From contig JAAYGN010000012.1 of the NCBI GenBank assembly GCA_012727715.1, positions 1-48,091 on the forward strand: a stretch of DNA of 48,091 nt, written 5' to 3'. Source of the DNA: Desulfovibrionales bacterium (GTDB lineage: Bacteria; Desulfobacterota; Desulfovibrionia; Desulfovibrionales; Desulfomicrobiaceae). Below, in pieces: positions 1 to 48,091 of the stretch (the stretch's first letter is position 1; each line of letters opens with the position of its first letter). The notes beneath the pieces are model-generated. The model was not told the origin of the DNA, searched no databases, and saw only the letters and a list, made by a program, of their open reading frames with translations. The position numbers and the translations under genes are program-made.

Positions 1-389
1 ACTTGCCCCAGATCGCGAAGCATATCCCGCTCGGACTCGTCACCCAGATTCAGGTGTACAGATACAGCATCTGCACCAAGTTTGATGCCGTCTTCCACTG
101 TGCTGACCAAAATTTTAGCGTTGGGAAAAGGAGAAAGAGTTGTGCTGGCCGAAAGATGAATAATCAAACCCACATCGCGACCATGTCCACGATGCCCACA
201 ACGAGATAGTCCCTTATGCATGAGCACAGCGTTGGCCCCGCCTTCGGCGACCTGGTTTACTGTTTCTCGCATGTCCACCAGGCCTTTAATGGGGCCAACG
301 GTCGTACCATGGTCCAGGGGTACAATGACAGTGCGTCCTGTGTTGCGGTTAAAGATTCTTTCCAATCGAATACTTTTGCCCATGTTCAT
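1..389 (-). CDS. ADH synthase / DhnA-type class I aldolase (N-terminal 129 codons, runs off the left edge)
   Basis: Reading leftward from ATG at 389, the protein begins [13 protein letters not shown] and carries [15 protein letters not shown], typical of archaeal-type class I aldolases (DhnA family). It then has [12 protein letters not shown] and a block resembling 2-amino-3,7-dideoxy-D-threo-hept-6-ulosonate (ADH) synthase. That enzyme condenses aspartate semialdehyde with a ketofructose phosphate and feeds 3-dehydroquinate formation in an alternative aromatic pathway; desulfovibrios are known to use this route. A GGAGG lies about 6 bases before the ATG. The attenuator just upstream, with an aromatic-rich leader peptide, independently supports an aromatic amino acid role. 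The catalytic C-terminal part, with the Schiff-base lysine, lies outside the window. A generic fructose-bisphosphate aldolase of the same fold is the alternative. Confidence 0.85.
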
Positions 390-420
390 GATGTCCTCCG
401 TTTACGGACCGGACTTGTCC

Positions 421-525
421 AGCGGCCAAAAAGAAAAAAGGGCCGCTGGCGTATGCCTGCGGCCCTTGGGTTACTATGCTTTGGTCAAAAAAAATGGCTA
501 AAGCAGTCCCTCCAGACCACAGGCT
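421..525 (-). promoter_or_regulatory. Transcription attenuator: antiterminator arm plus competing terminator
   Basis: On the minus-strand RNA, GCCUGUGGUCU (524-514, inside the leader peptide) can pair over 11 contiguous positions, three of them G-U, with GGGCCGCAGGC (465-455). The second segment is also the 5' arm of the terminator hairpin at 438-467, so the two folds exclude each other. A further segment, GGCCGCU (427-421), can pair with the released 3' arm AGCGGCC (447-441), giving the antiterminated state an extra hairpin. Inference: stalling on Phe/Tyr/Trp codons favours antitermination, and full translation favours termination. Confidence 0.8.
428..467 (-). terminator. Attenuator terminator hairpin
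   Basis: On the minus strand AAGGGCCGC (467-459) pairs with GCGGCCCTT (446-438). A small inner GGC/GCC stem lies in the loop and TTTTTTCTTTTT (439-428) follows. It ends about 40 bases before the aldolase start codon and points into that gene, so it is a leader terminator rather than the end of an upstream gene. Confidence 0.85.
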
Positions 526-587
526 CTGCAAAAATAAAAGTACCAAAAAAAGTACAAATTGCTGTGATTGGAGGTTACCTTGTTCAT
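498..587 (-). CDS. Aromatic-rich leader peptide of an attenuator (29 aa)
   Basis: This is a short open frame from ATG (587-585) to TAG (500-498). The peptide starts MNKVTSNHSNL, continues with YFFWYFYF at residues 12-19, and ends CRACGLEGLL. Eight consecutive aromatic codons covering Phe, Tyr and Trp are not expected by chance just ahead of an aromatic biosynthesis gene. Codons 22-26 overlap the predicted antiterminator arm (514-524), so a ribosome stalled in the aromatic run and one that reaches the stop codon would leave that arm in different states. Shine-Dalgarno support is weak (AAG-rich), and in-frame GTG codons lie upstream, so the exact start is uncertain. Its role is regulatory; the peptide itself probably has no function. 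Confidence 0.85.
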   Translation of the reverse strand: MNKVTSNHSNLYFFWYFYFCRACGLEGLL

Positions 588-599
588 AATTCTTAACTT

Positions 600-627
600 T
601 TTATTCACTTTCACAATAGCGTGTCAA
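600..627 (-). promoter_or_regulatory. Possible promoter for the aromatic operon
   Basis: A perfect TTGACA (627-622) is followed after 16 bases by AATAAA (605-600), a 4 of 6 match to a -10 box. Initiation would fall only a few bases before the leader-peptide ATG at 587. The -35 is good and the -10 is poor, so the real promoter may lie further upstream in 630-740. Confidence 0.4.
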
Positions 628-748
628 GATAAATTTTACTATTTTTGCTCTTGAGTTTTTCCTTGGTTCATAGCAATTTCTAGCATTGCTCCCCATGGGA
701 TTCAGCGTTACTATCTATTTTCATGTTGTGTGCTGAAGGAGAAAGGAT

Positions 749-1240
749 GTGGCTGCCAAGAAAGGATTACTGAGGGTAGTGCGTAAAGTTTGCCTATGGT
801 GCCAGGGAAAAAGTTGGCCCATGGTTCAGGCGTGCACCCAGACGGAGTGTTCCTTGCATGGATGGCGGCTTTTGGACCAGGCCGAAGATGTCCAGGTGCT
901 AGCTGCGCTGCACACTTTTTGTATTCAGTGTGCGGGTAGTGCTGAGGCTGCCCAAGGGTGCACAGCTGATCAGGGCATCGGTGGGCACGATCCTTGCCCG
1001 GCTCATCCCTTCAGGACCGGAAAAATCACAGCTTTGATTCAAAAAGTCCGTCCTTTGCCCGGATTACACCTTGGTCAGGAAACCCAACAGCAATATTTTC
1101 CCGGACCATCAGCTCAGCAAGCTGAACCGTTGGCTCCTAGCGAGGTTTTGGTGGAAGAAGAAGCCATAGCTACCACATATCGGGTAGTGCAACTTCCTTT
1201 TTTGTTGCCCGAGCGGATCCCCGAGGCTTTGGATATTTGA
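749..1240 (+). CDS. Uncharacterised protein with a duplicated CxxCxG...C...CxxHxxR motif
   Basis: The 163-residue product starts at GTG (749), chosen because AGGAGAAAGG lies just upstream; the ATG two bases earlier is out of frame and stops at once. Two related Cys motifs occur in tandem. One is CLWCQG followed by C, then CSLHGWR (residues ~15-40); the other is CIQCAG followed by C, then CPAHPFR (residues ~58-88). Each has four Cys, a His and a terminal Arg, suggesting two small metal-binding knuckles. Similar CLxCxG...CPLxxYR segments occur in small proteins of other deltaproteobacteria, as far as I recall. The C-terminal half is Gln/Glu-rich without a recognisable fold. Function unknown; it is divergent from the aromatic operon. 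Confidence 0.65.
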   Translation: MAAKKGLLRVVRKVCLWCQGKSWPMVQACTQTECSLHGWRLLDQAEDVQVLAALHTFCIQCAGSAEAAQGCTADQGIGGHDPCPAHPFRTGKITALIQKVRPLPGLHLGQETQQQYFPGPSAQQAEPLAPSEVLVEEEAIATTYRVVQLPFLLPERIPEALDI

Positions 1241-1247
1241 AACTCTG

Positions 1248-1436
1248 TTAGGATCGGATGAGGTGGACGATTTTGAGGCAAAAGTTATGAGCAACCTGGT
1301 AGCCGTCCAGAAGATCTTGCCAATAGTGATGAGCCATAAAAATCAGGGCCAAGGCCGAAAGAAAGAAAAGAACAGCCCAAATTTCATGGGCAATGGCCTG
1401 AATAAGGCGTAGAAAAAAAGATGGCTTGTTGGACAT
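1248..1436 (-). CDS. Small single-pass membrane protein (62 aa), unknown
   Basis: From ATG at 1436 the product begins MSNKPSFFLRLIQ, has one hydrophobic segment at residues ~16-36 (AVLFFLSALALIFMAHH), and ends in a basic/hydrophobic tail. A TTG start seven codons upstream is possible. The ribosome-binding site is weak. It is convergent with the preceding gene, with only 7 bases between the stop codons. I do not recognise a family. The compact position between two genes and the clear transmembrane segment favour a real gene, but the evidence is modest. Confidence 0.45.
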   Translation of the reverse strand: MSNKPSFFLRLIQAIAHEIWAVLFFLSALALIFMAHHYWQDLLDGYQVAHNFCLKIVHLIRS

Positions 1437-1639
1437 GGTTTCTTTTTTATAAGCCAAGGTTTTTTAAAAGTAAACGGAAAAAATTGTGTGCAGCGCAAGC
1501 AATACTTCAGCACGGCTACTATATCGTGGAGCCTTGAATCGCTGTTCTTGATAGATAAAATTCATCCTTGTAGCCACAGCCTTTATTTTTTAACCAATTT
1601 TTCAGTGTAGTTTTCATACTATCCATTTTAGGAGGTATT

Positions 1640-2776
1640 ATGAATAGAGGAAAAAGCCTGTTTTTGGTTATTGTGCTTTTATTTTTTTGCGCCACAGCCT
1701 GGGCTGAAACCATTAAAATTGGGGCTGTGGTGTCTGTCACCGGCGCAGCATCATTTTTAGGTGAGCCCCAAAAAAACACTTTGCTCCAACTTCAAGACCT
1801 GACCAATGCCAAGGGTGGTATGGATGGGCGTCAGGTGGAACTTATTATTTATGATGACGAGTCCGATGTAAATAAATGTGTTATGGCTGCCAGAAAACTT
1901 CTGGATCAGGACCAGGTAGCCGTGGTCATTGGTCCCAGTATTTCTGGTAACACCTTGGCCATTACCCGCTTTTTTTCTTCGGCCCAGGTTCCACTTATTT
2001 CCTGTGCAGCAGCGGAAAAAATTGTTTTTCCTGTGAATCCCTGGATTTTTAATACTCCTCAACTCGATCGTCACGCAGCACTAAAAATTTTGCAGGACGC
2101 CAAGGTCAAGGGCTATACAAAGTTGGCTATTTTAACTGTATCTGATGGCTATGGTCAGGCTGGCCGAGCAGTGTTAAAAGAGCTGGCCAAAGCCCAAGGC
2201 TTTGATTTGGTGGCCGACGAGGTGTATAGCCCCAAAGATACCGATATGACCTCGCAATTGACCAAAATTAAGGGCGTATCACCAGAAGCTATTATCTGTT
2301 GGGGTACTAATCCTGGACCAGCAGTAGTGGCGCGTAACCGCATGCAACTGGGTTTGACCATCCCCTTGTACATGAGCCATGGCGTGGCTTCGGACAAATT
2401 TATTGAATTGGCCGGAGAAGCAGCTGAAGGTTTGGTTCTGCCTGCCGGGCGTTTGACAGCTGTGGATCAGGTTCCAGATGACCATCCCCAAAAAACAGTC
2501 ATTACGGACTATGTCGCAAATTATAGTCAAAAATTTAATGCGCCCATTTCTTCTTTTGGCGGGTATGCCCACGATGCATTTCTGCTCGTCCATGAGGCTG
2601 TGACCAAAGGTGGCTCCGCCAATCCAGAAGATATTCGTGATAATTTGGAAAAAATAAGTGCTCTGCCTGGTACATCGGGCATATACAGCTATAGCCCAGA
2701 CAACCACAATGGCCTGGATGAGGATGCTTTTATCATGGTCATCATTGAAAATGGTACCTGGAAAGTTGTCCCCTAA
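1640..2776 (+). CDS. livK: Branched-chain/aromatic amino acid ABC transporter, periplasmic binding protein
   Basis: The 378-residue product has a signal peptide (hydrophobic core residues 6-20, probable cleavage after AWA at 22) and then the start of a Leu/Ile/Val-binding-protein fold, ETIKIGAVVSVTGAASFLG. Type I periplasmic binding blocks follow, such as VAVVIGPSISGNTLAITRF and the interdomain TVSDGYGQAG. TAGGAGG sits 5 bases before ATG. It heads a five-gene transporter set. The true ligand cannot be read from sequence: HAAT-family binding proteins carry aliphatic or aromatic amino acids, amides, urea or aromatic acids. The ligase gene at the end of the operon hints at an aryl or acyl acid. 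Confidence 0.88.
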   Translation: MNRGKSLFLVIVLLFFCATAWAETIKIGAVVSVTGAASFLGEPQKNTLLQLQDLTNAKGGMDGRQVELIIYDDESDVNKCVMAARKLLDQDQVAVVIGPSISGNTLAITRFFSSAQVPLISCAAAEKIVFPVNPWIFNTPQLDRHAALKILQDAKVKGYTKLAILTVSDGYGQAGRAVLKELAKAQGFDLVADEVYSPKDTDMTSQLTKIKGVSPEAIICWGTNPGPAVVARNRMQLGLTIPLYMSHGVASDKFIELAGEAAEGLVLPAGRLTAVDQVPDDHPQKTVITDYVANYSQKFNAPISSFGGYAHDAFLLVHEAVTKGGSANPEDIRDNLEKISALPGTSGIYSYSPDNHNGLDEDAFIMVIIENGTWKVVP

Positions 2777-2809
2777 TCTGACTGTAATGAGGGCACAGGT
2801 TGAGGTGTT

Positions 2810-3709
2810 ATGAGTTTTTTGACGGTCATAGATTTTTCCAGTTTGCTGCAATACCTTATTACCGGACTAACTCTTGGTAGTATTTATGGCATGACCGCTT
2901 TGGGTTTTACCATTATTTTAAATAGCACTGGAGTAATCAATTTTGCCCAAGGCGAATTTGTCATGCTTGGCGGAATGATGAGTGTGTACTTCATGACCGC
3001 CTTGGGCCTAACAGAACCCGTTGCCGTGGTCTTGGCAGTACTGGGCACTACTGTGATTGGGGCTTTGGTGGAGCGTTTGGCCATTCGACCGGTACGCCAG
3101 AGTCCAGCCATCAACTTGGTCATTATCACCATAGGTGTATCCATCCTCATACGCGGGCTGGTTATGTTTTTTTGGGGCAAGGATACCCATGTGCTTCAGT
3201 CTTTTTCCGGGGATACTCCTATTATGTTTTTAGGTGCTGCCATCATGCCTCAGGCCCTGTGGGTCCTGGGAGTCAGTGCTTTTTTACTCGTAGGTTTTAA
3301 GTTTTTCTTTTCCAAAACCCTGCATGGTAAAGCCATGTTGGCCTGTTCCTTTGATGTTAAAGCCGCATCCCTGGTAGGTATTGGGGTTGAGCGCATGGTT
3401 CTTTTGTCTTTTATGATTTCTGCCTTTGTGGGTGCTGTGGGTGGTGTTATTTTAGCACCCATTACCATGACCTCCTATGATGTAGGTGTACTTTTGGGCC
3501 TGAAGGGATTTGCGGCTTGCATTTTGGGTGGGTTGGGCAATCCCTTTGGCGCTGCAGCCGGTGGGATAGTTCTTGGCATACTGGAATCTTTGGGGGCTGG
3601 GTTTATCTCTTCAGCCTATAAAGACGCTTTGGCTTTTGTTATTTTATTGATCCTTTTGTTTGCCAAGCCTTCGGGTTTATTTGGTCAAAAAGACTCCAAG
3701 CGGGTGTGA
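2810..3709 (+). CDS. livH: ABC transporter permease LivH-type
   Basis: The 299-residue polytopic membrane protein has about eight hydrophobic segments. Near the N terminus, GLTLGSIYGMTALGFTII and GVINFAQGEFVMLGG are typical of LivH, and GLKGFAACILGGLGNPFGA near the C terminus is the permease loop contacting the ATPase. It would form the inner-membrane channel with the next gene product. It begins 33 bases after livK and its stop overlaps the GTG start of livM, indicating translational coupling. Length is normal for the family. Confidence 0.9.
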   Translation: MSFLTVIDFSSLLQYLITGLTLGSIYGMTALGFTIILNSTGVINFAQGEFVMLGGMMSVYFMTALGLTEPVAVVLAVLGTTVIGALVERLAIRPVRQSPAINLVIITIGVSILIRGLVMFFWGKDTHVLQSFSGDTPIMFLGAAIMPQALWVLGVSAFLLVGFKFFFSKTLHGKAMLACSFDVKAASLVGIGVERMVLLSFMISAFVGAVGGVILAPITMTSYDVGVLLGLKGFAACILGGLGNPFGAAAGGIVLGILESLGAGFISSAYKDALAFVILLILLFAKPSGLFGQKDSKRV

Positions 3710-4680
3710 GTGTGTCCTATCGTAAAGATATGTTCTGGTTGGCAGGACTTTTTATAGTCCTGATGCTCACTCCAACCATATTACCCAACAATTATTATCT
3801 GACAATAATGATTTTGGGATGTTTGCATGCCATGATTGCTGTGGGGCTCTGTCTTCTTGTTGGTCACGCCGGGCAAATTTCTTTGGGACACGCTGGTTTT
3901 TATGGTCTGGCCGCCTATACCAGTGCCTATTTGAGTACCACCTGGGGGTTGCCGGTGGAACTATCCATGCTGGCAGGAGTGGTGTTGACCGTGGTAGTCA
4001 GTATTTTGGTGGGCATGCCGTCCTTAAAACTCAAGGGGCATTATCTGGCCATGGCCACCTTGGGTTTTGGGATCATTTTATCCATTTTGTTTACAGAAAC
4101 TGTGGACATTACCGGCGGCCCATCGGGATTTGTGGGGATTCCCCGTTTGTCTTTGGCTGGCTTTGAGCTGCACCGCGATGTGGATATCTTTCGTGTGGTG
4201 GCGATCTTGCTTTGTCTTCTGGTCTGGCTGTGTTTTAATGTTTTGCACTCCCGCATGGGCCGGGCTTTGCGTGCTCTACATACTTCAGACCAGGCAGCCC
4301 AGGCCATGGGTATTGATGTCGCTCGTCACAAGCTTTTTGTTTTTGTTTTATCTGCTGGCTTTGCCGGTCTGGCGGGTGTGCTTTATGCCCATTACTTGAC
4401 CTTTATTGCTCCAGCATCCTTTGGGTTTATGTTTTCCGTGGAACTGATGGTTATGGTTGTTTTGGGAGGCATGGTCAGCGTTCCTGGAGCGATTATTGGA
4501 GCATTTTTTATTACCATTTTGCCTGAATTATTACGTGCTTTTGAAGACATTGAAATTATCCTTTTTGGGTTGATCCTTGTTGTATGCATGATATTTTTGC
4601 CAGACGGTCTGGCTGGAGGCAGTGCACGACTTTGGGCTTGGGTCAAAACCAAACTGGCTCTAGGATGTAGCCGTGGGTAA
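3706..4680 (+). CDS. livM: ABC transporter permease LivM-type
   Basis: The 324-residue polytopic membrane protein starts at GTG (3706), overlapping the livH stop by 4 bases. Characteristic LivM segments are LLVGHAGQISLGHAGFYGL, LKGHYLAMATLGFG, DITGGPSGFVGIP and VMVVLGGMVSVPGAIIGA, the last being the ATPase-contact loop. It pairs with LivH to form the transmembrane pathway of an amino acid (HAAT-family) importer. Length and segment order are normal. The next gene starts inside its last codons, again suggesting coupled translation. Confidence 0.9.
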   Translation: MSVSYRKDMFWLAGLFIVLMLTPTILPNNYYLTIMILGCLHAMIAVGLCLLVGHAGQISLGHAGFYGLAAYTSAYLSTTWGLPVELSMLAGVVLTVVVSILVGMPSLKLKGHYLAMATLGFGIILSILFTETVDITGGPSGFVGIPRLSLAGFELHRDVDIFRVVAILLCLLVWLCFNVLHSRMGRALRALHTSDQAAQAMGIDVARHKLFVFVLSAGFAGLAGVLYAHYLTFIAPASFGFMFSVELMVMVVLGGMVSVPGAIIGAFFITILPELLRAFEDIEIILFGLILVVCMIFLPDGLAGGSARLWAWVKTKLALGCSRG

Positions 4681-5443
4681 CCCCATTTTTTCCTGCGAGC
4701 ATATTGGGGTACGTTTTGGCGGAGTGCAGGCTTTAAGTGAAGTGAGTTTTGCAGCTCAACAAGGGGCTATTACCTCCATTATTGGTCCCAATGGTGCTGG
4801 AAAAACCACGTTCTTAAATGTTATTTCGGGCATGGTTACTCAAGATCAGGGGACGCTTTTTTTTAACAATCAAGATATTTCTCAGACCAAGGCCCATGAG
4901 CGTGCAGCGTTGGGCATGTTGCGAACATTTCAGAATTTGGAAATTTTTTCCAACATGACGGTTTTGGAAAACGTGGCTGTGGGCTGTCATGGTCGCTTTA
5001 CCCTGCCTCTGTGGCATAATGTTTTACGTACTCCGTCTTCTCGGCGTCTGGAAAATCTTGTTCATGACCAAGCTCTGGCAGCCCTGGATTTTGTGGGGAT
5101 GAGTACTGCTGCATCTTCCCTGGCCAAGGATTTGGCTTTTGGGCAGCAACGTTTGCTGGAATTGGCTCGGGCTTTGGCGGCAAAACCCAGACTATTGCTT
5201 TTGGATGAACCAGCGGCTGGACTTAACATAGCTGAAACAAAATTTTTGGCCGAACTTATTATGCGTATTCGGGATAGTTATGACTTATCAGTCATCCTGG
5301 TTGAACATGATATGGACTTGGTCATGGGTATTAGTGATGCCATCATGGTTTTAAGTTTTGGCCAGACCATAAGCCATGGTACACCCGTTCAAGTGCAAAA
5401 AGACCCTCGGGTAATTGCGGCCTATTTGGGTACAGACGACTAA
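4673..5443 (+). CDS. livG: ABC transporter ATP-binding protein LivG-type
   Basis: The 256-residue ATPase starts at GTG (4673) and overlaps livM by 8 bases, with AGGA upstream. Walker A is GPNGAGKTTFLNVISG, the signature region is LAFGQQRLLELARALA (a degenerate ABC signature, as is usual in LivG), and Walker B is RLLLLDEPAAGL followed by the H-loop VEHDMDLVMG. The long insert between Walker A and the signature (residues ~85-140) is typical of LivG rather than LivF. It energises uptake with LivF as a heterodimer. Confidence 0.9.
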   Translation: MGNPIFSCEHIGVRFGGVQALSEVSFAAQQGAITSIIGPNGAGKTTFLNVISGMVTQDQGTLFFNNQDISQTKAHERAALGMLRTFQNLEIFSNMTVLENVAVGCHGRFTLPLWHNVLRTPSSRRLENLVHDQALAALDFVGMSTAASSLAKDLAFGQQRLLELARALAAKPRLLLLDEPAAGLNIAETKFLAELIMRIRDSYDLSVILVEHDMDLVMGISDAIMVLSFGQTISHGTPVQVQKDPRVIAAYLGTDD

Positions 5444-5477
5444 CTCATAGTTACAATAAACTCTGTAATAAAATGAC

Positions 5478-6221
5478 ATGAAATCTACCCTTCTTGCACT
5501 AAAAAATATTGATGTCTTTTACGGTCATATTCATGCCGTGCGTCGCGTGACCTTGCATGTGCGTCAGGGGGAGATTGTTGCCTTGATCGGTGGTAATGGA
5601 GCCGGAAAAACCACCATGTTGTGTACCATCTCTGGTTTGATCCGCCCGAGCCAAGGCAGTATCTTGTATCAGGATGTGGAAATTACCAGGCAAAGCCCTG
5701 AAGCGATTGTGCGAGCCGGACTTTCCCATGTGCCCGAGGGCCGTTTGGTCTTTAGTCCTTTGTCCGTGGAAGATAATTTACACCTGGGTGCGTATACTCG
5801 GCCTTATTTTCGCAAACGAAGTGATATGCTTCAAGATGTGGAGACCATGTACGCCATGTTTCCGGTCTTGCGTGAACGTCGTCATCAACACGCAGGAACC
5901 TTGTCTGGGGGTGAACAGCAGATGTTGGCCATTGCCAGAGCCCTCATGGCCAGGCCCAAACTTCTCCTTTTGGATGAGCCAGGGATGGGTCTTGCTCCGT
6001 TGGTGGTCAAGGATATTTTTCGGCATATTTTAAACTTGCGAGACGAGTTGGGCCTGACAGTACTTTTGGTAGAACAAAATGCGCGTTCAGCCTTAAAAGT
6101 TGCTGATCGTGGTTATGTGCTGGAAAACGGTCGAATTTTGATCCAGGGTACAGCAGGAGAACTTCTTGCCAACCATGACGTACAACGAGCCTATTTGGGA
6201 CGGGAACTGGATGAAAACTAG
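5478..6221 (+). CDS. livF: ABC transporter ATP-binding protein LivF-type
   Basis: The 247-residue ATPase has Walker A GGNGAGKTTMLCTISG, the LivF-typical HVPEGRLVFSPLSVEDNL, signature LSGGEQQMLAIARALM, Walker B KLLLLDEPGMGLAP and H-loop LLVEQNARSAL. It forms the ATPase pair with LivG. The gene follows livG after 34 bases and precedes a ligase gene on the same strand, so all six genes from 1640 probably form one operon. The Shine-Dalgarno sequence before ATG 5478 is weak, but no better in-frame start is seen. Confidence 0.9.
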   Translation: MKSTLLALKNIDVFYGHIHAVRRVTLHVRQGEIVALIGGNGAGKTTMLCTISGLIRPSQGSILYQDVEITRQSPEAIVRAGLSHVPEGRLVFSPLSVEDNLHLGAYTRPYFRKRSDMLQDVETMYAMFPVLRERRHQHAGTLSGGEQQMLAIARALMARPKLLLLDEPGMGLAPLVVKDIFRHILNLRDELGLTVLLVEQNARSALKVADRGYVLENGRILIQGTAGELLANHDVQRAYLGRELDEN

Positions 6222-6277
6222 AACTGTTTTTTTGGACAAAGGGCTGGTGATGAAACCGTCAGGCCAAGGGAGGCGAC

Positions 6278-7567
6278 ATGTACTGGCAGGCTGAGCTTGA
6301 ATGCATGGATCGGGGGGAATTGGAACTTTTACAGCTGGAGCGTCTTCAAGCAACCTTAAATCGGGTAACACGTAATGTCCCCTTGTATCGTACGCGTTTT
6401 TCCGACCTGGGGCTTGACCCCTATGATCTTCAGTCCTTGGAGGATGTCAGGAAAATTCCTTTTACCACTAAAGATGATCTGCGTGAGCATTATCCCTATG
6501 GCCTTTTTGCCGTGCCCTTGCGTGATGTGGTGCGGATGCAAGGATCGACCAGTACTCCAGGTAAACCAGGAGTGGTGGGCTATACTGTTGGTGACATTCA
6601 TCGTTGGTCCCATCTGGCAGCTCGAATTTTGGTCGCTGGCGGAGTTACCAAGGATGATGCAGTACAAATTGCCTTTAATTATGGGTTATATACCAGTGCT
6701 TTTGGCATTCATTCTGGAGCGGAGTTGCTGGGTGCTTCGGTTATTCCCAGCTCCAGCAGTGACGCCCAGCGACAAATTTTGATCATGCAGGATTATCGTA
6801 GCACTGCCCTTACCTGTTCACCTAGCTATGCTCTGCATCTCGCTGATACCCTGGATGAGCTGGGCATCAACAAAACAGCCCTGAGTTTACGCTTTGGTCT
6901 TTTTGGTTCAGAGCCCTGGACCGAAGAAATGCGCCAGGAAATTGAAGCACGACTTGGTATTTTGGCGACAGACAATTACGGATTAAGTGAAATTACCAGT
7001 GTTGCTGGGGAATGTTTGCAACGAGACGGGCTGCACATCAATGAAGATCATTTTCTGGCTGAAATTATCGATCCGCTCACAGGCCAGGTTCTTCCGGTGG
7101 GACACAAAGGAGAATTGGTGCTTACGACTTTGACCAAGGAGGCTTTTCCCTTGATTCGTTTTCGTACTGGTGATCTTACCACGCTCATGGACTCCGAGTG
7201 TGCTTGTGGGCGGACCTTGCGGCGTATGTCACGCATTCCCGGACGCAGTGATGATATGCTCATTATTCGTGGAGTTAATGTTTTTCCTTCCCAGATTAAC
7301 GAGGTGATCATCAGTACTGGACTTATGGACCCCCATTATCAGATTGTTTTGGACCGGGTGGGGCAGATGGATAGAGCCACCTTATGTCTTGAGGCCCCAG
7401 AGTCCTTTTGTACAGATTCCATCAAGGAGTCCCAGCGTATTTTGGAAAATGTGCGCCTGCGTTTACAGACAGCTTTGGGAGTGACTTTTGAGGTGCGTTT
7501 GGTGGAGCCGAGGTCCATTGATCAGCAATACGGCGGTCGGGTGCTGGATAAGCGGACTTTGATATAG
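6278..7567 (+). CDS. Phenylacetate-CoA-ligase-like adenylate-forming enzyme
   Basis: The 429-residue product matches PaaK-type ligases in length and layout. It has an N-terminal LNRVTRNVPLYRTRF block, the adenylate loop GSTSTPGKPGVVGYT, FGSEPWTEEMR, the acyl-adenylate motif NYGLSE, RTGDLTTL and the C-terminal hinge region GRSDDMLIIRGVNVFPSQI. Such enzymes activate aryl- or acylacetates with ATP and CoA. GGGAGG lies just before ATG 6278. Its position behind livKHMGF suggests that it activates either the imported compound or an aryl acid made from an imported aromatic amino acid via 2-keto acid oxidoreductases. The exact substrate is inferred, not shown. Confidence 0.85.
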   Translation: MYWQAELECMDRGELELLQLERLQATLNRVTRNVPLYRTRFSDLGLDPYDLQSLEDVRKIPFTTKDDLREHYPYGLFAVPLRDVVRMQGSTSTPGKPGVVGYTVGDIHRWSHLAARILVAGGVTKDDAVQIAFNYGLYTSAFGIHSGAELLGASVIPSSSSDAQRQILIMQDYRSTALTCSPSYALHLADTLDELGINKTALSLRFGLFGSEPWTEEMRQEIEARLGILATDNYGLSEITSVAGECLQRDGLHINEDHFLAEIIDPLTGQVLPVGHKGELVLTTLTKEAFPLIRFRTGDLTTLMDSECACGRTLRRMSRIPGRSDDMLIIRGVNVFPSQINEVIISTGLMDPHYQIVLDRVGQMDRATLCLEAPESFCTDSIKESQRILENVRLRLQTALGVTFEVRLVEPRSIDQQYGGRVLDKRTLI

Positions 7568-7616
7568 TGATTTGGTGTATTTTTGCCTCAAGACTTTTTA
7601 GGCCAGAGTAAAGGAT

Positions 7617-9053
7617 ATGTTGAGTAGCTTTGCCAAGGATGATTTGGGTTCCATGCCCTATGATTTGCCTGCCTTGTTTGCGGATATACCCTTGCGTCTG
7701 GCTCATATGCAGGATGCTTCAGCCTTTGCCAAGGATTTGGGACATTGCTTTCATTTGCCAGCCCATGAACATAGTCTTCTTTTGCGGGCTGCATTACTGC
7801 ACGATATTGGCTATGCCCCGGCCCTGCACAAATTTTCTTTTCACCCCTTAGATGGAGCAATTTTTTTAGAACAACACCAGGAGCACCCTTGGGTGGTGGA
7901 AGGGGTTTTACGGCATTCTCAAGCCGAGAACAAAGCTTTGACTAAGCTAGATCTTGCCCATGAATATGCTGTACGTCCTGCTTTGCCTCAAGCACAGAGC
8001 CTGGTGCGCATGACGACTATTGCCGATTGGCGGGCCGCTGGTGTGGGGGGGCGGGTTTCCTTTGGGCAACGGCTTCATGATATTATCAGTCGCAATCCGG
8101 GTAATGTGGCCAAGGAAAAACGAGCCAGAGCCATGGTTGACGAGGTACGAACCTGGTTTTGGGCCTTTCTGGCCGACACGAGCCATGCTCACCCTTTACC
8201 CTGGATTTTTTGTGATATTGATAATACCTTGATCCGTCCTGGGGATACGTTGTCTGCACGCAATAGAAAAGCCATCAAATCCTACGTGGCTGCTGGCGGG
8301 CGTTTGACCTTGGCTACAGGCAAACATCCCCTTAGTATCAGGCCGCTAATCATGGATTTGGGCCTTGAAGTACCACAAATTGCGGCCAATGGTACCTGTT
8401 GGTTACATAAAGGAGCAGTTCAAATTTTCGCCCATTTGGATGGTAAGGAAGACGCCTTACAGTCTCGTTTGGAAGCTTTGGAACTGCCCGTGGCGGTGTA
8501 TCGGGTCGAGGGTATTGAAGCTGGCAGGATTTGGCCCCAGGAGTTGGGAGAGTTGTTTGAGCGTTATGGAGAAATTCGGCCTGTGCACCAATCTTTGCCT
8601 GGTCCGGCCCTTAAAATTTTGTGCGTGGCTGATGATCAGGATCTGGAGCAAGAACAAACCTTGCGGGCTTTGGCCAAGTCCCTTGATGTGGATATTTGTC
8701 GCAGTGACCGATATTTTTTGGAATTTTTGCCCTGGAGCGGTAACAAGGGAGAGACTGCCAGGTTGGTTATGGACCAGGCAGACTGGCCAGTCTTACATTC
8801 CTTTGCTTTGGGTGACGCAGAAAATGACGCCACCATGTTTTCTTTGTGTGGCGCATGTGCCGCAGTAGCCAATGGCAGCATGATTGCAAAACGTGGAGCA
8901 GACTGGGTTGTTGATCCTTGTACCCAAGATGGGGTTGCAAAAATGCTGGAGCTTTTATTGGCTCAACAAGGATGGGCTGCCTTGCAGGCTGATCTGCCTT
9001 ATGGCCCTGAGGCTGTACACAATTTTGAGCCGCAGGTTCATAAAATGGATTGA
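7617..9053 (+). CDS. HD-domain / HAD (Cof-type) phosphatase fusion
   Basis: The 478-residue protein joins two hydrolase domains. Residues ~25-180 are an HD domain: H30, HD at 62-63 (LLHDIGYAPAL), H76, H100 and D137 are candidate metal ligands. Residues ~196-470 are a Cof/Hdr-type HAD phosphatase: DIDNT nucleophile motif at 200-204, IAANG in the cap region, a lysine in NKGETARL, and GDAENDATMFS as the acidic fourth motif. HD proteins hydrolyse nucleotides or cyclic nucleotides, and Cof-type HADs dephosphorylate sugars, nucleotides or cofactors; neither substrate is evident here. TAAAGGA precedes ATG. It may be transcribed with the ligase 49 bases upstream. Confidence 0.8.
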   Translation: MLSSFAKDDLGSMPYDLPALFADIPLRLAHMQDASAFAKDLGHCFHLPAHEHSLLLRAALLHDIGYAPALHKFSFHPLDGAIFLEQHQEHPWVVEGVLRHSQAENKALTKLDLAHEYAVRPALPQAQSLVRMTTIADWRAAGVGGRVSFGQRLHDIISRNPGNVAKEKRARAMVDEVRTWFWAFLADTSHAHPLPWIFCDIDNTLIRPGDTLSARNRKAIKSYVAAGGRLTLATGKHPLSIRPLIMDLGLEVPQIAANGTCWLHKGAVQIFAHLDGKEDALQSRLEALELPVAVYRVEGIEAGRIWPQELGELFERYGEIRPVHQSLPGPALKILCVADDQDLEQEQTLRALAKSLDVDICRSDRYFLEFLPWSGNKGETARLVMDQADWPVLHSFALGDAENDATMFSLCGACAAVANGSMIAKRGADWVVDPCTQDGVAKMLELLLAQQGWAALQADLPYGPEAVHNFEPQVHKMD

Positions 9054-9124
9054 GATTACATTGCACAAGTATAGAATTTTCTTTAGTATGAAGTATATGT
9101 CCAACCTTATTTTGTGAGAAAAAG

Positions 9125-9994
9125 ATGACGGATAGACACATTTTACTGACCATTAGTGATGATGCCAGCGCCCTCCAGGCAGTACGTTTTACTTGTGGAT
9201 TTTTCAGACACACCAGCACATTGAAGGCGACGCTTTTCTATGTGGCCCCCAATCCCAAGGTTGGTTTGTCTGGAGCAGAAATTGCCAAAGACTATGTAAC
9301 GTTAAATAAAAGAGAAGTAGCCGCAAAAGAAGTAGCTCAGCATGCTTTGTCCAGGGCTACGGAAATATTGATGGGTAAAAATTTTCCCCAAGATAATTTT
9401 GATAGCAAGATTTTGTTTCAGCAACTTGGTACTGCCAATGATATTATCCAAGAAGGCCTGGCGGGCATGTATGATGCCATTGCCCTGGGACGGCGTGGAC
9501 TTTCACGCCTGGAGGAACTGCTAGACAAAAGTGTGAGTAAGCAAATTATAACTACGCGTTTGGAAACACCACTATGGATTTGTCGCCAACAAGAAAAGCC
9601 CGAGCCTTCGGTTTTGCTTTGTACTGATGGTTCTCCGGCGAGCCTGCGGACTGCCGATCATGTTGGTTTTATGCTTAAGGACGAGCCTGAACACAGCATT
9701 ACCATTGCATATATTGATACCTCGGGTGGATGTGACAATGGTTCGGAAGCCATGGCCAAAACACGGCACGTGCTTAAGGAGAATGCTATTCCTTCCGAAC
9801 GGATTAAAGAGCTGGTTGTGGAAGGGAAAAATGTCAGTGAAGTGATTATTACTTTGGCGCGTGGTGGTGGTTACGGAGTTATTGCCACGGGTAGAACTGG
9901 TCGTGGAGAAGCCAAGTCGCGCCAGTTTTGGGGTTCAGTGAGCATGTCTTTGTTGCGTCACCTCGATTTTGCAACCATGTGGATCACCCATTAA
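9125..9994 (+). CDS. Tandem universal stress protein (two Usp domains)
   Basis: The 289-residue protein contains two Usp domains. The first (residues ~1-150) ends ALGRRGLSRLEELLDKSVS, a degenerate form of the nucleotide-binding end. The second (residues ~155-289) starts PSVLLCTDGSPASL and ends IATGRTGRGEAKSRQFWGSVS, matching the GxxGxG-x9-GSxS ATP-binding motif. Only the second domain therefore looks competent for ATP binding. Usp proteins help cells survive stress or growth arrest; the mechanism is unclear. It is a probable single gene, convergent with rtcB after only 7 bases. Confidence 0.85.
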   Translation: MTDRHILLTISDDASALQAVRFTCGFFRHTSTLKATLFYVAPNPKVGLSGAEIAKDYVTLNKREVAAKEVAQHALSRATEILMGKNFPQDNFDSKILFQQLGTANDIIQEGLAGMYDAIALGRRGLSRLEELLDKSVSKQIITTRLETPLWICRQQEKPEPSVLLCTDGSPASLRTADHVGFMLKDEPEHSITIAYIDTSGGCDNGSEAMAKTRHVLKENAIPSERIKELVVEGKNVSEVIITLARGGGYGVIATGRTGRGEAKSRQFWGSVSMSLLRHLDFATMWITH

Positions 9995-10001
9995 TGGCGG
10001 C

Positions 10002-11411
10002 TTAAGAAGCCATCTTTACAATGCGGGGCTGAAAGTGTCCGCAAGTACGTACCAACTCCGACTGGGCAGCCATGACAGCATTGATATCCTTGTACGCCAT
10101 GGGTGCTTCATCTACACCAGCTGCCAGGAGAGTGACTTTGTGGCGGCGCAAGACGTCATCAAGATCCTTGCGGCGGAAACGTTTTTTTGCTTGTTGTCTG
10201 CTCATACGGCGCCCGGCACCGTGAGCAGCAGAGCACAGGCTTAAAGGATTGCCCAATCCTTCAACCACATAGGCCGGGTCTATCATAGTGCCCGGAATAA
10301 CCCCCAGCACCCCAACTCCGGCTGGTGTCGCTCCTTTTCGATGGACAATCACTTCTTGTCCATTATGAACTTCCTTCCAGGCAAAATTATGGTGATTTTC
10401 TACACTCCACACAGGAGTCAATTTCAGATGTCCAGCAATGGCTTCGTGGATCAATATATGATTGGCCTGACTATAACGACCCATAAGTTCCATGGCCGCC
10501 CAATATTCCTGTCCTTCCTGCGTGTGCAGATCAAGCCAGGCCAGATGAGCTAGGTTGCGCGGGAGTTCGGGGTGAGCTCGTCTGGCCAACCCTGAATAAT
10601 ATTTGGCCACTTCACCCCCGGTGCCTCTACTCCCACTATGGGAAAGGAGGGCCAGATATTTACCCTTGTCTAGTCCTTTTATGGGGTCTGGTATCTTTAA
10701 AATTCCCCACTCCACAAAATGGTTGCCAGACCCGCTGGTTCCCAGTTGGGCCCGGGCAGTCTCATGCATGCCCTTGGTCACGGGTGAAAATGACCAGTCT
10801 TCGTGCATGACCGGATGGTCCTTGGGCTGGGTGAACCTCGCGCCAACCCCAAAACGAGTGTCATGCTCCAAGGCATGAATCAAGGTTTGAGCATGAGTGG
10901 TAATCAGATCAGGGCTTGCAGAAAAAACACTGATTTTTACGCGGCAGGCAATATCCATGCCCACTCCATAGGGGATAACCGCATTTTTCACAGCCAAAAC
11001 ACCGCCAATGGGCAGACCATAACCCACATGAGCATCGGGCATGAGCGCCCCTTGCACGGCAATGGGCAAGCTACAGCCATCTTCCATTTGTTGAATAGCC
11101 TTAGGGTCCAAATCATCACCCCAATAGTGCCAGGGGGCGATGGCTTTCTTGGGGGTATGGGAGGAGTGATGTTTTGCCTGCTGAGAGTGATGGGCGAGCA
11201 TGGTCGCCAATGTCCCTAGAACCTCGTGATCAGAAAATTTTTCTGGGTGGTCCGTGAGACGTCGAAATAATCGGCGCAAAGCCTTTCCCTGTATCCCTTG
11301 CTTGCTTAAAATTGCAATACAGTCTGCTGCCACAGGTGCGAGACGTTCAGGAATACCCAGCCGGGCTGGTGAAAAGGAAGGATGTGAGCCTTTGGTTGAT
11401 GGGGTGCTCAT
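10002..11411 (-). CDS. rtcB: RtcB-family RNA-splicing ligase
   Basis: The 469-residue protein has the RtcB hallmarks in order: MPDAHVGYGLPIGGVLAV, the metal-binding GVGMDIACRV (Asp and Cys present), GSGNHFVEWG, SHSGSRGTGGEVA, NHHNFAWKEV and the guanylylation region VIVHRKGATPAG, then CSAAHGAGRRMSR near the end. RtcB joins 2',3'-cyclic-phosphate or 3'-phosphate RNA ends to 5'-OH ends using GTP and Mn2+. Key residues all appear present. An N-terminal extension of about 90 residues precedes the core. No archease or RtcA gene is adjacent. The Shine-Dalgarno sequence before ATG 11411 is poor. Confidence 0.9.
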   Translation of the reverse strand: MSTPSTKGSHPSFSPARLGIPERLAPVAADCIAILSKQGIQGKALRRLFRRLTDHPEKFSDHEVLGTLATMLAHHSQQAKHHSSHTPKKAIAPWHYWGDDLDPKAIQQMEDGCSLPIAVQGALMPDAHVGYGLPIGGVLAVKNAVIPYGVGMDIACRVKISVFSASPDLITTHAQTLIHALEHDTRFGVGARFTQPKDHPVMHEDWSFSPVTKGMHETARAQLGTSGSGNHFVEWGILKIPDPIKGLDKGKYLALLSHSGSRGTGGEVAKYYSGLARRAHPELPRNLAHLAWLDLHTQEGQEYWAAMELMGRYSQANHILIHEAIAGHLKLTPVWSVENHHNFAWKEVHNGQEVIVHRKGATPAGVGVLGVIPGTMIDPAYVVEGLGNPLSLCSAAHGAGRRMSRQQAKKRFRRKDLDDVLRRHKVTLLAAGVDEAPMAYKDINAVMAAQSELVRTCGHFQPRIVKMAS

Positions 11412-11518
11412 AGGGATGCATGTATTAAAGATATCTTATTTTTTGGGACCCTCATTTATCTTGTTGTATTTCGAGTGGTTGTACCCATGGAGTGATTGCA
11501 AAAGGCAGCCGTAATTCG

Positions 11519-12016
11519 TTATTTACCTGGAAATTTGAGATGTTCCATTACCTTTTCGTAGGCTTGTCTGGACTTTTCAGTTTCAAGTTTTGGAATTTCA
11601 TCACGATCAACATATTTTATAGCCCCACATGGGCACATCTCCACGCAAGCCGGACCCATGCCCACTTGTCGACGTTGAGCACACAAGTCACACTTGGCCA
11701 CCATAACTCCTTTACCTGTTTCAAACATAGCACTATAGGGGCAGGCTAAAATACAATTTCTGGTTTGACAGCCTCGACAGAGCATGGGTTGCAAAATCAT
11801 TGCTCCATCTTTATCTCGTTTTAAGGCTCCCCGTGTACAGGCATTGGCGCATTTGGGATTTTCACAATGGCGGCAATAAAGGGGAACCATGACGCCATCT
11901 ACTGTGCGTGACATGTGAATGCGTGAGGTGTCATTGGCAAAACGACATACATACTCACAAGTTTCACAACCAATGCACAGGCTGTAATCAATATATAATG
12001 TTTTTTGGTCACTCAT
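11519..12016 (-). CDS. Polyferredoxin, CooF/HydN-like electron carrier (four 4Fe-4S clusters)
   Basis: The 165-residue protein has four Cys clusters in the DMSO-reductase-B/HydN arrangement: CIGCETCEYVC, CRHCENPKCANAC, CRGCQTRNCILAC and CDLCAQRRQVGMGPACVEMC (long spacing in the last). It would pass electrons between a redox enzyme and a partner. It overlaps the upstream flavoprotein gene by 4 bases (ATGA), so the two are almost certainly co-translated and probably act together. No CO dehydrogenase, hydrogenase or formate dehydrogenase catalytic subunit is adjacent, so the third partner is unknown. Confidence 0.88.
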   Translation of the reverse strand: MSDQKTLYIDYSLCIGCETCEYVCRFANDTSRIHMSRTVDGVMVPLYCRHCENPKCANACTRGALKRDKDGAMILQPMLCRGCQTRNCILACPYSAMFETGKGVMVAKCDLCAQRRQVGMGPACVEMCPCGAIKYVDRDEIPKLETEKSRQAYEKVMEHLKFPGK

Positions 12017-13095
12017 GATTGTCTCCGAAATCCTTCTTCATTGGCCACCAGATCGTTATAGTCATAGGCATCCAGACGGTTTTGTGCTTTAAGATCAAGC
12101 CAGTTGGCCAAGGAGCGAGCAGCACGAAGACCACTATAAATGGCTTTGCCAATTTTGCTTGGACCGGTCAAAGCGTCACCGGCTACAAAGACATTTTCAA
12201 TGTCAGTCATGTGTAGCCAGCGTACCTCGCCTTTACGTACATTTTCCAGACCAAGTTCTTTGGCAAAAGGAGGGGTGGCTGTTTCTCCAATGGCTGCCAC
12301 TATAACATCTACATCAAGAATTTTGGTTTGGGGGCCATCTGGTGTCGAAAAAGAGACTTCCATGCCCTCAACTTGTTCTTCGCCCAAGATACGCAGTGGT
12401 GTTGCCTTTTCTACCCATTCCACACCCATGGCCTGTAATTGTTCAATCTCAAAAGTTCCGCAAGGACACTCCTTAATGGTGCGGCGGTAGAGATGCAGGA
12501 CTTTGGCAGCACCCAAATGGATGGCATTATGAGCTGCATCTACTGCGGAATGACCAGCACCAATGACAGCCACTTTTTTTCCAGCAATATCAGGGAGTTT
12601 GACATTAGGTGCATTGTATTTGACAGCTCGAATGGGAAAAAGAAATTCCAGGCCAGAAAAAACACCAGGCAGATTTTCTCCAGGGATTTCCAGCCGTCGA
12701 GAACGCCAGGAGCCTGTGCAAATCATGATAGCATCATGTTTTTTAATCATGTCTCCAAAACCCAGGATTTCACGGCAAAAATGATCCCCTTCTTCATCGT
12801 GTAAAGGACCACTACAGCAGATTTTCGTGTGGGTGTGAAAAGTAACTCCGGCCATGCGCTCCAATTGACGCGTACCCAAGTCGATGCGTAGCTTAGGAAT
12901 TCGGTAGCCAGGGATGCCAAAAAGCATTAAGCCACCGGGTTTGGGAAGCTTATCATATACTTCAATCTGGTAGCCCAGACAAGACAGGTATCCAGTAGCA
13001 GCGAGACCCGATGGCCCTGCTCCAATAATTCCTACACTACGACCATTGGGCATGGCTGGCTCAGAACAAAGAAAATTAAAATTAATGGGATCCAT
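12013..13095 (-). CDS. GltD-like FAD/NAD(P) oxidoreductase
   Basis: The product has an N-terminal dinucleotide motif GIIGAGPSGLAATGYL (FAD), then YDKLPKPGGLMLFGIP, typical of glutamate-synthase small-subunit relatives, a second Rossmann motif VAVIGAGHSAVDAA for NAD(P), and a C-terminal VFVAGDALTGPSKIGKAI. ATG 13095 (360 residues) is preferred over an upstream start at 13158 because AAGGAG sits 6 bases before it. No N-terminal Cys clusters of the full GltD type are present; the separate polyferredoxin encoded next door may supply them. The pair probably moves electrons between NAD(P)H and ferredoxin-type clusters. No glutamate synthase large subunit is nearby. Confidence 0.85.
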   Translation of the reverse strand: MDPINFNFLCSEPAMPNGRSVGIIGAGPSGLAATGYLSCLGYQIEVYDKLPKPGGLMLFGIPGYRIPKLRIDLGTRQLERMAGVTFHTHTKICCSGPLHDEEGDHFCREILGFGDMIKKHDAIMICTGSWRSRRLEIPGENLPGVFSGLEFLFPIRAVKYNAPNVKLPDIAGKKVAVIGAGHSAVDAAHNAIHLGAAKVLHLYRRTIKECPCGTFEIEQLQAMGVEWVEKATPLRILGEEQVEGMEVSFSTPDGPQTKILDVDVIVAAIGETATPPFAKELGLENVRKGEVRWLHMTDIENVFVAGDALTGPSKIGKAIYSGLRAARSLANWLDLKAQNRLDAYDYNDLVANEEGFRRQS

Positions 13096-13316
13096 GAGTA
13101 CTCCTTGAATTGTGCTGGCAATGATCAATGAATTGGGACTGGAGAGGGCATTTGTCAAGTTACGTGAATTTTGGCACTTTTCAAATCTTGATGTTCAACC
13201 ATGATTTTACGGGCAGTCGGGGCTACCAGAAGTGAGTTTTTCTCCTGAATTGTATGAACTTTTACGATATAGCTTAGGGCTAATGCTTCCTTTATTTTTT
13301 CCTTGAGAATTTTTCT

Positions 13317-14435
13317 ATGCATGACGGATTATACAAAGCTTGGCGTGTTTTGACCATGGATCCTCATGAGCCGGAGATATATGAGGCCGGGATTTTGGTT
13401 CAAAATGATCGTATTGTGGCCTTGGATCGTTTTGCAGTTTTACGCGGAACAGGACCGGTTTATGATTTGGGAAGGGTCACTTTATGTCCTGGGCTCATCA
13501 ATGCACACACCCATTTGGGCATGTCTCATCTGCAAGGACAAATCCCCAAGGGACTGGGCTTTAAGGCTTGGGCAGACCGGATTTTTTCTTTGCGTCATCA
13601 GCCTTTCAATGAATTTTTCTTGTTTCAAAATGTGGAAGCCATGCGTACCAAGGGGCTAGCTGTGCTTACAGATATAGTAGGAGGCCATGGAGAGCAAATC
13701 CGAGCAATACTTGGGGATAGCGGCTTAACCGGATTCTTTTTTTATGAGTTGTCTGGCCAGTGTAAGGGGAATCTGACACAAAAAGTTTTGCCGGACAAGT
13801 CCAGCTTGGCTGTGCATGCCCTCTATTCCATAGATCCTGAGTATGCCCGGCAGATCAAGGCTTGGTGCCACAGCACAAATCGTCCTTTTTCTTTACATTT
13901 AGCCGAGGTGCCAGGGGAAAATGAGCTTTTTATAGATGGGAAAGGAGAATTCGCTGATTTTTTACGTTTTCGAAAAATTTTACCCAAATCTTTTGTTGCT
14001 CCAGGCACAAGTGTTGTGTCTTTTGCCCAGAGTCTGGGCTTACTTGATCCAAAAACTTTAGCTGTCCATTGTGTCCAGGTCAGTGAAACCGATCTAGGTT
14101 TTTTAGCTGATAGTGGAGCAAGTGTTTGTCTATGTCCTCGTAGCAATACCTGGATTGGGGTGGGTGAGCCCCAGGCTTTGGCTATGTATCAAGCGAATAT
14201 CCCTCTTTGTTTGGGGACAGACTCTCTGGGCTCCAACGAAAGCCTTAATCTTTGGGCGGAACTTGCAGTTGTGCAGCAACTTTTACCCAAGTCCTTAACC
14301 TTGCCAGACTTGTTGGCACTAATAACTATAAATCCAGCCAAAGTTTTGGGTCTGGAGAAAGATTTTGGCATCCTTGCAGTGGGGCGAACGGCTCTCTGGG
14401 CCGTGGTACCCAAGCCATGGGCAGATATGCATTAA
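13317..14435 (+). CDS. Amidohydrolase, possible aminodeoxyfutalosine deaminase
   Basis: The 372-residue metal-dependent hydrolase carries INAHTHLGMSHLQG (HxH metal ligands) and a FKAWADRIFSLR block, then HLAEVPGENELF, VHCVQVSETD and the late aspartate motif LGTDSLGSNESLN. It belongs to the chlorohydrolase / S-adenosylhomocysteine deaminase group. The NAHTHLxxSHL segment with a following FxxW resembles aminofutalosine deaminases of the futalosine menaquinone pathway, which would suit an anaerobic menaquinone user. No mqn gene is adjacent, so a different aminohydrolase substrate is possible. Shine-Dalgarno support for ATG 13317 is weak. Confidence 0.75.
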   Translation: MHDGLYKAWRVLTMDPHEPEIYEAGILVQNDRIVALDRFAVLRGTGPVYDLGRVTLCPGLINAHTHLGMSHLQGQIPKGLGFKAWADRIFSLRHQPFNEFFLFQNVEAMRTKGLAVLTDIVGGHGEQIRAILGDSGLTGFFFYELSGQCKGNLTQKVLPDKSSLAVHALYSIDPEYARQIKAWCHSTNRPFSLHLAEVPGENELFIDGKGEFADFLRFRKILPKSFVAPGTSVVSFAQSLGLLDPKTLAVHCVQVSETDLGFLADSGASVCLCPRSNTWIGVGEPQALAMYQANIPLCLGTDSLGSNESLNLWAELAVVQQLLPKSLTLPDLLALITINPAKVLGLEKDFGILAVGRTALWAVVPKPWADMH

Positions 14436-14456
14436 AAAATGGAAAAAATGACAGGG

Positions 14457-14550
14457 TGGCGGAGGCGTATAGGAGTCGAACCTACCGAAGACCTCTCGAC
14501 CTTCCACCGGTTTTGAAGACCGGGCGCCACACCGGTGACGATACGCCTCC
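14457..14550 (-). tRNA. selC: tRNA-Sec (UCA), selenocysteine
   Basis: On the minus strand a 94-base cloverleaf with encoded CCA begins GGAGGCGT and closes with ACGCCTCC, an extended 8-bp acceptor stem. The anticodon stem-loop CCGGT-CTTCAAA-ACCGG presents UCA. A long variable arm (around GGAAGGTCGAGAGGTCTTC) and a T loop TTCGACT are visible. UCA reads UGA as selenocysteine, so this organism makes selenoproteins, such as formate dehydrogenases or hydrogenases in sulfate reducers. No integrase sits next to it, although selC is a known integration site. No selenoprotein gene is seen in the window. Confidence 0.95.
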
Positions 14551-14898
14551 GTAAGGAGAAATGGTCTTTAACAGCGCTGTAAATAATGATCAAGCTGTTC
14601 CTTAAAACAGAAAAATATTTTTCTTTGTAAATTTATCTTGTCATTTTACAAACAGACCTTAACAATCAGGGGTTGTTTCTTTAAGCAAAGTTTTAACACG
14701 TCATTGTTTGTGAGAAAATGCCCTGTACACTCACCATGCTTGTCTGGTTCAAGAAACAACGGCGTGGAATTTAAGGCCAATGGTTAGGCCTTGGGTATGA
14801 AAAATAACTGGTACGTAATGCTTTGACTCTTGACGTCCCTAGTAAAGATAGCCAAGGGCAAGTGTTGATATGCATCTTGGTTTACGGAGGTTTTTTCT
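14551..14898. other. Intergenic region upstream of selC and ftsH
   Basis: This 348-base gap separates the divergent selC and ftsH genes and should hold both promoters. It is AT-rich near selC. I see no convincing ORF (the longest start-to-stop runs are under 20 codons), no clear paired hairpin with a T-run, and no confident -35/-10 pair. A candidate TTGACT near 14822 precedes ftsH, but its -10 is weak. Confidence 0.5.
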
Positions 14899-16818
14899 TT
14901 GAATAGTATATCTAAAAATTTGGTGCTTTGGGCAGCAATTTGTATGATCATGATTGTGCTTTTTAATATGTTCAATCAGGGTCCAGCAACGTCCAATGAT
15001 CTTAATTATACAGAGTTTTTGACCAAAGTACGTCATAATGAGGTGGCCAGTGTTAAAATTCAGGGTTCACGCATTACAGGAGTTTTGATCAACGAGCAGC
15101 GTTTTTCCACCTATGCGCCCAATGATCCCACTCTGGTTGACACGTTGGTTCAAAACAATGTTCAGGTAAAGGCCGAACCCCAGGAAGAAGCACCCTGGTA
15201 TATGACCGTGCTTATATCCTGGTTTCCCATGTTGTTGCTCATCGGGGTGTGGATTTTTTTCATGCGCCAAATGCAAAGCGGGGGCGGCAAGGCCATGTCT
15301 TTTGGACGCTCCAGGGCCAAAATGGTTACTCAGGAAGAAACCAAGGTTACTTTTGCTGATGTGGCTGGAGTGGATGAAGCCAAGGAAGAGTTGCAAGAGA
15401 TAGTGGATTTTTTAAGTAATCCTAAGAAATTTACTCGTCTGGGTGGTCGTATCCCCAAAGGAGTACTATTGGTTGGGTCACCCGGTACGGGTAAAACCTT
15501 ATTGGCCAGGGCTGTAGCTGGTGAGGCCGGAGTTCCTTTTTTCTCTATTTCAGGTTCTGATTTTGTGGAAATGTTTGTAGGTGTGGGTGCGGCCCGAGTA
15601 CGGGATCTTTTTGTCCAGGGTAAGAAGAATGCTCCTTGTTTGATATTCATTGATGAAATTGATGCTGTGGGTCGTCAGCGTGGAGCCGGTTTAGGTGGCG
15701 GACATGACGAGCGCGAACAGACCCTGAACGCCATGCTTGTGGAAATGGATGGGTTTGAGTCCAATGAAGGGGTCATTCTCATTGCCGCTACCAACCGTCC
15801 GGATGTTTTGGATCCTGCATTGTTGCGTCCAGGACGTTTTGATCGTCAGGTGGTTGTACCCAATCCGGATTTACGAGGCCGTCAGCGAATTTTAGAAGTC
15901 CATTCTCGAAAAACTCCCCTGTCCCCCGAAGTAGACCTGGAAATTTTGGCGCGGGGTACACCGGGTTTTTCAGGGGCTGATTTGGAAAACCTGGTCAATG
16001 AAGCTGCACTGCATGCCGCCAAGTTGAGCCAAGATGTTGTGACCATGCATGATTTTGAAGAGGCCAAGGACAAGGTCTTGATGGGCAAGGAGCGACGCTC
16101 CATGATTTTAAGTGATGAGGAAAAAAAGACTACGGCCTATCATGAGGCTGGACATACTTTGGTCGCGAAATTTTTGCCTGGTACTGATCCCATTCACAAG
16201 GTGTCCATTATTCCTCGTGGTCGTGCTTTGGGTGTGACCATGCAACTGCCAGTGGATGATCGCCATACCTATTCCAAAACATATTTAGAAAATAATTTGG
16301 CCGTGCTTTTTGGGGGGCGGGCTGCTGAAGAAATTGTTTTTCACTCCATTACTACTGGTGCAGGAAATGATATTGAGCGAGCTACAGGCATGGCTCGTCG
16401 TATGGTTTGTGAATGGGGGATGAGTGAAGAGTTTGGTCCCATGGCCTTGGGTAAAAAAGATGATGAGGTATTCTTGGGTCGTGATATGGCCCATATTAAA
16501 AACTACAGTGATGAAACAGCCAAGTTGATTGACTTGGAGGTCAAGCGTATTTTGACCGAAGCATACAATAGAGCCAAGACTATTCTTGAGGACAATATTG
16601 AGCTTTTGCATTCTTTGTCCTTGGCTCTTATTGATCGGGAAACCTTGACCGGAGATGATGTAACCAAAATTATTGCTGGTGAACCTTTGCCTCCGGCCAG
16701 TAATGGTCAAAAACCAACAACTGCGAAGCCTCAGGATGTAACACCCTCCGATGCAGAGGCCCAGGATGGGGGATTTACTCTGGATGAAGGTGATGACCAT
16801 CGGCAGGATGAGGACTAA
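14899..16818 (+). CDS. ftsH: ATP-dependent zinc metalloprotease FtsH
   Basis: The 639-residue product has the normal FtsH layout. There is a transmembrane helix at residues ~8-25, a short periplasmic domain, a second helix at ~102-122 ([18 protein letters not shown]), and an AAA module with Walker [20 protein letters not shown], Walker [16 protein letters not shown] and the second-region-of-homology [19 protein letters not shown]. The zinc protease motif HEAGH follows. The start is TTG at 14899, supported by GGAGG 8 bases upstream. Membrane-anchored FtsH degrades misfolded membrane proteins and regulatory proteins. It heads a tight run with folP, cdaA and a YbbR-domain gene. Confidence 0.96.
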
Positions 16819-16822
16819 GGGT

Positions 16823-17698
16823 ATGCACCGGGACAAAGAGAGCTTTGTCTCCTGGGATATTGGAGGGGGGAGGACCTTGGGTCCGGCCCCCTTTTTTGTT
16901 GTGGGTATTGTGAATTGTACCCCTGATTCCTTTTATGATGGAGGTGTTGCCTCCTGTTTTTCTTTGGCTGTCTCTCGGGCTCTGGCTCTGTTGGATCAGG
17001 GAGCTGATATTCTTGATCTTGGCGGGGAAAGTACCCGGCCCTTCGCCCCTTCTGTTAATGAAAAAGAAGAATTGGAGCGGGTTTTACCTGTGGTACAAGA
17101 GATCATTCGTCTTCGGCCTGAGACCATTATTTCCATTGACACTACCAAAGCCAAGGTAGCCAAGTCTTGCTTGGAGGCTGGAGCCAGAATCATCAATGAT
17201 GTGTCAGCCTTGAAGGCCGACCCGGCTTTACTTGATGTTTTGATCAAGTATCAGCCAGGGTATGTGCTTATGCATAGGCAAGGTGATCCCAAGACCATGC
17301 AACTCGCACCGCACTATGAGGATGTTATAGAGGAAATTCATCATTTTTTCGCTGATCATTTACAATTTTTGCAGCACAAGGGATTGGACAAGGCAAAAGT
17401 TGTCCTGGACCCAGGTATTGGTTTTGGTAAATTGCTTGAGCATAATCTGGAGATTTTACGTCATGTGGACTTCTTTTTTGACTTGGGTTGCCCCCTTTAT
17501 CTTGGTTTGTCGAACAAGTCGTTATGGAGAGATTTTTTGGGGCGCGAAGGACGCGAACGCAATGCTGCTACTTTGGCGGCAACTGCCTTGCTCTATCAAA
17601 AAGGGGTACGCATTCATCGGGTTCATGAAGTACAGGAGTGTTGCGATGCCTTACGGGTAGCTCATAGTTTAGGACAAGGAGGAGGTACTTTGTGCTGA
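16823..17698 (+). CDS. folP: Dihydropteroate synthase
   Basis: The product has GIVNCTPDSFYDGG (pterin-binding start), DILDLGGESTRPFA, ISIDTTKAKVA, IINDVSALKAD, VLMHRQGDPKTMQ and VVLDPGIGFGK, the full FolP motif series. It condenses 4-aminobenzoate with dihydropterin pyrophosphate in folate synthesis. I place the start at ATG 16823 (291 residues), five bases after the ftsH stop with GAGG upstream; in-frame starts at 16808 and 16751 lie inside ftsH. An ftsH-folP-cdaA order is common in bacteria. Its end overlaps the cdaA start by 7 bases. Confidence 0.94.
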   Translation: MHRDKESFVSWDIGGGRTLGPAPFFVVGIVNCTPDSFYDGGVASCFSLAVSRALALLDQGADILDLGGESTRPFAPSVNEKEELERVLPVVQEIIRLRPETIISIDTTKAKVAKSCLEAGARIINDVSALKADPALLDVLIKYQPGYVLMHRQGDPKTMQLAPHYEDVIEEIHHFFADHLQFLQHKGLDKAKVVLDPGIGFGKLLEHNLEILRHVDFFFDLGCPLYLGLSNKSLWRDFLGREGRERNAATLAATALLYQKGVRIHRVHEVQECCDALRVAHSLGQGGGTLC

Positions 17699-18447
17699 GT
17701 TTTACCATAGGTCATTTGCAGATCACCTGGCGGGATATTCTTGATGTTCTCCTGGTTGGTTATATTTTTTTTCGTATTATTTTGCTCATCAAAGGCTCCA
17801 GGGCTGTATCAGTTATTTACGGGCTTCTTTTGGTAGTTATTGTGTATTTTGCTGCGGGAGAGTTTGGTCTATATACGTTGAGCTGGCTTCTTGGAAACTT
17901 TTTGGGTTCCATTTTTTTGGTGGTTATCATTCTTTTTCGTCGGGATATTCGTAAAGCTTTGGCTGTCATGGGTGCTACTACTATATTCAAAAAAGAACTG
18001 GTACAGTCTTCTGTGCTTGATGAACTCATTATAGCTCTTCTGCAGATGGCCAAAAATAAAACTGGTGCACTTATTGTTATTGAGCGTAATATTCCCATAA
18101 GTGATATTATTTCTGGTGGTATTGAACTACAAGCCAAGTTTAGTAAAGATTTGTTGTTGACCATTTTTCATCCTGATACTTCTTTGCATGATGGTGCGGT
18201 TATTATCAGAGATTCCAAGATTGATCGAGCTGCTTGTATTTTGCCTCTGGCCACAGGTTTTAAACATGAGGCATCCTTGGGAACCAGACATCGAGCAGCC
18301 CTGGGAGTAACGGAAGAAAGTGATGCTGTGGCTTTGGTCGTGTCGGAGGAGCGAGGCAGTATTTCTTTGGCCGTAGGTGGCAGAATCACCAGTGGTTTAA
18401 ATGAAGTGCGCTTGAAGAAAGTTCTTGGTGCAGCATTGAGGAAGTAA
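17692..18447 (+). CDS. cdaA: Diadenylate cyclase CdaA (DisA_N domain)
   Basis: The 251-residue product starts at GTG 17692 behind GGAGG. It has three hydrophobic helices in residues ~15-82 and then a DAC domain with DGAVII (DGA at 167-169) and GTRHRAALG (RHR at 199-201), the two catalytic motifs that convert two ATP to c-di-AMP. It is membrane-bound. The neighbouring YbbR-domain protein is its usual regulator (CdaR). The third usual partner, glmM, is not found immediately downstream here. Confidence 0.94.
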   Translation: MLSFTIGHLQITWRDILDVLLVGYIFFRIILLIKGSRAVSVIYGLLLVVIVYFAAGEFGLYTLSWLLGNFLGSIFLVVIILFRRDIRKALAVMGATTIFKKELVQSSVLDELIIALLQMAKNKTGALIVIERNIPISDIISGGIELQAKFSKDLLLTIFHPDTSLHDGAVIIRDSKIDRAACILPLATGFKHEASLGTRHRAALGVTEESDAVALVVSEERGSISLAVGGRITSGLNEVRLKKVLGAALRK

Positions 18448-19358
18448 TGTGGAATAATTGGAAATATCGTATTCTGGCACTGATTATGGCCCTGCTTTGC
18501 TGGTACGTTGTTTCGGGCCAGGAAAAAGTGGAAACTTGGCTGGAAATCCCTTTGGAATTCGTCAATTTACCGCCCCGCATAGAAATTACTTCTGGCCTGG
18601 TCAACAAGATTCAGGTGCGCATTCGGGGCACCAGTAATCAGGTGCGTTCTTTAAATACCAGTCGGTTAGCGTACAAGCTGGACCTGGGAAAAATTCAAAC
18701 CGGAGCTAATGTTATTCCTTTGACCACAGAACGCATGACAATCATTTCTGCTGTGGAAATTGTCGAGATCCGTCCGTCCAGCCTGGAGCTTGTAGCGGAT
18801 GCAGCCATGACCAAGGAAGTTCCTGTGCATCTGGATTGGCAGGGCTTACCAGCTCCAGACACCATGTTTAAAGAGATGCGACTGACTCCAAACAAGATCA
18901 TGCTTACAGGCCTGGCCAGTAAGCTTCAAAATATCGATCAGCTGCAAACAGAAAAAGTAATTATTGCGGAAAATGATAAACTTAATGTGTCTGGTCAGGT
19001 GCATATACTTATTCCCAAGGACGTAAGTAGTGATAAAGCAACAATAGCATATGAACTGTATTTTGGGCTTTTGACCCAAGAACTTTGGGTCAAAATGAAT
19101 GTGGAAAGCATTAAGCATGATTCCTACACCTATGTGGTTGATCCCAACTTTATCCGCGCCAGACTGGCAATTCCAGTGCGTTTGCTGAAAGAAAAGGACT
19201 GGCGAGAAACATTGTCTGTGGTGGTGGATCCTGGTGCAAATCCTGCTTTGGGTATGGTGATGCTCCGTCCGGAACTGCTTTTCCCTGATGGGGTGGAAGT
19301 GCTGGAGTTTAAGCCTGAAGAGATTGAGGCTGTCATTCAATACAAAGACCTTTTTTAG
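18447..19358 (+). CDS. YbbR-domain protein, CdaR-like regulator of diadenylate cyclase
   Basis: The 303-residue product has an N-terminal helix (residues ~6-22, ILALIMALLCWYVVSGQEK) followed by extracytoplasmic YbbR-type repeats. These show PLEFVNLPPRIEI, VRIRGTSNQVRSL, and a second repeat with VPVHLDWQGLP and KIMLTGLASKLQNI. In other bacteria such proteins bind CdaA and tune c-di-AMP production. The start codon overlaps the cdaA stop by one base, so production is coupled. Sequence divergence is high, as usual in this family. Confidence 0.85.
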   Translation: MWNNWKYRILALIMALLCWYVVSGQEKVETWLEIPLEFVNLPPRIEITSGLVNKIQVRIRGTSNQVRSLNTSRLAYKLDLGKIQTGANVIPLTTERMTIISAVEIVEIRPSSLELVADAAMTKEVPVHLDWQGLPAPDTMFKEMRLTPNKIMLTGLASKLQNIDQLQTEKVIIAENDKLNVSGQVHILIPKDVSSDKATIAYELYFGLLTQELWVKMNVESIKHDSYTYVVDPNFIRARLAIPVRLLKEKDWRETLSVVVDPGANPALGMVMLRPELLFPDGVEVLEFKPEEIEAVIQYKDLF

Positions 19359-19609
19359 TCTATAGTTCTACTTTGTAAGATCGTGTGGCTGTTATGTAAA
19401 CAGAAGATGATAGGAGTGCTCATACTCCAGCGCCGTTTTTATTTCAGACATACCGTCAGAATTACTCCAAGCCACTTAACAACATCCCCTTGACGGGCGA
19501 CTGGGTAGCTCACGTTTTTATTTCGTGTCAGGCAATTGTGTGCAGGCAAAGAAGTGGGCTGACAGGTCTTTTTAAAAACATACATACGGTTCTATAAGTG
19601 AGGACAATT

Positions 19610-20278
19610 ATGCAACATTCTGTACTCATCAGCGATTTTGATGGGACCATGACCGAAAACGATTTTTACAAGCTGGTGGCAGAACGATTATTGCCTGCAC
19701 AAGCCCTTGAATTTTGGCAAGAATATCGTCGTGGCCGTATAAGTCATTTTAAAGCGTTACAGAATATTTTTAGCCAATTGCGAGCACCACAGAAGGTTCT
19801 GGAGGAGTTGATCCTGGACATGCATCTTGATCCATCTCTGGCCAAAGATATTGTTTGTTTGCGTAAAGCTGGGTGGAAAGTGGTTGTGGCTTCTGCCGGA
19901 TGCCAGTGGTATATTGACCGGCTTTTGACTGGAGCTGGATTAACTATTGGGCCACAAGGAGATGTGGAAGTACATGCCAACCCAGGTACGTACTCTTCAG
20001 GAACAGGTCTGACCATGACCATGCCAGAAGATTTGCAATTTCGCAGTCAGGAAACCGGAGTGCATAAGGCAGCTATTGTGCACTATTATCTGCAAAATGC
20101 GCATCAGGTCGCTTATGCTGGTGATGGCTGGACAGATGTGGATGCTGCCATGTTGGTGCCACCCCATTTACGTTTTGCCAAAGCCGATATTAAACAGGCC
20201 TTGGATGAACGAGGAGAACAAGCCCGGATTTTTACACATTGGTCTGAAGTTGCCCGTACTATCGTGGAACTGGAGTAA
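19610..20278 (+). CDS. HAD-superfamily phosphatase (MtnX/PSP-like)
   Basis: The 222-residue product begins MQHSVLISDFDGTMTENDF, where DFDGT is the HAD nucleophile motif. Motif II is VVVASAGCQWYIDRLL and motif IV is YAGDGWTDVDAAML. It resembles MtnX/phosphoserine-phosphatase-like enzymes. ATG 19610 is chosen over GTG 19598 because AGGA lies 6 bases before it. The stop is 2 bases before the next start, so the pair is coupled. Pairing with a glycerol-1-phosphate-dehydrogenase-like enzyme suggests a phosphorylated polyol or related substrate, but this is inference. Confidence 0.85.
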   Translation: MQHSVLISDFDGTMTENDFYKLVAERLLPAQALEFWQEYRRGRISHFKALQNIFSQLRAPQKVLEELILDMHLDPSLAKDIVCLRKAGWKVVVASAGCQWYIDRLLTGAGLTIGPQGDVEVHANPGTYSSGTGLTMTMPEDLQFRSQETGVHKAAIVHYYLQNAHQVAYAGDGWTDVDAAMLVPPHLRFAKADIKQALDERGEQARIFTHWSEVARTIVELE

Positions 20279-20280
20279 GT

Positions 20281-21327
20281 ATGAATTTTTCACCCCGCAT
20301 TGCTGTCCCTGGTCTGGTACGGATTAAGAGTAAGGCCTTACAACGTTTGGGGATCTATTTACAACGTAATCAGTATGAGCAGGTGACCATGGTGGTCAGT
20401 GCCGGACTGCCGAAAGAAGTTCTTGACGTTGCGCAAAAGAGTTTAGCGTTGAAACATATTCAGGTCGTTACCTGGATTGAAGTCAATACCAATGATTTTG
20501 AGGCAGTGGCAGAATTTTTTGCCAGTCTTTCGGGCAAGGTTCAGGCCATTGTCGGACTTGGGGGCGGAAAAGCCCTGGATGTGGCCAAATACCTCGCCTT
20601 TTTAGCCAGAAAACCCTACTTTGCTGTCCCAACTTCCTTGAGTAATGATGGATTTTGTAGCCCCATGGCCAGTTTGACCATCAAGGGACGACGGCGCTCT
20701 TTGGCTGCTGCCTTGCCTCATGGCGTGATTATTGACGTTGATGTCTGTTTGCAGGCTCCCCGGATTTTGTGGCTGTCTGGGGTCGGAGATCTGGTATCCA
20801 AGTTTTCTGCTGTCCATGATTGGAAGTTGGCTTTCCATCATAAAGGAGAGCTGGTGGAAGATTTGGCAGCCTTGCTTTCAGACGCTACTGTGTATCAGTT
20901 TTTAGCTAATCCTGTGTTTACGCACCAAGGGATAATCCAATTGGCAACAGCACTTATGCTTAATGGTATTGCCATGGAGATTTGCGGTTCGTCCCGGCCA
21001 GCGAGTGGGAGTGAACATCTTATTTCTCACGCCCTTGATGAAATAAGCACCACACCCAGATTACATGGGCTTCAGGTAGGCATGGCCACGTATATTACTT
21101 GCCGTTTGCAAGGTCAGCAGGCTGATACAGTGGACCGAGTTTTTCAGGCTACTGGGTTTTGGGAAGCTGTGCGGGCGAATCCTTTTTCACGACAAGAATG
21201 GCTGGATGCAGTGGTCATGGCACCGAGCATAAAAGAAAATTTTTTTACCGTGCTTTCCACACGTGATTGTTTGCCGGAATTTCGGTCTATGCTCAATGAA
21301 GCTGTGCTTAAGGATTGTTTTGTATGA
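20281..21327 (+). CDS. Glycerol-1-phosphate-dehydrogenase-like enzyme (EgsA/AraM group)
   Basis: The 348-residue member of the iron-alcohol-dehydrogenase/dehydroquinate-synthase superfamily has AIVGLGGGKALDVAKYLA (NAD-binding glycine loop), PTSLSNDGFCSPMASLT, and metal-ligand regions GVGDLVSKFSA and SGSEHLISHALDE. These match sn-glycerol-1-phosphate dehydrogenases, which reduce DHAP to G1P in archaea and in some bacteria (AraM). GGAG lies just before ATG. What a bacterium would do with G1P here is unclear, since no PcrB-like prenyltransferase is nearby. A related polyol or 3-dehydroquinate-type reaction cannot be excluded. Confidence 0.8.
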   Translation: MNFSPRIAVPGLVRIKSKALQRLGIYLQRNQYEQVTMVVSAGLPKEVLDVAQKSLALKHIQVVTWIEVNTNDFEAVAEFFASLSGKVQAIVGLGGGKALDVAKYLAFLARKPYFAVPTSLSNDGFCSPMASLTIKGRRRSLAAALPHGVIIDVDVCLQAPRILWLSGVGDLVSKFSAVHDWKLAFHHKGELVEDLAALLSDATVYQFLANPVFTHQGIIQLATALMLNGIAMEICGSSRPASGSEHLISHALDEISTTPRLHGLQVGMATYITCRLQGQQADTVDRVFQATGFWEAVRANPFSRQEWLDAVVMAPSIKENFFTVLSTRDCLPEFRSMLNEAVLKDCFV

Positions 21328-21483
21328 TGGGGTGTAGTCACGTGACAGTGTTTTAAGTTTTGTCATGCGTGGCAGACCAATTGCCTGCTTGGCCCATTAA
21401 CCTAAAAAAGAACTTGCCATTTTGGGTGCCCATGGATAATAGCTGACTTCGCCTTTGGCCAATGCCAAGGCATGTCTTATTAT

Positions 21484-21560
21484 GGCGAGGTAGCTCAGAT
21501 GGTTAGAGCATGCGGCTCATATCCGCAGAGTCGGGGGTTCAATTCCCTCCCTCGCTACCA
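21484..21560 (+). tRNA. tRNA-Met (CAU), probably elongator
   Basis: This 77-base cloverleaf with encoded CCA has acceptor GGCGAGG/CCTCGCT (a G-U at the end), D stem GCTC/GAGC, anticodon stem-loop TGCGG-CTCATAT-CCGCA and T loop TTCAATT. A GG start and paired acceptor exclude the initiator type. The G1-U72 form resembles elongator tRNA-Met, but tRNA-Ile2 also has CAU. A possible promoter TTGCCA (21414-21419) with TAATAG (21437-21442), 17 bases apart, lies upstream. Confidence 0.93.
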
Positions 21561-21568
21561 AAAAATCA

Positions 21569-21594
21569 AGGGGAGGCTATAGCCTCCCCTTTTT
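21569..21594 (+). terminator. Terminator after tRNA-Met
   Basis: AGGGGAGGCT (21569-21578) pairs with AGCCTCCCCT (21581-21590), followed by TTTT. It is a strong GC-rich palindrome placed 8 bases after the tRNA 3' end. Confidence 0.92.
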
Positions 21595-21597
21595 ATA

Positions 21598-22349
21598 TTC
21601 TGCCCAGGATTTTACGTTCAGTTTTGCTACGGTTTGTCAAAACTATCATTATATCTTTGCCCAATAAAACTACTCAAAAGAATACAAAGACCTTTTCTGG
21701 ATTATTTTTGTGGTTGTGGTGTTCATCTCAACAAATCTTGAGCCACCTATATTCTTTAAGTCCAGACTCTGAAGGATACTTCAGAAATAACTCCGTACAC
21801 AAAGGGCCTTTACTTGTATATAAATCTTATATGTGCATACTATCCCTTGTTGTCAGAATTTTCCCCCCTTGTGTTTGAGGTTAATATTTGTATTTTTTTG
21901 GGGGGATTGATACGTCTTGGAAAAAGGGACTGGTGCGCATAGTCAATGATTGCGTCTTTTCATGGGAAGTGACAGGCATGTAGCTATGTAGTAAATAAAC
22001 CCAGGCAGCTCTTTACTTACTACTAGCTGCTTGTGGGGTTTTGAAGAGCTTGATGTATTGTGCTCTACCCCAATGGAAATAAGTATCTTTATAAGGCCCA
22101 TTTCTCTTGATACATAAATAAATTACAAGTATAGGCAAAGGTATCAAAAATTTGAACTGGACTGAGTAAAATTTGAAGACAGTAAATGCTTGCTTTGGAA
22201 AGAAGGGGGCTATTAATTTATGTTTTATAATTTACACTATGGGATGTTTCTTTCAATAGCGTATAGTAATTTGTCATTTTTTAAATAAATTTTCTATATT
22301 GTTTATATAATTTTAGATTTATTATCATTATGTACTATAGGTTAAAATT
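21598..22349. other. Long AT-rich non-coding region between tRNA-Met and the PilZ gene
   Basis: About 750 bases hold no convincing gene. The open frame that crosses 21510-21878 begins inside the tRNA and looks spurious. A bulged hairpin lies at 21997-22042 (AAACCC...GCAGCT / AGCTGC...GGGTTT followed by T's). The rightmost 100 bases are extremely AT-rich and contain TATAAT (22306-22311) about 40 bases before the PilZ start. No duplicate of the tRNA end, integrase or transposon terminus was seen. Confidence 0.55.
21997..22042 (+). terminator. Bulged hairpin with T-run, terminator-like
   Basis: AAACCC (21997-22002) and GCAGCT (22005-22010) on the left arm pair with AGCTGC (22025-22030) and GGGTTT (22036-22041) on the right, with a small bulge, then T's. 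No gene immediately upstream would need it. It may end an unseen small transcript or be an incidental structure. Confidence 0.4.
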
Positions 22350-22838
22350 ATGAATACAAATAAAAAATCTGATGTTGAAATTTTTGTACATAATAGAACT
22401 GTTGTTTCTTTTTCTTGCCCTCATTGCAAATTAGAAAAGAGTATCGATATTAGTAAGATAAAAAATGTTACTCATTGGAATATCAAGGCTACATGCACTA
22501 GATGTAAAAATGATTTTACTGTGTCTTTTAATTTAAGAAAGTATTTTAGAAAAAAAACAGACTTGTCAGCTACATTGTATAAAACATTAAAATTTAATGA
22601 TTATTTAGGTGACGCACAGGTAACCGATATGTCCTTATCTGGCATTGGATTTACTACGAAAGAAAATATTTCTAAGCATAATGTTTTAGCTATAAGATTT
22701 GTTTTAGATAATAATGAAAATACAGAAGTATGTAAGGAAATAAAAATAGAATCTATTCGTGATGATAAAATAGGGGCTAGTTTTATAGATGGTATTGTTC
22801 TAGATAAAGATTTTAGAAATTATATTGTAAATCAATAG
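22350..22838 (+). CDS. PilZ-domain protein with an N-terminal zinc-ribbon-like motif
   Basis: The 162-residue product has CxxC pairs at C23/C26 and C49/C52 (CPHC, CTRC), a likely zinc ribbon. A PilZ domain follows, with RKYFRK (RxxxR at 63-67) and VTDMSLSGIGF (DxSxxG, D93-G98), the c-di-GMP-binding residues. Similar proteins act as c-di-GMP receptors. The gene is markedly more AT-rich than its neighbours, with heavy use of AAA, ATA and TTA codons. It is followed after 20 bases by the binding-protein/OmpA fusion. A TATAAT at 22306 is the only promoter element visible. Confidence 0.85.
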   Translation: MNTNKKSDVEIFVHNRTVVSFSCPHCKLEKSIDISKIKNVTHWNIKATCTRCKNDFTVSFNLRKYFRKKTDLSATLYKTLKFNDYLGDAQVTDMSLSGIGFTTKENISKHNVLAIRFVLDNNENTEVCKEIKIESIRDDKIGASFIDGIVLDKDFRNYIVNQ

Positions 22839-22858
22839 AATAATTATAGGAGCAATAG

Positions 22859-24820
22859 ATGGCAGGAACAGACAGGTCACATCTTAAAAGAAGAACTTCC
22901 TTTATAACTCTTGTTGTGTTTTCCATAGCCATTGGTATTTTTATTTTTATTGCTTTGCGACCGGATATACTCCATTTCGGCTCTTCACGTCTCGATTCTC
23001 AGATTGTAATTTTGCCTGCTCAAGCTGCGGCTGAAGGAGGCCAATGGCGTCTCGTCAGTCAATGGCAAAATCCCGGTGATATTTCAGAGCGTCATTTTTA
23101 TCTTATTGAATTCAAAAATATTCCAGGATGGGTTTCTCCCAGTCCTGTAATTTTGCGTCAGGATAAAACAGATGTTGTTATTGAGGGGCAATATACACCT
23201 ATTGAATATAGTGAGCGCACCATTTTGTCCCTGGATGGATCAAGTACCATGGCTCATCGTTTGATTCCGGAGCTGGCCACTGCCTATCTTGAAAGTATTG
23301 GAGCAGACGAGGTGCGCAAGCAGGCTGGCAGCACGGCTGACGAATCTATTGTACAGGGTATTTTTTATGCATCCAAAGAAATTCAGACCATCCGCATTAA
23401 GGGACAGGGAACTTCAGCTGGTTTAGCTGCCTTTATGGCCAATGATTGTGACATTGCCATGGCCAGTTACCCTTTTTGGGGTCACAGGGATAAGTTTTTG
23501 CATAGTCCTTGGGAGGGTGCGAAGGAAAAATTTATCATTGGTATGGATGCAGTGGCAGTTATAGTTTCAGCCAGCAATGCTGTAAAAACTTTGACCAAGG
23601 ACGAGGTTAAAAAAATATTTAGTGGGCAGATTGACAATTGGAATCAAGTTGGTGGCCCTGATACTCCGATTCATGTTTTTGCCCTAGCCAGTGATTTTGG
23701 CACCAGACTTTTTTTTCAAGATGTTTTTATGGATGGTGCTGAACTTGTAACAACCGCTAATATTGTCGATAGCCATGAAAGTTTATCTGGCTATATTGCC
23801 CAGGATTCTTTGGCCATAGGTTTTAGTAGTGTAGCCTTGGCCAATCAATGTCGAGAAGTATCTATTCAACAAACCAATGAGTCAGAAGTATTTTTGCCAT
23901 CATCTGAAAATATACGCCAGCGACGTTATCTAGGGTTTAGGCTCTTGTATCTCTATCTCAACCCTAAGCCGTCCAGCCAATATGCTCAAGATTTTATCCG
24001 GTTCTCCCAGTCTGCTTTGGGTCAAAAATTGGTTGAGAAGTTTGGGTTTGTCAGCAAAGATAGTGATGATGAAACTGCTTTAAATAAAGATGAACCTAGT
24101 GTAATGTCAGACAAAAATACAGAACAGTCCATTACACTTGTACAAAACAGTACTTTTGATCAAGACCTTGGTGAAGAAATAAGTGATAATGCCACAGGAG
24201 AAGATCGTGATACTGATCTTACTTCAGAGACTGACTTTACAATAGTTGAAGAGCCTATTGTACCATTACAAAATTCTACAGATTCTGATGAAACAAAAGA
24301 AAAATATCAAGTAATAGAAGAGGTGGATAAACTAAATGATGGGCAAGTATTTGTGCGTTCTGAGTCAAGAGTAGAGTATAATGCTTCAGAAGTTCTTCCT
24401 GTGTTAATCCAGCCTGATGAAGAAAAAGTTCCTGAGTCCTTACGTCGTAAGGTGTATCAAGAATACCAAGAGGGAATTGAAGGGGCTGTGCATCTATCTA
24501 CAGTATTTCGATTTAAATTGGGTAGTGTAGAGTTGGATCAAGAGTCTTCGGACAATATTCGCAAGGTAGTTGCTTTTTTTAAACAACAGGAAAATCAGGG
24601 CAAGCAGCCCATAGTTGTTGGATTTTCTGATACAGCAGGTGATTATTCCGGAAACTTATCTATTTCACGAGTTCGAGCACAAAAGGTTGCCAGTGTTTTG
24701 CAGGCGCAGGGTTTGGACCATGTTTTGGTTCTTGCAGCAGGGGAAGAAGATCCCGAAGAACCCAATGATACGCGAGCAGGCCGGGAGAAGAATCGCCGGG
24801 TAGAAGTGTGGATGAAGTAG
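22859..24820 (+). CDS. PstS-like substrate-binding domain fused to an OmpA C-terminal domain
   Basis: The 653-residue protein starts with a basic stretch and one helix (residues ~15-35) that anchors or exports it. Residues ~120-400 form a PstS-like binding domain: LSLDGSSTMAHRLIPELA, GQGTSAGLAAF, DEVKKIFSGQIDNWNQVGG and SDFGTRLFFQDVF. An acidic low-complexity linker (~400-535) leads to an OmpA-like peptidoglycan-binding domain (~545-653) with VVGFSDTAGDYSGNLSISR and GREKNRRVEVWMK. It would bind an anion-like ligand in the periplasm while tethered to the wall. It lies in a signalling locus rather than beside pst genes, suggesting a sensory or structural job. GGAG precedes ATG. Confidence 0.85.
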   Translation: MAGTDRSHLKRRTSFITLVVFSIAIGIFIFIALRPDILHFGSSRLDSQIVILPAQAAAEGGQWRLVSQWQNPGDISERHFYLIEFKNIPGWVSPSPVILRQDKTDVVIEGQYTPIEYSERTILSLDGSSTMAHRLIPELATAYLESIGADEVRKQAGSTADESIVQGIFYASKEIQTIRIKGQGTSAGLAAFMANDCDIAMASYPFWGHRDKFLHSPWEGAKEKFIIGMDAVAVIVSASNAVKTLTKDEVKKIFSGQIDNWNQVGGPDTPIHVFALASDFGTRLFFQDVFMDGAELVTTANIVDSHESLSGYIAQDSLAIGFSSVALANQCREVSIQQTNESEVFLPSSENIRQRRYLGFRLLYLYLNPKPSSQYAQDFIRFSQSALGQKLVEKFGFVSKDSDDETALNKDEPSVMSDKNTEQSITLVQNSTFDQDLGEEISDNATGEDRDTDLTSETDFTIVEEPIVPLQNSTDSDETKEKYQVIEEVDKLNDGQVFVRSESRVEYNASEVLPVLIQPDEEKVPESLRRKVYQEYQEGIEGAVHLSTVFRFKLGSVELDQESSDNIRKVVAFFKQQENQGKQPIVVGFSDTAGDYSGNLSISRVRAQKVASVLQAQGLDHVLVLAAGEEDPEEPNDTRAGREKNRRVEVWMK

Positions 24821-24856
24821 CTTCATTGGTGGAGCGGGTAGAGGACGGAAAAAACT

Positions 24857-25228
24857 ATGCAAAATATTTTGGTTATTGATGACGATAAACTTATGTGTCT
24901 GGCTCTAGCAAAAATATTGACTTCAGCTGGGTACAATGTGAGTCAGGCCTATGATGGTGAGGAGGGCTTGCATATATATCGGAGTCAACACTTTGACTTG
25001 GTTATCACTGATTTGATCATGCCGGACAAAGAAGGCATTCAGATTATTCGAGAGCTACGCAAAGACAATAATAAAGTACGCATCATTGCTATGTCGGCAG
25101 GAGGAAGGGGGGGGGCCACAGATTACCTCAAGTGGGCACGCCTTATGGGAGCCAAGCAATGTTTGAGCAAACCAATTAAGCGTGAGGAGTTGCTGAATGC
25201 TGTAACCGCAGTTTTGGCAATGCCTTGA
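24857..25228 (+). CDS. Stand-alone response regulator receiver (CheY-like)
   Basis: The 123-residue single receiver domain begins MQNILVIDDDKL (acidic pocket residues 8-10), with phospho-acceptor D52 in VITDLIMP, a serine switch in IIAMSAGG and the conserved lysine in LSKPIKREEL. It has no output domain, so it probably acts by protein-protein contact or as a phosphate relay or sink. It sits between the PstS/OmpA fusion and the hybrid kinase and is a likely partner of the three Hpt domains. A GAGG lies about 15 bases upstream and a nearer GGA 10 bases before ATG. Confidence 0.9.
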   Translation: MQNILVIDDDKLMCLALAKILTSAGYNVSQAYDGEEGLHIYRSQHFDLVITDLIMPDKEGIQIIRELRKDNNKVRIIAMSAGGRGGATDYLKWARLMGAKQCLSKPIKREELLNAVTAVLAMP

Positions 25229-25286
25229 ATTTTTAGATGTTATCAACCTTTTTTCTTTGCCATTAGGCAATGTTTACGAGTGGGAT

Positions 25287-28200
25287 ATGGAAAGAAAGAA
25301 AAGACTTTTTAATCTACTCCAGCTCAAAATCCATCTTGGGATTCAAATCATCCTGGTAGTTTGTTTTTTTGCTCTGGGATATTTTATTTATCTGACTCAA
25401 CTTGATTTACTAAAAAATGATATCCAACGTCAGGGCCTGCAACAAGCAGAAATGGTTGCAGAAGCCAGTGTCACCTCTATTCAAAGAAAAAGTTACTATG
25501 TTCTTGAGGAGTTGGCTGCTAAGGCCGAGTACTCTTCCCTTGTGGCCTACTGTCAAATAACAGATTCTCTTGGAAAATCTTTTTTGCAAAATGAAGTGCA
25601 GCCAGGCTTAACGCGCGATGACCTTGCAGGGGCTTATGGTCCTAATGAGGTTGTGGTTGTTACCAAGGAAGTATTTTTTGATGGCAATATTGTCGGGTAC
25701 GTCAAGCTGGGGATGTTTGTTGATCAGGCCCAACGCAAGGCACAGCAAACCACTATCCAACTTATTGCTGGTTTTGCTGCGGTGCTCGGACTTATTGCCA
25801 TATTTCTTTATGTCTATTTAAATCACCTACTCATCTTGCCTGTTGTGAACCTCTCTATTTTAACCGAAAGTCTGTCCAAGGGAGAATTTGTCACTACCAA
25901 CTTGGATCGACGTAAAGATGAGATAGGCGTTCTGGCTCATGGTTTTAATAACATGAGCCGTAACCTGAAAGAATTGTATAAAACTCTTGAGAAAAAAGTT
26001 GAAGCTCGCACAGAGGATTTAAATAACGCCTACAATGAGTTGCAGGCCATTTTTGACAACTCTTTGGTGGGTATTGCTGTTCTTTCCTCAGACCACCATG
26101 TAGTCAGGGCAAATAGCAGGTTTGCAGCTATTTTTGGTTATGACATGGAGGAGATTCCTCAGATTCCGCCAGAAAAATTTCATGTTTCCACTCGAGATTT
26201 CGATCTTTTTATTGAAAAATTTTATAGTCGTCTTCATGAAGCTGAAATTGCGCAATTAGAGTTTCAGTTTCGAAAAAAGGATGGAGCGGTGTTTTGGAGC
26301 CAGGTATCAGCCAAGGCTATTGACCCTTTGGATTTGGATAAGGGGGTCATTTTTGTTTTGGAGGATATTTCTGACCGGAAGAAAGCGAGTGAGATGCTCA
26401 GACAGCATGCTGAGGACTTGCGAGTGGCCAAGGAAGAGGCAGACAAGGCTACCCGTTCAAAAAGTGAGTTTTTAGCTAGAATGAGCCATGAAATCCGAAC
26501 TCCCATGAATGCAATTTTGGGTATGGCTGAAATGCTCCAGGAATCAGAGCTTAGTCCAAATCAACAAGAATATGTTGAAACCTTTAGCTCGGCTGGTGAG
26601 CTGCTTTTAGGCATAATCAATGATATCCTTGATTTTTCCAAGATTGAAGTTGGACAAATCAAACTGGAGTCAATCCCCTTTGTTTTGCGGGATCTTGTGG
26701 AGGATGTGACCAAACTTTTTATTTATCGTGCAGAAGAGAAGGGGCTTATTCTTGAGCAATCAGTTGCTCCCGGGTTATTGACGCGATATATTGGAGATCC
26801 AACCCGATTACGTCAGATCATTATTAACTTGGTGGGTAATGCCATTAAGTTTACCAATTACGGTAAAGTAAGTTTGTCGGTAACTGAGGATGTACTTGAT
26901 GATGGTTCCCCGTGTTGCTTGTTTAAGGTTGCTGATACAGGGGTAGGGATACCTAGGGTCAAGTTGGCAACAATCTTCGAAAGTTTTGCCCAGGCAGATT
27001 CTTCAACAACTCGGGAGTTTGGTGGCACTGGTCTTGGGCTGGCCATTTCCAAAAAACTTGTGGAACTGATGGGAGGCGATCTCTGGGTTGAAAGTGAAAT
27101 CAATGAGGGAACTGTTTTTTACTTTAAACTTCCCCTGGTTCCAGATTTTCAAACTCCTAAGATTGAGTCTCGAGCCCACCTTCAACCGGACACCAAAATT
27201 TTGATCATTGAAGGCAACTCTGCTTTGCCTGAGAGTATGTCCAATCAGGTACGTAGTTGGGGCATTGCTCCTGTGGTTAAGGATTCTGCAGCGATAGCCA
27301 TTGATGTGTTGGCCAACACAACGGACAATCCCTTTGATATTATTCTTATTGAAGCCATGGTGGATGGTGAGGCTGCTATTGACATCGCTCAACTCCTTAT
27401 TGGCCAGGGCCTTGATCTGGCCCCCATGGTTTTGGTGGTTAATTCCACACAAGAATTGGCTGACCTCCCTGAAGCCCAAGATTTTGGACCTGTTACTTAT
27501 ATTTTGCGTCAAGAACTCCAGGGGCAATTACAGGTACAAATTGCAGAAATTCTTTCCACTGTTCAGCGTCGTCATTTAGCTGATTTTGCAGGAAAGGCGT
27601 GGAAAATTTTATTGGTTGATGATGTTGAAGCCAATAGACGTGTTGTGGAACTTTTTTTACGAGATAGTAATGTGCAAATTATCCATGCAGAAAATGGAAA
27701 AGTTGCTTTGGATAAATTCACCGAGGAGCTCTTTGATCTGGTTCTTATGGATATGGAAATGCCGGTCATGGATGGTCTGGAAGCAACTCGAAGAATTCGG
27801 CTTTGGGAGCAGGAAAAGCGTGAATTCAAAACTCCCATTATCGCCCTGACCGCACATGCCTTTCAGGAACACAGACATAAAACCATGGATGCTGGTTGCA
27901 CTGAGTTTTTAGCCAAGCCAGTCAAAAAACAAGCTCTTTTAAATATTATTGATCTTTTTGCAGGGCAAAGAGAATCCTTTGATCAGCCTGCAGTAACAAG
28001 TCCTGTGGAAAAGACCGAGCCTGAACACATTGATTCTCCCATTCGTATAGATCCCGAATTAGAGGATTTGCGTCCTCTTTTCTTACGCACTGTGAGGGAT
28101 TTTCAAGTGCAGATAGCTGAGGCCATATTAGCAAAAGATTTTGTCACTATCCAACGCTGTGGTCATAGTTTGAAAGGTCTTGGGAGCACCTATGTTGTTG

Positions 28201-29057
28201 ATGAGATTAGTCAGGCTGGTAGAATTATAGAAGCAGCAGCCAGAGCACGTCAGCTCGCAGTCATAACTGAAGCGGCAAATCATTTGGCTATATTTATGGA
28301 CACGGGGAAGTCTCCCAAAATTCAGACTGCTGGCGAGTTTCTGGCTGAAGCAGTAGAAACTGGTATGACTCCCGATAGTTCTGGGCGTTTTGTTGTGCAT
28401 GTGTCATCAGAAATGACCGAATTAATACCATTTTTAATGGATGCCATGCAAAAAGATTTGGAATTAATGCACAAGGCCCTTGAACAAAAAGACTTCCCTA
28501 CAATTCGACGTTTTGGCCATAGCCATAAAGGTTTTGGAAGTACCTATGGCTTTCAGTTTATCAGTGTGGTTGGCAAAAAAGTGCAAATTGCAGCTGATGC
28601 CCAAGATGTAGAACAAGTTTCTGAGTTATTGAGGAAACTTGGTGAGTATCTGGAACGAGTGGATATTGTTTATGACGGCCCAGATTTGGTGGAGCAGGAA
28701 ATTGTTGAGCCTTTGTCCGTAGATACTCAGACCCAGGAAGCCGAAGCACCAGGAAAATCATTTGTGGTGGAAGTTGACGCAGAACTCTTTGAACTTGTGC
28801 CTTTATTTTTGGATACAATGAAGACGAATGTTACAGAAATGCGCCAGGCATTAGTTGATAAAAATTATGATGTTATTTGTCGGCATGGGCATAGTCAAAA
28901 AGGGTTAGGTAGTACGTATGGGTTTGATTATTTGGGGCACCTGGGTTTTCAAATCGAGTCTGCTGGGCGTCATAAACATGATACAGAGCTCGGGGCCCTT
29001 CTCGATGAAATGGAAGATTATATGAATAAAGTGCAAGTTACAAAGCAGGAAGGATAA
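25287..29057 (+). CDS. Hybrid sensor histidine kinase with degenerate receiver, receiver and three Hpt domains
   Basis: The product is 1256 residues from ATG 25287; a TTG start 10 codons earlier is possible. Approximate order: TM ~12-32, periplasmic sensor ~35-160, TM ~165-185, HAMP ~188-238, PAS ~245-365, HisKA with MSHEIRTPMNA (~400), HATPase ~505-615 with NLVGNAIKF, DTGVGIP and GGTGLGLAI, degenerate receiver ~635-758 (EG for DD, ILIEAMVDG lacking the Asp), true receiver ~771-891 with LVDDVEANRR and VLMDMEMPVMDG, then three Hpt domains. The Hpt domains carry HSLKGLGSTY (~958), HSHKGFGSTY (~1076) and HSQKGLGSTY (~1200). All three Hpt histidines are intact, suggesting several receiver outputs. 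The gene ends 2 bases before a receiver gene. Confidence 0.93.
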   Translation: MERKKRLFNLLQLKIHLGIQIILVVCFFALGYFIYLTQLDLLKNDIQRQGLQQAEMVAEASVTSIQRKSYYVLEELAAKAEYSSLVAYCQITDSLGKSFLQNEVQPGLTRDDLAGAYGPNEVVVVTKEVFFDGNIVGYVKLGMFVDQAQRKAQQTTIQLIAGFAAVLGLIAIFLYVYLNHLLILPVVNLSILTESLSKGEFVTTNLDRRKDEIGVLAHGFNNMSRNLKELYKTLEKKVEARTEDLNNAYNELQAIFDNSLVGIAVLSSDHHVVRANSRFAAIFGYDMEEIPQIPPEKFHVSTRDFDLFIEKFYSRLHEAEIAQLEFQFRKKDGAVFWSQVSAKAIDPLDLDKGVIFVLEDISDRKKASEMLRQHAEDLRVAKEEADKATRSKSEFLARMSHEIRTPMNAILGMAEMLQESELSPNQQEYVETFSSAGELLLGIINDILDFSKIEVGQIKLESIPFVLRDLVEDVTKLFIYRAEEKGLILEQSVAPGLLTRYIGDPTRLRQIIINLVGNAIKFTNYGKVSLSVTEDVLDDGSPCCLFKVADTGVGIPRVKLATIFESFAQADSSTTREFGGTGLGLAISKKLVELMGGDLWVESEINEGTVFYFKLPLVPDFQTPKIESRAHLQPDTKILIIEGNSALPESMSNQVRSWGIAPVVKDSAAIAIDVLANTTDNPFDIILIEAMVDGEAAIDIAQLLIGQGLDLAPMVLVVNSTQELADLPEAQDFGPVTYILRQELQGQLQVQIAEILSTVQRRHLADFAGKAWKILLVDDVEANRRVVELFLRDSNVQIIHAENGKVALDKFTEELFDLVLMDMEMPVMDGLEATRRIRLWEQEKREFKTPIIALTAHAFQEHRHKTMDAGCTEFLAKPVKKQALLNIIDLFAGQRESFDQPAVTSPVEKTEPEHIDSPIRIDPELEDLRPLFLRTVRDFQVQIAEAILAKDFVTIQRCGHSLKGLGSTYVVDEISQAGRIIEAAARARQLAVITEAANHLAIFMDTGKSPKIQTAGEFLAEAVETGMTPDSSGRFVVHVSSEMTELIPFLMDAMQKDLELMHKALEQKDFPTIRRFGHSHKGFGSTYGFQFISVVGKKVQIAADAQDVEQVSELLRKLGEYLERVDIVYDGPDLVEQEIVEPLSVDTQTQEAEAPGKSFVVEVDAELFELVPLFLDTMKTNVTEMRQALVDKNYDVICRHGHSQKGLGSTYGFDYLGHLGFQIESAGRHKHDTELGALLDEMEDYMNKVQVTKQEG

Positions 29058-29059
29058 CT

Positions 29060-29572
29060 ATGTATGTCCAAGACATTGATTCTATTGTTGGTCAATATGT
29101 TTCCCGCATCCCATTTTCTGTATTGCTCATTGATGATGAGTTTTTAATTGGGGAGGCCATGCGCATCAAGCTGGCTTCAGAAAAGGACATAACTTTTCAT
29201 TATTGTAAAGAGCCTGACAAGGCTTTGGAACAAGCCATCAGTACTCAGCCCACAACCATAATGCTTGATTTGGTCATGCCTGGTGTCAATGGTTTAACTA
29301 TGGTCAAATTTTTTAAAAGTAGCGAAGACTTTCACGATGTTCCTTTGATCGTGCTTTCCGCTCGTGAAGAACCAGAGCTTAAGAAGAAGGCTATTGCTCT
29401 TGGTGCCAATGACTATATGATTAAACTGCCAGACAAAACCGAACTTGTGGCACGAATTCGTTGTCATTCTGAGCGCTACGTCTTTAAACAGCAGCGCAAT
29501 GAACTTGTTATGAAAATTCATGCCATGTCCGGTAACTCCAAGGATGAGATAGTCTCTCCCTATCTTGAGTGA
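29060..29572 (+). CDS. Response regulator with single receiver domain and short C-terminal tail
   Basis: The 170-residue product has a receiver at residues ~20-140: SVLLIDDE (D25, D26), acceptor D70 in IMLDLVMPGVNG, IVLSARE and YMIKLPDK. The family lysine is in IKLPD rather than the usual KP. A ~30-residue helical tail follows, with no GGDEF, DNA-binding or HD output. It begins 2 bases after the kinase stop and is likely a direct target of its Hpt domains. Receivers of this subtype are often joined to GGDEF domains; here none follows. Confidence 0.88.
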   Translation: MYVQDIDSIVGQYVSRIPFSVLLIDDEFLIGEAMRIKLASEKDITFHYCKEPDKALEQAISTQPTTIMLDLVMPGVNGLTMVKFFKSSEDFHDVPLIVLSAREEPELKKKAIALGANDYMIKLPDKTELVARIRCHSERYVFKQQRNELVMKIHAMSGNSKDEIVSPYLE

Positions 29573-29653
29573 ATAGAGACCGAAAATTTCGCTCAGACCA
29601 AGAGGTTACAATATATCTTTTTATTTTTGCTGTAAGTTAAGCACAAGGTTTCC

Positions 29654-31972
29654 ATGATTAAATTACAACTTGTCAATATAAAAAATATTTTTCAGGAAAA
29701 ATATTCATTTGAATCTGCTTGGACCAAGTGCACAGAGGATCTTATAGCAATATTTAATATTGAACAGGTGCGACTCTACAAACGAGATCCCAAAAAAACA
29801 GAATTATTTTCTGTAGTACAGGTGTCTGGCCAACCTCTTGAAATTCGACTTCCATTTTCTACATCCAGTATTGCAGGATATACAGCGCTGACACAATTAC
29901 CTTTTGTATTAAAAAGTCTTAATGAAAAGGAATTGCAATCTATTCATGTCGATTTAAGTTTTGATACTCAATATGATAATTTCACTGGAGTGAAAACAAA
30001 AAATCTTATTTCCATGCCTATTCAGCATGAAAATTCCTTTATGGGTGTCTTGCAATTGGTGAACAAGGTTTCAGGTGATTTTAGCCGCGAGGATGAGGCT
30101 TTTTGTCGGCTGTTAGTCAATATTATGGGGCAAAAACTTGTCGAGGAATATAATCTTCCTCGCGGTCCTTACGAGCAACTGGTCTTTCGTGGTCTTATTA
30201 CCCAAAAACAATTGGAAGATGCTCAGGAAAAATCCTCTCAACGCCCTTTATCCACGTCGTATTTTCTCCAAGCCGATTATGATTTGAGTGTCAAAGATAT
30301 TGGTGCTTCGTTAGAACTTTTTTACCAAACGCCTTTTGTGCAGTTTGCCAACAATCCTGTATCAGACAAAATGCTTAAAAGAATCAATCGCCAGTACTTA
30401 ATCAAAAATATTTGGCTCCCCTGGCGTTTTGATGGTGATCATGTTGTTGTGTTGGTCTCCAATCCTCATGACATAGATAAAAATGAAGAAATACGTCGTA
30501 TAGTCAATGCCAAAAGCTATGAGTTTCGTGTTGCTCTTCAAGAAGAAATTTTAGCTTTTTTGGGCGATTTTAGCCAATTACCGCCTAAAGTACGTAGCAA
30601 GCTAGAAGAAAATAAGGCAGGTGATGCGACTTTAGATCCTGGAGATTTTTTGGGGGATAGTGGTGAAGATCCTCGCAGTAATAGTGATCTTGCCTCTGCC
30701 TTGGCAGGGCTCGCCGGAGAAGCTGATGAAGAGCTTGAGTCTGCTCATCTCCCTGAAGAAGATATCTCCCAGGAAAGTCGCCAGCTAGCTGTACGCTTTG
30801 TTAATCAAATCATCATGCATGCCCATAAAATTGGGGCGTCAGACATCCATATTGAACCATCTCGCACTGGCCGACCAGGACTTGTCAGAATGCGTATTGA
30901 CGGCTCCTGTGAAGAGGTTTTATCTCTTCCTGAGAGTACCATTAAGCCTGTTGTTTCGCGTATAAAGATTATTTCTAATTTGGATATTTCTGAAAGGCGG
31001 TTGCCCCAGGATGGCAAAGCTCGGGTGCGTTTTAAAGGGCGTGATCTTGAACTGCGTATTGCGACCTTACCCACGGTCAATGGTGAGTCTGTTGTATTAC
31101 GCATGTTGTCCTCTGGTCAGTCGCTTCCTTTTGAGAAATTAAATTTATCCAAGAAAAACCAAGCAGAAATAGAGCGGTTGATGATCAAACCCCATGGGAT
31201 TTTTTTAGTTGTGGGGCCAACTGGTTCAGGAAAAACAACAACACTGCATTCGATCCTAGCTAAAATCAACACACCAGATAAAAAAATTTGGACTGTAGAA
31301 GATCCTGTGGAAATTACCCAGCCCGGCTTACAACAAGTGCAAGTTGACAGTGCCATTGGTCTGGATTTTCCACGAATTATGCGTTCTTTTCTTCGAGCAG
31401 ATCCGGATGTGATTTTGGTTGGCGAAATGCGTGACTTTCAAACAGCACAAATAGGTGTGGAAGCATCTTTGACCGGGCACATGGTATTCTCCACCTTGCA
31501 TACCAACTCAGCCCCTGAAACAGTGACACGACTTTTAGATATGGGTATTGAACCCCTTAATTTTTCCGAGGCGTTGCAAGGTGTGCTGGCTCAGCGTTTG
31601 GTAAAAACCCTGTGTTCCAGTTGTAAGCAGGAAAGCACGCCCAGTGATGAAGTCTGGGAACACTTGATTAAGCAGTATGGACAAGATTTTTTTCCAGAAC
31701 TTCAGGTTCAACGTTCCTCTGTGAAAATTTTTACAGCCAAGGGCTGCGCTAGGTGTGGGCAGTCTGGCTATAGAGGACGCACAGGCATCCATGAGTTACT
31801 GGTGGCCACGCCAGAAATTCGCAAAGCTATTGTTCAAAAACAGTCAGCAGAAGCAATTGCGACCCTGGCTATAGAACAGGGTATGCGTACATTGTATCAG
31901 GATGGTATTGCCAAGGTTATCAAAGGCGATATTGACATCTTCCAACTACAAAAGGTGACCGTATCTGATTAA
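29654..31972 (+). CDS. GAF-domain PilB/GspE-type ATPase
   Basis: The 772-residue product starts with a GAF-like domain (residues ~20-165, containing NLISMPIQHENSFMGVLQL). It has a type II secretion N-terminal domain (~170-300, with RGLITQKQLEDAQ) and a full GspE/PilB ATPase (~370-765). ATPase motifs are Walker A VVGPTGSGKTTTLHSIL, Walker B/Asp box VILVGEMRDFQTAQ, His box GHMVFSTLHTNSAPET, and a zinc tetracysteine CSSC...CARCGQSGYRGRTG. Such ATPases drive pilus or pseudopilus assembly. No other pil/gsp gene lies here, so it must act with an apparatus encoded elsewhere. The GAF domain suggests control by a small ligand. Confidence 0.9.
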   Translation: MIKLQLVNIKNIFQEKYSFESAWTKCTEDLIAIFNIEQVRLYKRDPKKTELFSVVQVSGQPLEIRLPFSTSSIAGYTALTQLPFVLKSLNEKELQSIHVDLSFDTQYDNFTGVKTKNLISMPIQHENSFMGVLQLVNKVSGDFSREDEAFCRLLVNIMGQKLVEEYNLPRGPYEQLVFRGLITQKQLEDAQEKSSQRPLSTSYFLQADYDLSVKDIGASLELFYQTPFVQFANNPVSDKMLKRINRQYLIKNIWLPWRFDGDHVVVLVSNPHDIDKNEEIRRIVNAKSYEFRVALQEEILAFLGDFSQLPPKVRSKLEENKAGDATLDPGDFLGDSGEDPRSNSDLASALAGLAGEADEELESAHLPEEDISQESRQLAVRFVNQIIMHAHKIGASDIHIEPSRTGRPGLVRMRIDGSCEEVLSLPESTIKPVVSRIKIISNLDISERRLPQDGKARVRFKGRDLELRIATLPTVNGESVVLRMLSSGQSLPFEKLNLSKKNQAEIERLMIKPHGIFLVVGPTGSGKTTTLHSILAKINTPDKKIWTVEDPVEITQPGLQQVQVDSAIGLDFPRIMRSFLRADPDVILVGEMRDFQTAQIGVEASLTGHMVFSTLHTNSAPETVTRLLDMGIEPLNFSEALQGVLAQRLVKTLCSSCKQESTPSDEVWEHLIKQYGQDFFPELQVQRSSVKIFTAKGCARCGQSGYRGRTGIHELLVATPEIRKAIVQKQSAEAIATLAIEQGMRTLYQDGIAKVIKGDIDIFQLQKVTVSD

Positions 31973-32003
31973 CTCTCATGGGTTAATACGTCGTGAGGCC
32001 AAT

Positions 32004-32354
32004 GTGTCTGAAGATCATCTCCTCCTAGTACCCAAGAACTTGCAGCTTCGTCTGGAGACATGCCCTAGTTGTGGCTATAATCGACAAAGGTCTGACAACC
32101 ATTATTCTTCACCTTTTGAGTGTCCCAAGTGTGGTATTGTTTACGCATTGGCCATGGAGGAAGTTAAAAAGCATAATCGTGGCCAGCAATTGCAAGATGA
32201 GGCTGAGGTTGCTGCACAAAAATCCGAGACCAAGGAAATACAAGCACCACAAATGGGAGGGGCGGTTTTTGCCACACGAGAACGACTGCCTAGCTGGCTT
32301 ATTTTATTGGTAATTTTGGGTTGTGTTGCCGTTATTGGATTGTTATTGGTATAA
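32004..32354 (+). CDS. Small zinc-ribbon protein with C-terminal membrane anchor
   Basis: The 116-residue protein starts at GTG 32004 with GAGG 6 bases upstream. Two CxxC pairs, CPSCGYNRQ and CPKCGIVYAL (residues ~20-47), form a probable zinc ribbon. A polar linker follows, then one C-terminal helix (~96-115, LILLVILGCVAVIGLLLV). The tail anchor places the ribbon in the cytoplasm or periplasm depending on topology. It lies 31 bases after the GspE-like gene and may belong to that unit. No family name assigned; comparable zinc-ribbon/TM proteins are common in deltaproteobacteria. Confidence 0.75.
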   Translation: MSEDHLLLVPKNLQLRLETCPSCGYNRQRSDNHYSSPFECPKCGIVYALAMEEVKKHNRGQQLQDEAEVAAQKSETKEIQAPQMGGAVFATRERLPSWLILLVILGCVAVIGLLLV

Positions 32355-32355
32355 T
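32326..32355 (+). promoter_or_regulatory. Probable promoter of the Hsp20 gene
   Basis: TTGCCG (32326-32331), an 18-base spacer and a perfect TATAAT (32350-32355) overlap the end of the preceding gene. Initiation near 32362 would leave a leader of about 29 bases. It looks like a housekeeping promoter; no CIRCE repeat or clear heat-shock sigma signature is visible. Confidence 0.55.
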
Positions 32356-32390
32356 CTTGCGTAACGTTTTAGGCTTTTTGGGGATTTGGT

Positions 32391-32849
32391 ATGGCTAAAT
32401 TATTTTCTTGGGATCCTTGGATTGAATTGGAGAGTATGCAAGAAGATCTTTTTCGTCTGATAGAAGACGTTGTTCGCTCATCTCCTTTTGCGCGCACTTC
32501 AAGTCAGGTAGTACGTTATCGTCCTGTAGCTGATGTTATTGAACAAGAAGAGCAATTCATTATTCTTGTAGAGCTGTCTGGGATAGATCAGGAAGATATT
32601 TCTATTGAAGTCCATGGAAAAAAATTGATTGTTTACGGGACAAGAGCATTTCCTGTGGCTAGTCCTTCTGTGTCTTTTCATGCTCTTGAAGGATCTTATG
32701 GACAATTTGAACGGCAATTTATTTTGCCCGTGGATATCAATACAAGCTCAATCAAAGCAGTACTCAAATCCGGACTCTTAATGATCTTTATTTCTAAAGT
32801 TAGAACCATACCAGCACATACAATCATTAGTGTTAATGTAGATGAGTAG
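32391..32849 (+). CDS. Small heat shock protein (Hsp20/alpha-crystallin family)
   Basis: The 152-residue product has a short N-terminal arm (WDPWIELESMQEDLFRLIE) and an alpha-crystallin domain at ~45-140: RPVADVIEQEEQFIILVELSG, then DISIEVHGKKLIVYGTR, YGQFERQFILPVDI and the late AVLKSGLLMIFI, matching the A-x-x-x-n-GvL signature. It acts as an ATP-independent holdase. It precedes an HtrA-type protease by 51 bases, forming a small envelope/protein-quality group. There is no IxI-type tail beyond IISVNV. Confidence 0.9.
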   Translation: MAKLFSWDPWIELESMQEDLFRLIEDVVRSSPFARTSSQVVRYRPVADVIEQEEQFIILVELSGIDQEDISIEVHGKKLIVYGTRAFPVASPSVSFHALEGSYGQFERQFILPVDINTSSIKAVLKSGLLMIFISKVRTIPAHTIISVNVDE

Positions 32850-32900
32850 CACAAAAGTGTAGGCAATAGTTTTTGGCTGGAGTTGATACCAGGATAACCA

Positions 32901-34235
32901 ATGAAACGCTTGGTCACTTTTTTACTATTTTTTTGGGCGCTGCTAAGCGCTCATCTTGTTCTGGCTTCCTCACGTGAGATACGTATGACTCCGGTAGTCA
33001 AGACCGTACAGGAGTCTGCTCCTGCTGTAGTTAATATCCATACGTCAAGAATCGTTGAGCAGGAAGTTAATCCTTTTGGCTCCTTGTGGGGAGAGGATCA
33101 GTTTTTTCGCCATTTTTTTGGAGGAAAAGATCTGACCAGACGATTTGAACAGCGGAGCTTGGGTTCAGGGGTTGTCATTGATGCCTCAAAAGGGTTGGTT
33201 TTAACGAATGCTCACGTTATTGAAGGTGCTTCTGTAATTCGGGCTCGTCTTCTGGATGGTCGCCAATTTGAGGGAGAGCTCGTTGGCTCTGATCCTGATT
33301 TTGATCTGGCTATTTTGCGCTTAAAGGGTGCCCAAAATTTACCCCAGGCCATAATGGGGGACTCATCAGACATCATGATCGGTGAAACCATTATTGCCAT
33401 TGGCAACCCCTTTGGATTTGGAAATACAGTAACCACAGGTGTTGTTTCAGCTTTGGAACGAACCGTGGAAGCCAAACATGGTACGTTTACAGACTTTATC
33501 CAGACAGATGCCGCTATTAATCCAGGCAATAGTGGCGGGGCACTCATGAATTTGGCTGGGGAACTTATTGGCATTAATACAGCTATTTATGCTGAAGCTG
33601 AGGGTATTGGTTTTGCTATTCCCATTAACAAAGCCAAACGGGTCATGGAAGAGCTGGTCAGTAGCGGGCGGGTTCAGGCCGTCTGGTTGGGACTTGAGGG
33701 GCAGGATGTTGATGAGCGTATTGCCCGTTATCTGGGATTAGAGGAGATCAAAGGCATGATTGTGGTGGATATTCATGAAACTGCAGTCAAAGAAAGTGGT
33801 CTCCATAATGGTGATGTTATTTTGGCGGTTAATGGGGTCAGAGTTGAGGACCGTAGCCATTTTTTGCGTATCTTGAGAAACTTTACTGCTGGCCAAAATG
33901 TACATGTGGATATTTTTGGTGCAACAGGCAAGAACTCGGTACAAGTACGTCTTGAGCCTTTTACTGATACCAAAGCCTTGGATATGGCTGCCAAGCGTTG
34001 GGGTATATCCGTTACTCATGCGCAGAATGAGGTTGTTGTATCTCAGGTAAGAACGGGTAGCCCAGCTCAACAGCTTGGCCTTAAGTCTGGGGATGTTCTG
34101 GTTAAAGTCGCTGGGGATGTGCAAAGTTCTGTGGAAGATTTTGCCCGCTCCTTCAAGCGTTATCGTATGGCCAATACTGTGCTTTTGTTAGTGGCCAGAG
34201 ATGGACAGGGCTACTATGTGCGTTTGCGTATCTGA
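32901..34235 (+). CDS. HtrA/DegP-family periplasmic serine protease
   Basis: The 444-residue product has a signal peptide (hydrophobic core ~5-20, likely cleavage after LVLAS). The trypsin-like domain has the catalytic triad in LTNAHVIEG (His), DFDLAILRL (Asp) and NPGNSGGALMN (Ser). Two PDZ domains follow (~255-340 with GLHNGDVILAVNG, ~355-440 with LGLKSGDVLVKV). It degrades or refolds damaged periplasmic proteins. All catalytic residues are present and length is standard. Its stop overlaps the alanine racemase reading region. Confidence 0.93.
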   Translation: MKRLVTFLLFFWALLSAHLVLASSREIRMTPVVKTVQESAPAVVNIHTSRIVEQEVNPFGSLWGEDQFFRHFFGGKDLTRRFEQRSLGSGVVIDASKGLVLTNAHVIEGASVIRARLLDGRQFEGELVGSDPDFDLAILRLKGAQNLPQAIMGDSSDIMIGETIIAIGNPFGFGNTVTTGVVSALERTVEAKHGTFTDFIQTDAAINPGNSGGALMNLAGELIGINTAIYAEAEGIGFAIPINKAKRVMEELVSSGRVQAVWLGLEGQDVDERIARYLGLEEIKGMIVVDIHETAVKESGLHNGDVILAVNGVRVEDRSHFLRILRNFTAGQNVHVDIFGATGKNSVQVRLEPFTDTKALDMAAKRWGISVTHAQNEVVVSQVRTGSPAQQLGLKSGDVLVKVAGDVQSSVEDFARSFKRYRMANTVLLLVARDGQGYYVRLRI

Positions 34236-34252
34236 TGAATGGAGAGCTTTTT

Positions 34253-35383
34253 ATGACTATTTGGTATAATCAGGTTCGTGTCCGTATTGATCTTCAGGCA
34301 TTACTGCACAACTATGATGTGATCAAAGGCTATGCGGCAAATCCTGCCCCTATTGTTAAGTCAGATGCTTATGGCCATGGCTTAAAAGCAGTTGCTCCTG
34401 TGTTAGCCCAAGCTGGAGCCACCACCATGGGAGCAGGTACGGTGTATGAGGCAGCCGTGCTCAAAGAAGAGTTGCCCAACCTGGAAGTTATTTCTCTTTT
34501 AGGGCCTCTTGAAGAAGAAGATTATCCATTGGCCTGTGAAAAAGACTTGATAGTTTTTGTCAGTCGTACAGAGCAATTGCTTTTGTTGGAGGAAGAGGCG
34601 CGTCGGGTAGGAGCCCCTATGCGCGTTGCCCTTAAGTTTGATACTGGTATGAGCCGATTAGGTTTTAGCCCTGGCGAAGCAGCTGGTGTGGCTGCTGTTT
34701 TGGATGGTCTGGAGTTTATTCGGGCATCTTTGGTGTGTTCACATTTAGCTACAGCTGATGATCCAGACCAAAAGTCCTATGTCCAAGACCAGGCCCAGCG
34801 TTTTGAGGGTATTCTTCAAGTTTTCAATGCGCGTGGCCTTGCGATCCGAGCCAGCTTGGCCAATTCAGGAGCCGTTTTTGGGTTTCCAAATTATCATTAT
34901 GATTTGCAGCGCCCTGGTATTGGGCTCTACGGAGGTAACCCCTTTTACGGCTCTGCCTGGGAAGATCTAGTGCCAAAACTTGCCCAGGCTATGAGCGTAA
35001 CGACCAAGCTTATCCAAATACGGACTGTGACTTCGGGACAATCCGTGAGCTATGGTCGTACCTTTGTCAGTAAGACTGAGATGCGCATTGGTATTGTTGC
35101 GGTGGGTTATGCGGACAATTATTCACGAGGATTGTCTAGCAAGGGTTGGATGTACTTGCGGGGACAGCGGGTGCCTGTTTTGGGACGAGTTTGTATGCAG
35201 CTGACAGCAATAGACCTTACCCATGTGCCTGACGCTGAGGTAGGCGATGATGTGTACTTGTTGGGTGGGGATGGGCCGCAGGCTATTACAGTGGATGAAC
35301 TTGCTGCTTGGTGGGGAACCATCTCTTATGAGGTGTTTTGTCTTTTGGGACAAAACCCGCGTGAATATGTTGGCCAGAACTAA
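34253..35383 (+). CDS. alr: Alanine racemase
   Basis: The product is 376 residues from ATG 34253, chosen for GGAG 8-9 bases upstream; an ATG at 34235 overlaps the htrA stop. The PLP lysine is in PIVKSDAYGHGLKAV, FDTGMSRLGF and LANSGAVFGF are family blocks, RPGIGLYGGNP follows, and the catalytic tyrosine region is VGYADNYSRGLS with RVCMQLTAIDLT after it. It supplies D-alanine for peptidoglycan. Proximity to htrA suggests an envelope group, perhaps only transcriptional convenience. Confidence 0.94.
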   Translation: MTIWYNQVRVRIDLQALLHNYDVIKGYAANPAPIVKSDAYGHGLKAVAPVLAQAGATTMGAGTVYEAAVLKEELPNLEVISLLGPLEEEDYPLACEKDLIVFVSRTEQLLLLEEEARRVGAPMRVALKFDTGMSRLGFSPGEAAGVAAVLDGLEFIRASLVCSHLATADDPDQKSYVQDQAQRFEGILQVFNARGLAIRASLANSGAVFGFPNYHYDLQRPGIGLYGGNPFYGSAWEDLVPKLAQAMSVTTKLIQIRTVTSGQSVSYGRTFVSKTEMRIGIVAVGYADNYSRGLSSKGWMYLRGQRVPVLGRVCMQLTAIDLTHVPDAEVGDDVYLLGGDGPQAITVDELAAWWGTISYEVFCLLGQNPREYVGQN

Positions 35384-35399
35384 AAATAATTTACTGATA

Positions 35400-35768
35400 T
35401 TAGTTGTGCATTTCTGTGTTAATTTTTTCCAATAACCCCTGAATAATACGAAATTCTTCCAGGTGTTGGCCATTGCCTTGTTGCTCCATATATGCAGTAC
35501 TATGGACCATGGCCTGGACCTGATTCTTAATGACCATAGCTTTAGTTTCCTCTGGTAATGTTTGTAGGGCTGCAACTCTTTTATCTAGATGAGCATGGCG
35601 AGTATCAAGCGCCATTATGGCTGCATGAACTTGAGACAACGAATCGATTTCCCGAGCCAGGCCACGTACTTTTTGGTTCATGGAAAACAAGATAACCAAG
35701 ACGAAGATCAACCCCAAGATTATGCATAAATTCAGACGATCTTGGGTTAATTGTTTTTTTACAGTCAT
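35400..35768 (-). CDS. Uncharacterised inner-membrane protein with coiled-coil-like periplasmic part
   Basis: This product is 122 residues from ATG 35768; in-frame starts near 35807 are possible but less well placed. It has one helix at ~13-32 (LCIILGLIFVLVILFSM) and then a long helical, polar C-terminal region (SLSQVHAAIMALDTRHAHL, LPEETKAMVI, GLLEKINTEMH). It may be a signal-anchor with a periplasmic helix, as in chemoreceptor-type sensor stalks, but no signalling domain follows. It is convergent with alr and divergent from the ferredoxin/hcp unit. No family recognised. Confidence 0.6.
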   Translation of the reverse strand: MTVKKQLTQDRLNLCIILGLIFVLVILFSMNQKVRGLAREIDSLSQVHAAIMALDTRHAHLDKRVAALQTLPEETKAMVIKNQVQAMVHSTAYMEQQGNGQHLEEFRIIQGLLEKINTEMHN

Positions 35769-35866
35769 GCTCTTACCTGATACTGTATGTTGAAAAATTT
35801 GCATCACTGGGAAATTGGTTTATATCCTCAAGTAGCTAGTGCCAGTGATAAAAGCTTATGGGTATT

Positions 35867-35882
35867 TTTGATATACGTCAAA
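35867..35882 (+). promoter_or_regulatory. FNR/HcpR-like operator at the class II position
   Basis: TTTGATATACGTCAAA is an inverted repeat (TTTGAt/gTCAAA, one mismatch) fitting the TTGAT-N4-ATCAA form bound by CRP/FNR-family regulators. Its centre at 35874.5 lies 41.5 bases before the start predicted from the -10 box at 35904-35909, the classic activator spacing. Hcp genes in desulfovibrios are known to be controlled by HcpR, a CRP/FNR-family protein, so HcpR is the likely ligand. Confidence 0.7.
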
Positions 35883-35903
35883 GTCAGTTTTTCTGTTTTC
35901 CTC

Positions 35904-35909
35904 TATACA
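35904..35909 (+). promoter_or_regulatory. -10 box of the ferredoxin-hcp promoter
   Basis: TATACA lies 22 bases 3' of the palindrome. No good -35 is present (AAGTCA at the right distance), which fits a promoter depending on an activator bound over -41.5. The predicted start is near 35916, giving a leader of about 22 bases to the ATG at 35938. Confidence 0.55.
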
Positions 35910-35937
35910 TTCAGACACAGACATTATGGAGGAAATG

Positions 35938-36702
35938 ATGATCCGAGAAATAATCGAAATTGATGAAGAAAAATGTACAGGCTGCGGTCTTTGTATCCCA
36001 GGCTGTGCTGAAGGGGCCTTGGCTATTGTTAATGGCAAGGCCAAGATTGTTCGAGATATGTATTGTGATGGTCTTGGTGCGTGCATTGGTCATTGTCCAG
36101 AAGGAGCGTTACGTATTGTTCAACGTGAAGCCGATCCCTTTGATGAAGAGGCGGCCATGGAGTATGTGCGCCAATTAAACCAGGGAGCCAATGCGGATGT
36201 TCCTGAGTCTGGAGTACAAAATACCAAACCTCGAGGATGTCCTTCGGCTCAGGTGATACAGATGAGTCCTTGTGCTCAGGCTAATACTCCTCAAAGTCAA
36301 ACTGGTTCCAACTTGGGCCATTGGCCAGTACAGATTCGTCTTGTGCCGCCCCATGCTCCATTTTTACAGGATGCTGATCTGCTTATTGTTGGAGATTGCT
36401 GCGCGGTCGCAGCTCCAGATTTTCATTCCTCTCATTTGGTTGGTAAAGTGGTACTCATGGGTTGTCCCAAGTTTGATAATGCCCAGGAGTATATTCAACG
36501 TTTAAGCCAAATTTTTGCCCAGGCCCAGATTAAGTCTATTACTGTTTTGGAAATGGAAGTGCCTTGCTGCTCTGGATTATCGCAAATTGTTGCCGCAGCC
36601 TTGGCTAACAGTGGAAAAGATATCCCATGTGCTCGTACTATTGTTACGCGCAGCGGACAAAGTGTTGCGGATGTTATGCCCAAGACTGGTCTCTTGTCAT
36701 AA
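35938..36702 (+). CDS. Dicluster ferredoxin associated with hybrid cluster protein
   Basis: The 254-residue protein starts at ATG 35938, because GGAGG at 35928-35932 is correctly spaced for it; earlier in-frame ATGs overlap or precede the SD. Two 4Fe-4S motifs occur near the N terminus: CTGCGLCIPGC and, with a longer first gap, CDGLGACIGHC. The C-terminal domain has GDCCAVAAPDF, VVLMGCPKFDNAQ and VPCCSGLSQIV, with further conserved cysteines. Genes of this type usually precede hcp in sulfate reducers and probably donate electrons to Hcp. It is followed by hcp after 114 bases. Confidence 0.88.
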   Translation: MIREIIEIDEEKCTGCGLCIPGCAEGALAIVNGKAKIVRDMYCDGLGACIGHCPEGALRIVQREADPFDEEAAMEYVRQLNQGANADVPESGVQNTKPRGCPSAQVIQMSPCAQANTPQSQTGSNLGHWPVQIRLVPPHAPFLQDADLLIVGDCCAVAAPDFHSSHLVGKVVLMGCPKFDNAQEYIQRLSQIFAQAQIKSITVLEMEVPCCSGLSQIVAAALANSGKDIPCARTIVTRSGQSVADVMPKTGLLS

Positions 36703-36816
36703 AGAGATTAGTATAAAAAGTTGTCTGTGGTTATCGTAACGACTTCTCATTTTTTGTTGTCCTTTGGTGTTTAAGATAAGTGTGTCAATCATAAATACGT
36801 AAACAGGAGGGAAACC

Positions 36817-38478
36817 ATGTTTTGTTTTCAATGTCAGGAAACAGCCAAAAATACAGGCTGTACAGTTAAAGGGATGTGCGGCAAGCCCGAGGAGACTTCT
36901 AATCTTCAAGATCTTTTAATTTTTGTCCTGCGGGGTATTGCCGTGTACGGTGAGCGCCTCAAGGAAATGGGGCAGCCCGATCGTACCAATGATAATTTTG
37001 TCCTGCAGGGTCTTTTTGCGACCATTACCAATGCCAATTGGGATGACGTTCGTTTTGAAGCCATGGTTGAAGAGGGACTGGCTCGACGTGATGCCCTGCG
37101 AGACAAGTTCTTGGCAGCGTACAAGGCCAAACATGGTCAAGATTTTAACGAGGCTCTGCCTGAAGCAGCTACCTGGACTGGCTCTGTTTCCGATTTTGAA
37201 GGAAAAGCAAAGCACGTCGGGATTTTGGCTACGGAAAATGAAGATGTCCGTTCCTTGCGTGAATTTTTGATTATTGGTCTTAAGGGTATTGCTGCTTATG
37301 CAGAACATGCTGCAGTACTTGGCTTTCACAAGGCTGAAGTAGATGATTTTATGCTTGAGGCTTTGGCCTCCACAACCAAAGATCTCTCTGTAGATGAAAT
37401 GGTTGGCCTGCTCTTGAAAGCTGGGGAAGTCGCTGTAACCACCATGGCCTTGTTGGACGAAGCCAATACCTCAACCTACGGGCATCCTGAAATCACAGAG
37501 GTGAATATTGGTGTGGGTAAAAATCCCGGGATTCTCATCAGTGGCCATGACTTAAAAGATATGGAAGAGTTGCTCAAGCAGACTGAGGGCACCGGTGTAG
37601 ATGTCTATACTCATGGCGAAATGCTCCCAGCCAACTATTATCCTGCTTTTAAAAAGTATTCACATTTTGTGGGGAACTATGGCAGTTCCTGGTGGCATCA
37701 AAACAAGGAATTTGAGGCCTTTAATGGTCCCATCCTTTTAACCACCAATTGCCTGGTTCCTTTGCGCAAGGAAAATACCTACCTGGATCGGCTCTATACC
37801 ACTGGTGTGGTGGGATACGAGGGTGCGGTGCACATTCCTGAGCGTCCAGAGGGTGGTGCCAAGGATTTTTCAGCTCTTATTGCCCAGGCCAAAGCTTGTC
37901 CTCCACCTACAGAGCTGGAAACAGGCTCTATTGTGGGCGGCTTTGCGCACCATCAGGTATTTGCCTTGGCTGATAAAGTGGTTGAAGCGGTCAAGTCTGG
38001 TGCCATTAAGCGTTTTGTGGTTATGGCTGGCTGTGATGGACGCCAAAAATCTCGTGAATACTACACTGAAGTTGCTGAAAATCTGCCCAAGGATACAGTT
38101 ATCCTTACAGCAGGATGTGCCAAGTATCGTTATAATAAATTAAATCTAGGGGATATCGGCGGTATTCCACGCGTACTGGATGCTGGGCAGTGCAATGATT
38201 CCTATTCACTGGCGGTTATTGCTCTAAAACTTAAAGAAGTCTTTGGGTTGGAAGATATCAATGATCTGCCCGTGTCATATGATATTGCCTGGTACGAGCA
38301 AAAAGCAGTGGCAGTACTTTTGGCCCTGCTATTTTTGGGAGTAAAGGGTATTCGTCTTGGTCCCACTTTACCCGGCTTTTTGTCCCCCAATGTGGCCAAG
38401 GTTGTGGTAGAAAAATTCGGCCTTAAGCCTATTGGAACAGTAGAAGAAGACATTGCCGCCATGATGGCCGGTCAATAA
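36817..38478 (+). CDS. hcp: Hybrid cluster protein (hydroxylamine reductase)
   Basis: The 553-residue protein, the usual length for Hcp, opens [15 protein letters not shown] with cubane-cluster cysteines C3, C6, C15 and C21. Hybrid-cluster ligand regions follow: [50 protein letters not shown] and [10 protein letters not shown]. It reduces hydroxylamine in vitro and is linked to nitric oxide detoxification and S-nitrosylation. AGGAGGG precedes ATG. It sits between its ferredoxin and a nitric oxide reductase, so a nitrosative-stress role is well supported by context. Confidence 0.95.
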
Positions 38479-38485
38479 GACATCA

Positions 38486-38513
38486 GGGGAGCTTTCGGGC
38501 TCCCCTTTTTTTT
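38486..38513 (+). terminator. Terminator after hcp
   Basis: GGGGAGC (38486-38492) pairs with GCTCCCC (38499-38505), loop TTTCGG, followed by eight T's. It lies 8 bases after the hcp stop and would reduce but need not abolish read-through into the nitric oxide reductase gene. Confidence 0.9.
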
Positions 38514-38582
38514 CGGTTTCGGGCTCATGCCTGCAAGTTTGCCAGGGCCATTTATCTTGTTGGTTCCTAGGAGGAAAGCGCA

Positions 38583-40820
38583 ATGACCAGTCCCAGATCT
38601 AGAGCATTTTATCTTTTCTTCTTAGTTTTGGCTTTTGGTGTTCTGATTTTTGGTGGGTATGTGATCCACAAGGAAAAACCACCTATCCCATCGTTAGTTG
38701 TGGATGAATCAGGCAGTATTTTGTTTACTGCTGATGATATTATTGATGGGCAAAATTATTTTTATAGCCGCGGTGGGCAGCATATTGGTACTATTTGGGG
38801 CCATGGAGCGTATTTGGCTCCAGATTGGTCAGCAGATTTATTGCACCGTATGGGAATTTTTTTAGCGGGCAGGCACCATGGCCTGGGTTTGGAAGCAGCA
38901 GGGTTGTTTTCCCATGAAGATTTTATAGCACTTGATCCGGCTGAACAAGCTCGTCTTCAAGCTTTAGTGACCCGGGAGATAAAGGAAAATCGTTATAATC
39001 CTTCGGATCAGATTTTAACCTTAACAACTTTTCAGACCGAGGCTTTGGCAGTATTAACCAGCTATTATACGGAACTTTTCCAAAACGGTAATGATCGGAT
39101 GGGCTTGCAGCCTGGAATTGTTAGAAATACAGAAGAAGGTCGGATCGTCACTGCTTTTTTTACCTGGTTATCTTGGGCAGCGGGTACTAATCGTCTTGAC
39201 ACAGATCATACCTACACAACCAATTGGCCTTATGATCCTTTGGTGGGCAATGAGCCTTTGCCGGACTTTCTGATTTGGTCCATCGTCAGTGTCATTTTGT
39301 TGATTTTCGGTATTGCTGGAGCGGTCTTTGTCTATCAACGCTATGTTGGCCAGGATGAATATGCTCCAAGTTTAAAGCTTGACTTTCCTGAACCAACACC
39401 AACACCAAGTCAAAAAGTAACCCTTATTTATTTTTTAACAGCCATTGCTCTATTTACTTTGCAATTAGGCCTTGGCGCAGTAACTGCCCATTATACTGTG
39501 GAAGGCAATCTGTTTTTTGGTTTTCCCATTGATACTATCTTGCCCTATGCTGCAGCACGCACTTGGCATATTCAACTAGCTATTTTCTTTATAGCTACCT
39601 GTTTTTTGGCAGCAGGTCTTTTTATTGCTCCTTTTGTTGGTAAGGAGCCAAAAGGACAGGCTTTTTGGAGCCTGGCCTTGTTTGGGGCTTTAGTAGTGGT
39701 TGTTTTGGGAACTCTGGGTGGTACCTGGCTGTCAATTTTTGGTTTTTTTGATGGTGACGGTTTTTGGTTTGGACACCAAGGATATGAGTTTATTGAGCTG
39801 GGTCGTGTCTGGCAATTGCTGCTTATCGTAGGGATGATTATTTGGCTTATCTTGGTGTGGCGAGCTATTGCCCCAGCCTTGAAACAGGAGTCAGATAGTG
39901 GTGGCCTGACCCATATGCTTTTATATAGTTCTATTGCGATTCCACTTTTTTATATGGCAGGTCTTTTATACGGGAAGGGGAGTCATTTGGCGGATGCTGA
40001 ATATTGGCGCTGGTGGGTAGTGCATTTGTGGGTTGAGGGATTTTTTGAAGTTTTTGCCACAGTAATTATGGCCTTTTTGCTGGCTCATATTGGTGCAGTC
40101 AGCAAAAAGTTTGCTTTGACCAGTGTCTATTTTATTGTGTTCTTATATCTTGGCAGTGGGGTTATTGGTACTTTTCATCATCTCTACTGGACAGGTGCCC
40201 CAGCGATCATCATTTCTTTGGGAGCAGTGTTTTCCGCTTTAGAAGTAGTGCCGTTGTCCTTGTTGGGCTTTGAAGCTGCACACAATTTAAAAATAGTAGG
40301 TCAGGGGGGACAAAACTATGCCTATAAGTGGCCTATTTATTTCTTTGTGGCTGTGGCTTTTTGGAACCTAGTGGGTGCTGGTGTTTTTGGATTTTTAATC
40401 AATCCCCCCATTGTTCTTTATTATGCCCAGGGAATTGATACCACGCCCATTCACTCTCATGGAGCACTTTTTGGAGTGTATGGTATGCTCGCCATTTCCC
40501 TGATGCTCTTTTCTGTTCGCCATATTGTGACCAAAGCATCGTGGTCGGACAGATTGTTGAAGTATAGTTTCTGGGGACTTAATATTGGCCTGGCTGGTAT
40601 GATGGTTTTAAGTTTGATTCCAGCAGGATTTTATCAATTTTACTATGCTATTAAAGAGGGGCTGTGGTTTGCACGTAGTCCTGAGATTGCCTCTGGTGAA
40701 TTTATTCGTTTGGTAACCTGGCTGCGCATGTTGCCTGATATTGTTTTTGCAGTAGGAGCCTTTGCGTTATTGTTGTTTTTGCTCCGGTCTATTTGGTTCA
40801 GCTTTTTGAAGAAGGTATAA
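38583..40820 (+). CDS. norB: Quinol-dependent nitric oxide reductase (single-subunit qNOR)
   Basis: The 745-residue protein has an N-terminal helix and a soluble cytochrome-c-like (haem-less) domain, including DGQNYFYSRGGQHIGTIWGHG and DTDHTYTTNWPYDP, followed by about 12 helices of the haem-copper-oxidase fold. Ligand regions are AARTWHIQLAIFFIATCF, HLWVEGFFEVFATV (glutamate in place of the oxidase Tyr/His pattern), GTFHHLYWTGAP (HH) and THSHGALFG-type IHSHGALFGVYG. It reduces NO to N2O using menaquinol. AGGAGG lies before ATG. No norC is needed or present. It sits in the hcp cluster. Confidence 0.93.
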   Translation: MTSPRSRAFYLFFLVLAFGVLIFGGYVIHKEKPPIPSLVVDESGSILFTADDIIDGQNYFYSRGGQHIGTIWGHGAYLAPDWSADLLHRMGIFLAGRHHGLGLEAAGLFSHEDFIALDPAEQARLQALVTREIKENRYNPSDQILTLTTFQTEALAVLTSYYTELFQNGNDRMGLQPGIVRNTEEGRIVTAFFTWLSWAAGTNRLDTDHTYTTNWPYDPLVGNEPLPDFLIWSIVSVILLIFGIAGAVFVYQRYVGQDEYAPSLKLDFPEPTPTPSQKVTLIYFLTAIALFTLQLGLGAVTAHYTVEGNLFFGFPIDTILPYAAARTWHIQLAIFFIATCFLAAGLFIAPFVGKEPKGQAFWSLALFGALVVVVLGTLGGTWLSIFGFFDGDGFWFGHQGYEFIELGRVWQLLLIVGMIIWLILVWRAIAPALKQESDSGGLTHMLLYSSIAIPLFYMAGLLYGKGSHLADAEYWRWWVVHLWVEGFFEVFATVIMAFLLAHIGAVSKKFALTSVYFIVFLYLGSGVIGTFHHLYWTGAPAIIISLGAVFSALEVVPLSLLGFEAAHNLKIVGQGGQNYAYKWPIYFFVAVAFWNLVGAGVFGFLINPPIVLYYAQGIDTTPIHSHGALFGVYGMLAISLMLFSVRHIVTKASWSDRLLKYSFWGLNIGLAGMMVLSLIPAGFYQFYYAIKEGLWFARSPEIASGEFIRLVTWLRMLPDIVFAVGAFALLLFLLRSIWFSFLKKV

Positions 40821-40827
40821 CTTGAAC

Positions 40828-40850
40828 CAGGGGCAGTAGTTCTGCCCCTG
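40828..40850 (+). repeat. Stable hairpin between norB and the DUF488 gene
   Basis: CAGGGGCA (40828-40835) pairs perfectly with TGCCCCTG (40843-40850) around a 7-base loop. No T-run follows, so it is probably an RNA-stability or processing element, or a weak attenuator, rather than an intrinsic terminator. Confidence 0.6.
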
Positions 40851-40865
40851 CCTGTAAGGTGAATT

Positions 40866-41213
40866 ATGCACATTGCCATTAAACGAGTGTATGAACCTCC
40901 AGGAGAGGATGGGACACGGATTTTGGTGGATCGTTTATGGCCCAGAGGATTAAAAAAAGAAAAACTGCTGGGGATATGGCTGAAGGACGCTGGGCCAAGC
41001 ACTGAACTTCGCAAATGGTTCGGGCATGATCCTCAAAAATGGACTGAATTTAAAAAAAGATATTTTGCCGAATTAGATGATCATCCGGAGGTGATCAGCA
41101 CAATTATGGAATTTGCCAGTCAAGGCATGGTAACGTTTTTATACGCTAGTCACGAGCAGGAGTATAACCAGGCAGTGGCTTTGCGAGAGTATGTGGAAAG
41201 CAAAATGGGGTGA
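40866..41213 (+). CDS. DUF488 (YeaO-type) family protein
   Basis: The 115-residue protein has the DUF488 blocks IKRVYEPPGEDGTRILVDRL followed by WPRGLKK, WLKDAGPSTELRKWFGHDP and the late VTFLYASHEQEYNQAVAL. Function of the family is not established; it is often found with stress and redox genes. AAGGTG is upstream. It follows norB by 45 bases across a hairpin, suggesting that it belongs to the nitrosative-stress unit, though it could have its own promoter. Confidence 0.88.
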   Translation: MHIAIKRVYEPPGEDGTRILVDRLWPRGLKKEKLLGIWLKDAGPSTELRKWFGHDPQKWTEFKKRYFAELDDHPEVISTIMEFASQGMVTFLYASHEQEYNQAVALREYVESKMG

Positions 41214-41276
41214 TGAGCACATGCTAACCAATTGTGAAGCAGGCAATATAAGCATCACGCCATGTTTATAGATGGT

Positions 41277-41305
41277 AAAAAAGCCCTGAAAACGAGGGCT
41301 TTTTT
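41277..41305. terminator. Bidirectional terminator between DUF488 gene and tRNA
   Basis: AAGCCCT (41281-41287) pairs with AGGGCTT (41295-41301), flanked by A's on the left and T's on the right, so it can end transcription in both directions: DUF488 on the plus strand and the tRNA on the minus strand. Confidence 0.85.
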
Positions 41306-41310
41306 ATATT

Positions 41311-41386
41311 TGGTGGGCCCACCAGGGGTTGAACCTGGGACCATCCGGTTATGAGCCGGGGGCTCTTCCAACTGAGCTATGGGCCC
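41311..41386 (-). tRNA. tRNA with CAU anticodon, probably Ile2 (lysidine type)
   Basis: This 76-base minus-strand cloverleaf with CCA has acceptor GGGCCCA/TGGGCCC, D stem GCTC/GAGC, anticodon stem-loop CCGG-CTCATAA-CCGG and T loop TTCAACC. The fully paired G-C-rich acceptor with CTCATAA loop resembles tRNA-Ile2, whose C34 is modified to lysidine by TilS; the other CAU tRNA at 21484 looks more like elongator Met. The call between the two rests on general similarity. Confidence 0.75.
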
Positions 41387-41430
41387 GTGCCAAGCAAGTG
41401 AGGGTAGTTATGTCTTAGGCCTTTGCCTTG

Positions 41431-42333
41431 TCAAGATAGACTTCGATGATACTCCTTAACATGGTTAATGGCTGCTCGACCGGCCAAAGCCCCTTCACCT
41501 ACAGCCACACTTATTTGTAAAAAGCGGCCGACACAGTCACCTGCGGCAAAGACTCCAGGAATATTGGTCTTTTGGTCACGATCAGTATCTATAAATTGTC
41601 CATTACGAGCCACTCCCAGAGAATATGCAAAATCACTGGATGAGGCCTGGCCCATGGCGATAAATAAGCCCTGGGTAGCGATGCTTTGCCCGTCTTCTAA
41701 AATCACTGCTTCCAGCCCGTTATCACCAGACAGGGTGGCAACTTTGCTTTGCAGTACAAAAATATTGTTTTCTTGTAAGCGGACTTGAAATTCTTCAGTC
41801 ATATTCGGTTCTTTTCCCTGCGTACAGATAGTCACATCTGGGGTGTATTGCAAAAGTTCTAGAGCCTGATTGGCTGCAAAATTGCCTTCACCTATAACCA
41901 TAACCGGCTTGTTACGCAGAAAAAAGCCATCACAACTCACGCAATAAGAGACACCTTTGCCTTCATAATCTTCCAGATTGTCAATGCCTGGACGGATTCT
42001 GGATACACCGGTAGCCAAGATCAGTGCTGGGGCTTCAAAAGTATTATTTTCACTGGTGACTACAAAGGTATTTTTTGTAGATTGATGGACACTTAAAACC
42101 CGATCACAATATAATTGTGCACCAAATTTTTCAGCTTGAGCTTGGCCGCGCTCAATCAAGTCTTTGCCAGTGATGGTTTCTACAAATCCAAAATAATTGT
42201 CGATATCGTAGTTCCCAGCAACTTTGGGTGGACAACCCAAGATAATGGTCCGCATTCCTGCTCGCGCAGCGTAGATGGCTGCAGAAAGTCCTGCTGGCCC
42301 CTGGCCAATAATTAAAATATCCGTTTGCTGCAT
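41431..42333 (-). CDS. Thioredoxin-reductase-like FAD/NAD(P) oxidoreductase
   Basis: The 300-residue protein begins with the FAD motif ILIIGQGPAGLSAAIYAARA, has the redox-active CVSC in VSYCVSCDGFF, a second dinucleotide motif VMVIGEGNFAANQALELL, and the C-terminal IPGVFAAGDCVGRFLQISVA. All TrxB features are present. The NAD(P) region differs from the GGGDSA form of standard TrxB, so its partner may be a specialised thioredoxin or glutaredoxin and its cofactor is uncertain. AGAGG lies upstream of ATG. It is probably a lone gene. Confidence 0.88.
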   Translation of the reverse strand: MQQTDILIIGQGPAGLSAAIYAARAGMRTIILGCPPKVAGNYDIDNYFGFVETITGKDLIERGQAQAEKFGAQLYCDRVLSVHQSTKNTFVVTSENNTFEAPALILATGVSRIRPGIDNLEDYEGKGVSYCVSCDGFFLRNKPVMVIGEGNFAANQALELLQYTPDVTICTQGKEPNMTEEFQVRLQENNIFVLQSKVATLSGDNGLEAVILEDGQSIATQGLFIAMGQASSSDFAYSLGVARNGQFIDTDRDQKTNIPGVFAAGDCVGRFLQISVAVGEGALAGRAAINHVKEYHRSLS

Positions 42334-42392
42334 AGCCTAATCCTCTTCGTTTTATGCACAGGTGATACGTATAAAAGCACTGTTGGAAGCAG

Positions 42393-42875
42393 TTAAAATT
42401 TATATCCGATCATACGTAAAAACTTGGTTCGTTTTTCTTTATCTTCATCTGATTCCACACCCTTGGATGCATATCCATCAATAACACCTAAAATACCTCG
42501 GCCCTGTTTGGTCTGGGCCAGGATAACCTGTACTGGATTCGCTGTAGCACAAAAAAGACGTACAACCTCAGGTACATTTTGAATGGTGTTGACAATATTT
42601 ATGGGGAACATATCGCGCATAAACAAAATAAAGCTGTGGCCAGCCGAAAGTGCTTGGGCATTGTTTTGGGCCAGAGCAACTAACTCAGGATCTGTACCAC
42701 TGGTTCTGATAAGACAAACATCTGAGGCTTCGCAAAAGGCCAAGCCAAATTTTGCTCCGGGCACAGTATTGATCACAGCTTCATGTACGTCTTCAACGGT
42801 TTTAATGAAATGGGACATTCCAAGAATAAAATTGAAGGATTTGGGGTTTTCAATCTGAACAAGAGACAGTTCCAC
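42393..42875 (-). CDS. Adenosine-specific kinase family protein (DUF355)
   Basis: The 160-residue protein starts at GTG 42875 with AAGGAG 7 bases upstream. It has the family blocks FNFILGMSHFIKTVEDVHEA, GLAFCEASDVCLIRTSG, HSFILFMRDMFPINI, VVRLFCATANPVQVILAQT and GRGILGVIDGYASKGVE. Archaeal and bacterial members are annotated adenosine-specific kinases on structural and biochemical hints; the physiological role is poorly known. It lies upstream of the thioredoxin reductase gene on the same strand (gap 59 bases) and may share its transcript. Confidence 0.85.
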   Translation of the reverse strand: MELSLVQIENPKSFNFILGMSHFIKTVEDVHEAVINTVPGAKFGLAFCEASDVCLIRTSGTDPELVALAQNNAQALSAGHSFILFMRDMFPINIVNTIQNVPEVVRLFCATANPVQVILAQTKQGRGILGVIDGYASKGVESDEDKEKRTKFLRMIGYKF

Positions 42876-42951
42876 TGTAATACTCCTTGTCGTACGGCAT
42901 GTATTTTTATTCCGGCAATCAAAAAAAGAACAATAATGGTTTTTTAAACAT

Positions 42952-42988
42952 AAAAATAGGAGCCTAGGCCAATAGTATGCTAGGCTCC
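42952..42988 (-). terminator. Terminator after the glycine-zipper lipoprotein gene
   Basis: On the minus strand GGAGCCTAG (42988-42980) pairs with CTAGGCTCC (42967-42959), followed by TATTTTTA. It lies 25 bases after the stop codon of the lipoprotein gene. Confidence 0.88.
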
Positions 42989-43012
42989 AGTATAATCTGG
43001 TTTAACGTTCTT

Positions 43013-43489
43013 TTACAATTTTTGAACACGTGAAGTGCCATCGTAAGCTCTTAATACGCGTACTCTTTCACCAGGGTAATAGGGTACATCAGCTTCTTGA
43101 ACAATGGACAGAACTTCACCAGAATCAAGTTCTACTCCTATTTCGAAACCATGTTTTCGAGTTACACCTTCTTCAGCCAGAGCTCCTGCGCCAGCTCCTA
43201 ATAGAGCTCCACCCACAGCACCCAAGATACGTCCTTTACCGCCTCCGACCATGCTGCCAGCAACTCCGCCAGTCACTCCACCTGCCACAGCACCAATACC
43301 ACTTTTTGTTCCCTCAATTTGAACTTCATGGATACTTAAGATTGTTCCATAGTTTACCTGCATTTCCTGGCGGGCCTGGTCACGGGAATACACTTGCCCA
43401 GAACGACTGGAGGCACAGCCTCCAAGAAATAAAGCACTGACAAACAACACCAGCATGAAAGAAAGAAATACATGTTTTTTACCGGTCAT
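43013..43489 (-). CDS. Glycine-zipper outer-membrane lipoprotein (SlyB-like)
   Basis: The 158-residue protein has a lipoprotein signal with hydrophobic core and lipobox FLGGC (Cys ~25), so it is lipidated. Residues ~67-108 are rich in GxxxG repeats (GAVAGGVTGGVAGSMVGGG, GAVGGALLGAGAGAL), the glycine-zipper domain of SlyB/Rickettsia 17-kDa antigen proteins. A C-terminal beta-rich part (VELDSGEVLSIVQEADVPYY) completes it. It contributes to outer membrane structure. AGGGGG is just before ATG. Length fits the family. Confidence 0.88.
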   Translation of the reverse strand: MTGKKHVFLSFMLVLFVSALFLGGCASSRSGQVYSRDQARQEMQVNYGTILSIHEVQIEGTKSGIGAVAGGVTGGVAGSMVGGGKGRILGAVGGALLGAGAGALAEEGVTRKHGFEIGVELDSGEVLSIVQEADVPYYPGERVRVLRAYDGTSRVQKL

Positions 43490-43566
43490 AATAAACCCCC
43501 TGTTTTATTTAAAGATTTCTTTGCCTATACATAACCCTTGGCTTGATAGCGGCTTACTATATTCAG

Positions 43567-44523
43567 TCAAGAGCTGGTTACCATGCGTTCATTTTCTATA
43601 AAAGAGTTGGTAGCCTGCAGCGCTTCTGATTCATATGGCTTTAGGGCATCAAACAGTGTTTCCTCAGGACTGGGAATATTTTTTGCCCGAAGTACCTTGA
43701 TTAGTTTGTCATATAAAGTATCTAAATCAACATATTGGGCCACAGATTTATACTCAGGTAAGGTTAACACTGACGAATAAACAGGATGATTATCTGCATC
43801 ATGTCCATTAAGAATGACAAAGGAAAAGTCACGGCCCAAAGTTGTAAAATCAAGTTTTAATTCTTTGATATCTGTATTGGTGATAGTGCTAAGATTAGAC
43901 ATGGATTTGGCCCGGGCAAAAACACTGGAAATAATTCGTGAGCTATCGATTTTGATTTGGGCTAGAATTTCTCTTTCATATAATTCGATGAGCAATATGG
44001 ATTTGTTTAATTCGTAATAGAGTTCATCAAAAATATCATTGGTTTTGAGTTCCTCATACAAGGTTTCAAAATCATCGTGATTTATTTTTCTGAAATGTTT
44101 CATGCTGGGTCGGTCATTTTTTACAGCATTATAATCATCACAAATGTAAGGAACAATGGAAGTTGTTTCATACAGATAAAATTCAAGTCCAAGACTATTT
44201 TCCTCTTCTAAAATAGCAGTGACTGCCAAGTCGGCCAGGAGCAGTCTTCCTCTTTCGATTTCTAGTCCATAGCCAGCATAAGCTTGTCGTAACTTTGTAT
44301 CCGAAGAGTCAATAATATAATTATAGATAGGATAAACGAGCCCATCTTGTTCATGAATCGCCAATTCCGCCCAGGTGCTAAAACGAGTCGCAACCATATG
44401 CTGAAAAATTTTCTTGATGAACTTTTTTAGGCACATGGTGAAAAGTCGTAGCTCCTTGGTACGGGTATTTCTTTCTTCGAAGTCCTCGTAGACCTCTTCA
44501 TCATCAAAGTCTTCATGACTCAT
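43567..44523 (-). CDS. Uncharacterised acidic protein (318 aa)
   Basis: It begins MSHEDFDDEEVYEDFEERNT, strongly acidic, then has helical segments (CLKKFIKKIFQHMVATRFS, YYELNKSILLIELYERE) and a mixed C-terminal part. No signal peptide, transmembrane helix or known motif is seen. AAGGA precedes ATG 44523, only 10 bases after the sdaA stop, so it is probably co-transcribed with L-serine dehydratase. Composition and lack of Cys suggest a cytoplasmic soluble protein. I do not recognise a family. Confidence 0.7.
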   Translation of the reverse strand: MSHEDFDDEEVYEDFEERNTRTKELRLFTMCLKKFIKKIFQHMVATRFSTWAELAIHEQDGLVYPIYNYIIDSSDTKLRQAYAGYGLEIERGRLLLADLAVTAILEEENSLGLEFYLYETTSIVPYICDDYNAVKNDRPSMKHFRKINHDDFETLYEELKTNDIFDELYYELNKSILLIELYEREILAQIKIDSSRIISSVFARAKSMSNLSTITNTDIKELKLDFTTLGRDFSFVILNGHDADNHPVYSSVLTLPEYKSVAQYVDLDTLYDKLIKVLRAKNIPSPEETLFDALKPYESEALQATNSFIENERMVTSS

Positions 44524-44533
44524 GGAGATTTCC

Positions 44534-45742
44534 TTATTTTTTCCTGCGCTGTCCGTAAGCTTTGGCTAAACCACCATGGGAGGTTTCGCGGTAAAGACTG
44601 GGCAAATCATGTCCAGTTTCCTTCATGACCCGCACAACTTCATCAAAAGGTATGCGGTGTGTACCGTCAGATAAAATGGCTACTTGAGCAATATACATTG
44701 CTCGGGTGGCAGCCATGGCATTGCGCTCAATGCAGGGGATTTGTACCAGTCCGCCAACTGGATCGCAAGTAAGCCCAAGATGATGTTCCAGGCCCATTTC
44801 AGCAGCGTATTCAATTTGTCTAATGGTTCCACCCATAAGTTGGGTGGCAGCAGCTGCTGCCATGGAGCAGGCGGAGCCAATTTCTCCCTGACAGCCTACC
44901 TCCGCACCAGATATGGATGCATTGGTTTTGATAATTGTACCTATGAGGCCTGCTGTCGCCAAAGCTTGATATATTGCCTTAAGTGGCAATTGTTGTTCTA
45001 TTTGCAAATGATATAATACGGCAGGCAATACTCCGCTAGCACCGCAGGTAGGAGCAGTAACAATAGTCGCTCCTGAAGCATTTTCTTCTGCTATGGCCAA
45101 AGCGTAAGCTACTAATAAACCTGTTTGGCGCAAGGCAATTCCACCAAGAAGTGCTTTTTGATAATAGTCTCTGGCTTTTCGTGCTAATCTTAGTTCTCCC
45201 GGCAAAACTCCTGTTGTCTGCAATCCGCGCTCAAGGGTTTCTTGCATTATGTGCCAGATAGTTGCTAAGAAATTCCAAATATCTCCTTCTTCATAGTGTT
45301 CTACATACTCCCAGTAGGACCATCCTTTTTCGCTACAGATGTCCATGATTTCTTCAAGAGTTTTTTGTGGATAGCAGGAGATACTTGACTCCTTTTGACC
45401 TGCCTCACGTAAAGCTCCTCCACCAACACTAAAGACCATCCAAGATTTCATAACTTGTGCGGTGTCATCAAGAGCTTCAAAATACATGGCATTGGGGTGT
45501 TCCTGAATTGTTTGGTTTGCAGCCCAAACAATTTCTACAGGAAAAGGTGTCAGGGCCTGTTGAATGGCCTTATCAGTTAAGTGTCCTTTACCTGTAGCTG
45601 CCAAACTTTCATAGAGTGTCACTCGAAATGCTGCGGCTTCAGGAACACGAGCTCGAAAAAGCTCTGCTGCTAATTTGGGCCCCATGGTATGACTGCTTGA
45701 GGGCCCTGCACCAATGCGAAAAACTTCTTTAATGGATTCCAT
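44534..45742 (-). CDS. sdaA: L-serine dehydratase, iron-sulfur type, single chain
   Basis: The product is 402 residues from ATG 45742, placed by a GAGG upstream and by the family start MESIKEVFRIGAGPSSSHTM; an in-frame ATG at 45850 would add an unsupported extension. Blocks are GPSSSHTMGP, VTAPTCGASGVLPAVLYH, GCQGEIGSACSMAAAAA and LTCDPVGGLVQIPCIERNA, which contain the cysteines for the catalytic 4Fe-4S cluster. It deaminates L-serine to pyruvate. It is divergent from the DUF493 gene and probably forms an operon with the acidic protein downstream. Confidence 0.93.
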   Translation of the reverse strand: MESIKEVFRIGAGPSSSHTMGPKLAAELFRARVPEAAAFRVTLYESLAATGKGHLTDKAIQQALTPFPVEIVWAANQTIQEHPNAMYFEALDDTAQVMKSWMVFSVGGGALREAGQKESSISCYPQKTLEEIMDICSEKGWSYWEYVEHYEEGDIWNFLATIWHIMQETLERGLQTTGVLPGELRLARKARDYYQKALLGGIALRQTGLLVAYALAIAEENASGATIVTAPTCGASGVLPAVLYHLQIEQQLPLKAIYQALATAGLIGTIIKTNASISGAEVGCQGEIGSACSMAAAAATQLMGGTIRQIEYAAEMGLEHHLGLTCDPVGGLVQIPCIERNAMAATRAMYIAQVAILSDGTHRIPFDEVVRVMKETGHDLPSLYRETSHGGLAKAYGQRRKK

Positions 45743-45860
45743 GTGCACCTCTGTAATGGCAAAGAACAATTGACTGGTTGCAAAAATATGACCATTAAGA
45801 TGCAGTATGAGCATGCAGAAAGTATCTGCCCACCATGATGGCGTCAACAAGGAGGAGCAA

Positions 45861-46115
45861 ATGGAGCGCGTACAACTTCAATTCCCTTTAAATTGGGAAT
45901 ATAAAATCATCGCCACAAAAAATGCACAAGTCTTTGATTCTCTTTGTCACACTATCAAAAAGTGTGGATTTACAGAACAGCCTTGCGCTGGAAATATTTC
46001 AAAAAATGGAGCCTATATTACTTACACTTTGAGCCTACTAATGGAGACCCAAGAACAGCTTGACCAATTGACGCAGGCTTTACACCAGTGCAGAGGTGTG
46101 AAATTTTTGCTCTAA
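45861..46115 (+). CDS. DUF493 (YbeD-like) small protein
   Basis: This product is 84 residues from ATG 45861, supported by AGGAGG. Earlier in-frame starts exist but lack an SD and extend into the divergent promoter. It has the YbeD/DUF493 pattern: FPLNWEYKIIATKNAQVFDS, NISKNGAYITYTLSLLMET and a C-terminal CRGVKFLL. E. coli YbeD is an ACT-like-fold protein of unknown function. It shares the promoter region with sdaA on the opposite strand. Confidence 0.8.
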   Translation: MERVQLQFPLNWEYKIIATKNAQVFDSLCHTIKKCGFTEQPCAGNISKNGAYITYTLSLLMETQEQLDQLTQALHQCRGVKFLL

Positions 46116-46209
46116 AATGTTTTTTTCTTGACTGATATCGGAAATACCCGTAGAAAGCCTTTTGTTGTTGACAATGATAGTGTCCAACATGTTGATATGA
46201 TTAAATTTT

Positions 46210-46285
46210 GGGCCAATAGCTCAATTGGCAGAGCATCTGACTCTTAATCAGCAGGTTCAAGGTTCGATTCCTTGTTGGCCCACCA
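46210..46285 (+). tRNA. tRNA-Lys (CUU)
   Basis: This 76-base cloverleaf with CCA has acceptor GGGCCAA/TTGGCCC, anticodon loop CTCTTAA giving CUU, and T loop TTCGATT. A TTGACA at 46168-46173 is a possible -35, but the best -10 (TATGAT, 46196-46201) is too far at 22 bases. A strong terminator follows. Confidence 0.95.
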
Positions 46286-46301
46286 AATAAAACATCTATT
46301 T

Positions 46302-46330
46302 AGGCTACTTTTTATAGTAGCCTTTTTTTT
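46302..46330 (+). terminator. Terminator after tRNA-Lys
   Basis: AGGCTACT (46302-46309) pairs with AGTAGCCT (46316-46323), loop TTTTAT, followed by seven T's. Confidence 0.93.
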
Positions 46331-46380
46331 GTCCAATGAAAATGTAAGCGTTATAAGTAGATGAGACAAAGAGGATAAAT

Positions 46381-46464
46381 GTGTCAGTCACAAAAGATCA
46401 TTATTTTCTGCCCATGGGCGATTCCGTTCAAGGATGGTTGGTAAGTGAAACTCTATTTTTCTAA
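46381..46464 (+). CDS. Possible small ORF (27 aa), unknown
   Basis: GTG at 46381 follows AGAGGATAA at good spacing and opens a 27-codon frame starting MSVTKDHYFLPMGDSVQGWL. It overlaps the end of the convergent MFS gene by 4 bases. It could be a small peptide or the remnant of a longer gene. The ribosome-binding site is the only strong support. Confidence 0.3.
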   Translation: MSVTKDHYFLPMGDSVQGWLVSETLFF

Positions 46465-47651
46465 AAGTAATTTTTACGAAGTTGTAATTTTTCTTTGTTG
46501 GGTAGAAAAAAGGTTAAGACAAGGGCTATGGAAGTAAAAATAATCATCACGTGAAATATAGATGGCAACCCCCAATGGTCGGCTACCCAGCCCAAGAACG
46601 TTGCTCCAACGCCTCCTGTACCCACACCAAAGCCTAAAGTGAGCCCTGAAGCTAATCCCACATTTTTGGGCAGCAGTTCTTGTCCCAACACAACAGTAAT
46701 GGCAAAAGTAGAAATAAGCGTAAAGCCTGACAAGGCCATAACGAGCAAAGCTAAAGTTCCGGTACAGCGTGGAAATAGATATAATAAAGGGATCATTAAA
46801 GCCATGGAAATGATAATAACAGTTTTTAGTCCCCAACGATCAGCAATTGGTCCACCTGCAAGAGTACCAAAGGCTCCTGAAAATAAGAATAAAGAGGTTG
46901 CTACTGCTGCATAGGTTTGCCCATAATGTAGATGATGCATATAGTACTGTGGTAAAAAAGTTACTATACCGTAATGAGTACCTGTGCGCATAATTATGAT
47001 AAGTAATAGTACTATGACAGGAAAAATAATTTCCCAGCGGCTGATTGTATCTTGTTTGTTTGATATATCTTTTTTTGTCTTTGATGGTGAATGCGGCACT
47101 TCTATTTGAGTAATGTTTGACAAATAAAACCAAAGCAACAAGCCCATGATTCCATTTAAAAAAAGAAATCCCAATGTACCACTTTGTCCTGCTTGTTTCA
47201 AAAAAAGTGTGGCCAAAATTGGTCCTGCTGCAAATCCAAAATTACCACCAACAGAAAATATGGCCATGCCCGAAGCTTTATGAGTTCCGCTGGCAAATCG
47301 AGCATATTTTGATCCTTCAGGATGATAGGCTGCAACACCCAAACCGCTGATCAAGGCAGCCAGCAATAAAAAGGAATAGTTTGGTACGAATCCAGTCAAA
47401 GACATACCGAGCCCAGCCAAAGCACATCCTGCAGGGATGAGCCAGGCAGCACGAAAATGATCGCTAAAAATACCAAAGGCGGGTTGGATCACAGAAGAGC
47501 TAAAGTTAAAGGCCAGCATGACCATCCCAACTTGGAGCTGGCTGAGAAGGAAAATTGGCTGCAAGGAAGCAAGGGTCATGCTTAACGCTCCCTGGGTAAT
47601 ATCAGTAATAGCATGACCTACGCCAAGTAATAATAGAATTTTTTTGTTCAT
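46461..47651 (-). CDS. MFS exporter, fosmidomycin-resistance (Fsr) family
   Basis: The 396-residue protein has about 12 hydrophobic helices. It begins MNKKILLLLGVGHAITDITQ and has the Fsr-typical GLGVAAYHPEGSKYARFASG and SVGGNFGFAAGPILATLFL, with a central basic loop (SKTKKD) between the two six-helix halves. Fsr proteins export fosmidomycin and related compounds in E. coli; physiological substrates are unknown. Length is normal. No regulator gene is adjacent. Confidence 0.88.
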   Translation of the reverse strand: MNKKILLLLGVGHAITDITQGALSMTLASLQPIFLLSQLQVGMVMLAFNFSSSVIQPAFGIFSDHFRAAWLIPAGCALAGLGMSLTGFVPNYSFLLLAALISGLGVAAYHPEGSKYARFASGTHKASGMAIFSVGGNFGFAAGPILATLFLKQAGQSGTLGFLFLNGIMGLLLWFYLSNITQIEVPHSPSKTKKDISNKQDTISRWEIIFPVIVLLLIIIMRTGTHYGIVTFLPQYYMHHLHYGQTYAAVATSLFLFSGAFGTLAGGPIADRWGLKTVIIISMALMIPLLYLFPRCTGTLALLVMALSGFTLISTFAITVVLGQELLPKNVGLASGLTLGFGVGTGGVGATFLGWVADHWGLPSIFHVMIIFTSIALVLTFFLPNKEKLQLRKNYF

Positions 47652-47802
47652 TATTGACCTTATCTGGAACAGCCAGTCATAACCTGTCGTTATTTAATCT
47701 AAAAAACAGCTCAGTTTTTGTGTGGGAATCAACTTATTCGCTCACAACAAGGATGCAACGATTCATTTTAACAAGGGTAGCAGCTCGGGAAATGTAAATA
47801 TG

Positions 47803-47836
47803 AAAAACCGAACCTGGGATTTCAAGTTCGGCTTTT
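47803..47836. terminator. Terminator after the tRNA-Gly/tRNA-Cys pair (works in both directions)
   Basis: CCGAAC (47808-47813) pairs with GTTCGG (47826-47831), flanked by A's on one side and T's on the other. For the minus-strand tRNA pair it lies about 45 bases after the tRNA-Cys 3' end. Confidence 0.75.
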
Positions 47837-47881
47837 GTTGGTAAGGGTAGATCAAATGTTATACCCTTGGAGATATCATGA

Positions 47882-47956
47882 TGGAGGCGGCATCCAGATT
47901 TGAACTGGAGAATGGAGGTTTTGCAGACCTCTGCCTTACCGCTTGGCTATGCCGCC
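47882..47956 (-). tRNA. tRNA-Cys (GCA)
   Basis: This 75-base minus-strand cloverleaf with CCA has acceptor GGCGGCA/TGCCGCC, anticodon stem-loop AGGT-CTGCAAA-ACCT presenting GCA, and T loop TTCAAAT. It lies 5 bases after tRNA-Gly on the same strand, so the two are co-transcribed. Confidence 0.95.
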
Positions 47957-47961
47957 TTCAG

Positions 47962-48036
<75 letters not shown>

Positions 48037-48052
48037 CCAACGAAGAAGTGTG

Positions 48053-48079
48053 TTTATAAAGCTGTTCCTAAACTGTCAA
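48053..48079 (-). promoter_or_regulatory. Promoter of the tRNA-Gly/tRNA-Cys transcript
   Basis: On the minus strand a perfect TTGACA (48079-48074) is followed by TATAAA (48058-48053) with a 15-base spacer, slightly short of ideal. The -10 is 16 bases before the tRNA-Gly 5' end, so initiation would lie about 10 bases before it. Confidence 0.6.
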
Positions 48080-48091
48080 CCTTTAAATTTA

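Follow-up and report, generated by a model that had tools for sequence, protein, structure and literature searches.

The window analysed here, a stretch of 48,091 nucleotides, is contig C40 of the assembly of a Desulfovibrionales bacterium (G000), and its first positions lie within a gene on the minus strand. This gene is adhS (aroA'), which encodes ADH synthase (TIGR01949, E 6e-57; PF01791). It starts with an ATG at position 389, preceded by the Shine-Dalgarno sequence GGAGGA (394–399, minus strand), and it is truncated by the contig end such that only its first 129 codons (1–389, minus strand) are present. We looked for DHQ synthase II in the same genome and did not find it, which is likely the result of an assembly gap because contig C36 ends within pheA and contig C40 within adhS. 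Divergent from adhS, the plus strand carries a Liv-type ABC transporter cluster together with a phenylacetate-CoA ligase-like gene (1640–7567), which perhaps salvage aryl acids for the synthesis of aromatic amino acids; a 163-aa ORF on the same strand (749–1240) returned no match in an NCBIfam search. Elsewhere in the genome (L004 on contig C145, about the 2363–2500 region), a divergent paralogue of ADH synthase (39% identity) is located upstream of a short ORF (MKANTTFTSFCWWWQHNTHAAESTMA), behind which come a hairpin resembling a terminator and a second copy of trpB. This short ORF may be another Trp leader.

Leader ORF and alternative RNA stems upstream of adhS

Upstream of adhS on the minus strand, we found an ORF of 29 codons (498–587; MNKVTSNHSNLYFFWYFYFCRACGLEGLL) that is conserved in relatives, with its start codon ATG at 587 and its stop codon TAG at 500–498. 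Its codons 12–19 (554–531: TAC TTT TTT TGG TAC TTT TAT TTT) are aromatic without exception (8/8) and constitute the regulatory codon run YFFWYFYF, so that the leader of 29 codons and eight successive aromatic codons read in the first-pass annotation is present. The RNA of this region follows the classical four-segment plan. Segment 1 (574–562, minus strand; CCTCCAATCACAG) is the 5′ arm of a protector hairpin that was found in the minimum-energy fold, is accompanied by compensatory changes in relatives, and was not part of the first-pass annotation; it pairs with positions 522–509 of segment 2 (524–509, minus strand), and the aromatic run forms the loop of this 1:2 helix. Segment 2 sits inside the leader ORF and can instead pair through positions 524–514 with positions 465–455 of segment 3 (467–455, minus strand), resulting in an 11-bp antiterminator when G-U pairs are counted, exactly as the 11-position pairing had been proposed.

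Segment 3 is also the 5′ arm of the terminator, with which the antiterminator competes. The 3′ arm is segment 4 (450–438, minus strand), followed by a U-rich tract (437–428), and the terminator stem-loop (467–438, minus strand) with its U-rich tract has a predicted energy of about −23 kcal/mol. The proposed distance of about 40 bases between this terminator and the adhS start holds for the end of the U-tract (~39–40 bases 5′ of the ATG at 389), while the stem itself ends ~49 bases away. A fifth segment (427–419, minus strand; GGCCGCTGG) contains 9 nt complementary to segment 4, and it could possibly form a 4:5 hairpin once the polymerase has read through. Among the matches listed, GCCGCCGG occurs at the segment-5 position in several relatives and not in others. 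As a whole, the 210-nt leader stretch is more stable than shuffled versions of itself (z −3.6).

These segments would allow the following mechanism. When Phe, Tyr and Trp are all plentiful, the ribosome would pass the run to the stop codon and cover segment 2, upon which the 3:4 terminator would form and transcription would stop. A shortage of any one of them would stall the ribosome in the run, where it would occupy segment 1; the 2:3 pairing would then block the terminator, and RNA polymerase would proceed into adhS. In a leader that is not translated, the 1:2 helix would form first, with termination as the predicted outcome. We used constrained folds, in which segment 4 had not yet been made, to place the ribosome at different codons. 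A ribosome on Y12–Y16 permits the 11-bp antiterminator (about −31 kcal/mol), while a ribosome on F19 already covers part of segment 2, and a fold constrained by a ribosome at the stop codon has 6 bp left (−14.4 kcal/mol). Therefore, a stall at any of the first ~five aromatic codons should antiterminate, and a run to the stop codon should terminate. When the complete leader is folded to equilibrium, the terminator prevails at every ribosome position tested, and control must therefore be kinetic, as in known attenuators.

Conservation, covariation and the start of the leader

Conservation across relatives had been set beforehand as the check on which the pan-aromatic reading could fail, and the reading withstood it. 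We compared 97 non-identical regions upstream of adhS genes in the Desulfovibrionales and Desulfobacterales, and all counts of leaders given here refer to relatives that are related by descent and hence are not independent events. A leader ORF with at least 6/8 aromatic codons was present in 76 of the 97 regions, compared to 0/97 reverse complements and 12/1940 Markov shuffles (0.6%). Within a looser set (at least 5/8 aromatic codons, n = 86), a terminator before adhS was detected in 83 leaders by a script that demanded U directly after the stem; one of the three leaders that failed (L019) has a hairpin visible by eye, with three bases between the stem and the U-run. In 87% of these 83 leaders, the sequence downstream of the aromatic codons can pair with the 5′ arm of the terminator (p < 0.05). 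In an alignment of 31 leaders, 97.6% of the cells of the 2:3 helix are paired, versus 34–47% for slid controls, and the terminator stem is nearly invariant among relatives. One base of segment 3 is a mismatch in most terminators and yet is paired in the antiterminator, where a curated set of 79 leaders has U-A in 50, C-G in 17, U-G in 8, A-U in 2 and no pair in 2. This covariation of a terminator-mismatched base with segment 2 is the strongest single sign of the antiterminator. The 1:2 helix is paired in 78% of cells (31 leaders) with compensatory changes; it is strong in the window and its close relatives and scores weakly in many high-GC leaders. Overall, the aromatic runs, the terminator and the covarying antiterminator are all conserved through the Desulfovibrionales and reach the Desulfobacterales, and the attenuator design is more widespread than the first-pass annotation supposed.

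Conserved alternative stems would also be expected of a leader-independent RNA switch (a riboswitch, a T-box or a protein-binding attenuator) next to which the aromatic ORF is incidental, and a putative attenuator listed for Desulfovibrio vulgaris carries no mention of a peptide in that listing (PMC1173090). Scanning the leader against Rfam at permissive and gathering thresholds returned no T-box and no riboswitch match. A large conserved aptamer is absent, and the sequence varies freely outside the stems and the run. No feature of the leader is as consistent as its aromatic codons, whose meaning changes with the operon. We consider such a switch to be extremely unlikely.

A candidate −35 box (TTGACA, 627–622, minus strand), which the first-pass annotation did not contain, lies 40 nt upstream of the leader ATG. 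Similar TTGACA-like boxes are located 34–42 nt upstream of the leader ATG in 78/86 leaders versus 4% of Markov controls. The best −10 hexamers end 6–12 nt upstream of the ATG (76 leaders), and in the window the putative −10 hexamer is the weak candidate TAAAAA (603–598, minus strand), 10 nt before the leader ATG. Motifs resembling a Shine-Dalgarno sequence were found at 11 of 86 leader starts versus 84 of 86 adhS starts. Because the promoter spacing is short and Shine-Dalgarno motifs are rare at leader starts, the leader mRNA probably has almost no 5′ untranslated part and would be translated in a near-leaderless manner. A near-absent 5′ untranslated part has been reported for trpL of Sinorhizobium meliloti, whose mRNA begins at the ATG (PMC7298713).

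Codon content, operon type and the tyrA tail

To relate codon identity to operon type, loci were classed by the genes downstream of adhS. All 61 runs upstream of operonic adhS genes (located before DHQ synthase II, pheA, aroA, tyrA and, in many, trpE) contain Phe and Tyr, and a Trp codon is present in 59 of these 61 versus 0/15 runs upstream of standalone adhS genes. Most runs at such standalone second adhS genes are dominated by Tyr (YYYY, in Solidesulfovibrio and Fundidesulfovibrio) or by Phe (FFFFFSF, in Pseudodesulfovibrio and others), and some contain both. The Desulfobacterales with pheA directly after adhS have runs of Phe and Tyr almost without Trp. Both leaders were recognisable in 18 genomes, with Trp in 18/18 operonic and 0/18 standalone leaders; three further genomes (G024, G041 and G082) had no clear leader at their standalone adhS. 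On the adhS tree, the standalone label must change at least four times along well-supported branches, and therefore the standalone state is not a single inherited event. Two tandem adhS copies that share one operon and one upstream pan-aromatic leader were observed in L191 (contig C10 of G141, 24640–30500), and the spacing between adhS and DHQ synthase II suggests a tandem adhS pair in L089 and L102 likewise.

Just two operonic leaders have no Trp codon (NSYVFVYDYY and NPRVFAYGYY), and they belong to G011 and G005. Both genomes are 99% complete, G011 as a single contig; both are without trpD and a true trpE, and their operon stops after tyrA. An order-wide scan found trpD to be absent from 13/224 genomes. 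Among the trpD-less genomes, G126, G164, G236 and G237 have leaders that are rich in Phe and Tyr and contain no Trp codon, and a search for trpE in these four gave nothing, or only a weak match at 36% identity, bringing the total of trp-less genomes with Trp-free leaders to six. No trpD was found in G004, G016 and G122, whose leaders still contain a Trp codon; these are drafts of 250–490 contigs, and the exception may be explained by missing contigs. Of the other genomes without trpD, G238 and G240 have no recognisable leader, G241 gave only a distant adhS match, and G156 gave no adhS match. Leader codon content tracks operon type and Trp prototrophy.

This pattern bears on two explanations in which the peptide itself is the active product. 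A TnaC-like arrest peptide, in which free aromatic amino acids, and not uncharged tRNA, would trigger stalling by the nascent aromatic chain, might account for the unusual, bulky leader peptide and for the RACGLEG tail that is kept in close relatives. However, the make-up of the run changes freely among relatives (YFFWYFYF, FYFWFWF, YWYYWF, FFFFFSF, YYYY) and follows gene context, which fits codon counting and not a fixed arrest motif. No conserved arrest residues were found in the leader peptide among relatives, in which the run is reshuffled or replaced. The tail overlaps segment 2 of the RNA, and the covariation of that segment with segment 3 explains why the tail is conserved. We regard an arrest peptide as highly unlikely. 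Since eight successive aromatic residues are strongly hydrophobic, the ORF could also encode a functional small hydrophobic protein, such as a membrane microprotein, with no role in attenuation. This has a negligible probability in our assessment, as Tyr-only and Phe-only versions exist, the ORF has a fixed position before a terminator, the antiterminator is made of its own codons, and Trp codons are absent from trp-less lineages.

Instead, we consider it very likely that the leader belongs to a ribosome-mediated transcription attenuator that senses charged tRNA-Phe, tRNA-Tyr and tRNA-Trp jointly and controls aroA'-aroB'-pheA-aroA-tyrA, for which we infer the stalling, kinetics and starvation response outlined above. 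The pan-aromatic attenuator originally proposed is supported by conserved runs, covarying stems, and Trp codons that follow the operonic copies. As far as sequence can tell, all features of an attenuator appear to be present, except that the 1:2 helix is less conserved. In GC-rich relatives, TTT and TAT predominate in the leader run though their adhS favours TTC and TAC, which perhaps leaves the loop unstructured.

A second set of Trp codons is found further along the operon. Where the operon of a relative includes trpE, its tyrA gene contains 3–4 Trp codons only a few codons upstream of the stop (KALWWWRKQHDAGGPAS), and such tails are followed by a terminator and then by trpE (L120, L125 and other trpE loci). 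A strong terminator is located after 41 of the 43 different WWW-containing TyrA tails, while five of the six tails with WW only are not followed by one. The stretch after the Trp codons pairs with the terminator 5′ arm (p < 0.05) in 76% of 42 cases. On this basis, the tyrA 3′ end looks like the leader of a Trp-only attenuator for trpE within the operon.

In the genome of the window, contig C36 carries pheA-aroA-tyrA with a WWW tail, and neither a terminator nor trpE is located behind this tail. The trp genes from trpE onward are on contig C73, preceded by a duplicate of the pan-aromatic leader (MNKIIPNHSSLYFFWCFYCNGSCGLGELL, about 80% identical); this second whole-leader copy before trpE on another contig was not in the first-pass annotation. 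The copy is joined to a 66-codon tyrA 3′ remnant that includes WWW and the terminator, which places tandem attenuators before trpE (L005 on C73, 1857–2335: the pan-aromatic leader copy, then the tyrA remnant with its terminator). Thus, the organism appears to have a split aromatic/trp operon. The simplest reading is a duplication followed by an adhS-to-tyrA deletion in one copy and a trp deletion in the other, with the order of events being the one we infer, and operon fission appears to have kept both attenuators in tandem. More broadly, it is probable that the order possesses a two-tier codon-meter system consisting of a near-leaderless pan-aromatic leader, a Trp-only tyrA-tail leader and Tyr- or Phe-tuned isozyme leaders, with a codon content that follows gene loss and operon fission.

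Such a system would show that neither a repressor nor a riboswitch is needed for first-step control of a branched pathway that leads to three end products. From the sequences of relatives, the leader codon mix appears to have been retuned to the products that each operon or genome still makes. The natural variants (FYW, Y, F and FY, with several trp-less lineages) would make sensing specificity readable from sequence, and leader codons would be a simple predictor of the end product served by each ADH synthase isozyme. The tyrA tail would be an example of a regulatory leader formed by the terminal part of a structural gene. Together, these leaders help to fill in the regulation of the archaeal-type dehydroquinate route (ADH/DHQ-synthase-II) in sulfate reducers.

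Comparison with known leaders and isozymes

The enterobacterial trp and pheA attenuators each sense one amino acid. As in these systems, the leader peptide described here contains codons for the end products, and the protector, antiterminator and terminator share segments 1–4 in the same order. Unlike in these systems, a single run upstream of the first committed step combines codons for Phe, Tyr and Trp, segment 2 is within the leader ORF, and the leader lacks a Shine-Dalgarno sequence. In ilvGMEDA of E. coli, one leader reads several branched-chain end products. The ilvB leader of Actinobacteria likewise covers more than one end product of its branched pathway (PMC1262725), and ilv operon leaders that read Ile, Val and Leu jointly are known. 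These branched-chain leaders are the nearest precedent for the logic of several end products, in a different pathway; unlike them, the mixture here is split into a Tyr-type and a Phe-type at the second isozyme gene, and Trp codons are missing in six trp-less genomes. The first-pass claim of a distinct design therefore needs narrowing, as single leaders for several end products are known from branched-chain pathways, while the open literature searched describes none for aromatic pathways. In this literature, with subscription papers mostly outside its scope, neither mixed aromatic leaders nor Desulfovibrio leaders were found to be described, nor were ADH synthase isozyme-specific leaders or a tyrA tail as a trp leader.

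On how sulfate reducers regulate the archaeal-type dehydroquinate route, this literature gave only a prediction from 2005. Table 7 of Song et al. 2005 lists a putative attenuator before aroA'>aroB'>aroQ-pheA>aroF>tyrA>[trp operon] in Desulfovibrio vulgaris (PMC1173090), that is, before the same operon in the same bacterial order. In the part of that paper that holds the listing, the attenuator is a website-predicted structure, with no mention of a leader peptide, codons, conservation or a second tier (PMC1173090). The leader described here is very probably a homologue of this attenuator, which we know from the 2005 listing alone. With regard to its predicted start, the leader resembles trpL of S. 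meliloti, whose mRNA starts at the ATG of the leader ORF (PMC7298713). However, trpL is a Trp leader with a reported transcript start, while the near-leaderless state proposed here derives from promoter spacing. In E. coli, the first-step isozymes AroF, AroG and AroH are tuned to different aromatic end products via repressors and feedback inhibition. The ADH synthase isozymes resemble them as first-step isozymes tuned to separate aromatic end products, but here the tuning apparently occurs through the codon content of separate attenuators.
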